Source: a virus. From it: 43,382 nt of DNA. Below are positions 1 through 43,382 of this stretch, one piece after another; the stretch's first letter is position 1; each line of letters begins with the position of its first letter. The DNA is taken from IMG/VR virus record IMGVR_UViG_3300017977_000054, positions 1 to 43,382 of that record, one strand, 5' to 3'. The position numbers and the translations under genes were made by a program. The notes beneath the pieces are model-generated. The model had not been told where the DNA came from. It saw only the letters and a list, made by a program, of their open reading frames with translations, and did no database searches.

Positions 1-55
1 ACCAACCAACCAACCAACCAACCAACCAACCAACCAACCAACCAACCAACCAACC
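1..55. repeat. Left terminal AACC tetranucleotide tandem repeat
   Basis: The first 55 bases are an uninterrupted period-4 tract (ACCA/AACC, about 13.75 units), followed at once by GAGG, which serves as the ribosome binding site of the first gene. The first 54 bases are identical to the last 54 bases of the window. If the two copies are one tract, the joined sequence would be 14 exact AACC units. The true repeat number cannot be known from an assembly of a simple repeat. Confidence 0.95.
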
Positions 56-65
56 GAGGTCTATT

Positions 66-575
66 ATGACTGAAGAACAGAACTACTTGATCGAAGCTGC
101 CCTATACCACGGGTTCGAAGTGTTAGACGACGACGCGACGCAGTTTAAGTGCACAGACGCTCAGATCGTCAGTTTACTATCCAGCCGCGGCCCCGCAGGA
201 CGCGACCCCCACCCTACAGTCGATTTTACGGACATGGTGGCCACTTTAGCTAAGCCCGGCGCAGACATCCTCGCGTCACTAACCCCCGAAAAGTGCCACA
301 TGTGGCACATGGCGTCCTGCGTACCGGGGGAAGCTGGCGAGTTGTTCGACGCGGTGAAAAAGCACTGTATCTACGGTAAAGAGCTAGACCGCGAAAACGT
401 TGTCGAGGAGCTCGGCGACTTAGAGTTCTACATGGAAGGCCTGCGCCAAGGCCTAGGTATAACCCGAAAGGAGACACTAGAAAGCAACATCGCTAAGCTC
501 GGTAAGCGCTACGCGGGGTTTAAGTACAGCGACGCTGCGGCCCAAAAACGCGCAGATAAAAACGGGGAGGGGTAG
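66..575 (+). CDS. MazG-like nucleotide pyrophosphohydrolase
   Basis: This 169-residue protein resembles the all-alpha MazG/phage NTP-PPase family, which hydrolyses (d)NTPs to monophosphate and pyrophosphate; phage members are thought to adjust nucleotide pools or host alarmone signalling. The metal-binding pattern is visible as GEAGE (88-92) followed by EELGDLE (114-120), the ExxE...ExxD arrangement of the family. The C-terminal part (about 130-160) is typical of phage versions, with an N-K-R-Y-type segment after the last helix. The N-terminal 70 residues are less recognisable. The ATG is preceded by GAGG six bases upstream, the first bases after the AACC tract. The next gene starts two bases after its stop, so the two are probably co-translated. 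If the molecule is circular, this gene lies downstream of the DNA polymerase gene. Confidence 0.8.
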   Translation: MTEEQNYLIEAALYHGFEVLDDDATQFKCTDAQIVSLLSSRGPAGRDPHPTVDFTDMVATLAKPGADILASLTPEKCHMWHMASCVPGEAGELFDAVKKHCIYGKELDRENVVEELGDLEFYMEGLRQGLGITRKETLESNIAKLGKRYAGFKYSDAAAQKRADKNGEG

Positions 576-577
576 CC

Positions 578-895
578 GTGGTTCTGCCCGACATATACGC
601 CAACAGCGAGGACGAAGACGCGCCACCGGCCAGGCAGGTAGACGCGCCAAAACATTACGACGTTAACTACCGCAGGGAACTTTCGCAGCAAGACATCGAC
701 AAAGGGTTCGTAGTTATTAAAGTCGACCCGTACCGCATTGCTAAAATTTACAATTTGGGCGGCGGTGCTCGAGAGCAGATACTTAAAAAGGCGTTACGGT
801 GGACCACAAAAGGCGACAGCCCGCGAAAAGTTATCAACGAGATAATGCAAGCCTGTCAGCGGGAGTTAGAAATTATGGACGAGGACGGCGTCTAG
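578..895 (+). CDS. Conserved small phage protein (DUF3310-like?)
   Basis: A 105-residue protein starting with GTG behind a strong GGGGAGGGG ribosome binding site inside the end of the MazG-like gene. It has an acidic N-terminus, a KHYDVNYRREL segment (25-35) and a DPYRIAKIYNLGGGAREQ segment (about 50-67), followed by a helical stretch ending MDEDGV. The HY...DPY...KKALRW pattern recalls phage proteins found next to MazG and nucleotide-metabolism genes, including the DUF3310 group, but the match is loose and no catalytic residues can be assigned. The stop codon TAG is shared as the palindrome CTAG with the convergent minus-strand gene, leaving no room for a terminator between them. Confidence 0.65.
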   Translation: MVLPDIYANSEDEDAPPARQVDAPKHYDVNYRRELSQQDIDKGFVVIKVDPYRIAKIYNLGGGAREQILKKALRWTTKGDSPRKVINEIMQACQRELEIMDEDGV

Positions 896-1185
896 CGCGC
901 CGTTCTTTCTTCTAGTCGGTCTAGCCGAATGTCTTGCGCTATGTCCTTCTCGTCTTTGTTGAACATCCACCCAGCACGCGTAGCTAACTCTAGCTGGTTG
1001 GCGTTCGCTTTATCCATAAGCGCGGCCATGGTCTCTATGTTCTTCTCGAGGTACCCGACTTTTGTTTCTAGTACGGATATGGCCACTTGCGTAGCTACTA
1101 CGCTGGCGGCCACACCTGTAACTACAGACGCCACCACAGGGACAATTAACTCTTTCACAGTCGCCTCGCTTATCACGATAGCCAC
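892..1185 (-). CDS. Membrane-anchored coiled-coil protein, possible holin or spanin-like
   Basis: This 97-residue protein has one hydrophobic segment near the N-terminus (about 11-37, rich in V and A) followed by a charged, heptad-like helix (40-97). This is the layout of inner-membrane lysis accessory proteins such as holins with a coiled-coil tail or inner-membrane spanins. It is the last gene of the leftward virion operon, after the DUF1353 protein and a lipoprotein, a place where phages often keep lysis genes. The start is GTG at 1185, 13 bases inside the preceding gene. No sequence family is recognised, so the lysis role is an inference from topology and position only. Confidence 0.6.
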   Translation of the reverse strand: MAIVISEATVKELIVPVVASVVTGVAASVVATQVAISVLETKVGYLEKNIETMAALMDKANANQLELATRAGWMFNKDEKDIAQDIRLDRLEERTAR

Positions 1186-1640
1186 CCGCTCTGCGAGGTT
1201 AGTCTCAAGTGGAGACCCCCAAACAAGCGCACAGCTCGGTACATTGTGCCGGCTACGAAGCCCGACACGCCCTCAAGACGCATTAAGACTTTGAATACTT
1301 TGTCTGCGTCTTTGCGCGAATAGCATACATCAAACGGTGCGGGCGCGTCGATTACAGCGCCATCTGCGTAAACGTTAGCCTTAGCCAAGACTTTGCCGGA
1401 CTTCGCGTACAAATAGTCGTGAACTACTGCAGCGAGACGGTGCGACCCGTTAATGCTCAGCACGTTGCGAAAGCCCCGCGGTATGCTGGCGAAGTCGGTC
1501 ACGAACCCGGCAGGCACTGACACGACGCACTTTTTGTCGTCCCATACGAACAGCAAGGGCGACGTTAAGCGGAACGCCCCTGCTTTGTACCCCCTCTCGC
1601 CTTTACGTACTACCTGTAGGCTGGGGTTGCTCAAGATCAT
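1173..1640 (-). CDS. DUF1353 family protein
   Basis: A 155-residue protein with the DUF1353 signature: a beta-rich first half, a VPAGFVTDFASIP motif (around residue 43-55) and AAVVHDYLYA (around 69-78). DUF1353 proteins are common near the ends of phage structural or lysis operons; their function is not established. The HDxxY element resembles the catalytic HDxxY of secreted and parvoviral phospholipases A2, but that is a visual analogy, not a demonstrated homology. The gene overlaps the lipoprotein gene upstream by four bases (ATGA) and the membrane-protein gene downstream, so the three are probably translated as a unit. A role in lysis is possible because no ordinary endolysin is recognisable elsewhere. 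Confidence 0.8.
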   Translation of the reverse strand: MILSNPSLQVVRKGERGYKAGAFRLTSPLLFVWDDKKCVVSVPAGFVTDFASIPRGFRNVLSINGSHRLAAVVHDYLYAKSGKVLAKANVYADGAVIDAPAPFDVCYSRKDADKVFKVLMRLEGVSGFVAGTMYRAVRLFGGLHLRLTSQSGWLS

Positions 1641-2080
1641 AGCAAAGCGGCCGCCGTTACGGCCGTGTTCAGCATCCGCCTGACACTAACGACAGCTTGC
1701 GGGTCTAGCAGCCCTTCGTGCTGTTTGTTCTGCAGACTGAGCTCAACAAGCGCGAGAATATCCTGCACGAGCAAGCGGTCTGCAGGTGCCAGCTCGTCCC
1801 AGTCGACGTACGCCCGCACTACGTCAATAACGCCTGCAGCCGTGGCCCTGGGGTTGCCTTCTAGAAACGCGTCGACTTTCCGCACAGCCTCTACGACGTG
1901 CCGCGCCCGCTCGCTTTTAGCGTCTTCGGTGTCTCCGCTATCGATGTAACGGAACACCGCTTGACGGGTAGCCGCGTCCGCCACAAGGGCCGCGGCGGGG
2001 TCTTTAAGCGCGGCACAGCCGCAGAGTGACGCGCACGCTAGCGCGAGCAGGGCTAGTAGTGTGGTGGGTACTTTAAGCAT
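1637..2080 (-). CDS. Predicted lipoprotein
   Basis: The 147-residue product begins with a basic residue and a hydrophobic stretch ending in a near-consensus lipobox L-C-G-C, with Cys22 as the lipidation site. The mature part is helical and mostly hydrophilic, with no recognised enzymatic motif. It would be exported and anchored in the membrane of a diderm host. Its position directly upstream of a DUF1353 protein and a membrane/coiled-coil protein suggests a lysis or outer-membrane function, for example an outer-membrane spanin. It is longer than most outer-membrane spanins and lacks their proline-rich mature region, so that is only a hypothesis. The ATG is preceded by AAGGCGG. Confidence 0.7.
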   Translation of the reverse strand: MLKVPTTLLALLALACASLCGCAALKDPAAALVADAATRQAVFRYIDSGDTEDAKSERARHVVEAVRKVDAFLEGNPRATAAGVIDVVRAYVDWDELAPADRLLVQDILALVELSLQNKQHEGLLDPQAVVSVRRMLNTAVTAAALL

Positions 2081-2144
2081 GGTTACCGCCTTTTAGTGTG
2101 TGTGTGGGTTTGACAGGTGGACCTAAAAGCTACCATACCCGGCG

Positions 2145-3059
2145 CTAAAGGTCACGTGGGCCTATGTAGTCGAGGGTTGCGACTGTGATGTTTTCGACTG
2201 TGTACTCGCCGCCAGTGGGCACGTTCATGCGTATTATCAGGTTGCTGTTTAGCGTAGTAACTAGCGTCCCCTGTACACGTGCGACGTTGTCTATGAGAGT
2301 TACGCTAGGCTGCCCCAGTGAAAGTATATTCGAGTTGGCTGCGCTCGATATGCTGCCGTTCGGCGTGTCGTCATTCCCCTGCACCATAGCCAGCACGTCT
2401 GTGGTTAAAGTGCCAGCTATAGGTGTGGACGCAAACGACAGGTACGCGGAAGACGACGGCGACGTAGGGGCGGTCCCCATGCTGAATACCAACGTCATGT
2501 CGATCTTATAAATCGATTGGGGGGCCACCGTGAATGTGAGCCCTGTTATATCTTGAGACGCCCCCTCGCTAAACACTTGCGGCGTGCGAATTATGGCTGT
2601 CTGCCGTGCAAGCGCGCCCGTGCCCGTCAGCCTGAACGTTGCGGAGCTTTGGTGGTACTCGCAGGTAACCATGGCCCCCGCCGTAATCTGCCCCGGCGCC
2701 AGCGCGTCACCGGTCGGGCCGTTAAGCGCTAACGCCGTGCCCCCGTTAACCGATAGCGTTACCTCCCCGGTGTTAGTGAACAGCGCGCGAAAGCGAATTG
2801 TCTGCCCGTCGATCAGGGCGCTAGGCGCGATATACCCTGCGTTAGAGTTAACCACCACAGTGTTAGCCGCCACACTAGCATCGGCGTAGAAAGTGCCCAC
2901 CGAGGCGTAGCGGGTTATCGCTTGCGCTAGCTGTGTCAGGTCCGCACCCGACAGGGCCTGCCCGCTCGACGTAATTGCGTTCTGCAGCTCGGACGGCTGC
3001 ACGTTCCACTCGTCTGCGGTAACCTCTTCGCCGGTGCTCTTGTTGTTTAGTTGTTGCAT
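2145..3059 (-). CDS. Tail fibre-like protein
   Basis: A 304-residue protein at the distal end of the tail gene block. The N-terminal 60 residues (NKSTGEEVTADEWN, then a segment about a zero-based list of Q/L-rich helices) match the pattern by which phage fibres attach to the particle. The middle (about 60-150) is a glycine/threonine/serine-rich beta region with short TLSVNGGTALAL-type strands, and the C-terminal half is predicted beta-rich with repeated aliphatic strands. No enzymatic motif is visible. It follows the baseplate genes and the subtilase, where Mu-like phages keep receptor-binding fibres, so it probably contacts the host surface. The receptor cannot be guessed. Confidence 0.7.
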   Translation of the reverse strand: MQQLNNKSTGEEVTADEWNVQPSELQNAITSSGQALSGADLTQLAQAITRYASVGTFYADASVAANTVVVNSNAGYIAPSALIDGQTIRFRALFTNTGEVTLSVNGGTALALNGPTGDALAPGQITAGAMVTCEYHQSSATFRLTGTGALARQTAIIRTPQVFSEGASQDITGLTFTVAPQSIYKIDMTLVFSMGTAPTSPSSSAYLSFASTPIAGTLTTDVLAMVQGNDDTPNGSISSAANSNILSLGQPSVTLIDNVARVQGTLVTTLNSNLIIRMNVPTGGEYTVENITVATLDYIGPRDL

Positions 3060-3073
3060 GTTGTCTCTCGCTG

Positions 3074-4264
3074 TTAGTTAGGCGGTGAGTATAGCAGCCG
3101 GTCGGGCAGGTCAATCAGCACAGACGGACTCACATCATACTCAATGGGTTCATAGTATGTAGGTCGCAAAGCCCCTTGTGTCGCTCTAGACAACAGAGCA
3201 GCTTTAGTAGCCTGCACCCCCGCCCTGTCGGAAGTTCTAGATGTTGCTGCGCAAACTATAGCAGCAGCGACTAGAGGGGAGGCGTAACTTGTGCCGTTAC
3301 GTGGGCTAAAAGTCCCACCATCCAAAGTCCTCTGCTGGGCCTTTACCCATTGAGACGGAGCTACAATATCCACGGGAGCCCCCCAATTAGTTCCTAACTG
3401 ATTGCCAGTCCTATACGCGAAGTCTTTAATATCTGACCCACCGCAGATAATGCCGTCTGGGTCTGACTCCGTAGGATATTTATCAAGGGTATCTAGATCT
3501 TCTAAAGTATTCCCAGCCGAGAAAGTTACAGGCAGCCCCGCATCTATGAGATCAGACACTGCGGAAGATACCGCAGAAGTCATGCCAGCCCAAGACCAAA
3601 ACAAAGCGGCGGGGCGGCCCAACCCTGACCTAGAATTATAGTGTGACAGTACTGCGGCCATGGCTTCTATAGCCCTTGCGTCTGTCCCACCGTCCGACCC
3701 GTCACTAAACTTGAAAGAGAACCCCAACGCCTCCCTTGCTAAACCTACAGTAACCCCTAAAGCCACCGACATTATCTTAGTGCCGTGCCCTTGGCTGTCT
3801 AAGGGTGACGACGGTACCCCCGTGGCTACAAAAGGCTGAGTCACCCGCCCGCCAAACTCAGCTAGGGTGTGCTCGACACCGGTGTCTATGCAGTATAGGT
3901 CGCACCCACCCCCAAGGCGGGTAGCTTCAAATTTAGTTGATATAGGAAACGAATTGTTCGGCCACCTCGTAGGGTTTCTCCTGCGTATGACCCGGCAAGA
4001 TTGCCAAGACCCAGCCCCAGAAAATCCGTCTTCCTCTATGACTACGGACTGTGTCTCGTCCGGGCCGGCCATAGCCGAGCTTTCCTCTAGGATGCCCAAC
4101 AGTCCGCAACTCGCAGCCCACTCTACGGCCTCCGCGTCCGCCTCTAAGGTGAAGTGCCTGCGGAGCGGCGCGTGCCTAGTGTACTCGAGGGCGCGCCGGT
4201 TAAGTTCTACCTCGAACGCGTCGCCCGCCTTTTCGTCGTTAGCTACGGCTACAAAAAGTGTCAT
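3074..4264 (-). CDS. Subtilisin-like serine protease (peptidase S8) in the tail module
   Basis: The 396-residue protein contains a full subtilase catalytic set: Asp127 in CIDTGV, His160 in SQGHGT, oxyanion Asn252 in FSAGN and Ser326 in NGTSYASP. Spacing between them fits the S8 family. The first roughly 110 residues look like a propeptide-like segment with alternating hydrophobic and acidic residues; no signal peptide is present, so it is not predicted to be secreted by the Sec route. It lies between two fibre-like genes and starts four bases inside the end of the upstream gene (ATGA), so it is made with the tail. Known S8 proteins occur in some phage virions. Likely roles are maturation of a tail protein or digestion of host surface protein on entry; host processing during infection is an alternative. 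Confidence 0.88.
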   Translation of the reverse strand: MTLFVAVANDEKAGDAFEVELNRRALEYTRHAPLRRHFTLEADAEAVEWAASCGLLGILEESSAMAGPDETQSVVIEEDGFSGAGSWQSCRVIRRRNPTRWPNNSFPISTKFEATRLGGGCDLYCIDTGVEHTLAEFGGRVTQPFVATGVPSSPLDSQGHGTKIMSVALGVTVGLAREALGFSFKFSDGSDGGTDARAIEAMAAVLSHYNSRSGLGRPAALFWSWAGMTSAVSSAVSDLIDAGLPVTFSAGNTLEDLDTLDKYPTESDPDGIICGGSDIKDFAYRTGNQLGTNWGAPVDIVAPSQWVKAQQRTLDGGTFSPRNGTSYASPLVAAAIVCAATSRTSDRAGVQATKAALLSRATQGALRPTYYEPIEYDVSPSVLIDLPDRLLYSPPN

Positions 4265-4875
4265 GGCGAAACAACCTCCACCACTTCAATGGTAAACCAC
4301 GTCCAAGCTACTGCCTGTATCTCACTATAGCGGGTGTCTGCCGTGTTAAGTCGTAGCTCGAAGTAATCCCCTTCTGTGACGTCTACTACGTCAGAGCTTA
4401 GCGTGGCGACGTTGTTAGAGAAATTATCGACGGACCCGTTATACCTGATATTGTCGAACCCTGTGCCGTCTTGGGTGGACCCGTTCTTGCGTATGTTTAT
4501 GCTGAACCCGTCGTAAGTGCTTCCACTCTCCAGTGCCACCGAGGCGCTTAACCGAACTTTCGTTACGCCTGCGGGCGGTGTTAACCGCGTAGGGCTGCCC
4601 GGCGACCAAAACCCGTCAGTGTCCCGCCTCGTACCGTCCCAAGAGACGGTGACGGGGAAGGTCAAGCCTGTGGCGTCAGAAGTTAGCTCTACTGTAGCTC
4701 CACGCCAAGGGGCGTCATACGTTTGCGCCTCGACTATACCGACTAACGCAGCGGCGATCTCGTTGATAGTGAACGCAGTAGAGTTGCCACCTTGCACCCC
4801 GTATATTAACTCCGTACCGGTTATGGTCGTTGGCGGGTTGTTAGCCCTTAGCGTTTCTAGTGTGCTGTCTGGCAT
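4261..4875 (-). CDS. Tail fibre/adhesin-associated structural protein
   Basis: The 204-residue product begins with a segment (about residues 1-45: LRANNPPTTITGTELIYGVQGG followed by TINEIAAAL, given here in outline) that resembles the short N-terminal repeat of many phage fibres, in which the words GTELxYxVQGG mark a virion attachment module. The remaining 150 residues are predicted beta sandwich-like with an aromatic C-terminus (WTWFTIEVVEV). Its place just after the gp48-like baseplate gene and before the subtilase fits a fibre or fibre-connector. No enzymatic residues are visible. The four-base ATGA overlap with the protease gene implies coordinated production of the two. Confidence 0.55.
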   Translation of the reverse strand: MPDSTLETLRANNPPTTITGTELIYGVQGGNSTAFTINEIAAALVGIVEAQTYDAPWRGATVELTSDATGLTFPVTVSWDGTRRDTDGFWSPGSPTRLTPPAGVTKVRLSASVALESGSTYDGFSINIRKNGSTQDGTGFDNIRYNGSVDNFSNNVATLSSDVVDVTEGDYFELRLNTADTRYSEIQAVAWTWFTIEVVEVVSP

Positions 4876-4893
4876 GCCTTCCGCACCCCCTTA

Positions 4894-5586
4894 TCACGTC
4901 GAAGATAGTAGCAGTTTGCCAGAGGTGCCCGAGAGCAGTACACCGCTCGAGTCCTCGTCCAACTCATCGAAATAGCTTTGCAGCAGGTACTCCCCTGGCC
5001 CTGGTGGCAACGGCTCTTTAGTAAATAGCACGTTACAGTTGGCTGGTATTAGCCGCAGCAGTATGGATTCTAGCACGGTTAGTGCGTTTGACGAGAGCGC
5101 GAACGGCAGCGTGTACGGGAAGCCTGAGCCGGTCTGCGGGGTCTCGGCGACTACGATGTAGCGCTTTTGGTCGTCCGCGGGTTCGTCCGCCCCGTAGCCT
5201 GTGTACTCTGAGCCGGGGATAACGGTTACGTCCTCGCCGAACAGCGCCGCGAGTTCTTCAAAATCTGCAGCGGTCTGCACGCCAAGACCTGCCAGTTTAA
5301 CGACGATGTCTCGGCGGCGCTCTTGTACGGAGCCCGTGCCCGAGAAAGTCTCGTCAGGGATGCCGAGCGCCGATTCCCACTCGCTAATAAAGTCCTCGGT
5401 CTCTTGGGGGAAGTACTGCCCTTCTAGCCGCAGTATGTACCCTTGAGCGTCGAACAGCTCCCCGCACAGGCCGCGTAGTAGCTGGCGAAAATTCGAGTCG
5501 CTAATGTGCTTCGCTTCGAACAGTCGGCCGTTAGGCATGTACTGCGCTAGTGCGTCGACGTGTTGTTCAAAAAGTTTCTGGCTCAC
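4894..5586 (-). CDS. Mu gp48-like baseplate protein (DUF2313)
   Basis: This 230-residue protein matches the DUF2313/YmfQ family, to which Mu gp48 belongs. Recognisable parts are the LAQYMPNGRLF segment near the N-terminus (13-23), the central SEWESALGIPDETF segment (about 69-82) with the following QERRRDIVVKL helix (86-96), and a tyrosine/glycine-containing middle. Members form part of the baseplate wedge and link it to fibres. It directly follows the baseplate J-like gene with a GTGA overlap, the same order as Mu genes 47 and 48. The C-terminal 60 residues, with the LLSGTSGKLLLSST repeat-like ending, are probably an attachment site for the following fibre proteins. Confidence 0.85.
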   Translation of the reverse strand: MSQKLFEQHVDALAQYMPNGRLFEAKHISDSNFRQLLRGLCGELFDAQGYILRLEGQYFPQETEDFISEWESALGIPDETFSGTGSVQERRRDIVVKLAGLGVQTAADFEELAALFGEDVTVIPGSEYTGYGADEPADDQKRYIVVAETPQTGSGFPYTLPFALSSNALTVLESILLRLIPANCNVLFTKEPLPPGPGEYLLQSYFDELDEDSSGVLLSGTSGKLLLSST

Positions 5587-7142
5587 GAGGTGTGCCCCAC
5601 AGTGCCGAGCGTCGCTATGCCGTTACTCGCCACAGGGACGTCTCCGGGCGGCGTTACGAGGCTAAAGTCTTCAACTCGCGAACCGTTGGCAGGGTCCACA
5701 GTGTTAGCGATTGCCGCGCGGTATAAGTCCGCATCGACAGGGGCGCCAACCCGTGTCCGCTCCTCGAAAAACTGGGCGAGGTTGTTAGCTACAGCTTCGC
5801 GCATACTCGCGTTGTCTGGAGTCAAGCTGCTGAACAAGAAGTCTACGGGCGTTGCGACGGGGGCCTCTACGATGTTGTCGCCAGTCGCCGTATTAGCGGG
5901 CAGTATCTCCTCGATTTTAGCCTTAGTAGTCGCCACTGCAGCGGGCGAAGGTATCGGGTCGCTGTCGTTGTCCCGCATAAAGCGAGCTATTACCTGCCCC
6001 AGCGGCACAGACGACGTGGCGGTTATCGCGCCGGTGGCCGGAGTGGCTGGCGCCCCCTCGACCGCGTAAGCAAAAGTGTTCGCATCTATCACTATGACCC
6101 GCGCGTCCTCGACGTTGTACTCGGCCTGCAACGCGCCTGAAATATTCGTGAAGTTGCCGGGGTGCAGTAGGTGCGGCGTCGCAGTCACTACAACGGCCAC
6201 AGACCCGAACCGCTCTATACTGCTGACTTCAACGGTGCTAACCGGCGAGCCTGCCCGCTGCACGAACACTCGAGTAACCCCCGGCACCTCTTTGGCTTTG
6301 GCCACGATGTCGGCCACGTTAAAGTGCGCTACGGGGTTACGTATCTTATCGAGATAGCGGGCTTTGTAGTCAGGCAGCGACTCGGCCTGCGTCCCTCCAG
6401 AAATTTCGGTTTCGGTTACATACAGTGTAGTCGCGACGCCGGGCAGTGGCGATTGTAGCTGCAAAGGCGCATCGGCAGGCAGGTTAACCCTCGCGCCCTC
6501 TGAGACCGAGGCTACGGGCACCGAGGCAATAGCGAACGACACTACCGGCGACCCTGTGGCAGCGGGCATCGTGAGCAACAGGATAGGGTAGGTAAACGTA
6601 GTCGGGCCGGTCACGGTAACAGGGACATCAGCCACGTTGTAGAACAGAGTAGCCCCGGTCGCACCCGTAACGGTCACAGGTACACCCGTAGTTAGCCCGT
6701 GGGGCGCGGCTGTCTCTGCGTACGCTACGTACACCGCAGAGGTTAAAGACGCTATGGCTAGTGACTGCGCGCTAATAGTGGCGGCGGAGGTAGACTCATA
6801 CTCGTTAGCACCCGACGACACTTTAGTGCCGGACGGGATGGTCGCCCCGTCAGTGCCCGACGCCACAGCCACGCCAGTAGCGCCGCTGGCGGCGTTCGGC
6901 GGCCCCACGTATATGCCGCCCCATATAGGTGCGGTGTCGCTGTCCGCCGTATCGGGGAAGAGCCGGCGTTCGGTGCGATGTAGGTCGCGATATAAATCGA
7001 ATATGCGGCGCGCTAGCCCTGCGATCAGTGACCGCAACCAGTGCATAGGTAGGTACGGGTTAGAGTCCGGTGCCTCTCGCTGCACGTCTGTTTTTATCCG
7101 GCCCTCTACCTGCGTAGCGTCGTCTGGGGTGTATATAGGCAT
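5583..7142 (-). CDS. Baseplate J-like protein (Mu gp47-like) with inserted beta domains
   Basis: I chose the ATG at 7142 (519 residues), two bases after the preceding stop and behind GGGAA; a GTG at 7169 would add nine residues. The N-terminal region, the GT.V.SG...Y..T segment and the LPDYKARYLDKIRNP region are typical of baseplate J/gp47, a wedge protein of contractile tails. Two segments (about 137-187 and 311-361 in this numbering) follow a common pattern, APHxL..G..V..(S/T)GA...YNV......TFxY, resembling small FCCH-like beta domains that decorate some phage proteins. A related segment occurs in the protein at 14728-15855. The order gp46, J, gp48 matches Mu. Confidence 0.88.
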   Translation of the reverse strand: MPIYTPDDATQVEGRIKTDVQREAPDSNPYLPMHWLRSLIAGLARRIFDLYRDLHRTERRLFPDTADSDTAPIWGGIYVGPPNAASGATGVAVASGTDGATIPSGTKVSSGANEYESTSAATISAQSLAIASLTSAVYVAYAETAAPHGLTTGVPVTVTGATGATLFYNVADVPVTVTGPTTFTYPILLLTMPAATGSPVVSFAIASVPVASVSEGARVNLPADAPLQLQSPLPGVATTLYVTETEISGGTQAESLPDYKARYLDKIRNPVAHFNVADIVAKAKEVPGVTRVFVQRAGSPVSTVEVSSIERFGSVAVVVTATPHLLHPGNFTNISGALQAEYNVEDARVIVIDANTFAYAVEGAPATPATGAITATSSVPLGQVIARFMRDNDSDPIPSPAAVATTKAKIEEILPANTATGDNIVEAPVATPVDFLFSSLTPDNASMREAVANNLAQFFEERTRVGAPVDADLYRAAIANTVDPANGSRVEDFSLVTPPGDVPVASNGIATLGTVGHTS

Positions 7143-7144
7143 TT

Positions 7145-7591
7145 TTAAAAGTTCCCGGTGTTCTGCCACAGGGCGTAGGTCTCTTGCGAGATTTTAGACC
7201 CCGAGCGGTAGAGTGTTATGTCGACTTGCACGCCTTGACGGGTGAGCCGCGGAGCCCCCACCTGTACGTCGTCAGCTAGTTTATACGTGATAAGCGGCTG
7301 CAGGGCGTTACGCACCACAGGCCCTAGTTCGGCCAAAGTTGTGCCTGTGACCCGCTCTTGCTCGAACAGCCACGCTTTGCCGCCCTGCTCAAAGTCTGGT
7401 GTACTCTCGTTGCCTGCCCATCCTCGCCGGCGGCTCGCCTCCGGCATTTCACTAGGGCTAGCCCGCTGCTCTTCATACAGGCACAACAGTATAGCGGTGT
7501 CTAGCGACTGCGCGGTGCTTATGTCGCCCGTTTCAGTCCAGCTAAAATCCCAGTAGCCCTTGTCGTCGTTAAGCTGTACGTCGGTAGTCAT
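7145..7591 (-). CDS. Mu gp46-like baseplate protein
   Basis: A 148-residue protein of the Mu gp46/GpW-gp25-related group. The WxFSWTETGDISTAQSLDTA segment near the N-terminus (about 14-33), the RRRGWAGNE segment (54-62) and the C-terminal VRNALQPLI/VDITLYR strands are the family marks. Such proteins form the baseplate wedge core together with the J-like protein and hold the sheath to the tube. It lies between the gp45-like spike gene and the J-like gene, as in Mu. Length and order leave little doubt. Confidence 0.87.
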   Translation of the reverse strand: MTTDVQLNDDKGYWDFSWTETGDISTAQSLDTAILLCLYEEQRASPSEMPEASRRRGWAGNESTPDFEQGGKAWLFEQERVTGTTLAELGPVVRNALQPLITYKLADDVQVGAPRLTRQGVQVDITLYRSGSKISQETYALWQNTGNF

Positions 7592-7594
7592 GCG

Positions 7595-8152
7595 TTAAGT
7601 CGCCGTGTGCGTTGGTGAACCGGCTACGATGTTCGAGCCGTTGGTCGGGTCGCCCGCGCGGGCTATCGGTTGGCCCCCTGGACCGCCCAGTGCCGTACTG
7701 CCGGTGGTCTCTAGGTTGCCATCTAGCTCGGTGTCGCCGGACACAGAAAGCCCGTCGTTCAGTTCAGTAGCGCCGTTAACCGTAAGGCCCCCTTCGACTA
7801 TTAGGTCCGACTCGAAGCGCACAGTGCCTGCAGTAACCACTATGTCGTTACCGCCCGCCGTTATGGTTAAGGTTCCGTCATTACGAGGGACTATGCGCGT
7901 GTTCGTCTCGGGGTGGAAAAGGCAAGGCTCCCCGCGCGCTAAGTCGGCTGGGCGCTTCTGGGTTAAGGCCATAAAAGCGTCACATTTTAGGCCGATAGCT
8001 AAGGCCGCGTCGGGGGCGTCGCAGTACAGGCCGTACGGGTAGACAACGGTATAATCGCCCGCCCGCCCAAATGCGGTAACCTGTTGGTTAGGTGTTTGCT
8101 GCTTGCGGTCTGCGCCGGTTATGCGACCCCAAACATCAGAAAGTAAGCTCAT
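7595..8152 (-). CDS. Mu gp45-like baseplate/tail spike protein
   Basis: The 185-residue protein resembles the Mu gp45/P2 gpV spike group: an N-terminal region with the VTAFGRAGD segment (26-34), an OB-like domain with RPADLARGEPCLF, then a C-terminal beta-helix-like stretch of short repeated strands such as GLTVNGATELNDGL (about 131-144) and ending near residue 185 with small residues. This spike forms the membrane-piercing tip of the baseplate. I see a single His near the C-terminus rather than the HxH iron-binding motif of some spikes. The start overlaps the end of the gpP-like gene by 17 bases. Confidence 0.82.
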   Translation of the reverse strand: MSLLSDVWGRITGADRKQQTPNQQVTAFGRAGDYTVVYPYGLYCDAPDAALAIGLKCDAFMALTQKRPADLARGEPCLFHPETNTRIVPRNDGTLTITAGGNDIVVTAGTVRFESDLIVEGGLTVNGATELNDGLSVSGDTELDGNLETTGSTALGGPGGQPIARAGDPTNGSNIVAGSPTHTAT

Positions 8153-9230
8153 CTAGCAGACTCCCGGCCGGCTTCTGGGCCAAAATCTTATCGTCCACAG
8201 TATACACGTCACGCTCTACGAATGACAACGCCGAGACGGTTTGGCGCCCCTCGCCCTCCATGAACGACACGGAGTCGAGGAGCATCTGCCGTGATATGTC
8301 TGCCACATCTGAAAGCACTAAGGCTAGGGTGTTGACCGCCCACACGTCGCCGGCGCTGTTGGTGTGCCCTTTGACGGTACACGAGAAAGTCGTGCCGCGT
8401 GCTTTCGCCAGCTGCTTGACCCACTTGGCGCGCTCGGTTAGCTGCTCGTCGCTGTACGACTCCCCGGCCACTAGCACCCGTTGGCGCCCCTCGCGCACCG
8501 ACCGGTCTGTCGCTTCGCCGACTTGGTCTTCTACGTCTTGCGACGTGTAGCCGCCGGAGTAGTCCAGCGCGGAGGGGGACAACTGCCCCCGCACCACATA
8601 CCTGCGGAACCGCTCAGACTTCGACACAGCGAACGACTGCGAGACTATATTGCTGGGCTGGCCTTGTTGCCGGCGGAGCACCGCACCGCTGTCAGTGGGG
8701 GCTGACTGGGTTATAAGTACGTCACCGGAAGGGGTCGACGAGAGTAGCACCTGTCGCTTTTTAGCCCACTTAGACAAAAAGTCGAAAGCGTTCTCGCCAA
8801 TGTCCGCCCGCACTATGTCCTCGGCCAAGTTAAAAGGCGCAGGGTTGACGGTGTCGACGACTTTAAGGTTAAGCCCTAGATGCGCGATAACTATCTCTGT
8901 TACAGCTTTGAGTGTTAGCGCGTCTGACGGGTTTAGCTGCGGCAGTGCGTCCAGCTGGGAGCTGACCAAGTCGCCGGTGTAATCGCGGCCTTGGTAGGTG
9001 ACTAGGTGTGACCCGTCAGCCTCCCCGCCGTTTACGCGGTCTATGTACCCGCTACACGCCAGCTGCCCGTCGATTAACACTTGCACGTCGTCATCGAGGG
9101 CAAGAGGCGGAAACCCGGTAACAGCCGAAGATACAAACGAGAAGTCGTTACACAAAGCCGATAGGCGCACGTTTACCGTAGCGCTCACAAAACGGGTGTA
9201 CGGGGTGCCGTTTACAACAAGCGTTATCAT
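8136..9230 (-). CDS. Mu gpP-like baseplate hub protein
   Basis: This 364-residue protein looks like the Mu gpP/late-control-D (gp27-like) hub family. The N-terminal domain starts with MITLVVNGTPYTRF and has the GYIDRV segment; the central part contains ENAFDFLSKWAKKRQVLL, a family mark, and the C-terminal part holds QRVLVAGESYSDEQLTERAKW and the AGDVWAVNTL segment, typical of these proteins. The hub forms a ring between tail tube and spike. The gene sits between the gpN-like and gp45-like genes, as in Mu, and its start overlaps its neighbour by four bases. Confidence 0.87.
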   Translation of the reverse strand: MITLVVNGTPYTRFVSATVNVRLSALCNDFSFVSSAVTGFPPLALDDDVQVLIDGQLACSGYIDRVNGGEADGSHLVTYQGRDYTGDLVSSQLDALPQLNPSDALTLKAVTEIVIAHLGLNLKVVDTVNPAPFNLAEDIVRADIGENAFDFLSKWAKKRQVLLSSTPSGDVLITQSAPTDSGAVLRRQQGQPSNIVSQSFAVSKSERFRRYVVRGQLSPSALDYSGGYTSQDVEDQVGEATDRSVREGRQRVLVAGESYSDEQLTERAKWVKQLAKARGTTFSCTVKGHTNSAGDVWAVNTLALVLSDVADISRQMLLDSVSFMEGEGRQTVSALSFVERDVYTVDDKILAQKPAGSLLDELTF

Positions 9231-10411
9231 TCGCTTAGCACCTGCAGCGCACCCTCTACGAAGGCGTTTTGCTTTATGCCGTTTAACTCCGCGATGGTGT
9301 CGACTAGCTCAGTAGACCCGTAGTACGCGTAGACAAGGACCGACAACGGACGCAACGGCGTCTCTATCTGCACTAACGCGCGGGTGTTAACACGCACCAA
9401 GTCGAAGGACTGTTGCGCCTGCACTCTTAGCCGGTCTAGCTGCTCTTGCGTCTCGTTAGCTACCTGCGACTCGACGATAATGCCTAGATACGCAGCCTCT
9501 AATGTGTCTATGGTCTCGTCCAGCTGCACGGCGGTTAGGTACTCAACTTGCACCGACGCGGTGTACGCATAGCTCAACGCCATGGCACGAACTGCAAGGC
9601 GCATGGCCTGCCGGTTGCGGGCACGCTCTACGCGCCCTGCGGTATTTTGAGGGTAGACGGGGTCGTCACTGCCGAAGGTGAAAAGCAGGCTCATAGCGCC
9701 GAGTGTTTCTGCGGGCGTCTCGAATAAGTTGTTCAGGGACTCTAGCGCACTCGATATCGACGCGGCCAGCTCTGCAGGCTCTTGCACTACCGACCCTATG
9801 TTCGCCGACAGCACGTTCACCTCTCGCGTAAAAGCCGACGATAGCTCGGTTATAGGCTCCGCAGCTTTTGAAGCTTGCCGCAGTGCGGCCACTACGTTGT
9901 TACCGGTTTCTATGGCGTCTTCTAAGTTACTGGGGAATGACAGCGACACCGAGTACTGGTCTGCGAGGCTAGCACTAGCCTGCGCCACGGTGACGCGCGC
10001 TTGCTGGTCCACCTGTGCCGGTGACGCCGGTGCCTCCGCGGGCAGCCCGAGCGAGTTATCGACTTCGAAAGTGACGTCTATCGTGCCTCGGCCTAGCTCG
10101 GTTATCGTCTCGCTTAACGTGTACTTGCCGTTTATGACGTTCGGCACCGCACCGAAAGTGGGGTGTACTAGCGGGCCGGCAGCCCCGTCGCGCAGTACGC
10201 GCAGTACGTTGTCGCGCTGTGCGTAGTAGTTGTCGTGCGGCAGCACTATCGTCATGTTAAAGGAGTTAGGCGCGGTGCCTTGCACCTCTATGGCCTGCTC
10301 GTCTGAGCCGGGGTAGTTAAACTTTATGATCCGCGGGCCGCCGGTCGTGGTGGCCGTGGAAAATAAGAACGGGACGCCTTTATATACTGCGGTTTTTAAC
10401 TGTATGGTCAT
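9227..10411 (-). CDS. DNA circularisation protein N-terminal domain (Mu gpN-like) tail protein
   Basis: A 394-residue protein whose first 100 residues carry the DNA_circ_N pattern (YKGVPFLFSTATTTGGPRI, then IEVQGTAPNSFNMTIVL and LVHPTFGAVP). In Mu and P2-type phages this domain belongs to a tail/baseplate protein (gpN) near the tape measure, despite the historical name. The long C-terminal region is helical, with many conserved alternating Q/A residues, fitting a role around the tail hub. It lies between the tape measure and the gpP-like hub gene, the expected order. Confidence 0.88.
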   Translation of the reverse strand: MTIQLKTAVYKGVPFLFSTATTTGGPRIIKFNYPGSDEQAIEVQGTAPNSFNMTIVLPHDNYYAQRDNVLRVLRDGAAGPLVHPTFGAVPNVINGKYTLSETITELGRGTIDVTFEVDNSLGLPAEAPASPAQVDQQARVTVAQASASLADQYSVSLSFPSNLEDAIETGNNVVAALRQASKAAEPITELSSAFTREVNVLSANIGSVVQEPAELAASISSALESLNNLFETPAETLGAMSLLFTFGSDDPVYPQNTAGRVERARNRQAMRLAVRAMALSYAYTASVQVEYLTAVQLDETIDTLEAAYLGIIVESQVANETQEQLDRLRVQAQQSFDLVRVNTRALVQIETPLRPLSVLVYAYYGSTELVDTIAELNGIKQNAFVEGALQVLSE

Positions 10412-10413
10412 GC

Positions 10414-11943
10414 TTACATCCCCGCCACGCCGATATCAGCGCGGCCCGTGTTAGACGTGCTAACCGTCGCCGGGTCCAGCTGCTGAAGGCCCTGTGCGAG
10501 CCCGACGTTAAGCCCTACATCGACGCGTGAGCTGGTCGCCGCGGGGCGTGCGTTTTGCCCGGTGAACTCCGCGACTATCGCCGCCCCGTCAAACTGGCTA
10601 AAGTCTAGCGTCGTAACGGCGCCGACCACCTGGCCGAGTATCGCACCGATGCCAGACAGGCCGCGGATAAGGGCGTCAAGAACGCCGCCGACCACGTTGC
10701 CTACCAGCTCGCCAAGGTCGCTAAAGTCCCGCAGACTGTTCTGCGCTTCAGACCCGTCGCCAAACAAGTCAGAAACTACCCGCGCGGCGTCTCGGAAGTC
10801 TTGCGTAAGCTTGGACAGCGTAGGCCCTAGCGTTGTGCGTATGCCTTCTGCAAGGCCTGAGAAAAACGTTTTTACCTCACCCCAGTAGCGCATCACTACG
10901 TAAGCCTGCAGGGCCAGCCATCCGATCATTAAGAGCACCGGCCCTAAAGCCGCTAGGGTGACTGTACCCATCACCGCAAAAGCCGCGGTAATAGCTGGGA
11001 TGGCGAGGCCTAAAGTAGCAGCGACCGCAGCCACTGCAGCGAGCACCCCGAGAGCAACACCAGCGTACGTAATAAACCGCAGCGTTGCGGGGCTTAAGTC
11101 CGACAGCCACTCGAATAAACTGCGCATGGCCTGCGTGACCTTAAGCGCCACAGGCAGTAAGGCGCGGCCGAATTTTTCTTTAAGGTCCTGCAGTGACGAT
11201 GCGGTTATGCGCTCTTGGTTGGCTAGTTCGTGTTGCGTGCGCGCAAAGTCACCTATAGCATTTTTAGACTGTTCTACTGCCAGCTCTAACGTGGCGTAGG
11301 CGATAGCCTGCCGTTCGGACTCGAACCGCTGGCCTTTAGATCGCATCAAGGCGATGCGCGCCTTAACGTCTTTGTCTAGGATCGCGATGCCTAGCGACTT
11401 GACGCTCTCACGCTCACCCAGCAGCGCTTTAGTTAGCGCCGCACTGGCACCGGCGGCACCGCCAGAAAAGTTAGTGAACGACGCTAGGTCGACTGCCAGC
11501 TCGTTTACCCGGCGGCTAACCTCTAGTGCGGCCTCACCGGAAAACCCGAAGCCCGACAGTAGGTCGCCGGTGTCACCTAACAGGGCACGGGCAGCGGTGC
11601 CTGCAAGGCCGAAGTTCTTGGCCAGGTTGTCTGCGGTCGCTTCGGCCTGCTGCCGCATGCTGGCGAACACGGTGGCGAACTTGCTGCGCGTCTCTTGTGC
11701 GTCTCGGGCGGAGTTCTTAAGGGAGTTAAAGACAAAGCCCGTAGCCGCCGCCACACCTAAGCCCCAGTTACGGGCGCTTTGTGCTGCGGCTGCGGCGTCG
11801 AACTTGTACTTTTTGAGTTGGGCGCGGGTGCGGTCGACTTCTTCCCGCATGTCCTTCGTAGCTTTGCGCACCTTATTGGCGACGGCTACGTACTGCTCGC
11901 GGGCTTTAATGAGATATTGTACAACAAACGCTTTATTTGCCAC
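10414..11943 (-). CDS. Tail tape measure protein
   Basis: The 509-residue product has a long helical N-terminal half with charged heptads, a central hydrophobic stretch (about residues 290-350, several A/V/L-rich segments) and a C-terminal region rich in small residues, which is the layout of tape measure proteins. It lies between the frameshifted chaperone genes and the gpN-like gene, the standard position. Tape measure length sets tail length; at about 0.15 nm per residue it would suggest a rather short tail of roughly 75 nm (an inference from general tape measure scaling). The start is GTG at 11943, 11 bases inside the end of the chaperone extension frame. Confidence 0.88.
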   Translation of the reverse strand: MANKAFVVQYLIKAREQYVAVANKVRKATKDMREEVDRTRAQLKKYKFDAAAAAQSARNWGLGVAAATGFVFNSLKNSARDAQETRSKFATVFASMRQQAEATADNLAKNFGLAGTAARALLGDTGDLLSGFGFSGEAALEVSRRVNELAVDLASFTNFSGGAAGASAALTKALLGERESVKSLGIAILDKDVKARIALMRSKGQRFESERQAIAYATLELAVEQSKNAIGDFARTQHELANQERITASSLQDLKEKFGRALLPVALKVTQAMRSLFEWLSDLSPATLRFITYAGVALGVLAAVAAVAATLGLAIPAITAAFAVMGTVTLAALGPVLLMIGWLALQAYVVMRYWGEVKTFFSGLAEGIRTTLGPTLSKLTQDFRDAARVVSDLFGDGSEAQNSLRDFSDLGELVGNVVGGVLDALIRGLSGIGAILGQVVGAVTTLDFSQFDGAAIVAEFTGQNARPAATSSRVDVGLNVGLAQGLQQLDPATVSTSNTGRADIGVAGM

Positions 11944-12552
11944 GCTTCGACGCCTCCTCGGCTATTATCCGGCTGTGCTCCGCCAGCTGCTTAATGCGCG
12001 ACGGGTGGGCGGCCTCTAAGTACTCCATACTTAACGCGCCGTTGAAGGCTGCAGCAAGCCGGCTTAATTGGAGCTGGTACCCTTTGGCGCCTACAAGTAT
12101 CAGCTCAGTACGAAATTTGCGATATACGCCCCGCACATGCCGCGCAAGTCTCGGTGGTCTAGGTCGTCTAAGCGGGCGCTGGTTATGAGCTTTTCGCCAC
12201 CCATCCACGCGACTTCCTTAAACAGCTCGCGGCAGTGCAATATGACTTTCTGCATGTCGCCGCCTGAAGAGGCTAGTACAGTCATAATGCCGTCGCCGTC
12301 TTTCTCTTCGTCTTCAGCGCCCTCTGGCTTATTCTCCGCGGCCTCTTTGGCTGCGGTCTTCACGTCGTCGTCCAGGCTGTCTGCCATCGACAGCAGCGCG
12401 CTTTGCACCAAGCCTTCAAGGCCGCAGACTAAGTGCGACACGCGCCCGGTAGGCGCGCGCAGCTCAACGTGGCTGCACTCTATCTCGTGGCCGTTGCCGC
12501 CTGCGTACTTGATAGGCTTGTGCTTTAACGGGTAATTGATAACGTTAGGCAT
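11933..12552 (-). CDS. Tail assembly chaperone, -1 frameshift fusion product
   Basis: This is the predicted 206-residue fusion: 147 residues of the upstream frame (ending at Phe of the slippery site) joined to 59 residues of the downstream frame (RTELILVGAKGY... to KRGK). It corresponds to the G-T type fusion made by most long-tailed phages, in which a small share of ribosomes shift to give a longer chaperone that coats the tape measure and recruits tail tube subunits. The downstream frame is open, has no good start of its own, and lies between the chaperone and the tape measure, exactly where the extension is expected. Presence of the slippery heptamer is direct; its use is inferred. Confidence 0.82.
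12100..12552 (-). CDS. Tail assembly chaperone, unshifted form
   Basis: The 150-residue protein (functional analogue of the short chaperone made by most ribosomes) starts at 12552 and ends three codons beyond the slippery site. It has an N-terminal beta segment (HEIECSHVELRAPTGR), a helical middle with an acidic, charged stretch (about 65-85) and a helical C-terminus with FKEVAWMGGEKL. This helix-rich, acidic composition, together with its position between tail tube and tape measure genes, fits tail assembly chaperones. It has no direct sequence match I recognise beyond this. Confidence 0.78.
   Translation of the reverse strand: MPNVINYPLKHKPIKYAGGNGHEIECSHVELRAPTGRVSHLVCGLEGLVQSALLSMADSLDDDVKTAAKEAAENKPEGAEDEEKDGDGIMTVLASSGGDMQKVILHCRELFKEVAWMGGEKLITSARLDDLDHRDLRGMCGAYIANFVLS
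12112..12118 (-). promoter_or_regulatory. Candidate -1 ribosomal frameshift site A_AAT_TTC
   Basis: On the minus strand the heptamer AAATTTC reads in the upstream frame as GCA AAT TTC GTA, that is X_XXY_YYZ with X=A, Y=T, Z=C. After a slip of one base, tRNA-Asn re-pairs with AAA and tRNA-Phe with TTT, and reading continues as CGT ACT GAG into the downstream open frame. The upstream frame meets its stop three codons later. A 3' stem or pause signal was not demonstrated. Confidence 0.8.
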
Positions 12553-12554
12553 AG

Positions 12555-12965
12555 TTAGCTCGCGATAAGTGGCGCGCCGCTAAATTCTAGCGTCAGCGTG
12601 CCTTCGTTTTGGATTGCCTTTTCAGGGTCATTGGTCATTATGCCTTGCGTTAGCGTCCGACTCATGCGGTTACCTGCAGAGTCGATGCCCGACACGCGCA
12701 CAACACGGCCAGCCCCACGGGCTTTAATGTCTCGCGCCAAGGTCATAGACTTGATACTGGCCGGCATGTCGAAAGACACCATGCCTACGCGGGTGGTGAC
12801 GTCCTCGGAGATAATAGGCACCACTTCCCCGCCGTTAGTGCCGGCTTCTACCGTTGACTCGCCTTGGCCCTCTTTCAGCTTTAGCGTGTTGCCTTTGACC
12901 GTAACAGTCTCGTCGTCAATCTCAACAGACGCAGACACTAAGATAATTTCAGCTTCACCAGCCAT
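12555..12965 (-). CDS. Tail tube protein
   Basis: A 136-residue protein immediately downstream of the sheath gene and upstream of the chaperones, the fixed place of the tube gene in Mu-like tails. It is predicted to be largely beta, with regularly spaced strands such as IILVSASVEIDDETVTVKGN (6-25), GMVSFDMPASIKSM and RTLTQGIMTNDPEKAI. The strong conserved pattern of alternating hydrophobic residues fits the tube fold, though no single motif is diagnostic. Hexameric rings of this protein would line the tail through which DNA passes. Confidence 0.8.
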   Translation of the reverse strand: MAGEAEIILVSASVEIDDETVTVKGNTLKLKEGQGESTVEAGTNGGEVVPIISEDVTTRVGMVSFDMPASIKSMTLARDIKARGAGRVVRVSGIDSAGNRMSRTLTQGIMTNDPEKAIQNEGTLTLEFSGAPLIAS

Positions 12966-12968
12966 AAC

Positions 12969-14522
12969 TTATACCTCGAATGCTACGGCTATGCCGTAAG
13001 TGATGCCGCGCAACTGCACGACCGGGTAAATTACCATGCTGACACTAAAGCGACCCGTCACAGGGTTTAGCGTTACTGTCAAGTTCTGGCGGAAAAGCTT
13101 GTCGTAGTCGACTTGCTCGCCCTCCACGCTGCCTACGCCGGTATTAACTAGCGCCAGCCCGCCGAGTGCGTTGTACATTTCAGAGATAAAGCCGGCGATG
13201 CTTGCTTCGTTCGCCGAGTCCGCGCCCGGGATTAGCGCGCCACCAGTCGCCCTGTACTGCGGGTACTGCGCGCGGGTGTTGTTCACGATGTACTCACGGG
13301 CCGCGGTCGCGGTGTCCACGTAGTTCAGAAAGCTAAACGTAGGGTCTGGGTTACCTGCGGCGTCGGTCTTGTACGTCGTTACGACCTCGCCTGCGATTAC
13401 GGCGGTATACGCCCGGTTTGCGTCGAGGACGTAGCCACCCGCCGCTTTAAGGCCCGCTACTTCCGCCTCGATGAACGAGTCGCCGGCGTCAGGCACGAGC
13501 AGGTCGGCGTGCGGTGTGTTGAAGTAGGGTTTTGAGTTCGTCCACGGGCCGCCGATGGCGTCACGAGCGCTGCGTGCGATTACCACGTCGTCTAGTGGCG
13601 CGTCGTCGGTACGGCGTAAAGCGCGGATGGCTGCCGTCTCGGCTACCTGTACGAACGGTAGCTCTAAGATAGCCGGTCCGCGGTGCGTGCTGCGGTCGAC
13701 CAGCAACCCCGCCTGCACGCAAAGGTCGCGGCTGTTAAGCGCGCCAAGCGTAGTCAGGTGGTTAGCGTAAGTGTCTGTAATACCTACGAACGCGCGGCCG
13801 TCTAGCACGGTGTTGGACGGGTTAAAACGCGGGGCCAAAAAGTCGATTACTTCGTCGAGGTCTTGGTCGAACTGCCAGACGATGCCTTGGTAGCGCGTTG
13901 CGCCCACCACGTCGAGTACGCCCGTAAGCGTTGGGTCGGTAGCGCCGCCGGTCATGGCGGTTAGCGCGACTGTAACGCCGGCCACAACGCCCTCGACTTT
14001 CAGGCCGATGGTGTTGCCGAACGTTCCGCCCGTTTTAGCGGTAAGCGCTACAGTGCCGGTCGTGTTGGCTGCGGTAACGAGTGCTCGCGCGTCAGCGGTG
14101 ATAGCCGCCTCTAGGGCGTCGCCGATGTCGGTCGCGGTGTCGCCGATGGCTACGGCCACTCGGTACTCGTTGAACTTCTTCGACCCTACGTAGAAAGTCA
14201 AAGTGCCTGCCGCCGTCGCTGTGCCTGTGATCGCAGCGGAGCCCGTAGCGTCGGTTGCACCGCCGGCATCGTCTAAGCCGACGGCATCGATCTGTGTCAC
14301 ACCGTTACGCCGGCGGGCACGTCGAATCGCCGCGGCCAGCGGTGAGTCTTCGCCGTATAGCTCGTCCTCTGCGCCGTCTTGCAGGATGTTAGTAGTTAAG
14401 GCGCCGGACACAGCCGTGCCGCCGAGTTGAGACCCCACAAAAAGGAGGCGTTCGGGCGTTAGGCCCGCGGTCACACCCGCAGCGCGTAGGGCCGCTGTGA
14501 CGCTTGGGAGAGCTAAGGGCAT
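12969..14522 (-). CDS. Tail sheath protein (Mu gpL-like)
   Basis: The 517-residue protein is the sheath subunit of a contractile tail, which makes this phage a myovirus. Identification rests on the N-terminal region (RLLFVGSQLGGTAVSG), the central domain with its G-T-A-rich beta repeats (GTATAAGTLTFYVGSKKF, then TVALTAKTGGTFGNTIGLKV), the fingerprint of Mu gpL-type sheaths, and the C-terminal helical domain containing the ARYEYIV-like region around residue 420. The small DUF2635 gene just upstream and the tube gene just downstream complete the Mu order gp38, L, M. No peculiarity is apparent. Confidence 0.92.
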   Translation of the reverse strand: MPLALPSVTAALRAAGVTAGLTPERLLFVGSQLGGTAVSGALTTNILQDGAEDELYGEDSPLAAAIRRARRRNGVTQIDAVGLDDAGGATDATGSAAITGTATAAGTLTFYVGSKKFNEYRVAVAIGDTATDIGDALEAAITADARALVTAANTTGTVALTAKTGGTFGNTIGLKVEGVVAGVTVALTAMTGGATDPTLTGVLDVVGATRYQGIVWQFDQDLDEVIDFLAPRFNPSNTVLDGRAFVGITDTYANHLTTLGALNSRDLCVQAGLLVDRSTHRGPAILELPFVQVAETAAIRALRRTDDAPLDDVVIARSARDAIGGPWTNSKPYFNTPHADLLVPDAGDSFIEAEVAGLKAAGGYVLDANRAYTAVIAGEVVTTYKTDAAGNPDPTFSFLNYVDTATAAREYIVNNTRAQYPQYRATGGALIPGADSANEASIAGFISEMYNALGGLALVNTGVGSVEGEQVDYDKLFRQNLTVTLNPVTGRFSVSMVIYPVVQLRGITYGIAVAFEV

Positions 14523-14524
14523 CG

Positions 14525-14731
14525 TTATGCCTCCTCTACGGTTTTACGTTTGGTTTTTGTGCTCGGCTTATTTTGTGGCAAGTGCACACAGTCGTCAAGG
14601 CTGGCGTCCCGCAGGCGGTTGCGCCAAAAGCGATCTAACGGCACGCCTTTGCGGTCCGGCACTTCTACAGCCTCGCCAACTTTCACGCCGAGTGACGCTG
14701 CAAGCGTCGCGTTCTGTACGACTATTTTCAT
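14525..14731 (-). CDS. DUF2635 (Mu gp38-like) small protein
   Basis: A 68-residue protein matching DUF2635: a short beta-rich first half (KVGEAVEVPDRKGVPLDRFWRN...) with the RFWRNRLRDASL segment, followed by a lysine-rich tail (PSTKTKRKTVEEA). In Mu and its relatives this tiny gene immediately precedes the sheath gene, as here. Its role is unknown, possibly assisting sheath assembly. The ATG overlaps the stop of the previous gene by four bases. Confidence 0.85.
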   Translation of the reverse strand: MKIVVQNATLAASLGVKVGEAVEVPDRKGVPLDRFWRNRLRDASLDDCVHLPQNKPSTKTKRKTVEEA

Positions 14732-15855
14732 GTTAAAGGCTCCTCGTCTAAGTCTACGTCGGCGGTAAGTTCGCCGGTACCTAAGCTGGTGGTAAGCGCG
14801 AAGTCTACATCGCGCATAGCTACGCTGTCTGCAGGGCCAACTGCGTCAAGGCCGCAAAGCTGCGCCGCTTGTTCGAATGCCACCTCGTGCGCATACACCG
14901 CACGGCCGTGGCTGTCTGGGTCCGCGTAGGCGTAAACCCCGTGGCCCGTAAAGGTGGCGCGCCAACTGCTCGCAGTAAACCCGGTGTCGAATGCGCGCCG
15001 TAAGATCGACCGGAAAATGGCAGGTATATACTCTGACTCTACGCGGTCCCGCGCCTCGGCACCGGTCAAGTCGTCGGTAACGTCGAGCACGATATAGACT
15101 GCAAACGGTTGGATCAGAACAGGGTTAAAAGCTTGCTCACCTGACGTCGTGCTGGCCGCGTCCGTTTGCTCGTCTCGGTCCTTGCTCTGCGTCACGTCGC
15201 CCAGCTGCACTACGAGTGTGCCGTCTTGCGGTGTTTTTGACGTGTAGACGTCGCGCAAGTACGAGTCGAAATCTAGGACGCTGAGCGCCCGAATGTACGT
15301 CTGCACTCTCGCACCGGTAAACACCGGGGGCAAGGGGTACGCTCGGGGCAACTCATAGTCGAATGTTGTAGCCGTAACGTTAGTCGCGGCGAATAGTCCG
15401 TTAAACAGCCCGCCGTTAGCGTTCGCCAGTAGCGCAGGGCCTGTCATGGCGACCGGGCCGCTGTCCGCCACGGCGATAACTATCTTACGGCGGTTTACGA
15501 CGCGTAACAGCGCAAAGGTGCCGTTAAACTCCGGTTGGTCGGCACTGGTCAGCGTAACCGTCTTGCCGCCCGCTAGTTTGTCCCGCTCCGACAGCGTGAG
15601 GTCGTGGTCTTGTAGCGTCTCGAAGGTTGCCGACGAGCCTGTGCGGGCGAACGACGCGACGTCTATCTGCACGGGGGCCTCTGCGCCGCTTATGGCGACG
15701 TCTTGCCCCCCTTCCAGTTGGTGCGGTGCGTCAGTGGTTACTGTCGCCGTAGTGCCTGCGACCGTAACGTCGGAGATACCGACGGACTCGCTGAACGCGT
15801 CAGTGTAAAGGGGTACGTTGGCCGCTAGTGCCCGTACTACATCGTGCGCTTTCAC
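14728..15855 (-). CDS. Probable tail terminator/completion protein with inserted beta domains
   Basis: This 375-residue protein, starting with GTG, lies between the gp10-like gene and the sheath block, where tail terminators are encoded (Mu gp37 position). The C-terminal half has a beta-alpha pattern with YIVLDVTDDLTGAEARDR and GHGVYAYADPDSHGRA, compatible with a terminator core. The N-terminal half (about 25-165) contains two or three copies of a beta module with the words TVTTDAPHQLEGG, SADQPEFNGTF and TTFDYEL, the same type as found twice in the baseplate J-like protein. Ordinary terminators are about 130-160 residues, so the protein appears enlarged by these insertions. Function is inferred from place and length of the core. 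Confidence 0.6.
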   Translation of the reverse strand: MKAHDVVRALAANVPLYTDAFSESVGISDVTVAGTTATVTTDAPHQLEGGQDVAISGAEAPVQIDVASFARTGSSATFETLQDHDLTLSERDKLAGGKTVTLTSADQPEFNGTFALLRVVNRRKIVIAVADSGPVAMTGPALLANANGGLFNGLFAATNVTATTFDYELPRAYPLPPVFTGARVQTYIRALSVLDFDSYLRDVYTSKTPQDGTLVVQLGDVTQSKDRDEQTDAASTTSGEQAFNPVLIQPFAVYIVLDVTDDLTGAEARDRVESEYIPAIFRSILRRAFDTGFTASSWRATFTGHGVYAYADPDSHGRAVYAHEVAFEQAAQLCGLDAVGPADSVAMRDVDFALTTSLGTGELTADVDLDEEPLT

Positions 15856-16304
15856 AGTTCGCCCTCCACTCCGCCGCTAAGATTGCGCAGTATATCGCGC
15901 TCGCTGGCCCGTATCGAGTTACGGAGGCCGGGCCGAGCTTGCATACGGCGCGTGCCTTTCTCTAGAAACCCTGCGTACGGCGCGGTATTACCTATGATTA
16001 GGTTGTCGAAGCCGGCCACGTTAAAGTCGAACCCCTTGCGGTAGGTGCCTGTGCGGTTAGCTGGCGTCTCGCCGGGTGCCGACGCTCTGTGCTTGCGGCG
16101 CCTGCCGGACGGTCCGCGCAAGATGTACAGGCGGCCGTGTTTGTTCTTTGACTTAACTTGCTTGTTGAATTCGCGGTAGATGTCTTTGCCGCTACGCCAC
16201 AGCGCCCGCTCGACGCCCAAACGGGTATTCGCCGCTATGTTCTCTGCGGACACATACAGCGACTCGTCGCCGACGGCTAGCTCAATGTCGATGCCGAAAG
16301 TCAT
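15852..16304 (-). CDS. HK97 gp10-like/tail completion protein
   Basis: The start at ATG 16304 gives 150 residues and a clean ATGA overlap with the head-closure gene; a GTG at 16346 would add 14 residues. The protein has a basic central helix (RRKHRASAPGETPANRTG...), followed by APYAGFLEKGTRRMQARP, which is the YAxxxExGTxxxxARP signature of HK97 gp10-like and Mu gpG-like proteins that complete the head or tail joint. Its neighbours, head closure upstream and terminator-like protein downstream, agree with this. Confidence 0.82.
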   Translation of the reverse strand: MTFGIDIELAVGDESLYVSAENIAANTRLGVERALWRSGKDIYREFNKQVKSKNKHGRLYILRGPSGRRRKHRASAPGETPANRTGTYRKGFDFNVAGFDNLIIGNTAPYAGFLEKGTRRMQARPGLRNSIRASERDILRNLSGGVEGEL

Positions 16305-16663
16305 GCGCCATTTACCACTTGGGCGGAGTCGCCACGCTCGGTGCACATCAAGATAATGCGCTCGTCTTCTTCGCAGCAGTTCTCTACGGTGAGAATGCGC
16401 AGGCGCTTGTCATTATGCACGAACCGCACCCACTGCTCGGCGGTAACGTCATCGCGCCACACCCCGCACAGCTTATGAGTCGCAATAGTCTCGGTGTTGG
16501 TGCCGTCGAATACAGTAACGCCACGCAGAGTCTTGACGCGCATGCGGTCTTCCCGCGGGTTACTGAAGACCTCGCGGGGCTTACCGCTGATAATGCGCTC
16601 TGTGCGGTCTTCGATGACCACATCCTTGCCGCACTTGGCGAGGTTACGCAGAAATAAGCTCAT
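16301..16663 (-). CDS. Head closure protein (SPP1 gp16-like)
   Basis: A 120-residue protein with the layout of head-closure/head-tail joining proteins: a basic N-terminus (MSLFLRNLAKCGKDVVIEDR), a beta core with FDGTNTETIATHKLC, then a WVRFVHNDKRLRILTVENCC segment and a final strand ERIILMCTERGD. The ...YRILTVxN...xxxLxCxERG pattern is typical of this group. It closes the capsid portal and makes the binding face for the tail. Five cysteines are present, including an adjacent pair, unusual for the family but without known meaning. Confidence 0.75.
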   Translation of the reverse strand: MSLFLRNLAKCGKDVVIEDRTERIISGKPREVFSNPREDRMRVKTLRGVTVFDGTNTETIATHKLCGVWRDDVTAEQWVRFVHNDKRLRILTVENCCEEDERIILMCTERGDSAQVVNGA

Positions 16664-17042
16664 AGTCGCGCACCGGGTCGAAGGCTCGGATAACTAGAAT
16701 AAAGTCGCACTCGTGCGTCGTGTTCAGCAGCTGCTCTAAAGCGTCTTTTGACCCGGTAAGGTCGTATTGGCGAGTAAAGCCAGTGCCCACTAAAATGCAC
16801 CCCTTACTGTGCGCAGGTACCGCGCCGCCGTGGAACTCGATACCGGAGCGGTCGGGCACATCTTCGACTCGGTAGTACTGGTAGCGGCCGAAGTTGTCGC
16901 GCTTTACAGTGTACCGCCCCTCAGGGATGCACGAGACGTTGCGCTGGTTCTGCAGCCATGGCCGTTCCAGTGTGCGCAAGCCCATCAAGTGCCCGATAGT
17001 GCGGTCGGGTAGGTAGCTTCGGACGAGTTCATATTCTTTCAT
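16644..17042 (-). CDS. DUF5675 family protein inside the connector gene cluster
   Basis: I chose ATG 17042 (132 residues), whose TGATG junction couples it to the upstream stop; a GTG nine bases earlier would add three residues. The LERPWLQNQRNVSCIPEGRY segment (about 25-44 counting this start) and FHGGAVPAHSKGCILVG (about 69-85) are DUF5675 marks. The HxG...S-x-GC arrangement recalls the catalytic H...S-x-G-C of L,D-transpeptidases, so a cell-wall activity is conceivable but unproved. It lies between two head-tail connector genes, an odd place for an enzyme, and could be a virion-associated wall-active protein. No other endolysin candidate is visible in the window. Confidence 0.78.
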   Translation of the reverse strand: MKEYELVRSYLPDRTIGHLMGLRTLERPWLQNQRNVSCIPEGRYTVKRDNFGRYQYYRVEDVPDRSGIEFHGGAVPAHSKGCILVGTGFTRQYDLTGSKDALEQLLNTTHECDFILVIRAFDPVRDYELISA

Positions 17043-17425
17043 CAGTGGCACCCTATGCTAAAAAGGCCGACAGGTGTTTTGTCTAGCTGGGCTAGGCACC
17101 CGTGCGACAGTGTGTTCGCCATTTGCCCGAAAGGTGTGCCGAGTACGCCCTCGCCGAACTTAAAGCCGTAGGTAGCGGAGCCCCCGCAGCACCCGTCCTT
17201 CTCGGAGGCTAGCGACAGGGTGTTCTCGGTAGCCGCGGCGTAGTGCGCGGCCAAGTACTGCTCGACAACTTTAAGGCACTCTTCGCTGAGGTCCGACGCG
17301 CACCCCGCGGCTATCTGGTCGACTGTGCAAGACGCGGCGGCTATCGCAGCCCCGATCTGTTCGTCGGTTAGCGTGGTGGCGGTCGGCAGGACCGCCCGCA
17401 CCTCTTCAACTGTTACGCGGGGCAT
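17042..17425 (-). CDS. Head-tail connector (DUF4054-like)
   Basis: This 127-residue protein has the DUF4054/SPP1 gp15-type pattern: a first helix RVTVEEVRAVLP (3-14), then TTLTDEQIGAAIAAA (17-31) and a mid-protein AAHYAAATEN helix (59-68), followed by small residues with the word LDKTPVGLF near the end. Connectors of this kind form the first ring below the portal. An unusual feature is a cysteine-rich loop (KDGCCGGSA) and seven cysteines overall in a 127-residue capsid-associated protein; whether these form disulphides or bind metal cannot be told. Confidence 0.72.
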   Translation of the reverse strand: MPRVTVEEVRAVLPTATTLTDEQIGAAIAAASCTVDQIAAGCASDLSEECLKVVEQYLAAHYAAATENTLSLASEKDGCCGGSATYGFKFGEGVLGTPFGQMANTLSHGCLAQLDKTPVGLFSIGCH

Positions 17426-17973
17426 TAGGCGGTGACTCCTTCGAACGCTTTAACAATAAAGTAGTTTACGTTGTACAGGGAAGTTTCGCCCGTAACGGAC
17501 TCTATGCGCAGGGCGGCACCGTTTGCAACGAAAGTGCCTCGAGTGAACAGCAGCAGGTTAGTGCTGTACACCTGCGCGTTACCCGAGCCCGTGCCGCGCA
17601 GCATGCGGGTGGGGTAGCCGGCGATCTCGATGCTGCCATCGCCTGCGGCCGATATGTCCGCCGTGATGTTGAACGCACCATTCTGGTTGTTCGTAAACGC
17701 CGCAAACGATATGCGCATGAAGTACACGTCGCCGGCCCCGTTAGGCGTCAGACGCTGCGTCACCGGGTCGTACAGCGGGTTTTCTGGGTCTGGCGACTGC
17801 GACACGTCAATAGTCGCGGCGTTGTTAGGCAGGATTACCGCGCCGCCTTGTGCAACCACAAGCGGGCTGCCCTCTGTGTACTGGTCGTCGCCGTACGTCT
17901 CCCATCCTAAGCCGTTAGCCATCGGTGGTAACCCCGCAGAAAGTGGGTTGTTGGATATGAAAAAGCCGCTCAT
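17425..17973 (-). CDS. Structural protein, possible capsid decoration or accessory fibre
   Basis: The 182-residue product is predicted to be mainly beta. It begins with a linker rich in N, P and G (SNNPLSAGLPPMANGLGWE), then has segments such as VVAQGGAVILPNNAATIDVS (about 39-58), FMRISFAAFTNNQNGAF and TNLLLFTRGTFVANGAALRI. The jelly-roll-like alternation fits head fibres or decoration proteins, and the gene lies between a small head protein gene and the connector genes. No known family is recognised. Both neighbours overlap it by one or four bases, so it is part of the structural operon. Confidence 0.5.
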   Translation of the reverse strand: MSGFFISNNPLSAGLPPMANGLGWETYGDDQYTEGSPLVVAQGGAVILPNNAATIDVSQSPDPENPLYDPVTQRLTPNGAGDVYFMRISFAAFTNNQNGAFNITADISAAGDGSIEIAGYPTRMLRGTGSGNAQVYSTNLLLFTRGTFVANGAALRIESVTGETSLYNVNYFIVKAFEGVTA

Positions 17974-18251
17974 GTCAGCGCCCGAATGTTGACTGCGCCC
18001 GGCGCGGACTTACACAAAGCCCACGCCCCCGAATCGCCCTCGGTGTTCCGTAGACGGTACGGGGCACGGGCAGGCAGGACGTTAAAGCTGTCGTAGTCCG
18101 GTGGCGGTTGTGTCGCGCGCACCGTAAGCCGAACAGGGCTGGCGCCGATGTTGTCCGCCTCTATGGCCGTGCCGACAGGTAGCCCCGACGCTGCGTACAG
18201 GTCGACCCACACGTTAGTCGGCAAGTTTATGTTCGGCAGCGTGTCCGGCAT
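17970..18251 (-). CDS. Small conserved head-region protein
   Basis: A 93-residue product with the segment NVWVDLYAASGLPVGTAI near the N-terminus, then ALCKSAPGAVNIRAL at the end. Similar short proteins with a WVDLYAASGI-type motif occur in the head gene clusters of other phages; their function is not known. It is the first gene after the terminator at 18318-18340, so it either begins a new transcript or relies on readthrough. Confidence 0.6.
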   Translation of the reverse strand: MPDTLPNINLPTNVWVDLYAASGLPVGTAIEADNIGASPVRLTVRATQPPPDYDSFNVLPARAPYRLRNTEGDSGAWALCKSAPGAVNIRALT

Positions 18252-18317
18252 GGCGCCCTCGCAGGTGTTTGACTGTGTCGACGGTAACCCGTGGCCCTTT
18301 AAACGTCAAGCGCAACG

Positions 18318-18340
18318 AAAAACAGGCCCCGAAAGGCCTG
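18318..18340 (-). terminator. Rho-independent terminator downstream of the capsid gene cluster
   Basis: On the minus strand CAGGCC (18340-18335) and GGCCTG (18328-18323) form a six-pair stem with a TTTCGG loop, directly followed by five T residues (18322-18318). It lies after the stop of the 18370-18711 gene and before the 18251 gene start, all in the leftward direction. It could dampen transcription from the head genes into the connector and tail genes, giving high capsid but lower tail expression. Confidence 0.85.
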
Positions 18341-18369
18341 CTCGCGTAGTGCACCACAAGGTCTACGTT

Positions 18370-18711
18370 TTACTTGCTGGTGGCGTTCTTAGTAGTGCTG
18401 GCGATTAAAGCCTTCTCGGCCTTCTCTGCGCGTGCTACCGCCGCAGCTGCGTCTTTCTCGGCCTTCTCTGCGCGTGCTTTTAGCTCCGCCAGTTCTGCCT
18501 CGTGGTCAGACGCCGCTTTCTCTTGCAAGCCCTTCTCCCCCATTTCCAGCGACTTAACGTCGCCAGGGTCGCGGGTCATCTTGCCGAGGCGGCCTTTAAG
18601 CTGCTCTTCCGTCAGGCTGATTTCTGTGCCCGCAGGGATGTGCTGCAGTTTGCCGCCGTTGCTCATGCGCAGCTTAGGGTGGGTTACGATACGTTTTACG
18701 GTCTTAGCCAT
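18370..18711 (-). CDS. Coiled-coil protein downstream of the major capsid gene
   Basis: The 113-residue protein begins with a conserved-looking short globular part (KLQHIPAGTEISLTEEQLKGR, outlined) and ends in an Ala/Lys/Glu-rich helix of about 50 residues with heptads, including ARAEKAEK twice. The DNA encoding these copies is a 24-bp direct repeat with 42-bp period. Its position between capsid protein and terminator suggests a capsid-associated or scaffold-helper role, but no family is recognised. The first half resembles small phage proteins that have a HIPAGTEIxLT pattern. Confidence 0.65.
   Translation of the reverse strand: MAKTVKRIVTHPKLRMSNGGKLQHIPAGTEISLTEEQLKGRLGKMTRDPGDVKSLEMGEKGLQEKAASDHEAELAELKARAEKAEKDAAAAVARAEKAEKALIASTTKNATSK
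18413..18478. repeat. 24-bp direct repeat encoding coiled-coil heptads
   Basis: Positions 18413-18436 and 18455-18478 are identical over 24 bases with a 42-base period (14 codons, two heptads). They encode ARAEKAEK twice in the coiled-coil protein. This is a recent internal duplication candidate and a place where length changes by recombination could occur. Confidence 0.85.
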
Positions 18712-18728
18712 GTGTCGTTACTCCCCTG

Positions 18729-19805
18729 TTACTCTGACGCGTAAAGCGCGCAGGTTTGGTTAGTGTAGTCGGTCACTACTTGGAAGCCGATAGCACCCCA
18801 CACCACAAACTCGTAGTTAGAGTTGTACACCGGGCGTGGCATAGCGACCGTGTTAAGGCCCATACCGACAACAGGGCGCACAGAGCCCGAGTCTAACGGG
18901 AAACCCATCAGCTCGTTACCCGACATCTTCGACGTGACCTTGATCGCCGCTACACCCATGAGGTTTTGCAGTTCTTGCTGGATAGTCTTAGCGTCGTACT
19001 GGGTAGAGAACTTGCGCTCGAAGTTCGAGGCGATCTCTTTACTCACGTAGAACGTAATGTCCTTGCTGCAGTTGTTGTCGATCCACAAGACGTCGCGCAA
19101 CTGGATAAACGCAGCTTTAATCTCGTCGCCGGTTGCAGTGTTGTCTGTGAAGTCGAAGTTAATGCCGCCGGCGCCGAGGTCTACTTGCTCTACGCGCGCA
19201 TCGTTGCGCATGCCCGCCCATGAGACACCGTCTACAACGATAAGGTTACCGTCGCGGTCTGTGTGCCCGTCTAGGAAGTTGTCGGCAAGGTGACGGCGTA
19301 GAGTCGCAACGCTCTCGCGCTGGTCATCGATTAGTGCGTCGAAGCCTTCCGCGCGTTGGGCGTTCCACTCGCGCCAGTTACGGCTAAAGCCCGTGTCGTG
19401 CACAGGGATGATGGCGCCGTCGTAGTTGTATTCTACTTGGTCCATCTTCACGCCGATTTGGCCGGTCATAGACGTCTGTGCGTTGCCCGCGTCGCTTGCG
19501 CGGCGGAACTTGTGCACTAAACGGCCGATATTGACCGAGCGGGACAAGGGCAAGAGGTCGTTTAGGAACGTGTCGCCATCGTCAGAGCGGAAGCGCTCGA
19601 TGGTTACGCGGTCGAACTCTTGGTACACGTCACGCGGCACCACACCGTCGTTAGTCGCAAGGTGGCGAGTGTCAAGGCCCGCAGAGCGCATAGCGTTAAC
19701 GTGCGCTAAGTCGGCTTGGTTCGCCATGGCGCGGCCGACGCGTACGTCTTCCCACTGTGCGGCAGCTGCTTGGCTGTTACCGATAATTGATTTTTGAAAA
19801 AGCAT
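18729..19805 (-). CDS. Major capsid protein (HK97 fold)
   Basis: The 358-residue protein is the most likely major capsid protein: it follows decoration and protease genes, precedes the strongest terminator, and has the composition of coat proteins. N-terminal helices (about 1-60) include QAAAAQWEDVRVGRAMANQ, the middle contains NNCSKDITFYVSKEIASNFERKF and IQQELQNLMGVAAIKV, then DSGSVRPVVGMGLNT and VWGAIGFQVVTDYTNQ near the C-terminus. Similar proteins with these segments occur in phages with HK97-fold capsids. The protein may be processed by the protease encoded two genes upstream. Confidence 0.88.
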   Translation of the reverse strand: MLFQKSIIGNSQAAAAQWEDVRVGRAMANQADLAHVNAMRSAGLDTRHLATNDGVVPRDVYQEFDRVTIERFRSDDGDTFLNDLLPLSRSVNIGRLVHKFRRASDAGNAQTSMTGQIGVKMDQVEYNYDGAIIPVHDTGFSRNWREWNAQRAEGFDALIDDQRESVATLRRHLADNFLDGHTDRDGNLIVVDGVSWAGMRNDARVEQVDLGAGGINFDFTDNTATGDEIKAAFIQLRDVLWIDNNCSKDITFYVSKEIASNFERKFSTQYDAKTIQQELQNLMGVAAIKVTSKMSGNELMGFPLDSGSVRPVVGMGLNTVAMPRPVYNSNYEFVVWGAIGFQVVTDYTNQTCALYASE

Positions 19806-19819
19806 CTTTGCGTCTCCCG

Positions 19820-20287
19820 TTATGCGCGCTTAACGAGCACTAGCTCGCCAGGTGCTGCAGTTGCTGTGGTCACGGTCTCTTCCGCATAGGCGACGATTTC
19901 TTCGGTACCGTCAGTAGCAGCTACGGTGAGCATGCCGCCGGCGGTATGAGTTAGCGGCGTGCCGCGCACAAGCGCTTGGCCTGTGATAACTCGAGCGTTG
20001 AAGAACTCACCAGAACGCGGGGCAATCGCGACCATGTTCTCGTTAATCGTCCACGCGTCATCTACTGAACGTGAGCGCATTTGGTCTTTATCCGCGATAA
20101 GAAACGGAACGCCGAAGACTGTAGCCGCTGAGTCCGAAATCTCAAGGCCTGCGCTAGCCGCTGCGTAGTCGACGATCATGCCGGGCGTAATGCCGGCTTC
20201 AGTCGCAACGCCTTCGACGTGCAGGGGCTTGTGGTTCGCGTCGTCAGCAGGGCCGACGTAAATTAGTCGTTTACCGATGGTAGACAT
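19820..20287 (-). CDS. Head decoration/stabilisation protein
   Basis: The 155-residue protein is small, beta-rich and lies between protease and capsid genes, where capsid decoration proteins are normally placed. Segments such as GITPGMIVDYAAASAGLEIS (32-51), NARVITGQALVRGTPLT (97-113) and the C-terminal GELVLVKRA resemble the head-stabilisation proteins of phages with protease-scaffold-decoration-capsid order. No diagnostic signature is seen, so the call rests on context and fold-like pattern. Confidence 0.68.
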   Translation of the reverse strand: MSTIGKRLIYVGPADDANHKPLHVEGVATEAGITPGMIVDYAAASAGLEISDSAATVFGVPFLIADKDQMRSRSVDDAWTINENMVAIAPRSGEFFNARVITGQALVRGTPLTHTAGGMLTVAATDGTEEIVAYAEETVTTATAAPGELVLVKRA

Positions 20288-20296
20288 GTGGCCCCC

Positions 20297-21652
20297 TTAT
20301 TCTGGCATGTCGTACGAGACGGCCTCACGGGCGCCTGCACTGTTAGTGTTTAAAGGCACACCGTGGGAGGTACCACAGTTAGCCGCCATGCCACGTAAGG
20401 TGTCAACGCCGAGCTTTTTAGCGGCTTCTACGTCGAGACCTTTGTAAACGTCGCTGTTTCCGACGATGTCGGCGAGCTCGTTTAGCTCCTTTGCGTCGTT
20501 TTGTGACAGTTTTTGCTCTAGGTTGCCAATACGGTCAACTAACGGTTGCATAGCGTTGGCGACGACGTCGGCGAGTTCTGCCTTATCGTCACCGGCACCG
20601 GCGTCGTTAGAATTCTGTTGGCTAGCTAGATGCGCGTTGTACTTCGCGAGCAGTTCTTCGTCGGTAATGTCCGCGTTAACGGTAACACCGGCGTCTGCAA
20701 GCGCTTTTAGCATCATGTTTCGCATAGCATCGCTCTCTTGGTTGGTGGTTGGGTTGAAGGTCTCAACCCGTTTAACTGGCAAAGGAATGCCAGAAATCGT
20801 TACGCGCCCGTCGCTAACCACGTAGGGCACTTCAAAAAGTTGGTCGTCTAGCGAGTATATTACACGCGACGGGTACACACGCGACACATAGTCGCAACGC
20901 AAAGGCGGCTTGTTTAGCGCCTCTTGCAGCATGCCCCCTAGCTCTTCGAATGACAACTCGCCGGGCTCCTCGTCTTCATTAGCCAGTAGGCACTGTTTGA
21001 CGTCGTGCTGCTCGCCTTTACGGTTGACGGCCATGCCGACGCCTTCGTGTGGCTGCGCAGCGCCAACGCTGTCTAACAGTATGGCGTCGTGGTCGAAAGT
21101 CATATTGCTGGCGACCCACGTGTACTGCTTGCCTGCGGCGTTAGTCTTTGGTTCGTCCAGCTCTTCAACGTCAAGGAACACGCCCGTAGACGTGTGGATG
21201 GGCTGCGCGTCTGGGTCTGTCTCCAGCTCGTTAACGCGGGCCAGTAGCCTGCGGCCCCGCTCGGTCTTCTCGGCCTCTTTGACGTTAATCACTTTGTCGA
21301 GATACACGCGGCCGTTCTCGCGGCGCACGTTAGCGTTGAAGGCTCCGGCGTAAAAGTTGTGGATGGCTGACGGGTCGCTAGCACTCAAGAAGCGCCCCTC
21401 GCTATCGACTGGGTGCTCTACCGGTGCGAGCGTGCGCTCTAGCGACTTGTAGCTCTTCTCGATCTCTTCGGCTGGGTACAACCCGCCATTCATAACGACG
21501 TTATCCGGCAGCGTTGAAGAACTAACGATAATATGCTCTTCCCCGTCGATAGTCTCGCGGCGTACTGCGTTGCGGGCTACCTTCGTAGAGCACTGTACTA
21601 ATATGCGCATTTGTCTCGCCAAGGTGTCAAGGTTTTGACCATCTAAAAGCAT
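20297..21652 (-). CDS. Prohead protease fused to scaffold (DUF2213-like)
   Basis: The N-terminal half of this 451-residue protein resembles phage prohead proteases of the herpesvirus assemblin-like fold (DUF2213 group). The word NGGLYPAEEIEKSYKSLE (55-72), His80 in LAPVEHP, then His153 and Ser155 in IHTSTGVF, give the likely catalytic His/Ser pattern. The C-terminal part, with an acidic, helical stretch (about 300-430) and Q/N-rich linker (QQNSNDAGAGDDK), would be the internal scaffold that is removed on maturation. An alternative start (Met15, 21610) exists; I kept 21652. It lies between the MuF-like and decoration genes. Confidence 0.82.
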   Translation of the reverse strand: MLLDGQNLDTLARQMRILVQCSTKVARNAVRRETIDGEEHIIVSSSTLPDNVVMNGGLYPAEEIEKSYKSLERTLAPVEHPVDSEGRFLSASDPSAIHNFYAGAFNANVRRENGRVYLDKVINVKEAEKTERGRRLLARVNELETDPDAQPIHTSTGVFLDVEELDEPKTNAAGKQYTWVASNMTFDHDAILLDSVGAAQPHEGVGMAVNRKGEQHDVKQCLLANEDEEPGELSFEELGGMLQEALNKPPLRCDYVSRVYPSRVIYSLDDQLFEVPYVVSDGRVTISGIPLPVKRVETFNPTTNQESDAMRNMMLKALADAGVTVNADITDEELLAKYNAHLASQQNSNDAGAGDDKAELADVVANAMQPLVDRIGNLEQKLSQNDAKELNELADIVGNSDVYKGLDVEAAKKLGVDTLRGMAANCGTSHGVPLNTNSAGAREAVSYDMPE

Positions 21653-21661
21653 TTGCGGCGG

Positions 21662-22606
21662 TTAGTCAACTATGCCGCGCTCTGCCTGTATTTCTTCCTG
21701 CAGCTCAAGGTCGATAACCTTGCCGTCTGCGTCTAGCAACACCGACCGCGTAGAGCAGTGGCAGCGTATACGGTTGGCCCCTGTGTTCCACCACTGGCGC
21801 TGCTGGGCTACGGTGTACGCGCTGCCGTGTCTGGCCCCGTGGCTGTCCCGTGTCGTCAGCATCAAAGCCGACAGGTGCAACACCCCCGCACGGTAACCGG
21901 TCTGCCTTGCGGCGATCTCAGTCGCGTCGAGTCGGGCGTCGTTGTACGCCTGGTTGACCTCAGTGTGCGCGGTGCGTTCGGCGCTCGTACGGGACACGTC
22001 GAAGCGTTGCGCAATGTCCGCGGCGATGTCGGCCGGCGGCTTACGGGCGGCTAGCCCCGCGTTGAGCACCTGCACGACTTGGTCGGCCGTCCGGTCGCTC
22101 AGCGTTTTTAGCGAGTTGAAGTTACGAACGTAGGCTTTCTGCAGGGCGTCTCGGTACTCTTGGCTGGTCAGCACCGCGCCGACTTCTAGCCGTTGCGTCG
22201 TGCCTCCGAGCACCGACCGCACCCGCACGAGCTCTCGCGCTATCAGCTGGTTAAACTCGGCCACTTCCCGTACGGCGCCTTGGCGGTAAGGCTTCTCGAT
22301 GTAGTCTTGCCACCACCAGTTAGGCGGCAGTCGTGTAGCCCGAGTCTCGAGCACCTCGTCAGCCAAAACGTCGCGCAGGTTCTGCTCCAGCAGCTCCAGC
22401 TCGGCAGGGCTTATCTGGTAGTCATAGACGGGGATCGTAGCGTTAGTCGTCACTTGCTCACGGCGGGACGAACGGGGCACGGCTTCAAACAGCGCGTCTA
22501 CTTGCCGCTTAGCCGACCGCAACCGGCGCTGCAGGGCTTTAGTCGCCGCGGCCCGATTGCCCGCCTGACGGGTCGGGTCGCGCTGCTCTTGCCTACTCCT
22601 CGGCAT
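21662..22606 (-). CDS. Phage head morphogenesis protein (Mu gpF-like)
   Basis: A 314-residue minor capsid protein of the MuF/SPP1 gp7 family. The helical N-terminal part is followed by TADQVVQVLNAGLAARKPPAD (outlined), the RTSAERTAHTEVNQAYNDAR region (near 207-226) and the C-terminal CHCSTRSVLLD, which form the family signature, including the cysteine/histidine cluster of these proteins. It is typically present in a few copies near the portal and helps in DNA packaging or ejection. The start overlaps the portal gene by 14 bases. Confidence 0.87.
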   Translation of the reverse strand: MPRSRQEQRDPTRQAGNRAAATKALQRRLRSAKRQVDALFEAVPRSSRREQVTTNATIPVYDYQISPAELELLEQNLRDVLADEVLETRATRLPPNWWWQDYIEKPYRQGAVREVAEFNQLIARELVRVRSVLGGTTQRLEVGAVLTSQEYRDALQKAYVRNFNSLKTLSDRTADQVVQVLNAGLAARKPPADIAADIAQRFDVSRTSAERTAHTEVNQAYNDARLDATEIAARQTGYRAGVLHLSALMLTTRDSHGARHGSAYTVAQQRQWWNTGANRIRCHCSTRSVLLDADGKVIDLELQEEIQAERGIVD

Positions 22607-23957
22607 CGTCTAGCGTCTCGTCGGCGCCGTCTTCGATTTCGCCCTCTACCTCAGCCTCGTAGCCTGACTGCTCGCGTATCTCCTCGGCAGAGTACACCGC
22701 GTCCTGCCCGCTCTGGTATTGCTTCTGGTTGATGCCTGCCATGGCGTCGGCGTTAGCCAGTCTTGCGGCGTCGTCTGGTGCGGTAATGTCTGGCCATTCA
22801 ATCTCAAAGCTACCCGCAGCCACAATGCCGTGCTTTTGCAGCCACGCCAGCGTGTCCTCGATGATGTCGGTCGCAACGTTAAGGCGTCGCGACTTGACTT
22901 GCTGCAAGAACGACGCGGTGTCTTGGTCACCAGCCAGTCGGCCCTCTTGGTTACCTACGAGGAGCGCCAGCGGGGTATCGAATCCGGCGGCAACGTCTAG
23001 CAGGCTGTTAGCTGCGTACTCTTTCGGGTTGGCTAGTGTTGAGTTGAGCGTCTTGGCGGTTAAGCCCGGCGTCCAGATGGCACGGCGCTGCCGGTTAAGC
23101 GCGAAGTCATCGTACTGGTCGTTGAATTCTTCCAGTAGCTTAGCGTTACGGGTGGCGCTGGCTGCGTCCGCTAGCTCGAATACCACGTTTTGCGCAGCGT
23201 TCTTGTAGAAGCCCTCGCCGCCCGCCCCTAGTATCTTGCGCAGGTCCATCAGCGAGTTATACGGAGCTTCTAGGGCAGACACGCCGTATATGCCGCCGTT
23301 ATCGGACCCCTCGGCCATCGGTATAACGCGCGACGGGTGGATGTTGAACGACGAGCCTGCCTTCTCGTTGCGAGTGCCCACTGCCGAGCTGCTGTAGCGG
23401 TACATGGTCGGCTGGTCGAAGTCTTCGCGCGTAGGGTCTTCACCTACGGACACCACCTCTAACTGCGATTCGTACAGCGGCACCATAGCCACTAGGGCGC
23501 CCACCCCCGTGAGCTTCGTCTCTAGGGGCTCGTGCGGCTTCTTACCATCCCGAACGCGCATAAACATGCCGCCGTAACGCCCCACACGCTGGCGGACGTC
23601 TAGGCCTTTGAGGCGACGCCACAGGCGCAGACGGCGCACTAAGTACTCGACGTCACGCACTACCTTAGCGTCGCCGTTGATAAGCGGCTCGTCCTGCCAC
23701 GTGTAGTCTGCGTAGACGTGCACCCCTCGGCGGGCAATACCAAACCGGCGGTACATGTTCCAGAACTGAAAGAACGTAAGCTGTGCGGGGTAGCCAAAGT
23801 CCCGGTAGATGTCGTGCAGGGTGTCTGAAAGGTCATAGCCCCCGCTGATCGCCGCGGCCAGCTGTGAGCGTATCGCCGCTGCGGTCATGGGTGCCGAGTT
23901 AGCCATTAGCTGCTCTAGCTGCATGGCTGCGTGTTGCTCGGGGGTGTACTTGCTCAT
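22593..23957 (-). CDS. Portal protein (DUF1073-type)
   Basis: The 454-residue protein has the features of DUF1073-type phage portals: N-terminal helices, FWNMYRRFGIARRGVHVYADYTW (outlined; around 64-86), then HPSRVIPMAEGSDNGGIYGVS (outlined), and SNLLDVAAGFDTPLALLVGNQEGRLAGDQD near 315-345, followed by the acidic C-terminus. Family databases call DUF1073 proteins anti-CBASS Acb1-like, but position between TerL and MuF-like genes here supports portal function. The dodecameric portal would be the DNA entry channel. An acidic tail of about 30 residues (VEGEIEDGADETLDDAEE) is notable. Confidence 0.86.
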   Translation of the reverse strand: MSKYTPEQHAAMQLEQLMANSAPMTAAAIRSQLAAAISGGYDLSDTLHDIYRDFGYPAQLTFFQFWNMYRRFGIARRGVHVYADYTWQDEPLINGDAKVVRDVEYLVRRLRLWRRLKGLDVRQRVGRYGGMFMRVRDGKKPHEPLETKLTGVGALVAMVPLYESQLEVVSVGEDPTREDFDQPTMYRYSSSAVGTRNEKAGSSFNIHPSRVIPMAEGSDNGGIYGVSALEAPYNSLMDLRKILGAGGEGFYKNAAQNVVFELADAASATRNAKLLEEFNDQYDDFALNRQRRAIWTPGLTAKTLNSTLANPKEYAANSLLDVAAGFDTPLALLVGNQEGRLAGDQDTASFLQQVKSRRLNVATDIIEDTLAWLQKHGIVAAGSFEIEWPDITAPDDAARLANADAMAGINQKQYQSGQDAVYSAEEIREQSGYEAEVEGEIEDGADETLDDAEE

Positions 23958-24001
23958 AACGGTGCGCCGCTAGTTTGTCAAATTTTTGCCAGTCTATCAG
24001 C

Positions 24002-25399
24002 TCAGCGACCTAGCGCCAATTTTAGCAAATCGCTGGTGGCGTCGGCCTCCCGCGGCCCGTTGGCCATGATGAACGCGTCGGCGTCGTTAGGGCTGTCTAC
24101 TTCACGCTTGGCTAAATCCTCTTTCGACTCGACTTTGACTCTGCCGTGCGCGTCGTAGTGCCGTCGGGGCGTACTGAGCTGCGTGACCAAGTTGCCTAGC
24201 CCTGGCATGTCCGAGCTAATGCTTATCAAGTCCTTAACCGCAAAAGCCTCGCCGTGCTTAATCGCGCTGTAGGTGTTGCGGAACCGGTCGGCCACGCCCC
24301 ACCACGCCTGCGCCTTTAGGTTGCTGAAAAATTCGCGGTTAGTCACCTGCTCCTCGGGCGTATCAATGTACAGGCCGTCCGGGTCGTACACCTTAGCGCC
24401 CGCTATGAACTTGGAGTAACTGACCGTTTCCGCAGCCCAGTAGTCCGCCACCCTAGCCTCGTTAATCTCCGCGAACTTAGGCCCCGCGCCAGCCCCTACG
24501 CCGATAGAGTCATAGTCTAGGTCCGCGCCGCGTTTTAGCGCAGCGTTGTAGGCCCTAGTGCAGCTCTGCAACAGTTCGTCCTCGCCGGCTTTCCAGTTCT
24601 CCCCCCACCGGGCTACGATCCCGTCCATATAGACCAGCGAGCACTTATCCGAGCCGCTGTCGGCGATGTCGAAGCCCATGCGCTTGGTGTCAAGGTTGCG
24701 TAGGCCTAGCACCTTGTGCGCGTCGATAGCCGCCTCGATCCACGAGCGTTTTATCACCACTTTGTCGTCGTCGGTACGCGGTACGCCAAGGTATATGTGT
24801 TCGTACTCCTCGTAGTCCTCACGCTTCAGGCGTTCAATCTTGCGGCGCATCGTGGAGGACAGAAACGGGTTCTCGTCGTAGTTGATGTGGCGGACGATAA
24901 CGCCGTTATCCGGGTCGTGCCTGAAGGTCTCTATGTAGTCCGACACTAGGTGCGGGTTGTACAGCATCCACGCCTCTGCACCCTCTTTCCGCAGTGTGGG
25001 CTCAATGACCGACCACTGCTCGGGGGTCAGGCCCTCCGCCTCTTCAATCCAACCGATGTCCGCACCCTCAAAGCCCTTAATCTCTCGGATGTTGCGCCGT
25101 ATGCCGTAGAAGTGGAACGAGCTTTTAGTGACCTTGTGCTCAATAGTGTTTTGCGTGATGTTGAACTCGTGGCGCATGCCAAACCGTTCAATCTGGGTGC
25201 ACAGGACGGCGTACACGCTGTCAGAGATTCGAACTTGAAACTGCCGCATGCACAGGACTTTAACCCTGTAGCGGGACGACAGGTAGACCAGAAAGCCTGC
25301 AGCGTCCCACGTCTTTGAGGAGGCCCGGCCCCCCTTCAGTATCTTGATGTCGGCCTTAGTGCGCCAGAATGGCTTTAGCGCGGGGTTAAGACTCGCCAT
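24002..25399 (-). CDS. Terminase large subunit
   Basis: I placed the start at ATG 25399 (465 residues), behind GAAGAGG and 14 bases inside the end of the small subunit gene; the reading frame extends further upstream but without good support. The ATPase has a Walker A-like KGGRASSKT (22-30), a Walker B-like DIGWIEEAE (114-122) and a coupling segment after it; the nuclease domain shows GFDIADSGSDK and the DADAFIMANG region near the C-terminus. It packages DNA into the prohead through the portal. The type is close to PBSX/P22-like terminases, but the packaging mode cannot be decided with confidence. Confidence 0.92.
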   Translation of the reverse strand: MASLNPALKPFWRTKADIKILKGGRASSKTWDAAGFLVYLSSRYRVKVLCMRQFQVRISDSVYAVLCTQIERFGMRHEFNITQNTIEHKVTKSSFHFYGIRRNIREIKGFEGADIGWIEEAEGLTPEQWSVIEPTLRKEGAEAWMLYNPHLVSDYIETFRHDPDNGVIVRHINYDENPFLSSTMRRKIERLKREDYEEYEHIYLGVPRTDDDKVVIKRSWIEAAIDAHKVLGLRNLDTKRMGFDIADSGSDKCSLVYMDGIVARWGENWKAGEDELLQSCTRAYNAALKRGADLDYDSIGVGAGAGPKFAEINEARVADYWAAETVSYSKFIAGAKVYDPDGLYIDTPEEQVTNREFFSNLKAQAWWGVADRFRNTYSAIKHGEAFAVKDLISISSDMPGLGNLVTQLSTPRRHYDAHGRVKVESKEDLAKREVDSPNDADAFIMANGPREADATSDLLKLALGR

Positions 25400-25985
25400 C
25401 GTCGCTCGCCTCTTCGCCGTAGAAGTCGTTGAAGCTCTTAGGCTTAACGTCGCCAGCGTCACCGCCTGTTAGCCCTAGGTTCTCTCTGAAGGCCTGCACG
25501 CTCGTTAAGTCGCCTATCAACTTCAAGGCCTGCAGCCGTGACGTCGCCTTGATCTTCACCTTTTCGACAACGCCCTTAGCGTTGCCCTCGGGCGTGATTA
25601 GCGCCTTACTGTCTACGGTGTACTCAGCAATGCAGTACCAATCGTCCTCTGTGGCCTCACTAAAGTCGTAGTAGGCCGCACCCCGCTCGTCCAACCGCAT
25701 GAACTTGCTAATGTTGAAGTCAGCAATAAGCCGCAGGCGTTCCGCAACGTACTGCGCGTTTAGCTCTGCCTTGTGGATAGCCTGCGCGGTTACATGTTCC
25801 ACGGCCGTGGCTATGTGGGGGCGTTTAAACAGCGCCGAGGCCCTGCAGTTAATTTGATGCTCTGACATCCCCGAGCAATCAAAAGCGCGGCGGTATGCTG
25901 CCGTTTTGTTGCGCGTAGGGTCCGACATGAAGTGCTGCAAAGCTGCGGTTTCTTCAGCCGTGTAGCTTTTAAAATTCACGGGCAA
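25386..25985 (-). CDS. Terminase small subunit
   Basis: The 199-residue protein lies directly upstream of TerL and shows the small-terminase layout: an N-terminal helix-turn-helix region (NKTAAYRRAFDCSGMSEHQI, 26-45), a central helix with HKAELNAQYVAERLRLIADF (outlined) and a C-terminal oligomerisation/tail. It would recognise the packaging site and load TerL. The start may be TTG 25985 or GTG 25979; both lie close to the ribosome binding site GAGAGG. It is the first gene of the leftward virion operon, downstream of the repeat-rich intergenic region. Confidence 0.85.
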   Translation of the reverse strand: MPVNFKSYTAEETAALQHFMSDPTRNKTAAYRRAFDCSGMSEHQINCRASALFKRPHIATAVEHVTAQAIHKAELNAQYVAERLRLIADFNISKFMRLDERGAAYYDFSEATEDDWYCIAEYTVDSKALITPEGNAKGVVEKVKIKATSRLQALKLIGDLTSVQAFRENLGLTGGDAGDVKPKSFNDFYGEEASDDGES

Positions 25986-26053
25986 TTTTCCTCTCTACAA
26001 AGGGTTTCTGTCCAACAGACTATACACCCTCCAGAACTAGCCGAAAAACGGTT

Positions 26054-26298
26054 TTGTAACGCTTGTAACGCTTCTTTCCTTTATTGTTTTATGAAAAACT
26101 ATATCTACCACTTAGTGCTATATATCTTCTATTTTCTCTTATACTAACCTTTTTATAGTTAGTAAGTGTTACAACGTTACAAGCCGCACCGCCCGTGGCC
26201 TGCAGCGATTTTTCAATGCGTTACACAAGCGTTACAGACCGTTACAACTCAAAAGACCGTTACAAGCCCCGTAATCTGTAACGCTTGTGTAACGTTAC
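26054..26298. repeat. Cluster of GTTACA/TGTAAC elements (candidate iterons/operators)
   Basis: Six GTTACA copies start at 26168, 26176, 26220, 26231, 26241 and 26259; four TGTAAC copies start at 26055, 26064, 26277 and 26288, and a variant GTTACG lies at 26294. The two left copies sit in tandem 9-mers TTGTAACGC (26054-26062 and 26063-26071). Bases 26219-26238 and 26275-26294 form a perfect 20-bp inverted repeat with a 36-base spacer. Between the two copies inside each arm there is an 11-bp spacing, one helical turn. Confidence 0.85.
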
Positions 26299-26325
26299 GG
26301 ATTTACCCGACCTAAAAATTAGTGC

Positions 26326-26354
26326 TTGACCGCGCCTAAAGTCTGTAATACTTT
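26326..26354 (+). promoter_or_regulatory. Possible early promoter
   Basis: TTGACC (26326-26331) resembles a -35 element and is followed by TGTAATACTTT. The best -10 candidates have imperfect spacing (TAATAC at 14 bases, TACTTT at 17 bases), so the exact core is uncertain. The position, 46 bases before the early operon ATG and just right of the repeat cluster, fits regulation by the repeats. Confidence 0.35.
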
Positions 26355-26399
26355 CTACTACCTGCACAAACTCAGACACCTACAGAGGGCCACAAAACC

Positions 26400-26807
26400 A
26401 TGAGTGACGACAAGCCTAAAGACGGATGGGTACTGCAAGAAGTTTTAATTGCGAGGGCGGAGCCGCGGCGCCAACAGCCGACGCCTTGCCCGCCTGAATG
26501 TTTCACGGACGGCGCCATCATTCCCGTGCAAGAGAAGCGCGCGGTACACGGCCTACTAGACATATCTAACCAACTCGCCTACGTCGAGGCTGTATCAGCT
26601 AAAACTGTGATGGAAGACCTGCACGCGGCGCTGTACGGCAGCCTTAAGGACGCCAAATACGGCCGCCCGCGGTATGTAGAACTGAGCGTCGAAATGTGGC
26701 GGCTACTGGGCAGCAACCACGCCAGCCGCACCATTTTCGGCTTCCCTGTAACCATTAATAACGAAGCGCGAGGGCTACTCGCCGAGGTCCACTACCATGC
26801 CAACTAA
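26400..26807 (+). CDS. Hypothetical protein, first gene of early operon
   Basis: The 135-residue protein begins behind GAGGG and is the first gene right of the repeat cluster. The N-terminal region is hydrophilic with a proline/glutamine-rich stretch (RRQQPTPCPPE), then a helical part (KTVMEDLHAALYGSLKDAKY) and a C-terminal segment with FPVTINNEARG. I recognise no family and no catalytic motif. As the first early gene next to the repeats it could be a regulator, but nothing in the sequence proves that. Confidence 0.65.
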   Translation: MSDDKPKDGWVLQEVLIARAEPRRQQPTPCPPECFTDGAIIPVQEKRAVHGLLDISNQLAYVEAVSAKTVMEDLHAALYGSLKDAKYGRPRYVELSVEMWRLLGSNHASRTIFGFPVTINNEARGLLAEVHYHAN

Positions 26808-27042
26808 ACACGAAGCACGTACCCTAAATGAATTCTCTGGGGAAGTCTCACGCCGCCGAGAGCCCCACCAGATCAAACTAGCCCCGCACGTCTACCTAGA
26901 CGTCATGGCCCCTAGTACCGACGCACAGGTGAAGGCCTTGCAGCACGAGGTTAAAACCTACAAGACCGCTAACGGCGTCCCGCTACACGTGGCCCGCTTA
27001 GGCAGCCTCGTTAAAATGGAGGCCTCCCCGTGCACCCTATAG
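26797..27042 (+). CDS. Hypothetical protein
   Basis: An 81-residue, basic product that overlaps the end of the previous gene by 11 bases and the next gene by 13. It contains SRRREPHQIKLAPHVYLDV and a short helix AQVKALQHEVKTYK. No family or function is recognised. The ribosome binding site GAGG sits inside the preceding gene, consistent with coupled translation. Confidence 0.6.
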   Translation: MPTKHEARTLNEFSGEVSRRREPHQIKLAPHVYLDVMAPSTDAQVKALQHEVKTYKTANGVPLHVARLGSLVKMEASPCTL

Positions 27043-27476
27043 AAGAGCTAGCCGCCGGCGTCGCCACGCGGACCCCCGCACTTGGCCTGAACACCGAGCG
27101 CGTTATCAACTGCATGCGCAGCGCCCGCGAGAACAACCGGGTGTACGCCCTGCAGCAAGAGCTGTTGCTCAAGCAGGCACTTTGCGGGTACTCCGTGACC
27201 GCCCGCCCCTCGTGGTCTATGGAAGATCGCTTGCGGCTGTTTGTGGCGCACTACGCCGAACCGGGCACCCCCGTGCGCCTGCTCGTGCACCCTGGCGTGG
27301 CGATGAACTGGCGCCAAGTCGAAGGCGTGCTGATCCGCAGGCCCGACGTAAGCATGCTCCATCTCATGAACTCCGACGGCCTGGCTGCCGTGCTATCGCA
27401 AGGCCCGCGCACAATAGGCCTGAAAATTAAGCTAAACGTTAACCTATTGGGGGGCATGTGGGCGTTGAGTTACTAA
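27030..27476 (+). CDS. Hypothetical protein, GTG start
   Basis: A 148-residue product starting at GTG 27030 behind GGAGG, overlapping the previous gene by 13 bases. The sequence has a helical first half (LNTERVINCMRSARENNRVY) and an internal KIKLNVNLLGG segment. No family is recognised. Its C-terminus overlaps the start of the helix-turn-helix gene by 19 bases, a further sign of tightly coupled early translation. Reading in this frame is supported only by length, ribosome binding site and packing. Confidence 0.6.
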   Translation: MHPIEELAAGVATRTPALGLNTERVINCMRSARENNRVYALQQELLLKQALCGYSVTARPSWSMEDRLRLFVAHYAEPGTPVRLLVHPGVAMNWRQVEGVLIRRPDVSMLHLMNSDGLAAVLSQGPRTIGLKIKLNVNLLGGMWALSY

Positions 27477-27643
27477 CCACTCAAGAGGCCGCCGAAGAGC
27501 TGCGAGTCAGCCGGCGGACCCTCTACGAGTTGGTAAGAAAAGGCGAAATACGCTGGCTAGATTTAGGGCACAGGACCAAACGCATTACGCGTGCGGAGTT
27601 GAACAGGTATATAGCGAAGCTAAACGGGGCACCATGCAACTAG
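27458..27643 (+). CDS. Small helix-turn-helix DNA-binding protein (excisionase/MerR-like)
   Basis: The 61-residue product is almost entirely one winged helix-turn-helix of the HTH_17/excisionase type: LTTQEAAEELRVSRRTLYEL (6-25) is the DNA-binding motif, followed by a wing with GEIRWLDLGHRTKRI and a helix RAELNRYIAKL. Such proteins regulate transcription or help recombination. There is no integrase here, so an excisionase role is unlikely. It immediately precedes the primase-helicase, overlapping it by ten bases, and might bind the nearby repeat cluster or regulate the early promoter. GTG start with GGGGGG seven bases upstream. Confidence 0.8.
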   Translation: MGVELLTTQEAAEELRVSRRTLYELVRKGEIRWLDLGHRTKRITRAELNRYIAKLNGAPCN

Positions 27644-30153
27644 CTCAAGAATTAAAACAATTAGGGCTCGCAGCCTTCCCGTGCGCCGTGTCTTATGACG
27701 AGCGCAAGACCAAATGGGTGAAACGTCCGCTGACCGTGGACAAGGAGAGTTGGGCGGTAACAGGCCGCCGAGACATTAACGACCCCCGCGTACAGTGGGG
27801 CGGCTGTACCGTTTTAGGCCTACCAGTGCCCGAGGGCGTGGTCATTATTGACTTAGACCACTATGTCGACGGGTGCACCACAGAGGCTGTGGACGCCATA
27901 CTGGGGGTGCGGCTCGATTGGGGCGCGGCGCTGGTGCAAACCACCATCGGCGGGGGTGGGCACTACGCGTTTAGGGCGCCTCAAGGGTGGGGCGTCAACC
28001 AGTCCGACAGCATCGGCGGCCTAAAAGGCTTCGACACGCGAGTCGGGAGCAAAGGTTTTATCTGTAGCGGGCAGGGCTACGCCCCCTGTAACAGCTTTGG
28101 CGTTTACCGCCTGGCGTATCCCGATAGCCTGCCTCCGCTGCCCGATGAGTGCCGACCTACCCTAGAGAAGACGGTGCACGAGGTGCCCGAGAGTTCAAAA
28201 GAGCTGACCGACAGTGCCGACCGTGACGTGCCTACGCTGGTAGAGGCGTTGCGATTTGTGGACCCCACCACCCGTGAGACTTGGCGAAACGTAGGCTTTG
28301 CGCTTAAACATTACTTTCACGACGACGAGGGGACCGGCTACGCCATTTGGGACGCATGGAGTCGTGGCGAGTTCACTCCCGACGGTACCGAGCCCGAGGG
28401 ATATAACGCCGAGACCCAGCCGTCACAGTGGGCAGGGTTTGCGGTCCAACGCGGCGACCAGCCGACAATCACGGCGGGGTGGCTTTTTCACAACGCCATG
28501 CAGGGCGGGTGGCGCCCCCCAGCACGGTTTGACACTTCCGGCGCATTCGGCGCTAACGCATTAAAGGCCGACGCGTTTAATGACTTAGTGCAGCGAATTC
28601 TAGAAGAGGGTGCCGATATCCGCGCGGTAGAGGGCCTGCTAGAAGCGATACGTACAAGTGGCTGTAACGACATGCAGGCCTTGTTGTTGCGTAACGAGCT
28701 GAAGGCCATGATGCGCAGCGCCAAGCTGCTAGACAAGGCGACCTCAAGCCTGATAGACAAGGCCACGAACCCCGCAGGCACTAGCGCAGAGCTACCGGCG
28801 CACTCAGGCCAGTACAATAAAAACCACATGGAGAACGCCGAGCTGTTTTTATCAGCCCACTACCCTAACAACACCCTAATGCGCGCACAGCAGGTGTGGT
28901 ACGTGTACGACGGTAAGTGCTGGGTTGAAGTAGACGACGACGGCATAGACCACCAGCTTACGCGCGCCATGCAAGCAAGCCGGCCGCAGAAGTCGACAGT
29001 CAACGGCACCTACCAGACGCTAGCCAGCTTGTGCTACCGACCCGACGCCCGTATGAACGAGGACGCGCTTAGCGTGGTGTTGTTCCAGAACGGGGCGCTA
29101 GACCTGTACAGCGGCCAGTTACTGCCGCACGACCCGCGCTACATGACCACGAAAATAGTGCCCTACAACTACAACCCGAACGCCACAGCGCCGCAGTGGC
29201 TATCGTTTTTAGACGACGTGTTCGAAGGCGACGGCGAACGGGTGGCCCTGCTGCAAGAGTGGTTCGGCTACATGCTATCCCCGACCTACCAGTACCAGAA
29301 GATAATGCAACTACTCGGGCCGCCACGCTGCGGGAAGGGCACCATAGGCGCTGTGCTCCGGCAGCTAGTAGGCGACCAGAACTACAGCGGGTGCGCACTC
29401 AGCAGCTTTGCAAAGGACGACTTTCTCGACAGTATGCGTAACGTGACGGTGGCATTCAGTGGCGACACCGCTAAGACCGTCGGCCGTCATATCGTTGACG
29501 TAGTGACCGAGAACTTAAAGAAGATCAGCGGTAACGACGCCGTGGACTTCGCCCGTAAGTACAAGGCCCGTATGTCCTGCAAGCTCCCTTGCCGCATAAC
29601 GCTAGCGGCTAACCACGTGCCGCGCCTGTTTGACGACTCGGGTGCGTTGGCCGGCCGCCTGCTAGTGCTACCGTTCGAGGTCACATTCGAGAACAGAGAA
29701 GACCCTGGCCTGCTCGGCAAACTGACCGCAGAGCTTGAAGGCATAGCGGTGTGGGCGCTGCGCGGTTTGGCCCGTCTTAACGCCAACGGCCGCTTTACGC
29801 ATGCCACAGCCAGTGACGCCGACGTGCAGCTTATCGACGAGTCGTACAGCCCGCTTAAGCTGTTTATCAGTGCGCGCTGCAGACTCGGTACCGACGGCGT
29901 GATAACGGCTGCAGACCTGTACGACGTCTACCGTGCTTGGGCGGTCAATGAGCAAGAAGAGCGCATCTTGAGCCGTAAGGTGTTCGTCTCTTCATTCAAA
30001 GACGCAACCCGCGGCCGTGGTTGCAAGTACGGCCCCCACCGGACTGAAAGCGGCGTGTTCCGAGGGTTTAAAGGAGTGACGGTACTCGAAGAAGGCGAAC
30101 CCCGCACAGCAAGTGCGTTTAGGCCGGTCGTACATGACGGGGGTAAGGTATAA
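27634..30153 (+). CDS. Primase-helicase (PrimPol plus D5/SF3 helicase)
   Basis: The 839-residue protein is a bifunctional replication enzyme. The N-terminal primase-polymerase domain contains the IIDLDH metal motif (Asp73, Asp75) and GGGGHYAF (His110). A PriCT-like middle segment (FVDPTTRETWRNVGFALKHY, about 208-227) links to a D5-like N-terminal helicase region and an SF3 ATPase with GPPRCGKGT (562-570), a later NVTVAFSGD Walker B-like segment and a C-terminal LAANHVPRLFDDSGALAGR arginine-finger region (outlined). It would open the origin and prime DNA synthesis for the DNA polymerase encoded at 40969-43329. The HTH protein lies just upstream. The protein is of usual length for the family. 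Confidence 0.9.
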   Translation: MQLAQELKQLGLAAFPCAVSYDERKTKWVKRPLTVDKESWAVTGRRDINDPRVQWGGCTVLGLPVPEGVVIIDLDHYVDGCTTEAVDAILGVRLDWGAALVQTTIGGGGHYAFRAPQGWGVNQSDSIGGLKGFDTRVGSKGFICSGQGYAPCNSFGVYRLAYPDSLPPLPDECRPTLEKTVHEVPESSKELTDSADRDVPTLVEALRFVDPTTRETWRNVGFALKHYFHDDEGTGYAIWDAWSRGEFTPDGTEPEGYNAETQPSQWAGFAVQRGDQPTITAGWLFHNAMQGGWRPPARFDTSGAFGANALKADAFNDLVQRILEEGADIRAVEGLLEAIRTSGCNDMQALLLRNELKAMMRSAKLLDKATSSLIDKATNPAGTSAELPAHSGQYNKNHMENAELFLSAHYPNNTLMRAQQVWYVYDGKCWVEVDDDGIDHQLTRAMQASRPQKSTVNGTYQTLASLCYRPDARMNEDALSVVLFQNGALDLYSGQLLPHDPRYMTTKIVPYNYNPNATAPQWLSFLDDVFEGDGERVALLQEWFGYMLSPTYQYQKIMQLLGPPRCGKGTIGAVLRQLVGDQNYSGCALSSFAKDDFLDSMRNVTVAFSGDTAKTVGRHIVDVVTENLKKISGNDAVDFARKYKARMSCKLPCRITLAANHVPRLFDDSGALAGRLLVLPFEVTFENREDPGLLGKLTAELEGIAVWALRGLARLNANGRFTHATASDADVQLIDESYSPLKLFISARCRLGTDGVITAADLYDVYRAWAVNEQEERILSRKVFVSSFKDATRGRGCKYGPHRTESGVFRGFKGVTVLEEGEPRTASAFRPVVHDGGKV

Positions 30154-30182
30154 GCCCGTAGCCTCTTATAACTAACAATTCT

Positions 30183-30210
30183 TTTACTTAGTGGTGGGTT
30201 TTGCTAGTAT
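30183..30210 (+). promoter_or_regulatory. Candidate promoter with extended -10
   Basis: TTTACT (30183-30188) and an extended -10 TGCTAGTAT (30202-30210) are separated by 16 bases. It lies in the 95-base gap after the primase-helicase gene and would start transcription about 30-35 bases before the small gene at 30249. A core-like pattern of this quality can arise by chance. Confidence 0.4.
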
Positions 30211-30251
30211 TTAATTAACAACGATGACAATTAAACGAGGCACCCACCATG
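30210..30251 (+). repeat. Duplicated leader: TTTAATTAACAAC plus ACGAGG-ATG segment
   Basis: TTTAATTAACAAC (30210-30222) recurs exactly at 33541-33553, and the ribosome-binding segment 30235-30251 is identical at 14 of 17 positions with 33556-33572. Both copies sit directly before small-gene starts. The 13-mer contains the palindrome TTAATTAA. Confidence 0.75.
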
Positions 30252-30398
30252 TTTAAACGACTTTTCAAAACCCGCAAAACTATCACCGCCACAATCTCTA
30301 CGCGTGACCTAGCTAGCATTAAGCGCTATCTCGCTGACGGCTTCCGTCTGGTAATACGTGGCGCCGTTGCCGTACTAACTAAGACTTTGTGGGTGTAA
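30249..30398 (+). CDS. Small 49-residue protein
   Basis: A 50-codon frame (stop included) preceded by ACGAGG eight bases upstream of ATG. The product is basic (MFKRLFKTRKTI...) with a hydrophobic C-terminal half (GFRLVIRGAVAVLTK). No family is known. It has the best spacing for a first gene after the 95-base gap and the next gene starts five bases after its stop, so it is likely the start of the downstream small-gene operon. Confidence 0.7.
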   Translation: MFKRLFKTRKTITATISTRDLASIKRYLADGFRLVIRGAVAVLTKTLWV

Positions 30399-30402
30399 CG
30401 GC

Positions 30403-30705
30403 ATGCCTAACGTGAAACTAGAAATACGTGTCATTTACGCGCGCGAGTTTAACCCCGACGCACAAGCCGACGAGATACACGGGGCGGAGATAAAACCCCT
30501 AGGCCTATTTATGCGGAATACGCGCAGCGGCTCGGGGTTCCGCAACTCAGAAGGCAGCAGCACAATACGCCGAGGGGTCTACGCCCTTAAAGCAGCGCAG
30601 CAAATAGTGGATGCGGTAAACGCTGCGGGAGGTGTCGACGTAGACCCCTTCGAAGGTGAGTACGCGCATTGGATTAAAGAGCTTTACGGGAGGGCCGGGC
30701 AATGA
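30403..30705 (+). CDS. Hypothetical protein
   Basis: A 100-residue protein with an early beta part (LEIRVIYAREFN), a glycine-rich turn (NTRSGSGFRNSEGSSTIRRG, residues 39-58) and a helical C-terminus. No family is recognised. It overlaps the next gene by four bases (ATGA). Its location in a long chain of tiny early genes suggests a host-takeover or regulatory protein, but the sequence offers no function. Confidence 0.6.
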   Translation: MPNVKLEIRVIYAREFNPDAQADEIHGAEIKPLGLFMRNTRSGSGFRNSEGSSTIRRGVYALKAAQQIVDAVNAAGGVDVDPFEGEYAHWIKELYGRAGQ

Positions 30706-31139
30706 ACCTTAAACACTTAGAGGACTACGTGCGTAAGTACCGCGCGACTACAGAAGGCCTCAACGGGGCGCACGGCATAACCGACCAGCTGCGGGTAGGC
30801 TTTAAAGTTCCCGCGCTAAGTGCGCTGTGTGCTGACGTCGCCGTGTACTCAGACGAAAAACACCTCGCCCCTAACGAGGCCCGGCTAGTGACCTACGTGC
30901 GCGACGAGGTTGTGTACGCGCCTGTGCAGCACGTGCCTACAGTTACGCGGCCGAAGTACAGCAAATATAAAGCGCGCGTCGAAAGCGACCGACACTTTTT
31001 GAGAGACCGCCCGCACCTATACCTCGGCACTGCAGACGGTGCGCCGTGTTGGCTGCACACAGGCAGCCGCTACATGCACCGGCGTAAGCAGGGGCAGGAC
31101 TTGTGCAACTACTTCAATGCGGCCAGGGCAGTCAAGTGA
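30702..31139 (+). CDS. Hypothetical protein
   Basis: The 145-residue protein is basic and hydrophilic, with a helical N-terminus (HLEDYVRKYRATTEGLNG) and a C-terminal RYMHRRKQGQDLCNYFN segment. No family is recognised. The ATG overlaps the stop of the preceding gene by four bases and the next gene (GTG 31136) starts inside its own stop, indicating coupled translation. Function unknown. Confidence 0.6.
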   Translation: MNLKHLEDYVRKYRATTEGLNGAHGITDQLRVGFKVPALSALCADVAVYSDEKHLAPNEARLVTYVRDEVVYAPVQHVPTVTRPKYSKYKARVESDRHFLRDRPHLYLGTADGAPCWLHTGSRYMHRRKQGQDLCNYFNAARAVK

Positions 31140-31546
31140 AGAGTTTAGCCCTCCTCACGCTACTGGCACTGACCGGGTGCGCCTCAATGCCAGACAAGCA
31201 CGACGCCGTATGGTACGCACTGCACGCCATCGATACTGCGCAGACTTACAGCGTACCGCGCATTAACGATAGTTACGCGGCGGGTCTGAGCCCCTGCGAT
31301 GGGTTCGAAGAGCACCCAGTAACCCGCAGGCTGATCGGCAGCGAGCCTAGCCGAGAAAAAGTGCTGCTCTGGTCGGTAGGGTTCGCCGCCGCTCGGTGGG
31401 GGTTTTACGAGCTACTAGAGCGGGCGGACGTGCCGACTAAGCACTTAAAGATGCTCGAGAACGTTGTCAAACTTGACGTCGTTGTAGGCAACCACGGCAA
31501 CGGCATACGCGCACTGTCGCGCAGAACTTACGGGTGTAACTACTAA
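31136..31546 (+). CDS. Predicted lipoprotein of a phage-associated family
   Basis: The 136-residue protein (start GTG 31136 with AGGG upstream, overlapping the previous stop) has a short hydrophobic signal and lipobox L-T-G-C at Cys15, so it is predicted to be exported and lipidated. The mature part contains ALHAIDTAQTY (about 30-40), EEHPVTRRLIGSEPS and a VVVGNHGNGIRALS ending. This layout resembles a family of small phage- and prophage-encoded lipoproteins with an ALHAIDxAQT core. Function unknown; surface exclusion or membrane signalling are possible. Confidence 0.75.
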   Translation: MKSLALLTLLALTGCASMPDKHDAVWYALHAIDTAQTYSVPRINDSYAAGLSPCDGFEEHPVTRRLIGSEPSREKVLLWSVGFAAARWGFYELLERADVPTKHLKMLENVVKLDVVVGNHGNGIRALSRRTYGCNY

Positions 31547-31962
31547 TGAATAAAACCAACCTACAGCACGCTATTAACGTTATGAAACGGGCCGGACGGG
31601 TCAATATGGGGGTATGGCAGTCAAGCGGAGTGCGCCCCGCAATAGATAACGAGAAAGCGGCGCACCGCTGCAACACCGCCGCCTGCTTTGCCGGGTGGGT
31701 GGCGGTCTCTCCGGAGTTTCAGCAGGATGGCGGCGAAGTCACATGGACAGGCGCCCCAAAGATCGCCGGGCGCTGCGGTTCCCCCGCTATCGCCTTTTGG
31801 CTCGGCCTGCCCCAAGGTACGGCAAACGACCTGTGCGCGGTTGCGTGCGACCCCGGAGACGAAGAGGGCGCCCAGAGGCTAGACCTCTACTACGGCAAGC
31901 CCGTTAAGTACATAACCGCTGCAGACGTCATTGAGAAACTAGAGGGCCTTTTGAATGAGTAA
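31546..31962 (+). CDS. Hypothetical protein, conserved phage type
   Basis: The 138-residue protein has a helical N-terminus, then CNTAACFAGWVAVSPEF (outlined; near residue 44-60), a pattern I associate with small phage proteins of unknown function, and FWLGLPQGTANDLC (84-97). It overlaps the previous stop (TAATG) by one base and the next gene by eight. Three or more cysteines may bind metal, but their spacing gives no certain motif. Confidence 0.6.
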   Translation: MNKTNLQHAINVMKRAGRVNMGVWQSSGVRPAIDNEKAAHRCNTAACFAGWVAVSPEFQQDGGEVTWTGAPKIAGRCGSPAIAFWLGLPQGTANDLCAVACDPGDEEGAQRLDLYYGKPVKYITAADVIEKLEGLLNE

Positions 31963-32137
31963 GCGAAAAACAGTACTGGAGCGTAACGCCGAGGTGGTGG
32001 AGGAGCTAAAGAGCAAGGGCATAGAGTGGTGTATGCGTAGTCGCCTGCCCTACCCGCGGAACGCTGCCCGCACTCCCGGCGTACTGGCCGTGGACGGGGC
32101 GCGCGTAATATTCACTAGCGAGGGGCTAGGCGGGTGA
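31955..32137 (+). CDS. Small hypothetical protein
   Basis: A 60-residue, basic product with a charged helix (KTVLERNAEVVEELKSKGIEW) and a short C-terminal strand (VDGARVIFTSEGLGG). It starts in the last codons of the preceding gene and ends on the GTG of the next one (GTGA overlap). No family is recognised. The fused order with its neighbours suggests co-translation. Confidence 0.6.
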   Translation: MSKRKTVLERNAEVVEELKSKGIEWCMRSRLPYPRNAARTPGVLAVDGARVIFTSEGLGG

Positions 32138-32316
32138 GTCCCCTCTGCATCCACGCCTGCACGCTACACCTTGGCGGTGAGCACTGCCGCGGGTGCGGCC
32201 AGACCGTCAGAGAGCGCTACAACTGGCACGAGTTAACCGAAGAAGAAAAGCAACAAGCTACCGAGAGGTCGGAAAAATGCAAAGCAAGAAACAAAGCGCA
32301 ATCGAGTCAGCCGTAA
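32134..32316 (+). CDS. DUF1289-like small zinc-binding protein
   Basis: The 60-residue protein has the DUF1289 pattern: SPLCIHACTLHLGGEHCRGC (residues 2-21), with cysteines at about 5, 9, 18 and 21, then WHELTEEEKQQATER. The family is short and of unknown function; the cysteines probably bind zinc. It starts with GTG overlapping the preceding stop and its C-terminus lies within the overlapping start of the following gene. Confidence 0.75.
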   Translation: MSPLCIHACTLHLGGEHCRGCGQTVRERYNWHELTEEEKQQATERSEKCKARNKAQSSQP

Positions 32317-32789
32317 ACACTGCGGCCGGCTTAGCCCTGTCTTACGCTGCAGGGCTGATCGTCTACCCGTTGCTCGGGTTTCCCGTAACCTATGGTCAAA
32401 ACGCAGCAATAGTGGCCGTGTTTACCGCCATCAGCTTAATACGGTGCTACGTCGTCCGCCGACTCTTCAGTCGCAGCCGTAGTACTGACGGGCCACTTAT
32501 CGCCGCAGCCAACAAGCCGCTTGGCCGCTTATCGCTTATCGCTTCGGCGCTGCGCTACATACGGCCAGAAATGTGCTGGCGTAACGTAGGCCACATACTG
32601 CGCGTGAACACCGCCACGCCTGAAGAAGAGGCCGACATGTACCGCGCTTGGTCCGAGTGGTGTTCACACATACCGCCGAAGAAACGGCAGGCCGCATGGC
32701 AGAAGTTCCAGACGTCCGAGTCATCACCGGCTAGTCTTGACGCGCTCCTTCGCTTCGCCCGCTCTAAGGGCTGGAGGGCGCCGGCATGA
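32277..32789 (+). CDS. Membrane protein, DUF7220-like N-terminus
   Basis: I chose ATG 32277 (170 residues), which has GAGAGG upstream; an earlier in-frame start exists at 32193. The N-terminal segment (KKQSAIESAVNTAAGLALSY, then IVYPLLGFPVTYGQNAAIVA) carries two membrane-spanning helices (about 12-32 and 40-60), ending RCYVVRRLFSR. This matches a two-helix phage family (DUF7220). The second half is soluble and helical (YIRPEMCWRNVGHILRV). The C-terminal half has no clear match and may be an added domain. Confidence 0.65.
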   Translation: MQSKKQSAIESAVNTAAGLALSYAAGLIVYPLLGFPVTYGQNAAIVAVFTAISLIRCYVVRRLFSRSRSTDGPLIAAANKPLGRLSLIASALRYIRPEMCWRNVGHILRVNTATPEEEADMYRAWSEWCSHIPPKKRQAAWQKFQTSESSPASLDALLRFARSKGWRAPA

Positions 32790-32935
32790 CACCGACCGAC
32801 AACAATTGGCGCTACCTGCCGATAGAGAAAAAGGTCCGTACTCGAGTGCACCGCCGCACCGGCCAAGTGCAAAAACAGACTATCGGTAGCGGCATTCGCG
32901 GCTGGCGTAACGTTAAGAGGGAGCCGACGCAATGA
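32786..32935 (+). CDS. Small 49-residue basic protein
   Basis: A complete 50-codon frame that starts at the ATGA of the previous stop and ends at the ATGA of the next start, so it is locked into the operon on both sides. Product is basic (EKKVRTRVHRRTGQVQKQT) and may bind nucleic acid. No family is known. Sequence segments such as GIRGWRNVKREPT follow. Confidence 0.7.
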   Translation: MTPTDNNWRYLPIEKKVRTRVHRRTGQVQKQTIGSGIRGWRNVKREPTQ

Positions 32936-33204
32936 CGCTAGACGAGCTGATAGAACTCAGGGGCCACGCGGCATCGCCCGCCCGCCCTGACGAAGTGACA
33001 CTGAGAGAGCTACTAAAACGCAAGGGCCATGGGTCCGCCATAACTCTAGCCAACGAGCTAGGGGTGCGACACGGCGCGGTGCTCCGGTGGTCGAGTAGAG
33101 GCGCCAAAGTGACGGCGCTCGGCCACATCATCAGCGGCAGCACCCAACCCCGTCTGTTAGCCGACATGGGCAAGCCCTTAGACCCCGAGGAGCTTGTCAA
33201 ATGA
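32932..33204 (+). CDS. Putative HTH DNA-binding protein
   Basis: The 90-residue protein has a central segment ITLANELGVRHGAVLRWSSRG (outlined) that looks like a helix-turn-helix in which ELGV begins the turn and AVLRW starts the recognition helix. Such Cro-like proteins regulate phage operons. The rest is hydrophilic with an acidic N-terminus. Overlaps with both neighbours are four bases. Cro/CI function is a reasonable guess, not proven. Confidence 0.6.
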   Translation: MTLDELIELRGHAASPARPDEVTLRELLKRKGHGSAITLANELGVRHGAVLRWSSRGAKVTALGHIISGSTQPRLLADMGKPLDPEELVK

Positions 33205-33545
33205 TCCTATGGCAGTACTGGCAGTCCTCAGGCGGTCGAGTGCGGTTACAGTACGGCGCCCCCGTCGAATGTTATGTGGTCGGCTGGGGGTGGGCGCGCT
33301 TAGTCTTCCAGCTACAGCCCGCACGGGTGGTCGAGCACTCCACCGGCATGGAGGTCGCGGACATCCCACCCGACAGTACAGGACCATGGCAAGAGCAGGC
33401 CCGTATCGCGGTGGAGTCAGTCGCGGTGCCTGAAATTGTTAAAGGTGCACCGGTTTTAAACCCGCACGTGCGTATGGCGACAGACGGGCGGCGCTTTTTA
33501 AAGGACGAGTGGCTGGCAAGTGCGCACAGGTGGGCTAAGCTTTAA
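33201..33545 (+). CDS. Hypothetical protein
   Basis: A 114-residue protein with a hydrophobic, tryptophan-rich N-terminus (ILWQYWQSSGGRVRL, VVGWGWARLVF). It may associate with membranes, but has no clear transmembrane helix. The second half is helical and basic. Its stop codon TAA overlaps the TTTAATTAACAAC leader of the GGDEF gene. No family is recognised. Confidence 0.55.
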   Translation: MILWQYWQSSGGRVRLQYGAPVECYVVGWGWARLVFQLQPARVVEHSTGMEVADIPPDSTGPWQEQARIAVESVAVPEIVKGAPVLNPHVRMATDGRRFLKDEWLASAHRWAKL

Positions 33546-33572
33546 TTAACAACCAACGAGGTACGCGCCATG
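33541..33572 (+). repeat. Second copy of TTTAATTAACAAC plus ACGAGG leader
   Basis: TTTAATTAACAAC (33541-33553) matches 30210-30222, and ACGAGGTACGCGCCATG (33556-33572) matches 30235-30251 at 14 of 17 positions. Here the leader also contains AACCAAC, the word found in the terminal tracts and before the 37792 gene. The upstream gene ends inside this element. Confidence 0.75.
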
Positions 33573-34064
33573 AATAATTTACTTGAAAAACTCCGCCAAA
33601 TGGACGAGCAAGAAATCTACAGCCTAGTTTACTCGGACCCGCTAACTGGCGTCGGTAACCGCCGCGCCTATGACGAAGATGCACGAGGTCACTTGGCGAT
33701 AATCGACTTAGACTCGCTTAAGTACGTCAACGACACGTTAGGCCACCGCTACGGCGACCGCCAACTGCTAAACCTGGCATGCGTTTTAGTGCTGACTTTT
33801 GGCCACGACAACGTGTACCGTATTTCGGGCGACGAGTTCGCGGTTAAATTCGACGAGGCGCCAGACGACGCCCGATTCCGAAGCATGCACCGCCTTTTCC
33901 CTGGTTTTAGCTACGGCATTGGGCAGGACGTCGTAAGCGCCGACGCGGCTTTAAGCGCGCAAAAAGCACTACGAGAGCGTCTTGGTCTACGGGCTTCACG
34001 CGGGGAGCGCCCCGCTTGGTTCGAAAGTTTTCAAGCTGACTGCGAGCAAGTACGTGTCGCTTAA
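33570..34064 (+). CDS. Stand-alone GGDEF-domain protein (diguanylate cyclase-like)
   Basis: The 164-residue protein is essentially one GGDEF domain. It has DPLTGVGNRR (23-32), IIDLDSLKYVNDTLGHRYGD (44-63) with metal residue Asp46 and substrate-binding Asn54/Asp63 equivalents, and RISGDEF (84-90), an SGDEF variant of the active-site motif. YGIG (115-118) and SADAALSAQKALR are further domain marks. The inhibitory I-site would need R-x-x-D before the motif; it reads FGHD (77-80), so the arginine is missing. There is no signal, membrane segment or sensor domain. It may make c-di-GMP or another cyclic nucleotide, or be an inactive binding protein. It has its own duplicated leader. Confidence 0.85.
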   Translation: MNNLLEKLRQMDEQEIYSLVYSDPLTGVGNRRAYDEDARGHLAIIDLDSLKYVNDTLGHRYGDRQLLNLACVLVLTFGHDNVYRISGDEFAVKFDEAPDDARFRSMHRLFPGFSYGIGQDVVSADAALSAQKALRERLGLRASRGERPAWFESFQADCEQVRVA

Positions 34065-34139
34065 GGCTTTGACGCTATTCGCCGCGCTCTCGTTAGTAGC
34101 CGCGGCAGCCCACAAACACCCTAGAGAGGAGGTGCGCAA

Positions 34140-34349
34140 ATGCACGACCTACTTTCGCTTGAGCAAGAACTGCAGAGCGCCAAGCAAGCCCTTAAAGCAG
34201 CGAAAAACAGACTGCAAGAACTCATTGACGACGACCTCGACGTCGGGGACCCTAGCTACGACAAGGCTAACCGCAAAGTAAAAGCGGCTTATCGCAACCG
34301 CGTCAACCTCGACAGGCTCCTACAATCAACCCGAAAGGCTTTAACATGA
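34140..34349 (+). CDS. Small coiled-coil protein
   Basis: A 69-residue protein starting behind a strong GAGGAGGTG ribosome binding site. It has a heptad-like helix from about residue 6 to 33 (EQELQSAKQALKAAKNRLQE), then a short acidic linker (DDDLDVGDPS) and a basic C-terminal helix. It overlaps the next start by four bases. No family or function is recognised. Confidence 0.65.
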   Translation: MHDLLSLEQELQSAKQALKAAKNRLQELIDDDLDVGDPSYDKANRKVKAAYRNRVNLDRLLQSTRKALT

Positions 34350-34585
34350 CACAAGACCAGCTACAGCACGTCGCTAACTTACTGGCGTCTACCGTACGTT
34401 TAGCAATGAAGCAGCACCCGGTCGGGTCATCCGCAGCGATTTGGGCTGCAAGGGAGACGATAAACGACTGCGCCATGGAAGGTGCAAGCATTACTTGGGA
34501 AGGCCCGCGAAAAGCCGTAATGCGCCTTAACGGCGGTCAGATAAGCATCGAGATACCGGGGGCGATCAATGCAGGTAATGGCTAG
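34346..34585 (+). CDS. Small hypothetical protein
   Basis: A 79-residue product with a helical N-terminal half (QDQLQHVANLLASTVRLAMK) and a beta-like C-terminal half (SITWEGPRKAVMRLNGG, QISIEIPG). It overlaps the previous gene by four bases and the following membrane protein by 17. No family is recognised. Coding potential is supported by operon packing. Confidence 0.6.
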   Translation: MTQDQLQHVANLLASTVRLAMKQHPVGSSAAIWAARETINDCAMEGASITWEGPRKAVMRLNGGQISIEIPGAINAGNG

Positions 34586-34730
34586 GGCGGTCGTTCTGGT
34601 GGCGCTTGTGGTTTTGCGCGTCACGTACCTAATACTAGAACTTATCGGGGGCGCCGTTCTCGATTTATGGCGTGACTCCCCGCTGCTATTGGCCGCACTG
34701 GTGGCGGCGCTCTATATCTTGTTCGGCTAG
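34569..34730 (+). CDS. Small two-helix membrane protein (possible holin-like)
   Basis: A complete 53-residue frame from ATG 34569 to TAG 34730; a second in-frame ATG at 34578 has a better upstream purine stretch. It has two hydrophobic segments, about residues 6-28 (ARAVVLVALVVL...TYLILEL) and 38-53 (PLLLAALVAALYILFG), separated by a short acidic loop. A holin-like, toxin-like or anchoring role is possible. It is the last gene of the rightward early operon. Its stop shares a CTAG palindrome with the convergent gene at 34727. Confidence 0.6.
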   Translation: MQVMARAVVLVALVVLRVTYLILELIGGAVLDLWRDSPLLLAALVAALYILFG

Positions 34731-35029
34731 AGCGCTTCAAGCGCTCGCGCCTTCCATTGTTTACTTTTTCCCGCCACTGCCGGGTGCTTCAACATTACAG
34801 CCTGCCCTGCAACACGCCACCGGCGCTGCTCGATTGCCTCTTTAACGATAGCGTCGCGAAAAAGGTCTGCGCTTTTAAAGTGGTACGTTAGCGCCGAAGG
34901 GTTAAGCCCCAGCCGTTTAGCTACGGCGCTAATTGTAACTAGCGGGTAACAGCGCTGGTCGGCCAATTCAAGCCCCGCCCGCACTGCCTGCGCTTTCCGC
35001 TCTTCAGGTTTTAAACGCGTCAATTTCAT
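34727..35029 (-). CDS. TetR-like helix-turn-helix protein
   Basis: The 100-residue protein has the TetR N-terminal domain layout: AVRAGLELADQRCYPLVTIS helix, then AVAKRLGLNPSALTYHF (outlined; recognition helix near residues 55-72) and DLFRDAIVKEAIEQRR. TetR proteins normally have an additional ligand-binding domain, which is missing here; the rest is a short basic tail (GKSKQWKARALEAL). It lies at the end of the helicase operon and likely controls nearby phage genes. Stop shared as CTAG with the membrane protein opposite. Confidence 0.7.
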   Translation of the reverse strand: MKLTRLKPEERKAQAVRAGLELADQRCYPLVTISAVAKRLGLNPSALTYHFKSADLFRDAIVKEAIEQRRWRVAGQAVMLKHPAVAGKSKQWKARALEAL

Positions 35030-35511
35030 AACTGAATCTCGCCAGTACTAAATGCGGCGTACCCGCCGATGCTGTTTATAAGTTGTAGCCAAGCCGCCTG
35101 TCCTGGCTCTTGACCTTTCCCAGTATACCGCCAGCCTGGCCGTTTTGTCTCGATGCTCCCAAACTGGGCGATAGTCCGCCCGACCATGTCCGGCGTAATG
35201 ACGCGCGGTATCGCTAGTATTAAATCGCTGCTTTTTATTTGCTCGTTCATGCGCGCGGAGTCGTTGGCAAGCCCGTAACGAACAGGCTGCGAGCGATGGC
35301 CGCAGTTTTCGCACTTAGACTTAGTGGCCCCGACGTTATTGCGCCAGCTGTACGCACCCGCCCGACCAACACCAAAGCGTGCTTGTTGCTGCGCCCACGC
35401 CTCGGACTTCCCGCCGGAACCTTCAGGCGCGGCGGCGAAGACGGACAGCGCGGCCGACAGCTCGGCGGCAGCTTGGGGCCATCGTGCGGCCCACTCTTCG
35501 TAAGCGTTCAT
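35026..35511 (-). CDS. VRR-NUC-like nuclease
   Basis: The 161-residue protein resembles phage VRR-NUC nucleases (PD-(D/E)xK fold). Relevant parts are SWRNNVGA (near 55-62), the SSDLILAIPRV segment with the first catalytic Asp (about 94), and SIETKRPGW (Glu-x-Lys motif), followed by GYAAFSTGE. A C-x2-C pair is present near KCENCGHRS. Such enzymes cut branched or single-stranded DNA in replication and repair. It overlaps the upstream small gene and the TetR-like gene by four bases each. Confidence 0.8.
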   Translation of the reverse strand: MNAYEEWAARWPQAAAELSAALSVFAAAPEGSGGKSEAWAQQQARFGVGRAGAYSWRNNVGATKSKCENCGHRSQPVRYGLANDSARMNEQIKSSDLILAIPRVITPDMVGRTIAQFGSIETKRPGWRYTGKGQEPGQAAWLQLINSIGGYAAFSTGEIQL

Positions 35512-35702
35512 GCGTGCGCCCTCATGCTAACCGTTGCCGTGCGGTCCGTCATGCTGTCGGCGAAGTTCTCCCCGTGCTCGTGATACCAGTCGCCGCCGTA
35601 GTTAGCGTTTAACGCCTCGACAGTGCTTGCGACTTCCCGCTCGAACTTCTTTTTAGCGCGGTACGCTTGCCAGTCTTTTAGTGCGTTGCGTAAAGTCTTC
35701 AT
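35508..35702 (-). CDS. Small hypothetical protein
   Basis: A 64-residue product between the SF2 helicase and VRR-NUC genes, linked to both by four-base overlaps. It is a mostly charged helix (LKDWQAYRAKKKFEREVASTVE) with a short aromatic middle (GGDWYHEHGENF). No family is recognised; it could act as an accessory subunit of the helicase or nuclease by position only. Confidence 0.6.
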   Translation of the reverse strand: MKTLRNALKDWQAYRAKKKFEREVASTVEALNANYGGDWYHEHGENFADSMTDRTATVSMRAHA

Positions 35703-37360
35703 AAGATAAAATCCTCGTTAAACCTTCGTTGAATTTCTTCGATAAGTTTGTCGGTCTTCGCGGCGTCTAGCGTCATAGCGTAGCCAGCGTCAACCCCGAA
35801 ACGGGCGTAAAAGCGCCGCTGCTTTTCCTGTAGTGATCGGTCGCTAGGCTGCAAGCCGAACCACCAGCCCATAAGCTCTTTAAGCACCGACCGACGGTAT
35901 AGCACGGCTTTATGCGCCCGCATGTCTTTCTGGCGACCGATAGACGGCACGCGGCGCTTAATCATGTCTAGCTCGAACTGCTCAGGCGTCATGTTGGCCT
36001 TTTCTATCGCCTCGAACATAGCCGCCATGCCTTCGACGTCCAACTCGAACAGGTCACCGTCGACTTGCTCCGGTCGCGCCCTGCCTGCTGGCGCTGGTGG
36101 CGGCGCGCCGCAAGTAGGGCACTGTTTGTAGAAAACCTCATAGGGTTGCGTGCACTGCAGGCAGCTGCGTTGCGCCACCGTGTCGCGCGGGCCGCCCCCA
36201 CCGCCGCCACCGCTGCCGCCTAGCGTCCACTTGCGCGGCCAGTTAGGCATGCCGTGGCGCTCCCAGTTCTTAACCGGGTCGATAATGACGGCGTACTCTT
36301 TACCGTCCATCAGCCGCAACGCCCGACCGACCATCTGCAGGTACTTGGCTAGCGACATGGTGACGCGGGCCACAATGGCGACCTCTACGCCGGGTACGTC
36401 GAACCCTTCGTCGAACAGGTCTACGTTAACGAGTACTTGCGTGTCGCCGTGGCTGAAGTCATCGATGGCGCGTTCCCGCACCCCCGCCTCGGTGGTGCCG
36501 TCTAGCGATTGCGCCTTCACACCTTTACTGACGAATTTGCGTGCTAACTCCTCGGCGGTCTCCACGTCTGAGGCGAAAACGATAGCTTTGCGCCCCCGCG
36601 TGTCGTCGTAGCGCAAGTAGCTGTCGACCACATCGCCCACTAAATGGGACTCGACGGTGCGCTGGCGCAAAACTTTAGAGCTGACGTCGCCTGTCGCAGT
36701 GATCGGCAGGTCTGACATGTCTAGGTCGGTTTGCGGGGCGCGGTACTTGAACGGCGTAAGGTACCCGTTCTTTATCAGCCAGTGTGTTTGCGGCCCTTCG
36801 ACCATAACTTCCGCGAACCCGTCCTCGTGCGCGCCTAGTCCTTTGCCGTCCGCCCTCTCTGGGGTAGCGGTAACAAACAACTTTTTAGCCTTGGCCAGTA
36901 AGTTAACGGCCTTAGCCCACGAGCCAGTGCGCACGTAGTGGTGCCCTTCGTCGAATACGGCCAGCGTAACTTGCGCGAGCCAGCGCATAAGCTGTGGGTT
37001 CTTCTGCGTGCTTTTGCTGGCCAGTGTTTGCACAGAAGCCACGCCGACCACTGCTTGCGGGTCGATAAACGACCGGCCTAGCTTCTTAAGGTGCCTTTTG
37101 CGGATCATCGAGACCGTAGACGCGGGCGCGATCACCCGGTGCTTAACCCCGAATTCGGCCAGCGATACGCTTATCTGCGCCAAAATCTCTTTGCGGTGCA
37201 CGACCGCCACCGCAGCGCCTACGTGCAGCGCGATCAAGTGGCAAAAAATAACAGTCTTACCCCCGCCGGTCGGCACGACTGCAAGCACGTTAAGTACGTG
37301 CAGCCACGCCGCGAGTATTTTGTCGACTACTTCTTGCTGGTAGTCTCTTAGCTTTTTCAA
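35699..37360 (-). CDS. SF2 (DEAD/DEAH-type) helicase with zinc finger
   Basis: The 553-residue protein has an SF2 core: Walker A TGGGKT (31-36), motif II DEGHH (137-141), motif III VTATPERA (163-170), and the C-terminal lobe with MVGRALRLMDG. After a glycine-rich linker (GGSGGGGGGG) comes a CxxC-x10-CxxC zinc finger (from CLQC to CPTC), then a helical C-terminal domain. It probably unwinds DNA or RNA during phage replication or recombination; similarity to restriction-type helicases is possible. Start is TTG 37360, overlapping the stop of the 39-residue membrane protein (TTGA). Confidence 0.88.
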   Translation of the reverse strand: MKKLRDYQQEVVDKILAAWLHVLNVLAVVPTGGGKTVIFCHLIALHVGAAVAVVHRKEILAQISVSLAEFGVKHRVIAPASTVSMIRKRHLKKLGRSFIDPQAVVGVASVQTLASKSTQKNPQLMRWLAQVTLAVFDEGHHYVRTGSWAKAVNLLAKAKKLFVTATPERADGKGLGAHEDGFAEVMVEGPQTHWLIKNGYLTPFKYRAPQTDLDMSDLPITATGDVSSKVLRQRTVESHLVGDVVDSYLRYDDTRGRKAIVFASDVETAEELARKFVSKGVKAQSLDGTTEAGVRERAIDDFSHGDTQVLVNVDLFDEGFDVPGVEVAIVARVTMSLAKYLQMVGRALRLMDGKEYAVIIDPVKNWERHGMPNWPRKWTLGGSGGGGGGGPRDTVAQRSCLQCTQPYEVFYKQCPTCGAPPPAPAGRARPEQVDGDLFELDVEGMAAMFEAIEKANMTPEQFELDMIKRRVPSIGRQKDMRAHKAVLYRRSVLKELMGWWFGLQPSDRSLQEKQRRFYARFGVDAGYAMTLDAAKTDKLIEEIQRRFNEDFIL

Positions 37361-37476
37361 GCGGCGGTCTCCAAAATATTAGCTAGCACGTGGAAGAAGA
37401 AAACGCCGGCAGCGCCAATGACCACGCCACCTAAGAGAAGGAGGGACAGCGCCACTAAGCGCTGCCACGGGGTCAT
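37357..37476 (-). CDS. Small 39-residue membrane protein
   Basis: A 40-codon frame with ATG 37476 overlapping the stop of the previous gene (ATGA) and TGA overlapping the helicase start. The product has one transmembrane segment (about residues 7-30: LVALSLLLLGGVVIGAAGVF) and nothing else recognisable. Its tight coupling suggests it is translated; a role is unknown. Confidence 0.6.
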   Translation of the reverse strand: MTPWQRLVALSLLLLGGVVIGAAGVFFFHVLANILETAA

Positions 37477-37646
37477 GCGTGCCCCCGGTTCTTCTTAGTA
37501 CGTATGGCGCGGGCGGCGTCTACGCGGCAGCCGGCACCGGAGCCAAAGGCGTGCACGTGACGTGCCTCCGAGATAAAGCCCGCGGCCCGCTCCTTAGCGG
37601 CGATCTGGCGGGCGATTTTTCGTGCTGGGAAGTTCTTAGGTTTCAT
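37473..37646 (-). CDS. Small 57-residue basic protein
   Basis: The first gene of the leftward helicase operon: ATG 37646 behind TAGGTCAAAG. The product is strongly basic (KNFPARKIARQIAAKERAAG, residues 4-23, and RAIRTKKNRGHA at the end) and could bind nucleic acid. No family is known. It is coupled to the membrane protein gene by a four-base overlap. Confidence 0.6.
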   Translation of the reverse strand: MKPKNFPARKIARQIAAKERAAGFISEARHVHAFGSGAGCRVDAARAIRTKKNRGHA

Positions 37647-37724
37647 ATCTTTGACCTATTTAGCGGTTGTGGTGTCTGTTTAGCCCTGCAACACCATACT
37701 TTAAAAATAAATTAATTTACAGTG

Positions 37725-37767
37725 TTGACAGTTAGCGTAGGGTATTGTTAACTGTCGCCGCTGTCAA
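37725..37767. promoter_or_regulatory. Promoter with overlapping inverted repeat (candidate operator)
   Basis: TTGACA (37725-37730) is a consensus -35 element; TTAACT (37748-37753) lies 17 bases downstream as a weak -10. GACAGTTA (37727-37734) and TAACTGTC (37749-37756) form a perfect 8-bp inverted repeat with 14-base spacing, and a further CTGTCAA (37761-37767) matches TTGACAG inverted. Repeat and promoter overlap, as expected of a repressor-controlled start for the 37792 operon; the divergent helicase operon starts 79 bases away. Confidence 0.6.
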
Positions 37768-37791
37768 TTAAAACCAACAGGACACCTACAC

Positions 37792-38508
37792 ATGATTAAA
37801 CTAGAATTTCCGTCGGACCGCCCCGACATCGCTTTAGCTCTAGGGCAAGCCCTTACGGCCATTGGCACGGGCACCGCGCTATGCAGCAGCCCCGCCCCCA
37901 CAATTGCAAAGGACGCGGACCATACGGAGCCCACCGAAGACCCAAAGCCTACGACTGGGGCGACCTCTTCACCCCTGGAGGCACAGCCTTCTGCCGATAC
38001 TGCGGAGAATGCCCCGACTACCTCGGAATCTGCGAGTGCTAGCCCGCCCGTAGACGAGCACGGCGTCGCTAAAGACGAGCGTTTTTGCGGTACCGCTACC
38101 GAACCTTTCTATGCTTCCGGTAAGCGCAGCGGGCAGTGGAAAAAGCGCAAAGGCGTAAGCGATGAGGCCTACGACGCGTGGTACTCAGAGCAGCTAGCCG
38201 CGTCTGAACCCGCGGCCTCTGTGAGTCAAGAGCCCGTCGAGGAGCAAGTCGACACTGCCGGCGCTTTCGCAGCACCCTCCGCTCAGCCGGCACAGGCCGA
38301 AGGCCCCGCCGTTCCGCACGACGCCGGCACGTTTATGGGTTGGCTGGCGACTAAACAGGCCGCGCAGCTGCTAGTGCAAGCCGACATAAACGAGGCGTAC
38401 GCCACTGCCGGCGTTGAAGTAGCCGACCTGTTCAACGGGGACGCCGCGCAGATCGCCGCTAACGTCGCGAAGCTGCACGGCATCCTTTCAGTTAAGGCTG
38501 GCGCGTAG
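37792..38508 (+). CDS. Phage protein with conserved C-terminal domain and low-complexity linker
   Basis: A 238-residue protein beginning with a short conserved-looking segment (KLEFPSDRPDIALALGQAL), then a low-complexity Pro/Thr/Glu/Ser/Ala linker (about 30-85), a domain with VDEHGVAKDERFCGTATEPF (about 88-107) and GQWKKRKGVSDEAYDAWYSE, and a C-terminal helical domain. The D-x-x-G-V-x-x-D-x-R...G-x-W-K-x-K-R-G-V pattern occurs in many phage proteins encoded next to nuclease and polymerase genes, but the role is not known. It heads the operon leading to DUF2800, DUF2815 and DNA polymerase genes. Confidence 0.7.
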   Translation: MIKLEFPSDRPDIALALGQALTAIGTGTALCSSPAPTIAKDADHTEPTEDPKPTTGATSSPLEAQPSADTAENAPTTSESASASPPVDEHGVAKDERFCGTATEPFYASGKRSGQWKKRKGVSDEAYDAWYSEQLAASEPAASVSQEPVEEQVDTAGAFAAPSAQPAQAEGPAVPHDAGTFMGWLATKQAAQLLVQADINEAYATAGVEVADLFNGDAAQIAANVAKLHGILSVKAGA

Positions 38509-38509
38509 T

Positions 38510-39685
38510 ATGGGTGCGCACGCTTTCTTGGCCCCGTCGTTCGCCCCTGTCTGGGCGTACTGCGCTGCGGCGCCGGGTGTTGCGGCAAGCTGCCCGCCAC
38601 AGCCGGACACGCAAGACACGCTGAACGGCGAGGCGGTGCACTGGCTGATTGAGCAAGTTTTAAGCGTCTCTTTCGCGTCGCCGTGGCAGTTTATCGGGCA
38701 GACGGCGCCTAACGGCGTAGTGATCGACGGCCAAATGTGTGAAGGCGCCGAGGTTTTTATAAACGACGTGCATTCTGTGCTCGAGGGCTACCGCGGCGCC
38801 GGCGAGCTGTGCGTAGAGCGGCGCGTGCAAGCTTCGAGCATACACCCGACGCTTAACTGGGGAACGTACGACTGCGCGTACATTCTGCGGCACCAGACTA
38901 GCGGTGCGCTTTACAAGATTTACTTGTGGGACTATAAGAACGGCCACTCCGAAGTGCGCAACTTCTACCAGCTGGTTAACTACGTAACGGGCATCGCTGA
39001 CGAGGACCATTTGCCGGGCGACCAAGAGCTTAGCGTGCTAGTTTCCCTGCGCATCGTTCAGCCCTTCGCCTACCGCGCGGGCGGACCGGTTAAACAGTGG
39101 GACGGCACGCTCGCTGAGTTGCGCGGGCAATCTAACGTGCTTCGCAATCAGGCAGAAGAGGCCACCGGTCCATCACCCACAGCTACGCCAGGGGCGCACT
39201 GCCGGTACTGTCCCGGCAATCTGCGGTGCACGTCTTCGAAGGCGCTGGGGTACTCACTCGCGGACCTTGCCCGCCAGCCATATGCACTAGAAGACATGCC
39301 GGTCAATGCGCTGGCTACAGAGCGGCAGATAATTAAAGACGCACTCGAGGGGGTCAAGGGCCGACTAGAAGCCATCGAAGAGACCCTCTCGGAAGCCATT
39401 AAAAACGGCCACCCGGTTAAGGGCCTGACACTACAGGCGGCTTTTGGCCGTGAAGAGTGGACCGTGCCGCCAGCTGTCGTGCGGATGGTAGGTGCACAGT
39501 TTAATGTCGACCTCAGCAAAGAAGCGGTAAAAACGCCCGCGCAGTCTAGGTCGATGCTAAAAGGCGACGCGAAAAAGAAGTTTATCGAAGCAATAAAGCA
39601 ATTCACTACCCGCCCCCCGAAGGGCGTAACCCTTGCCGATGCGGACGACTCTCGCACCGCTAAAGCATTCAAACCTAATAAATAG
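38510..39685 (+). CDS. DUF2800 protein (RecB/Cas4-like nuclease fold)
   Basis: This 391-residue protein shows the phage DUF2800 layout: an N-terminal helical region with NGEAVHWLIEQVL, then GTYDCAYIL and LWDYKNGHSEV (the Asp/Lys motif of PD-(D/E)xK nucleases), a VSLRIVQPF segment, and a cysteine cluster CRYCPGNLRC (Cys231, 234, 240) that probably binds an Fe-S cluster or zinc. The C-terminal helical half ends with AKAFKPNK. These enzymes are thought to assist replication or recombination next to DUF2815. The gene starts two bases after the previous stop. Confidence 0.85.
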   Translation: MGAHAFLAPSFAPVWAYCAAAPGVAASCPPQPDTQDTLNGEAVHWLIEQVLSVSFASPWQFIGQTAPNGVVIDGQMCEGAEVFINDVHSVLEGYRGAGELCVERRVQASSIHPTLNWGTYDCAYILRHQTSGALYKIYLWDYKNGHSEVRNFYQLVNYVTGIADEDHLPGDQELSVLVSLRIVQPFAYRAGGPVKQWDGTLAELRGQSNVLRNQAEEATGPSPTATPGAHCRYCPGNLRCTSSKALGYSLADLARQPYALEDMPVNALATERQIIKDALEGVKGRLEAIEETLSEAIKNGHPVKGLTLQAAFGREEWTVPPAVVRMVGAQFNVDLSKEAVKTPAQSRSMLKGDAKKKFIEAIKQFTTRPPKGVTLADADDSRTAKAFKPNK

Positions 39686-39696
39686 GAGCGCTACAC

Positions 39697-40341
39697 ATGC
39701 CACAATACGACGAGAAACATGTAAAAATCTGCGGCGGCATTATAGTCTGGGACGGCATCACCCAGCCCGAACAGACTAAATTCGACGACGGGTCGACAGG
39801 CACTAAGTACGAGCTGAGCATCGCCGTCGAACCTACTAACCCTGACCTACCTTTAGTCGAGCAACTGGCGACTAAAGCACTGGCGGACTCAAAATGGCGC
39901 GGGCAGTTACCGGCTGGTGCGCACTGGCCGATCAAGCAGGCAACGCCAAGCATGCAGGGGGCGGGCCTCGGGCACATGCTGGTCATTAAAGGCGTCACGT
40001 ACTACGCGCCAGACGTCTACGACGAAAACGGGGCGCGCCTCGACCCTATGCAATACGGCCCGGCGCTGTACACGGGGCAGCGCGTCGATATCCTTATCTC
40101 ATGCAAAGACTACGACAACAAGTCGAAAGGCATTAAGGCGCAGCTGGCGGGCTTCCAGATCATCGCTAGCGCACAAGCGCCGCAGCTGCAGATAGGTGGC
40201 GACGGTGTGGCGGCTGGTGCGTTTGGCGTAGCCGGCGCCACCCCGCAGGCGCCACAGTACGGTGCGCCTCAAGGCCAACAGCCACAGGCCCAACCGCCAC
40301 AGTACGGTGCGGCACAGGCGCATAACTTCTTACCGCAGTAA
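39697..40341 (+). CDS. DUF2815-like presumed single-stranded DNA-binding protein
   Basis: The 214-residue protein lies between the DUF2800 nuclease and the polymerase, the normal place of DUF2815 proteins. It has a beta-rich, OB-like first two thirds with WDGITQPEQTKFDDGSTGTK (outlined), PLYTGQRVDILISC-like strands and a GIKAQLAGFQIIAS segment, then a Q/P/A-rich linker (PQAPQYGAPQGQQPQAQPPQ) and a short hydrophobic C-terminus. This overall shape, including the disordered tail, resembles SSB proteins. The gene is followed by a strong terminator. Confidence 0.8.
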   Translation: MPQYDEKHVKICGGIIVWDGITQPEQTKFDDGSTGTKYELSIAVEPTNPDLPLVEQLATKALADSKWRGQLPAGAHWPIKQATPSMQGAGLGHMLVIKGVTYYAPDVYDENGARLDPMQYGPALYTGQRVDILISCKDYDNKSKGIKAQLAGFQIIASAQAPQLQIGGDGVAAGAFGVAGATPQAPQYGAPQGQQPQAQPPQYGAAQAHNFLPQ

Positions 40342-40350
40342 GCGCTGCTT

Positions 40351-40372
40351 GCCCGCTCCGGCGGGCCTTTTT
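40351..40372 (+). terminator. Rho-independent terminator after the SSB-like gene
   Basis: GCCCGC (40351-40356) and GCGGGC (40361-40366) form a perfect six-pair stem with a TCCG loop, followed by CTTTTT (40367-40372). It sits ten bases after the stop of the 39697-40341 gene and before the Nmad5-like gene, in the rightward direction. It likely reduces, rather than fully stops, polymerase gene expression, since no clear promoter is visible before 40389. Confidence 0.88.
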
Positions 40373-40388
40373 AACTGGAGCAAAGGGT

Positions 40389-40982
40389 ATGAGACTTAAT
40401 AACGAACACCGGTTGAAGCTAGTCGCAGCGGTCCTCGAGGGGGCGGGTTTCGACAAGTGGCAGAAAGACCTAGACGCGCAGCGCCACCAATTAGCGGAGG
40501 ATGCGAACACCGACCTAATGGGCGGGCCGCAGAAAGCGGCGCAGCTGCGCAGCCAATACAAACGCATAAAGCGGGCCGCCGAAAAGTTCCCGCAGCTCGG
40601 GGTGTATTTCAATGGCGTGGCGGTGCAGGACGCCGTGAACGTTAACTTCGAGGGGCGCAGAGACTACCTGTACTACGCACCTGGGGTGCAAATTTTAAGC
40701 GTGCGTAATTGCTACCAGCGTCCTTCGGCTGAAATCACGGAGCGCTGGGAAGAGATAAACCGGCAGCAGGCAGACCTGTGCGAGTCGCGAAACGACCTCG
40801 AGCACCGCACGTTGGTCGCCTTAAAGCAATTTACGACTGTAGCTAAACTGCAGGAAGGCTGGCCAGAGATAGCCGAGTTTCTGCCCGAAGTGCTTGGCGA
40901 AAAGTCAACAAAAACCGGACTGCCTGCCGTGCGTCTCGATGAGCTTAACACCGCGCTAGGGCTACCACGTGCAAGCAAATAA
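40389..40982 (+). CDS. Nmad5-like protein (nucleotide modification associated?)
   Basis: The 197-residue protein begins MRLNNEHRLKLVAAVLEGA and has the pattern of the Nmad5 group: an N-terminal helix, a charged central helix with AAEKFPQ, then LVALKQFTTVAKLQEGWPEI (outlined) and the C-terminal VRLDELNTALGLP. Nmad5 proteins are associated with phage DNA modification clusters, but a direct catalytic role is not established. No methyltransferase, TET or hypermodification enzyme could be recognised in the window, so any modification pathway would have to use unknown genes. It overlaps the polymerase start by 14 bases. Confidence 0.65.
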   Translation: MRLNNEHRLKLVAAVLEGAGFDKWQKDLDAQRHQLAEDANTDLMGGPQKAAQLRSQYKRIKRAAEKFPQLGVYFNGVAVQDAVNVNFEGRRDYLYYAPGVQILSVRNCYQRPSAEITERWEEINRQQADLCESRNDLEHRTLVALKQFTTVAKLQEGWPEIAEFLPEVLGEKSTKTGLPAVRLDELNTALGLPRASK

Positions 40983-43329
40983 GCTGCTGCAGATACACGA
41001 CGAGAGCGACTGCCTTTTCGTAGCGGCGCCAGACTGCCGGTGCCGGCCTGTTAGTGCCGAGTGGTTGCCCGCGCGCAGCAAAATAGCGGTGGCTATGGGT
41101 TACTCGGAAGTCTTGCCGTCGGTCGACTTTGAGACCTACAGCGAAGCCGGCTACGTACTGCGAGACGGGAAGGTCAAGGGCGTCAAGGCGGACGGGAAAG
41201 GCGGGTTGCCGGTAGTCGGGACGCCTGTATACGCAGCGCACCCTAGCTGCGAAATACTTACCATGTCCTACAACCTGAAAGACGGGCAGGGCGTTCGACG
41301 TTGGCGTCCGGGGCAGCCACTACCGCTAGACCTACTCAAGTACGTGGCTAATGGTGGTCTGGTGGAAGCTTGGAACGTGACTTTCGAGTTTTGGATTTGG
41401 AACATGGTTGGTGCGCGCAAGCACGGGTGGCCGCCGCTTAAGCTCGAGCAATGCCGGTGCGCGATGGCTAAGTCCCGCCGGTACAGTTTGCCTGGCTCAC
41501 TCGACTTGGCGGCTAAAGTCCTAGGCACGCCAGAAAAAGACAAGCGGGGCAAAGACTTAGTGCGGAAGCTGACGCGCCCGCAAAAGTGGACTAAAGACCG
41601 CCCCTCATACCGATGGACGCGGGAAAACACGCCGCAGGATTTCGACGCACTCGACGTCTACTGTGACAAGGACGTGGTAGCCGAAGACAACGCCAGCGCG
41701 CATATACCCGACTTGACGCCGTACGAGCTGCACACGTGGATGGTCGACCAAACTATTAACGTGCGTGGGGTTCAAGTCGACGTGGCCGCCCTTAACGCGG
41801 CGCTAAGCATCCTCGCGCAAGCCGAAGAGAAATACGGCGAAGAGCTGCGGCAGGTGTCAGGCGGTAAGGTGTCCGGCGTTAACGCGGTGGCGCAGCTGCG
41901 AGAGTGGGCAGAGACCCGCGGTGTTAAGTTGCCGGACATAAAGAAAGAGACCGTAGACGAAGCGCTAGAAGGTGGCTACGGGCCGCTACCGGCCGACGTA
42001 CAGCGCGCGCTGCAGATACGCCATACCCTAGGCGCGGCGAACGTTAAGAAGTTGCGAACCCTCGCCCTGCAGGTGTCTAGCGACGGCCGCTTGCGCGACC
42101 AGTACACCTATTGCGGAGCCGACCGCACAGGCCGATGGTCCGCCGGTGGCGTACAACTGCAAAACATAACGGCGAAAGGCCCTGGCAGCGTGAAGTGCAA
42201 CCAGTGCGGCGGGTACCACGGCGCCGACTCGTTCGACATCGGGTGCCCTCGGTGCGGCAACTGGGTTGACCTCGACGGGCAGAAAGAGTGGAAAGTCGAG
42301 GCCGTCGAGTGCGCCATACAAGACGTGCTCACAGGTTCGCTAGAATGGGTCGAGCGGGTGTGGGGCGACCCCATCGCGCTTTTATGTGGCTGCCTTCGAG
42401 GGCTGTTCATCGCTGCGGAGGGTAAGCGCTTGCTGTGTTGCGACTTCTCGGCGGTGGAAGCTGTAGCCGCGGCCTGTCTGTCCCGCTGTGCGTGGCGCAT
42501 AGAGGTGTTTTCCGACCCCACCGCGTGCATCTACACCCAGTCGGCGAGCAAGATCACCGGAACGCCCCTCGAGGTGTACGTGCAGTACAAAAGACAGAAC
42601 GGCGGGAGCGACCACCCAGACCGTAAGAAGATAGGGAAAGTCGCAGAGCTGGCCAGCGGGTACGGCGGCTGGGTTAACGCCTGGCTGGCATTCGGCGCCG
42701 AAATGAGCGAAGAGGCTATTAAAGCCGCTATTCTCGCGTGGCGGGCTGCGTCTCCTGAGATTGTAGAAATGTGGGGCGGGCAGTGGCGATGGTGTGGCCC
42801 CGGCAAGTGGGACTTCGCGCCGGAAATGTTCGGGCTAGAAGGTGCCGCCATTCAAGCCGTGCTCAACCCCGGCAAGTGTTTTAGCCACATAGACATTACC
42901 TACGGAGTGAAAGACGACGTACTTATGTGTCGCTTGCCGTCCGGGCGGTACCTCAACTACCACAGGCCGCGGGCCGTCTTAGGGCAGGACCGGCTAGGGC
43001 GAACGGCCTACCAACTGACTTTCGAAGGGTACAACTCGAACAGCGCCAAAGGGCCGGTAGGTTGGCACCGAATGGAGACCTTCGGCGGGCGGCTGTTCGA
43101 GAACGTCGTGCAGGCCGTTAGCTGCGACTTGCAGGGCGACGCGCTTAAACGCCTAGAGGCCCGCGGCTACCCTGTCGTAATGCACACCCACGACGAGGCG
43201 ACATGCGAGCTGCCTTTCGGTCAAGGGTCACTGGCCGAAATGTTAGAGATTATGTCCGAGCGCCCTAGCTGGGCGAACTGGTGGCCTCTCCGCGCTGACG
43301 GGTGGGAGCACCACCGCTACCAAAAATAA
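40969..43329 (+). CDS. Family A DNA polymerase with inserted zinc ribbon
   Basis: The 786-residue protein (GTG start with AGGG upstream; an alternative ATG at 41095 is also possible) has a 3'-5' exonuclease domain (SVDFETYSE and the YCDKDVVAE motif) and a family A polymerase domain with GRWSAGGVQLQNI, motif A CCDFSAVEA (Asp492), motif B-like DRKKIGKVAELASGYGG and motif C HTHDEAT (His741-Asp742-Glu743). An extra segment between the GRW motif and motif A holds CNQC and CPRC (Cys410, 413, 426, 429), a zinc-ribbon-like insertion not normally found in such enzymes. It replicates the phage genome. Its stop runs directly into the right AACC tract. Confidence 0.93.
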   Translation: MQANKLLQIHDESDCLFVAAPDCRCRPVSAEWLPARSKIAVAMGYSEVLPSVDFETYSEAGYVLRDGKVKGVKADGKGGLPVVGTPVYAAHPSCEILTMSYNLKDGQGVRRWRPGQPLPLDLLKYVANGGLVEAWNVTFEFWIWNMVGARKHGWPPLKLEQCRCAMAKSRRYSLPGSLDLAAKVLGTPEKDKRGKDLVRKLTRPQKWTKDRPSYRWTRENTPQDFDALDVYCDKDVVAEDNASAHIPDLTPYELHTWMVDQTINVRGVQVDVAALNAALSILAQAEEKYGEELRQVSGGKVSGVNAVAQLREWAETRGVKLPDIKKETVDEALEGGYGPLPADVQRALQIRHTLGAANVKKLRTLALQVSSDGRLRDQYTYCGADRTGRWSAGGVQLQNITAKGPGSVKCNQCGGYHGADSFDIGCPRCGNWVDLDGQKEWKVEAVECAIQDVLTGSLEWVERVWGDPIALLCGCLRGLFIAAEGKRLLCCDFSAVEAVAAACLSRCAWRIEVFSDPTACIYTQSASKITGTPLEVYVQYKRQNGGSDHPDRKKIGKVAELASGYGGWVNAWLAFGAEMSEEAIKAAILAWRAASPEIVEMWGGQWRWCGPGKWDFAPEMFGLEGAAIQAVLNPGKCFSHIDITYGVKDDVLMCRLPSGRYLNYHRPRAVLGQDRLGRTAYQLTFEGYNSNSAKGPVGWHRMETFGGRLFENVVQAVSCDLQGDALKRLEARGYPVVMHTHDEATCELPFGQGSLAEMLEIMSERPSWANWWPLRADGWEHHRYQK

Positions 43330-43382
43330 CCAACCAACCAACCAACCAACCAACCAACCAACCAACCAACCAACCAACCAAC
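43328..43382. repeat. Right terminal AACC tetranucleotide tandem repeat
   Basis: From the last two bases of the polymerase TAA stop to the window end, 55 bases are an uninterrupted AACC period. The final 54 bases match the first 54 of the window. As both ends are simple repeats, overlap does not by itself prove circularity. No gene is present in the tract. Confidence 0.95.

Follow-up and report, generated by a model that had tools for sequence, protein, structure and literature searches.

A probable iteron replication origin beside a phage PrimPol-D5 primase-helicase gene, with fixed geometry and changing words among relatives

Positions 26055-26294 of the virus record IMGVR_UViG_3300017977_000054 (the window, which is the whole record of 43,382 bases) are probably an iteron replication origin whose repeats a PrimPol-D5 primase-helicase reads with its C-terminal winged helix; we put the probability of this reading at roughly 0.8. 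These positions hold an array of GTTACA repeats, the geometry of the array is conserved among relatives in which its word changes, the word is associated with the C-terminal part of the primase-helicase, and this part is modelled as a winged helix. In the mechanism that we envision, the primase-helicase encoded at 27634-30153 would recognize the GTTACA iterons through its P4/RFX-type winged helix, assemble on the fixed-geometry array, open the AT-rich stretch between two iteron pairs and load itself as a ring helicase. The primers that it lays could then be extended by a family-A polymerase (40969-43329). Binding, melting, loading and initiation may also be accompanied by feedback on the early promoter, which we consider probable. 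A literature search, for the most part without reach into subscription papers, found no published description of this origin.

The array in the window

The ten GTTACA/TGTAAC elements that an initial annotation had noted are present as exact copies in 239 bp of non-coding DNA (26055-26293), with forward copies at 26168, 26176, 26220, 26231, 26241 and 26259 and reverse copies at 26055, 26064, 26277 and 26288. The array sits between terS, which lies 70 bp away on the minus strand, and a divergent early operon on the plus strand, 1.3 kb upstream of the primase-helicase gene. The features are as follows:

25386-25985, minus: terS, small terminase subunit; divergent neighbour, outside the origin
26055-26069, minus: left iteron pair, two TGTAAC 9 bp apart
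26072-26167: AT-rich gap between the pairs, 74% A+T; candidate unwinding element
26168-26181, plus: right iteron pair, two GTTACA 8 bp apart
26182-26219: spacer from the right pair to the triple, 44 bp core to core
26219-26238, plus: left arm of the perfect 20-bp inverted repeat
26220-26264, plus: four forward iterons (26220, 26231, 26241, 26259)
26275-26294, minus: right arm of the perfect 20-bp inverted repeat
26277-26293, minus: reverse iteron pair, 11 bp apart
26326-26331, plus: TTGACC, possible -35 of the early operon (weak; missed by the consensus scan)
from 26400, plus: early operon, opening with three unknown genes, then the HTH_17 gene, then the primase-helicase gene
27458-27643, plus: HTH_17 protein (excisionase/MerR-like), 61 residues; conserved partner gene that overlaps the primase-helicase start
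27634-30153, plus: PrimPol - PriCT-2 - D5_N - SF3 primase-helicase, 839 residues; proposed initiator
29845-30099, plus: C-terminal winged helix (residues about 738-822); proposed iteron reader
40969-43329: family-A polymerase, weak Pfam score

No other hexamer in the window is as clustered as GTTACA. When the window was randomized 60 times with a first-order model, the best hexamer reached at most 6 per 240 bp, and 2000 randomized versions of the intergenic stretch 25986-26399 contained a mean of 0.53 and a maximum of 4 GTTACA, compared with the 10 observed. Since the count over the whole window is near expectation (26 versus 21.2), with no over-representation, the unusual feature is the clustering, and no second GTTACA cluster was found elsewhere in the 43,382-base record.

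The inverted repeat described in the initial annotation is indeed perfect along its 20-bp arms, which are separated by 36 nt. No other perfect 20-bp pair in the window has a loop of 60 or less, and 2000 shuffles of the stretch produced none. Each arm holds two iterons, forward in the left arm and, mirroring them, reverse in the right, and the 11-bp spacing noted inside the arms is correct (26220 to 26231, 26277 to 26288). As a single strand the repeat folds strongly (z -6.4), which is due to the mirrored iterons. The AT-rich core is likewise real: the most AT-rich 100-mers of the window (75-76 A+T) begin at 26072-26083, and the gap, which spans 104 bp core to core, includes this AT maximum and is flanked by iterons on both sides. 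The GC skew check that had been proposed does not decide the matter: shifts in skew and AT skew were seen near 26 kb but, since they coincide with a switch of coding strand, are uninformative for the origin.

In a profile search, the primase-helicase scores for Prim-Pol, PriCT-2, D5_N and DUF5906. Downstream of its gene lie genes for a ResIII/DEAD helicase, a DUF2800 nuclease-like protein and the family-A polymerase. The polymerase gene is adjoined by a gene for an Nmad5 protein (40389-40982; nucleotide-modification-associated domain), and modified DNA is thus possible. The phage also encodes a GGDEF-domain protein (33570-34064; Pfam E 3.5e-12), of which locus L017 has a relative, and a subtilase-family (Peptidase_S8) protein inside the minus-strand gene block (3074-4264, minus). 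The record carries the same 54 bases of an (ACCA)n tetranucleotide repeat at both ends (1-54 and 43329-43382), and so the genome is probably circular or permuted, with the contig broken inside a single tandem repeat. A megablast search of the window against phages returned no match.

Arrays among relatives of the primase-helicase

Relatives were collected by scans with the primase-helicase. In viral contigs these found 17 loci at first and 76 once an alignment was used; genome contigs added three, one of which was a repeat (L295 is the 42,718-base contig of L013). Cultured relatives, among them Alteromonas phage R9Y1 and Aeromonas phage AeroV_348, were drawn from a phage collection. The last two viral scans for more loci with variant words yielded no new contig. 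An array was recognized in 29 of 33 primase-helicase loci, mostly just upstream of the operon of that gene, a count that includes near-duplicates and three loci called by eye (L242, L244 and L300). Words and array limits in the relatives were likewise assigned by eye from the sequence. Hexamer cluster searches are misled at L017:4676-5161, where coding repeats of GGACTGC-type units lie beside the HTH gene. On reading, no recognizable array was found in L224, L225, L247 or L250.

Two of these loci encode a separate protein 2-3 kb upstream of the primase-helicase (L224:892-1803 and L225:703-1656) that aligns to the C-terminal domain of the window's protein at about 37% and, judged by reading the sequence, apparently contains two winged-helix copies followed by an HTH-like stretch. 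In L224 its gene starts next to an AT-rich stretch. Perhaps this protein is a regulator that competes for the origin.

The layout was measured at 22 loci. The arrangement seen most frequently has a reverse pair separated by an AT-rich gap from a forward pair with a spacing of 8-9 bp, and nine loci share the full layout of two reverse iterons, AT gap, two forward iterons, 43-45 bp and three forward iterons. Within these nine, the AT gap measures 91-126 bp, the pair is 8-9 bp apart, the distance to the triple is 43 to 45 bp, and the steps within the triple are 11-12 and 9-12 bp. The word is GTTACA in five loci and GTCACA, GTGACA, CGTAGT and GTGGTCA in one each. The DNA between the iterons has a median pairwise identity of 0.35-0.36, taking the better of two ungapped placements. 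Among the other 13 loci, eight have the AT gap and right pair (L006, L010, L011, L014, L015, L222, L239 and L298), L221 is without the doublet, L243 and L244 are without a qualifying gap, and L017 and L249, which are of the VapE type, have their own arrangement. Conserved spacing in relatives, one of the checks proposed at the outset, is thus found for the full layout in 9 of 22 loci, but neither the triple nor the inverted repeat is universal. Perfect inverted repeats of at least 20 bp occur in two of the 12 relatives searched (22 bp in L009 and 25 bp in L232, with letters that differ from the window's) and are shorter, imperfect or absent in the other ten.

Constant spacing with changing letters is what one would expect if the protein assembly stayed the same and only the part that reads the DNA changed, and the suggestion of iterons with an unwinding element fits the arrays and their layout in relatives well. 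A further idea, which we hold at a little under even odds, is that the fixed geometry and swapped letters reflect a natural set of orthogonal initiator-origin pairs, each with a 6-7 bp word that is read by a winged helix of the RFX/P4 type. Neither TTATNCACA nor TTWTNCAMA, as DnaA boxes, occurs in the array regions of the nine full-layout loci. A hairpin in the 38-41-nt spacer was also considered and is unsupported, as folding of 12 loci gave z-scores of -1.34 to 1.05.

Arrays also occur in more distant relatives. Eight distant SF3 loci (L252, L257, L262, L278, L283, L284, L294 and L297) have dense arrays, each with its own word, that overlap or come after the end of the helicase gene; these eight were chosen for their dense arrays, and many other distant loci had none. 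Given this position, the array goes with the helicase gene rather than with one promoter position.

GTTACA itself is found with unrelated initiators. In a DNA pattern scan of viral contigs, GTTACA arrays (at least five in 300 bp) were present in 58 among at least 119 loci (L100-L218 as listed), compared with 0 of 39 and 3 of 46 loci for two control words of the same make. Among the 58 array-bearing loci listed, one protein family is present in 20 and another in nine. One tested member of the 20-locus family is DnaD-like and another scores as a replication initiation protein; the tested member of the nine-locus family weakly matches a replisome organizer (E 2e-4). Other listed array-bearing loci carry DUF927 or primases, and some of the listed arrays sit inside an initiator-like gene. 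Of these 58 records, 38 were searched, with D5_N found in two, DUF927 in four (two over the cut-off) and VapE-like domains in none. The proposal that GTTACA means a D5 helicase was therefore rejected, and GTTACA seems to be a favoured iteron word that several unrelated phage initiators have reached. This weakens inference from the word alone and leaves inference from layout and neighbourhood unaffected.

The reader of the word and rival readings

Homology and the modelled fold place a gene for a predicted self-loading helicase with a C-terminal DNA-binding domain near the array. The helicase half matches the SaPI5 primase-helicase 7ola in profile (E 2.4e-31) and in fold, and the AlphaFold2 model of residues 385-839 (pLDDT 87.7, pTM 0.78), together with profile searches, also points to ASFV PrimPol. 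The model of residues 705-839, with a pLDDT of about 90 over the winged helix, matches RFX5 (Z 10.5), RFX1 on X-box DNA (1dp7; Z 10.4), ASFV PrimPol (Z 9.5) and the P4 origin-binding domain 1ka8 (Z 9.3, rmsd 2.7, 82 residues); the next-best match outside this group is ORC-Cdc6 (Z 6.5). Weak or absent fold hits were excluded as evidence.

Both the HTH protein at 27458 and the primase-helicase had been named as possible binding partners, and the comparison favours the second. Over 190 pairs of 20 loci, similarity in the C-terminal 110 residues of the primase-helicase predicts a shared word with an AUC of 0.91, compared with 0.82 for the SF3 core, 0.69 for the PrimPol part and 0.47 for the HTH protein, values that are descriptive only since locus pairs are mutually dependent. 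Leaving out L017 and L249 gives 0.88 for the C-terminal part. The set omits near-duplicates (L013, L225, L298-L300), the truncated L273, the array-less L224, L225, L247 and L250, and the loci without an HTH_17 hit (L012, L242, L248 and L301).

A modular swap points the same way. L017, L247 and L249 have a VapE-like helicase half and keep the same PrimPol half and HTH gene. The array word is GGGGTACAA in L017 and GGTGC in L249, with both arrays in the same place beside terS; L247 has no recognizable array. The HTH gene is thus retained where the word differs along with the helicase half, which speaks against the HTH protein as the reader. This swap of helicase half together with word is a better argument than the AUC for the helicase as the putative reader.

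Within the winged helix, residue T/S792 is replaced by V or L in the GTCACA and GTGACA phages alone, and the wing residues H/Q802-R803 are kept with words ending in ACA and changed in the CGTAGT and GTGGTCA phages. Residues 792 and 802-803 are candidate specificity residues and, with one phage per variant word, only a lead.

If the initiator reads the iterons, does it also control its own expression? An array that is both origin and autoregulatory operator, at which the initiator would start replication and repress its own operon, is compatible with the best explanation, and we regard it as a serious possibility that falls slightly short of an even chance. The array lies upstream of the initiator's operon, a TTGAC motif follows just 3′ of the array in six of the nine full-layout loci, and in L003 one iteron falls inside the TTGAC-type motif region. 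There is also a precedent for coupled control in pRN1, in which a small repressor gene is paired with a PrimPol-helicase gene (PMC4234260). However, a promoter consensus scan called no promoter at the array, returning only a minus-strand site at shuffle level. The cooperative operator suggested in the initial annotation thus survives as a possible second role, on account of the TTGAC motifs, without a promoter detected by the consensus scan.

It is improbable that the array is chiefly an operator whose repeats are bound by the HTH_17 protein in order to regulate the divergent early and late promoters. The HTH_17 gene does lie upstream of the primase-helicase gene in 29 of 33 loci, mostly overlapping its start, the window's array is between divergent genes, and the TTGAC motifs just described would suit such a role. 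But similarity of the HTH proteins fails to predict the word: few HTH proteins resemble the window's as much as that of L017 (0.40), yet L017 has a different word, and phages that share the window's word have HTH proteins scoring 0.14-0.46. Moreover, L012, L248 and L301 have arrays without an HTH_17 hit, and the arrays of the distant relatives are at or past the end of the helicase gene.

A terminase recognition site (pac or cosB) read by TerS is far less probable still. Although terS is the divergent left neighbour in the window and many relatives, the left neighbour varies among array-bearing loci, which makes a packaging site unlikely: in L004 it is a methyltransferase that has a ParB-like part, L299 and L300 have a minor tail protein there and L221, L239 and L301, by eye, a minor-tail-like protein, with no family for L005 and L009. 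Further, the window's TerS is about as similar to that of L003, which has the same word (41.7%), as to that of L017, which has another (44.1%). Repeats are prone to artefacts, but equivalent arrays in independent contigs and in the sequenced isolate R9Y1 make low-complexity DNA or an assembly artefact a negligible explanation.

D5/SF3 primase-helicases are common in phages, satellites and large DNA viruses, and how their winged helices choose DNA is known in few cases. One layout with at least five words and natural domain swaps provides a comparison set for winged-helix choice and for origin-initiator compatibility. It also suggests how origins could be located in phage contigs that lack annotation, namely by a pair - AT - pair layout beside a helicase gene and not by a fixed sequence.

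Comparison with known systems

The cultured relative Alteromonas phage R9Y1 (OM287554) has a GTTACA array and a similar order of terS, array, HTH gene and primase-helicase gene; a search of the available text of its description (PMC9430817) returned no passage on a replication origin or iterons. Among eukaryotic proteins, RFX factors share the winged-helix fold of the initiator's C-terminal domain, and X-box half sites include GTTACC (PMC2375033). The resemblance of GTTACC to GTTACA is probably convergence or chance and, because the word changes among relatives that share this domain, is only a lead.

In the crenarchaeal plasmid pRN1, the gene for a small DNA-binding protein, orf56, is followed by orf904, which encodes a PrimPol-helicase with a C-terminal winged helix (PMC4234260). 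This pair and its winged helix resemble the HTH_17 and primase-helicase genes of the phage. In contrast, the pRN1 origin is downstream, with a stem-loop and without iterons, whereas the phage array is upstream and has iterons.

The candidate origin probably works like the SaPI and P4 origins. The alpha protein of phage P4 is, as here, a fused primase-helicase with a C-terminal winged helix, although its primase is of the Toprim type rather than a PrimPol. P4 has a second iteron region, crr, away from the first. No second array was found in the window, and by this mark the phage origin is not a P4 replicon.

Also close are the SaPI Rep/ori and SCCmec Cch2 systems, in which self-loading helicases act with iteron origins; the iterons lie near the helicase gene, likewise here, and the SaPI5 primase-helicase is homologous to the helicase half of the phage protein. 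The C-terminal domain of the SaPI/SCCmec helicase is the reported iteron reader, and SaPI origins lie directly downstream of rep (PMC7581432). The phage array is instead upstream of its helicase gene, between divergent operons, and is therefore not a strict SaPI-type ori, whereas the arrays at the helicase gene end in the distant SF3 relatives match the SaPI arrangement described there. Compared with SaPI and SCCmec, the phage couples an HTH_17 gene to its initiator, and its relatives swap the word at constant geometry.

Follow-up and report, generated by a model that had tools for sequence, protein, structure and literature searches.

A miniature stand-alone GGDEF protein, putatively a diguanylate cyclase, in a new carrier of a phage accessory gene family

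The viral DNA considered here (the window; the whole stretch of 43,382 nucleotides of IMG/VR record IMGVR_UViG_3300017977_000054) carries a short gene for a GGDEF protein, P0001, preceded by a repeated leader and a gene of no recognised family. The features of the locus are as follows.

30210–30222 (+), leader repeat copy 1, TTTAATTAACAAC, followed by an ACGAGG-ATG start
33201–33545 (+), upstream neighbour of 114 aa, without a family in family searches and not common to other carriers
33541–33553 (+), leader repeat copy 2, TTTAATTAACAAC, an exact copy of 30210–30222 that overlaps the stop of the upstream ORF
33556–33561 (+), ribosome-binding site ACGAGG, about 8 nt 5' of the GGDEF ATG (from sequence)
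33570–34064 (+), miniature stand-alone GGDEF protein P0001 (Pfam GGDEF, phage homologues, AF2 model)
33636–33647 (+), DPLT, D23–T26, opening the GGDEF core (translation; D23 and T26 invariant in 12 members)
33705–33722 (+), D46-L-D-S-L-K51, metal Asp and phosphate Lys (D46, D48 and K51 invariant)
33729–33758 (+), N54–D63, NDTLGHRYGD, guanine-recognition residues (N54, D55, H59, G62 and D63 invariant)
33798–33809 (+), F77-G-H-D80 at the position of the RxxD inhibitory site, without Arg (translation and family alignment)
33825–33839 (+), S86-G-D-E-F90 active-site motif (G87, D88, E89 and F90 invariant)
33963–34019 (+), phage-specific C-terminal tail K132..R135...G139.R141..R144-G145..P148.W150 (12-member alignment)

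The P0001 reading frame runs from ATG to TAA and encodes 164 residues with no internal stops. The protein matches the Pfam GGDEF profile (PF00990; E = 3.5e-12, 46.8 bits against a curated cut-off of 23.8) and diguanylate cyclases in the PDB (best E 2.8e-8). An AF2 model (pLDDT 92.6, pTM 0.86) has a complete catalytic palm core, and its best 50 Foldseek matches in the PDB are all GGDEF-domain proteins (TMq ~0.43–0.64), including SadC, DgcR, WspR and PleD; the best viral match is a protein of Bordetella phage CN1 (TMq 0.82). A preliminary description of this DNA, which had proposed modelling against PleD and WspR, spoke of a complete, minimal GGDEF domain. This holds for the palm core of the model, whereas the Pfam alignment spans profile positions 4–94 of 161 only and the domain is shortened at two places. 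Its residue assignments (DxLT, Asp46, Asn54, Asp63 and SGDEF) agree with the translation, and the arginine of the I-site RxxD, which would lie five residues ahead of the GGDEF motif, is missing from P0001, as it had claimed; it is missing from every aligned family member too. A domain search found no sensor or second domain besides GGDEF, in keeping with a stand-alone protein devoid of sensor and membrane anchor. A domain in a 1143-aa piece of an unnamed viral protein (BFVD A0A516M277_1) also matches the compact GGDEF (TMq 0.76, 32% identity), and such domains may occur inside very large phage proteins as well.

Genes at the locus are tightly packed, with 4-nt overlaps between the upstream ORFs and a gap of 24 nt before the GGDEF gene, and the duplicated leader is real; both features had been noted in the preliminary description. 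The two exact copies of the leader each precede an ACGAGG-ATG start, and at up to two mismatches the window holds 3 matches where 0.51 are expected; the leader was sought in L013, the nearest relative of the window, and is absent there. An Rfam search for an RNA element or riboswitch gave no match, and a promoter and terminator scan did no better than shuffles. A conserved partner gene was rejected, as the flanking genes differ among the window, YuA, L015, L017, L110, L111 and L112; the DNA-binding neighbour seen in Yuavirus is also present where the GGDEF gene is not. In L013 a sigma-factor-like gene (6617–7213; Sigma70 regions 2 and 4) lies directly 3' of the GGDEF gene. Within the window, the 100-aa product of 34727–35029 (−) has only the DNA-binding N-terminus of a TetR-type protein, Oceanospirillum phage PD0307 having a TetR-annotated gene at a similar place. 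In the 198-aa product of 32193–32789 (+), DUF7220 (1.3e-23) precedes a weak PriCT_2-like stretch, PriCT_2 being found also in the large primase nearby.

The window virus has a contractile tail, terminase, portal, D5-type primase, helicase, exonuclease, ssDNA-binding protein and DNA polymerase. Vibrio phage VP16, PD0307 and relatives have the most similar helicase and exonuclease; the place corresponding to the GGDEF gene is taken in PD0307 by other small genes, none of them annotated as GGDEF. No integrase was recognised among window ORFs that encode at least about 300 aa, and the largest unassigned ORF (2145–3059, 304 aa) has no family match. The phage is probably lytic. The best-known GGDEF carriers belong to the Mesyanzhinovviridae, and a sensitive 2025 survey of 75 genomes of this family found no integrase, ascribed earlier integrase reports to misannotated primase-helicases, and noted that stable lysogens of YuA, AN14 and Lydia were not obtained (PMC11946847). 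The GGDEF carriers are apparently lytic.

The family to which P0001 belongs is not new, and the finding is of a new carrier of a known phage gene family. Proteins of the same kind, represented by YuA gp44, occur in Pseudomonas and Bordetella phages, and this GGDEF-only protein has already been discussed (PMC10333796; PMC8471281). Homologues with 51–56% identity over at least 80% of the length were found in 47 phage records, 39 from Pseudomonas (Yuavirus and EKU1) and 8 from Bordetella (Vojvodinavirus). Several are annotated as 'diguanylate-cyclase GGDEF domain', and YuA gp44 itself as 'contains diguanylate-cyclase domain; putative role in host cell conversion'. P0001 shares with gp44 and its Yuavirus and Vojvodinavirus orthologues (MP1412, AN14, CN1, CN2, FP1 and MW2) its length class, 51–56% identity over about 90%, the motif set, the missing I-site Arg, the tail, and a setting as a stand-alone gene among accessory early genes; it differs in its carrier, which is contractile-tailed, has a VP16/PD0307-like helicase and exonuclease, and places other genes next to it. 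An IMG/VR scan with the single protein P0001 found nothing, whereas alignment-based scans added L013 (55% identity), L015 (49%), L111 (47%), L110 and L112 (45%) and L017 (40%). The helicase of L013 is 65% identical to that of the window phage; among the L-numbered carriers the terminase, primase and helicase families differ, and the genes around GGDEF differ between carriers except among close relatives. In two trees with cellular GGDEF domains the phage family forms one clade (SH-aLRT 99 in the first; bootstrap/SH-aLRT 98/96 in the second). What is new is the phage-only clade formed by the 12 members compared, which spans unrelated phage types, together with its miniaturisation and basic tail, the invariance of its key residues bar one and its dN/dS, the exact Yuavirus cassette described below, and the apparently lytic nature of the carriers, with which the published role in lysogenic conversion agrees poorly. 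An Escherichia phage ERS-1 'relative' was rejected, its record being unverified and the match a Yuavirus-like piece broken by a stop; phrog_5594 (528 positions) was not confirmed as a fusion, and plasmid matches were generic GGDEF domains only.

Conservation was assessed across these 12 members, which are ~40–56% identical. Invariant in all 12 are D23, T26, N30, R31, D46, D48, K51, N54, D55, H59 and D63, as well as R84, G87-D-E-F90 and K132. Of the key residues examined only the first of the GGDEF motif varies, being S, A or G (L110 has the canonical motif) and deleted in L112; since all the others are invariant in a phage-only clade of such divergence, a working enzyme is favoured. Serine at this position is a non-canonical, tolerated variant: SGDEF or AGDEF occurs in the active, tested enzymes ECA3270 and VCA0965 (PMC3974145), and MbaA is a further active enzyme with a motif of this type (PMC8967002); a Ser placed at the first motif position of VCA0965 abolished activity (PMC3974145). 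Of the triphosphate contacts in the last helix (PleD K442 and R446), the Lys is kept as the invariant K132, whereas K+4 is Glu in most members; an invariant Arg at K+3 may stand in for the R446 equivalent. Between DxLT and the metal Asp the family has 23–25 residues against 29–40 in the cellular set (about 9 fewer), and between GDEF and the last-helix Lys 40–44 against a cellular median of 59 (about 16 fewer), the cellular ranges being pattern-based and hence noisy. The tail residues K, R, G, R, R, G, P and W are invariant across the 12 members and absent from the cellular GGDEFs compared. In Yuavirus and Vojvodinavirus the gene has a dN/dS of ~0.18–0.40, and the protein is under purifying selection, maintained where present yet dispensable. 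The L112 member (5998–6462) reads RLGDEF, with one motif residue deleted and all remaining catalytic residues present; the variant is either dead or compensated, or else reflects a sequencing error. The gene of phage EKU1 (L007:2025–2591) is frameshifted in its second half relative to other Yuavirus copies. On the evidence of these two genes, loss is tolerated.

Compared with the cellular diguanylate cyclases SadC, DgcR, DgcZ, WspR and PleD, P0001 has the same fold, DxLT, metal Asp, Lys, Asn/Asp base readers, (G/S/A)GDEF and last-helix Lys, and differs in having no sensor, stalk or I-site Arg, two shortenings, an extra tail, and a replacement of the K+4 Arg. The nearest large cellular clade in both trees comprises clostridial and Lachnospiraceae [IV]SGDEF domains (L024, L034, L066 and others), which likewise have RISGDEF and a DK..(Y/R)..(T/S)G..R end; they are set apart from the phage family as a separate clade across a long branch, at 27–34% identity, and have longer loops.

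The Yuavirus genomes show how the gene is carried. Among 53 Yuavirus-type records, defined by a TerL identity of at least 99% and counted by comparing record lists, 38 carry the GGDEF gene and 15 do not. The DNA alignment of AN14 with PSP2 ends at 5990 and restarts at 6473, so that AN14 5991–6472 is absent from PSP2, and this gap is exactly the GGDEF gene (5992–6462) with a few flanking bases. Immediately 3' of the AN14 cassette is a 40-bp element that is repeated elsewhere in the region, and the YuA record annotates such repeats as promoters. Promoter-like elements of ~40 bp lie between Yuavirus accessory genes at L003:4713–4754 and 6473–6510 and, in YuA, at L002:4436–4463 and 6476–6503. Copies at the ends of cassettes that are present or absent may drive cassette exchange. 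In several carriers the next gene after GGDEF is an anti-restriction gene. The GGDEF gene behaves as an optional accessory cassette, gained and lost among related phages, probably in a slot for host interaction, and because the Yuavirus cassette adjoins an anti-restriction gene it may have a part in host takeover. Near-identical phages that naturally have no GGDEF gene include PSP2, LKO4, M6 and Lydia, and several carriers infect P. aeruginosa PAO1; with such natural pairs on PAO1, the cyclase question can be addressed without the window's own host.

The balance tips slightly towards P0001 being a stand-alone, unregulated enzyme that converts GTP to c-di-GMP without feedback, encoded in an accessory cassette and used during lytic infection. 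In its favour are the predicted GGDEF fold, the conserved metal, GTP-base and most phosphate contacts, the absence of sensor and anchor, a phage-only clade under purifying selection and the exact cassette of Yuavirus; against it stand the first residue of SGDEF, the Glu at K+4, the shortening of about 16 residues between GDEF and the last helix, the tolerated loss seen in L112 and EKU1, and the LK3 phenotype given below. By its residues P0001 can probably use GTP, and a different cyclic dinucleotide, as the preliminary description had also entertained, is unlikely on sequence in view of the invariant guanine-reading N54 and D63. Two copies would meet through their short N-terminal helices and the dimer would condense two GTP into c-di-GMP; since the enzyme senses no signal and lacks the I-site to which product would bind, expression alone would set its output. 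With less support, the rise in c-di-GMP might alter the surface and motility of the infected cell (pili, flagella, exopolysaccharide) or its GTP-signalling state, and the altered state would serve the phage, for example as a block to superinfection, rather than lysogenic conversion. Neither an enzymatic test of any family member nor a tested phage-encoded diguanylate cyclase was found in the literature searched. Phages usually destroy or sequester signal nucleotides, and making one in lytic infection would, if true, be unusual; the miniature domain would also show the minimum of the GGDEF fold needed for catalysis. More tentatively, and with considerable doubt, a miniature product-insensitive cyclase might be a mobile anti-host cassette of unrelated lytic phages, its phage-specific target or regulation given by the invariant basic tail and its use acute, to block superinfection or to interfere with immunity that relies on nucleotides, not in biofilm.

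The alternative that fares best, though we think it rather unlikely, is that P0001 performs no useful c-di-GMP synthesis and binds GTP, c-di-GMP or a host protein as a sponge or protein effector, through the conserved palm and the invariant basic C-terminal tail. The non-canonical or, in L112, deleted first motif residue, the loss of the strict R446 position and of the accessory region, and a tail (R135..R141..R144-G145..P148.W150) conserved as strongly as the active site are all consistent with this, and degenerate GGDEF proteins whose action rests on binding are known (PMC3974145). However, the metal Asp, GDE and guanine contacts are invariant over large divergence, as expected of catalysis, whereas degenerate domains usually lose them, and with the I-site the usual c-di-GMP receptor site is gone.

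An improbable reading is counter-defence, in which a cyclic dinucleotide or linear intermediate would compete with or desensitise nucleotide-based immunity (CBASS, Thoeris, type III CRISPR or systems of the Panoptes type). A decoy in cyclic-nucleotide immunity, raised in the preliminary description, would likewise be speculative. The exchangeable slot beside anti-restriction genes in Yuavirus, carriage by several types of phage that are apparently lytic and a patchy presence that recalls anti-defence genes would suit it, and related minimal palm enzymes produce immunity signals (PMC12657218). One of these, mCpol/OptS of Panoptes, resembles P0001 by its description as a minimal palm-type cyclase without a sensor (PMC12657218); by description its GGDEF motif is almost gone and its products are cyclic di-AMP or mixed, whereas P0001 matches PF00990 and keeps both the guanine readers and the motif set. 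Against counter-defence, the guanine-specific residues point to c-di-GMP as the product, and few of the known defence effectors use it; a PADLOC-DB search of P0001 gave no match at E ≤ 0.01, and phages are known to degrade or sequester such signals rather than synthesise them.

Lysogenic conversion, in which a persisting phage would raise biofilm formation of its carrier bacterium, as the YuA gp44 annotation suggests and as the lifestyle change and biofilm of the preliminary description could be read, is very improbable: with no integrase recognised in the window or found in the Mesyanzhinovviridae survey a role in lytic infection fits better, the lysogen results cited above point the same way, and the sole family match in a scan of one genome per species (GTDB), L022, is a contig in a metagenome bin whose DNA is 82–95% identical to Vojvodinavirus/Yuavirus. 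LK3-infected B. bronchiseptica forms more biofilm, for which the gene was suspected without a mutant, but swims more in one strain (PMC8471281), a phenotype that differs from that of simple high c-di-GMP.

Other stand-alone GGDEF proteins of phages (L018:1710–2189, L114:5989–6471 and L115:6007–6489) form a second clade, separate from this family, which is found in AT-rich genomes and groups with ordinary cellular domains.
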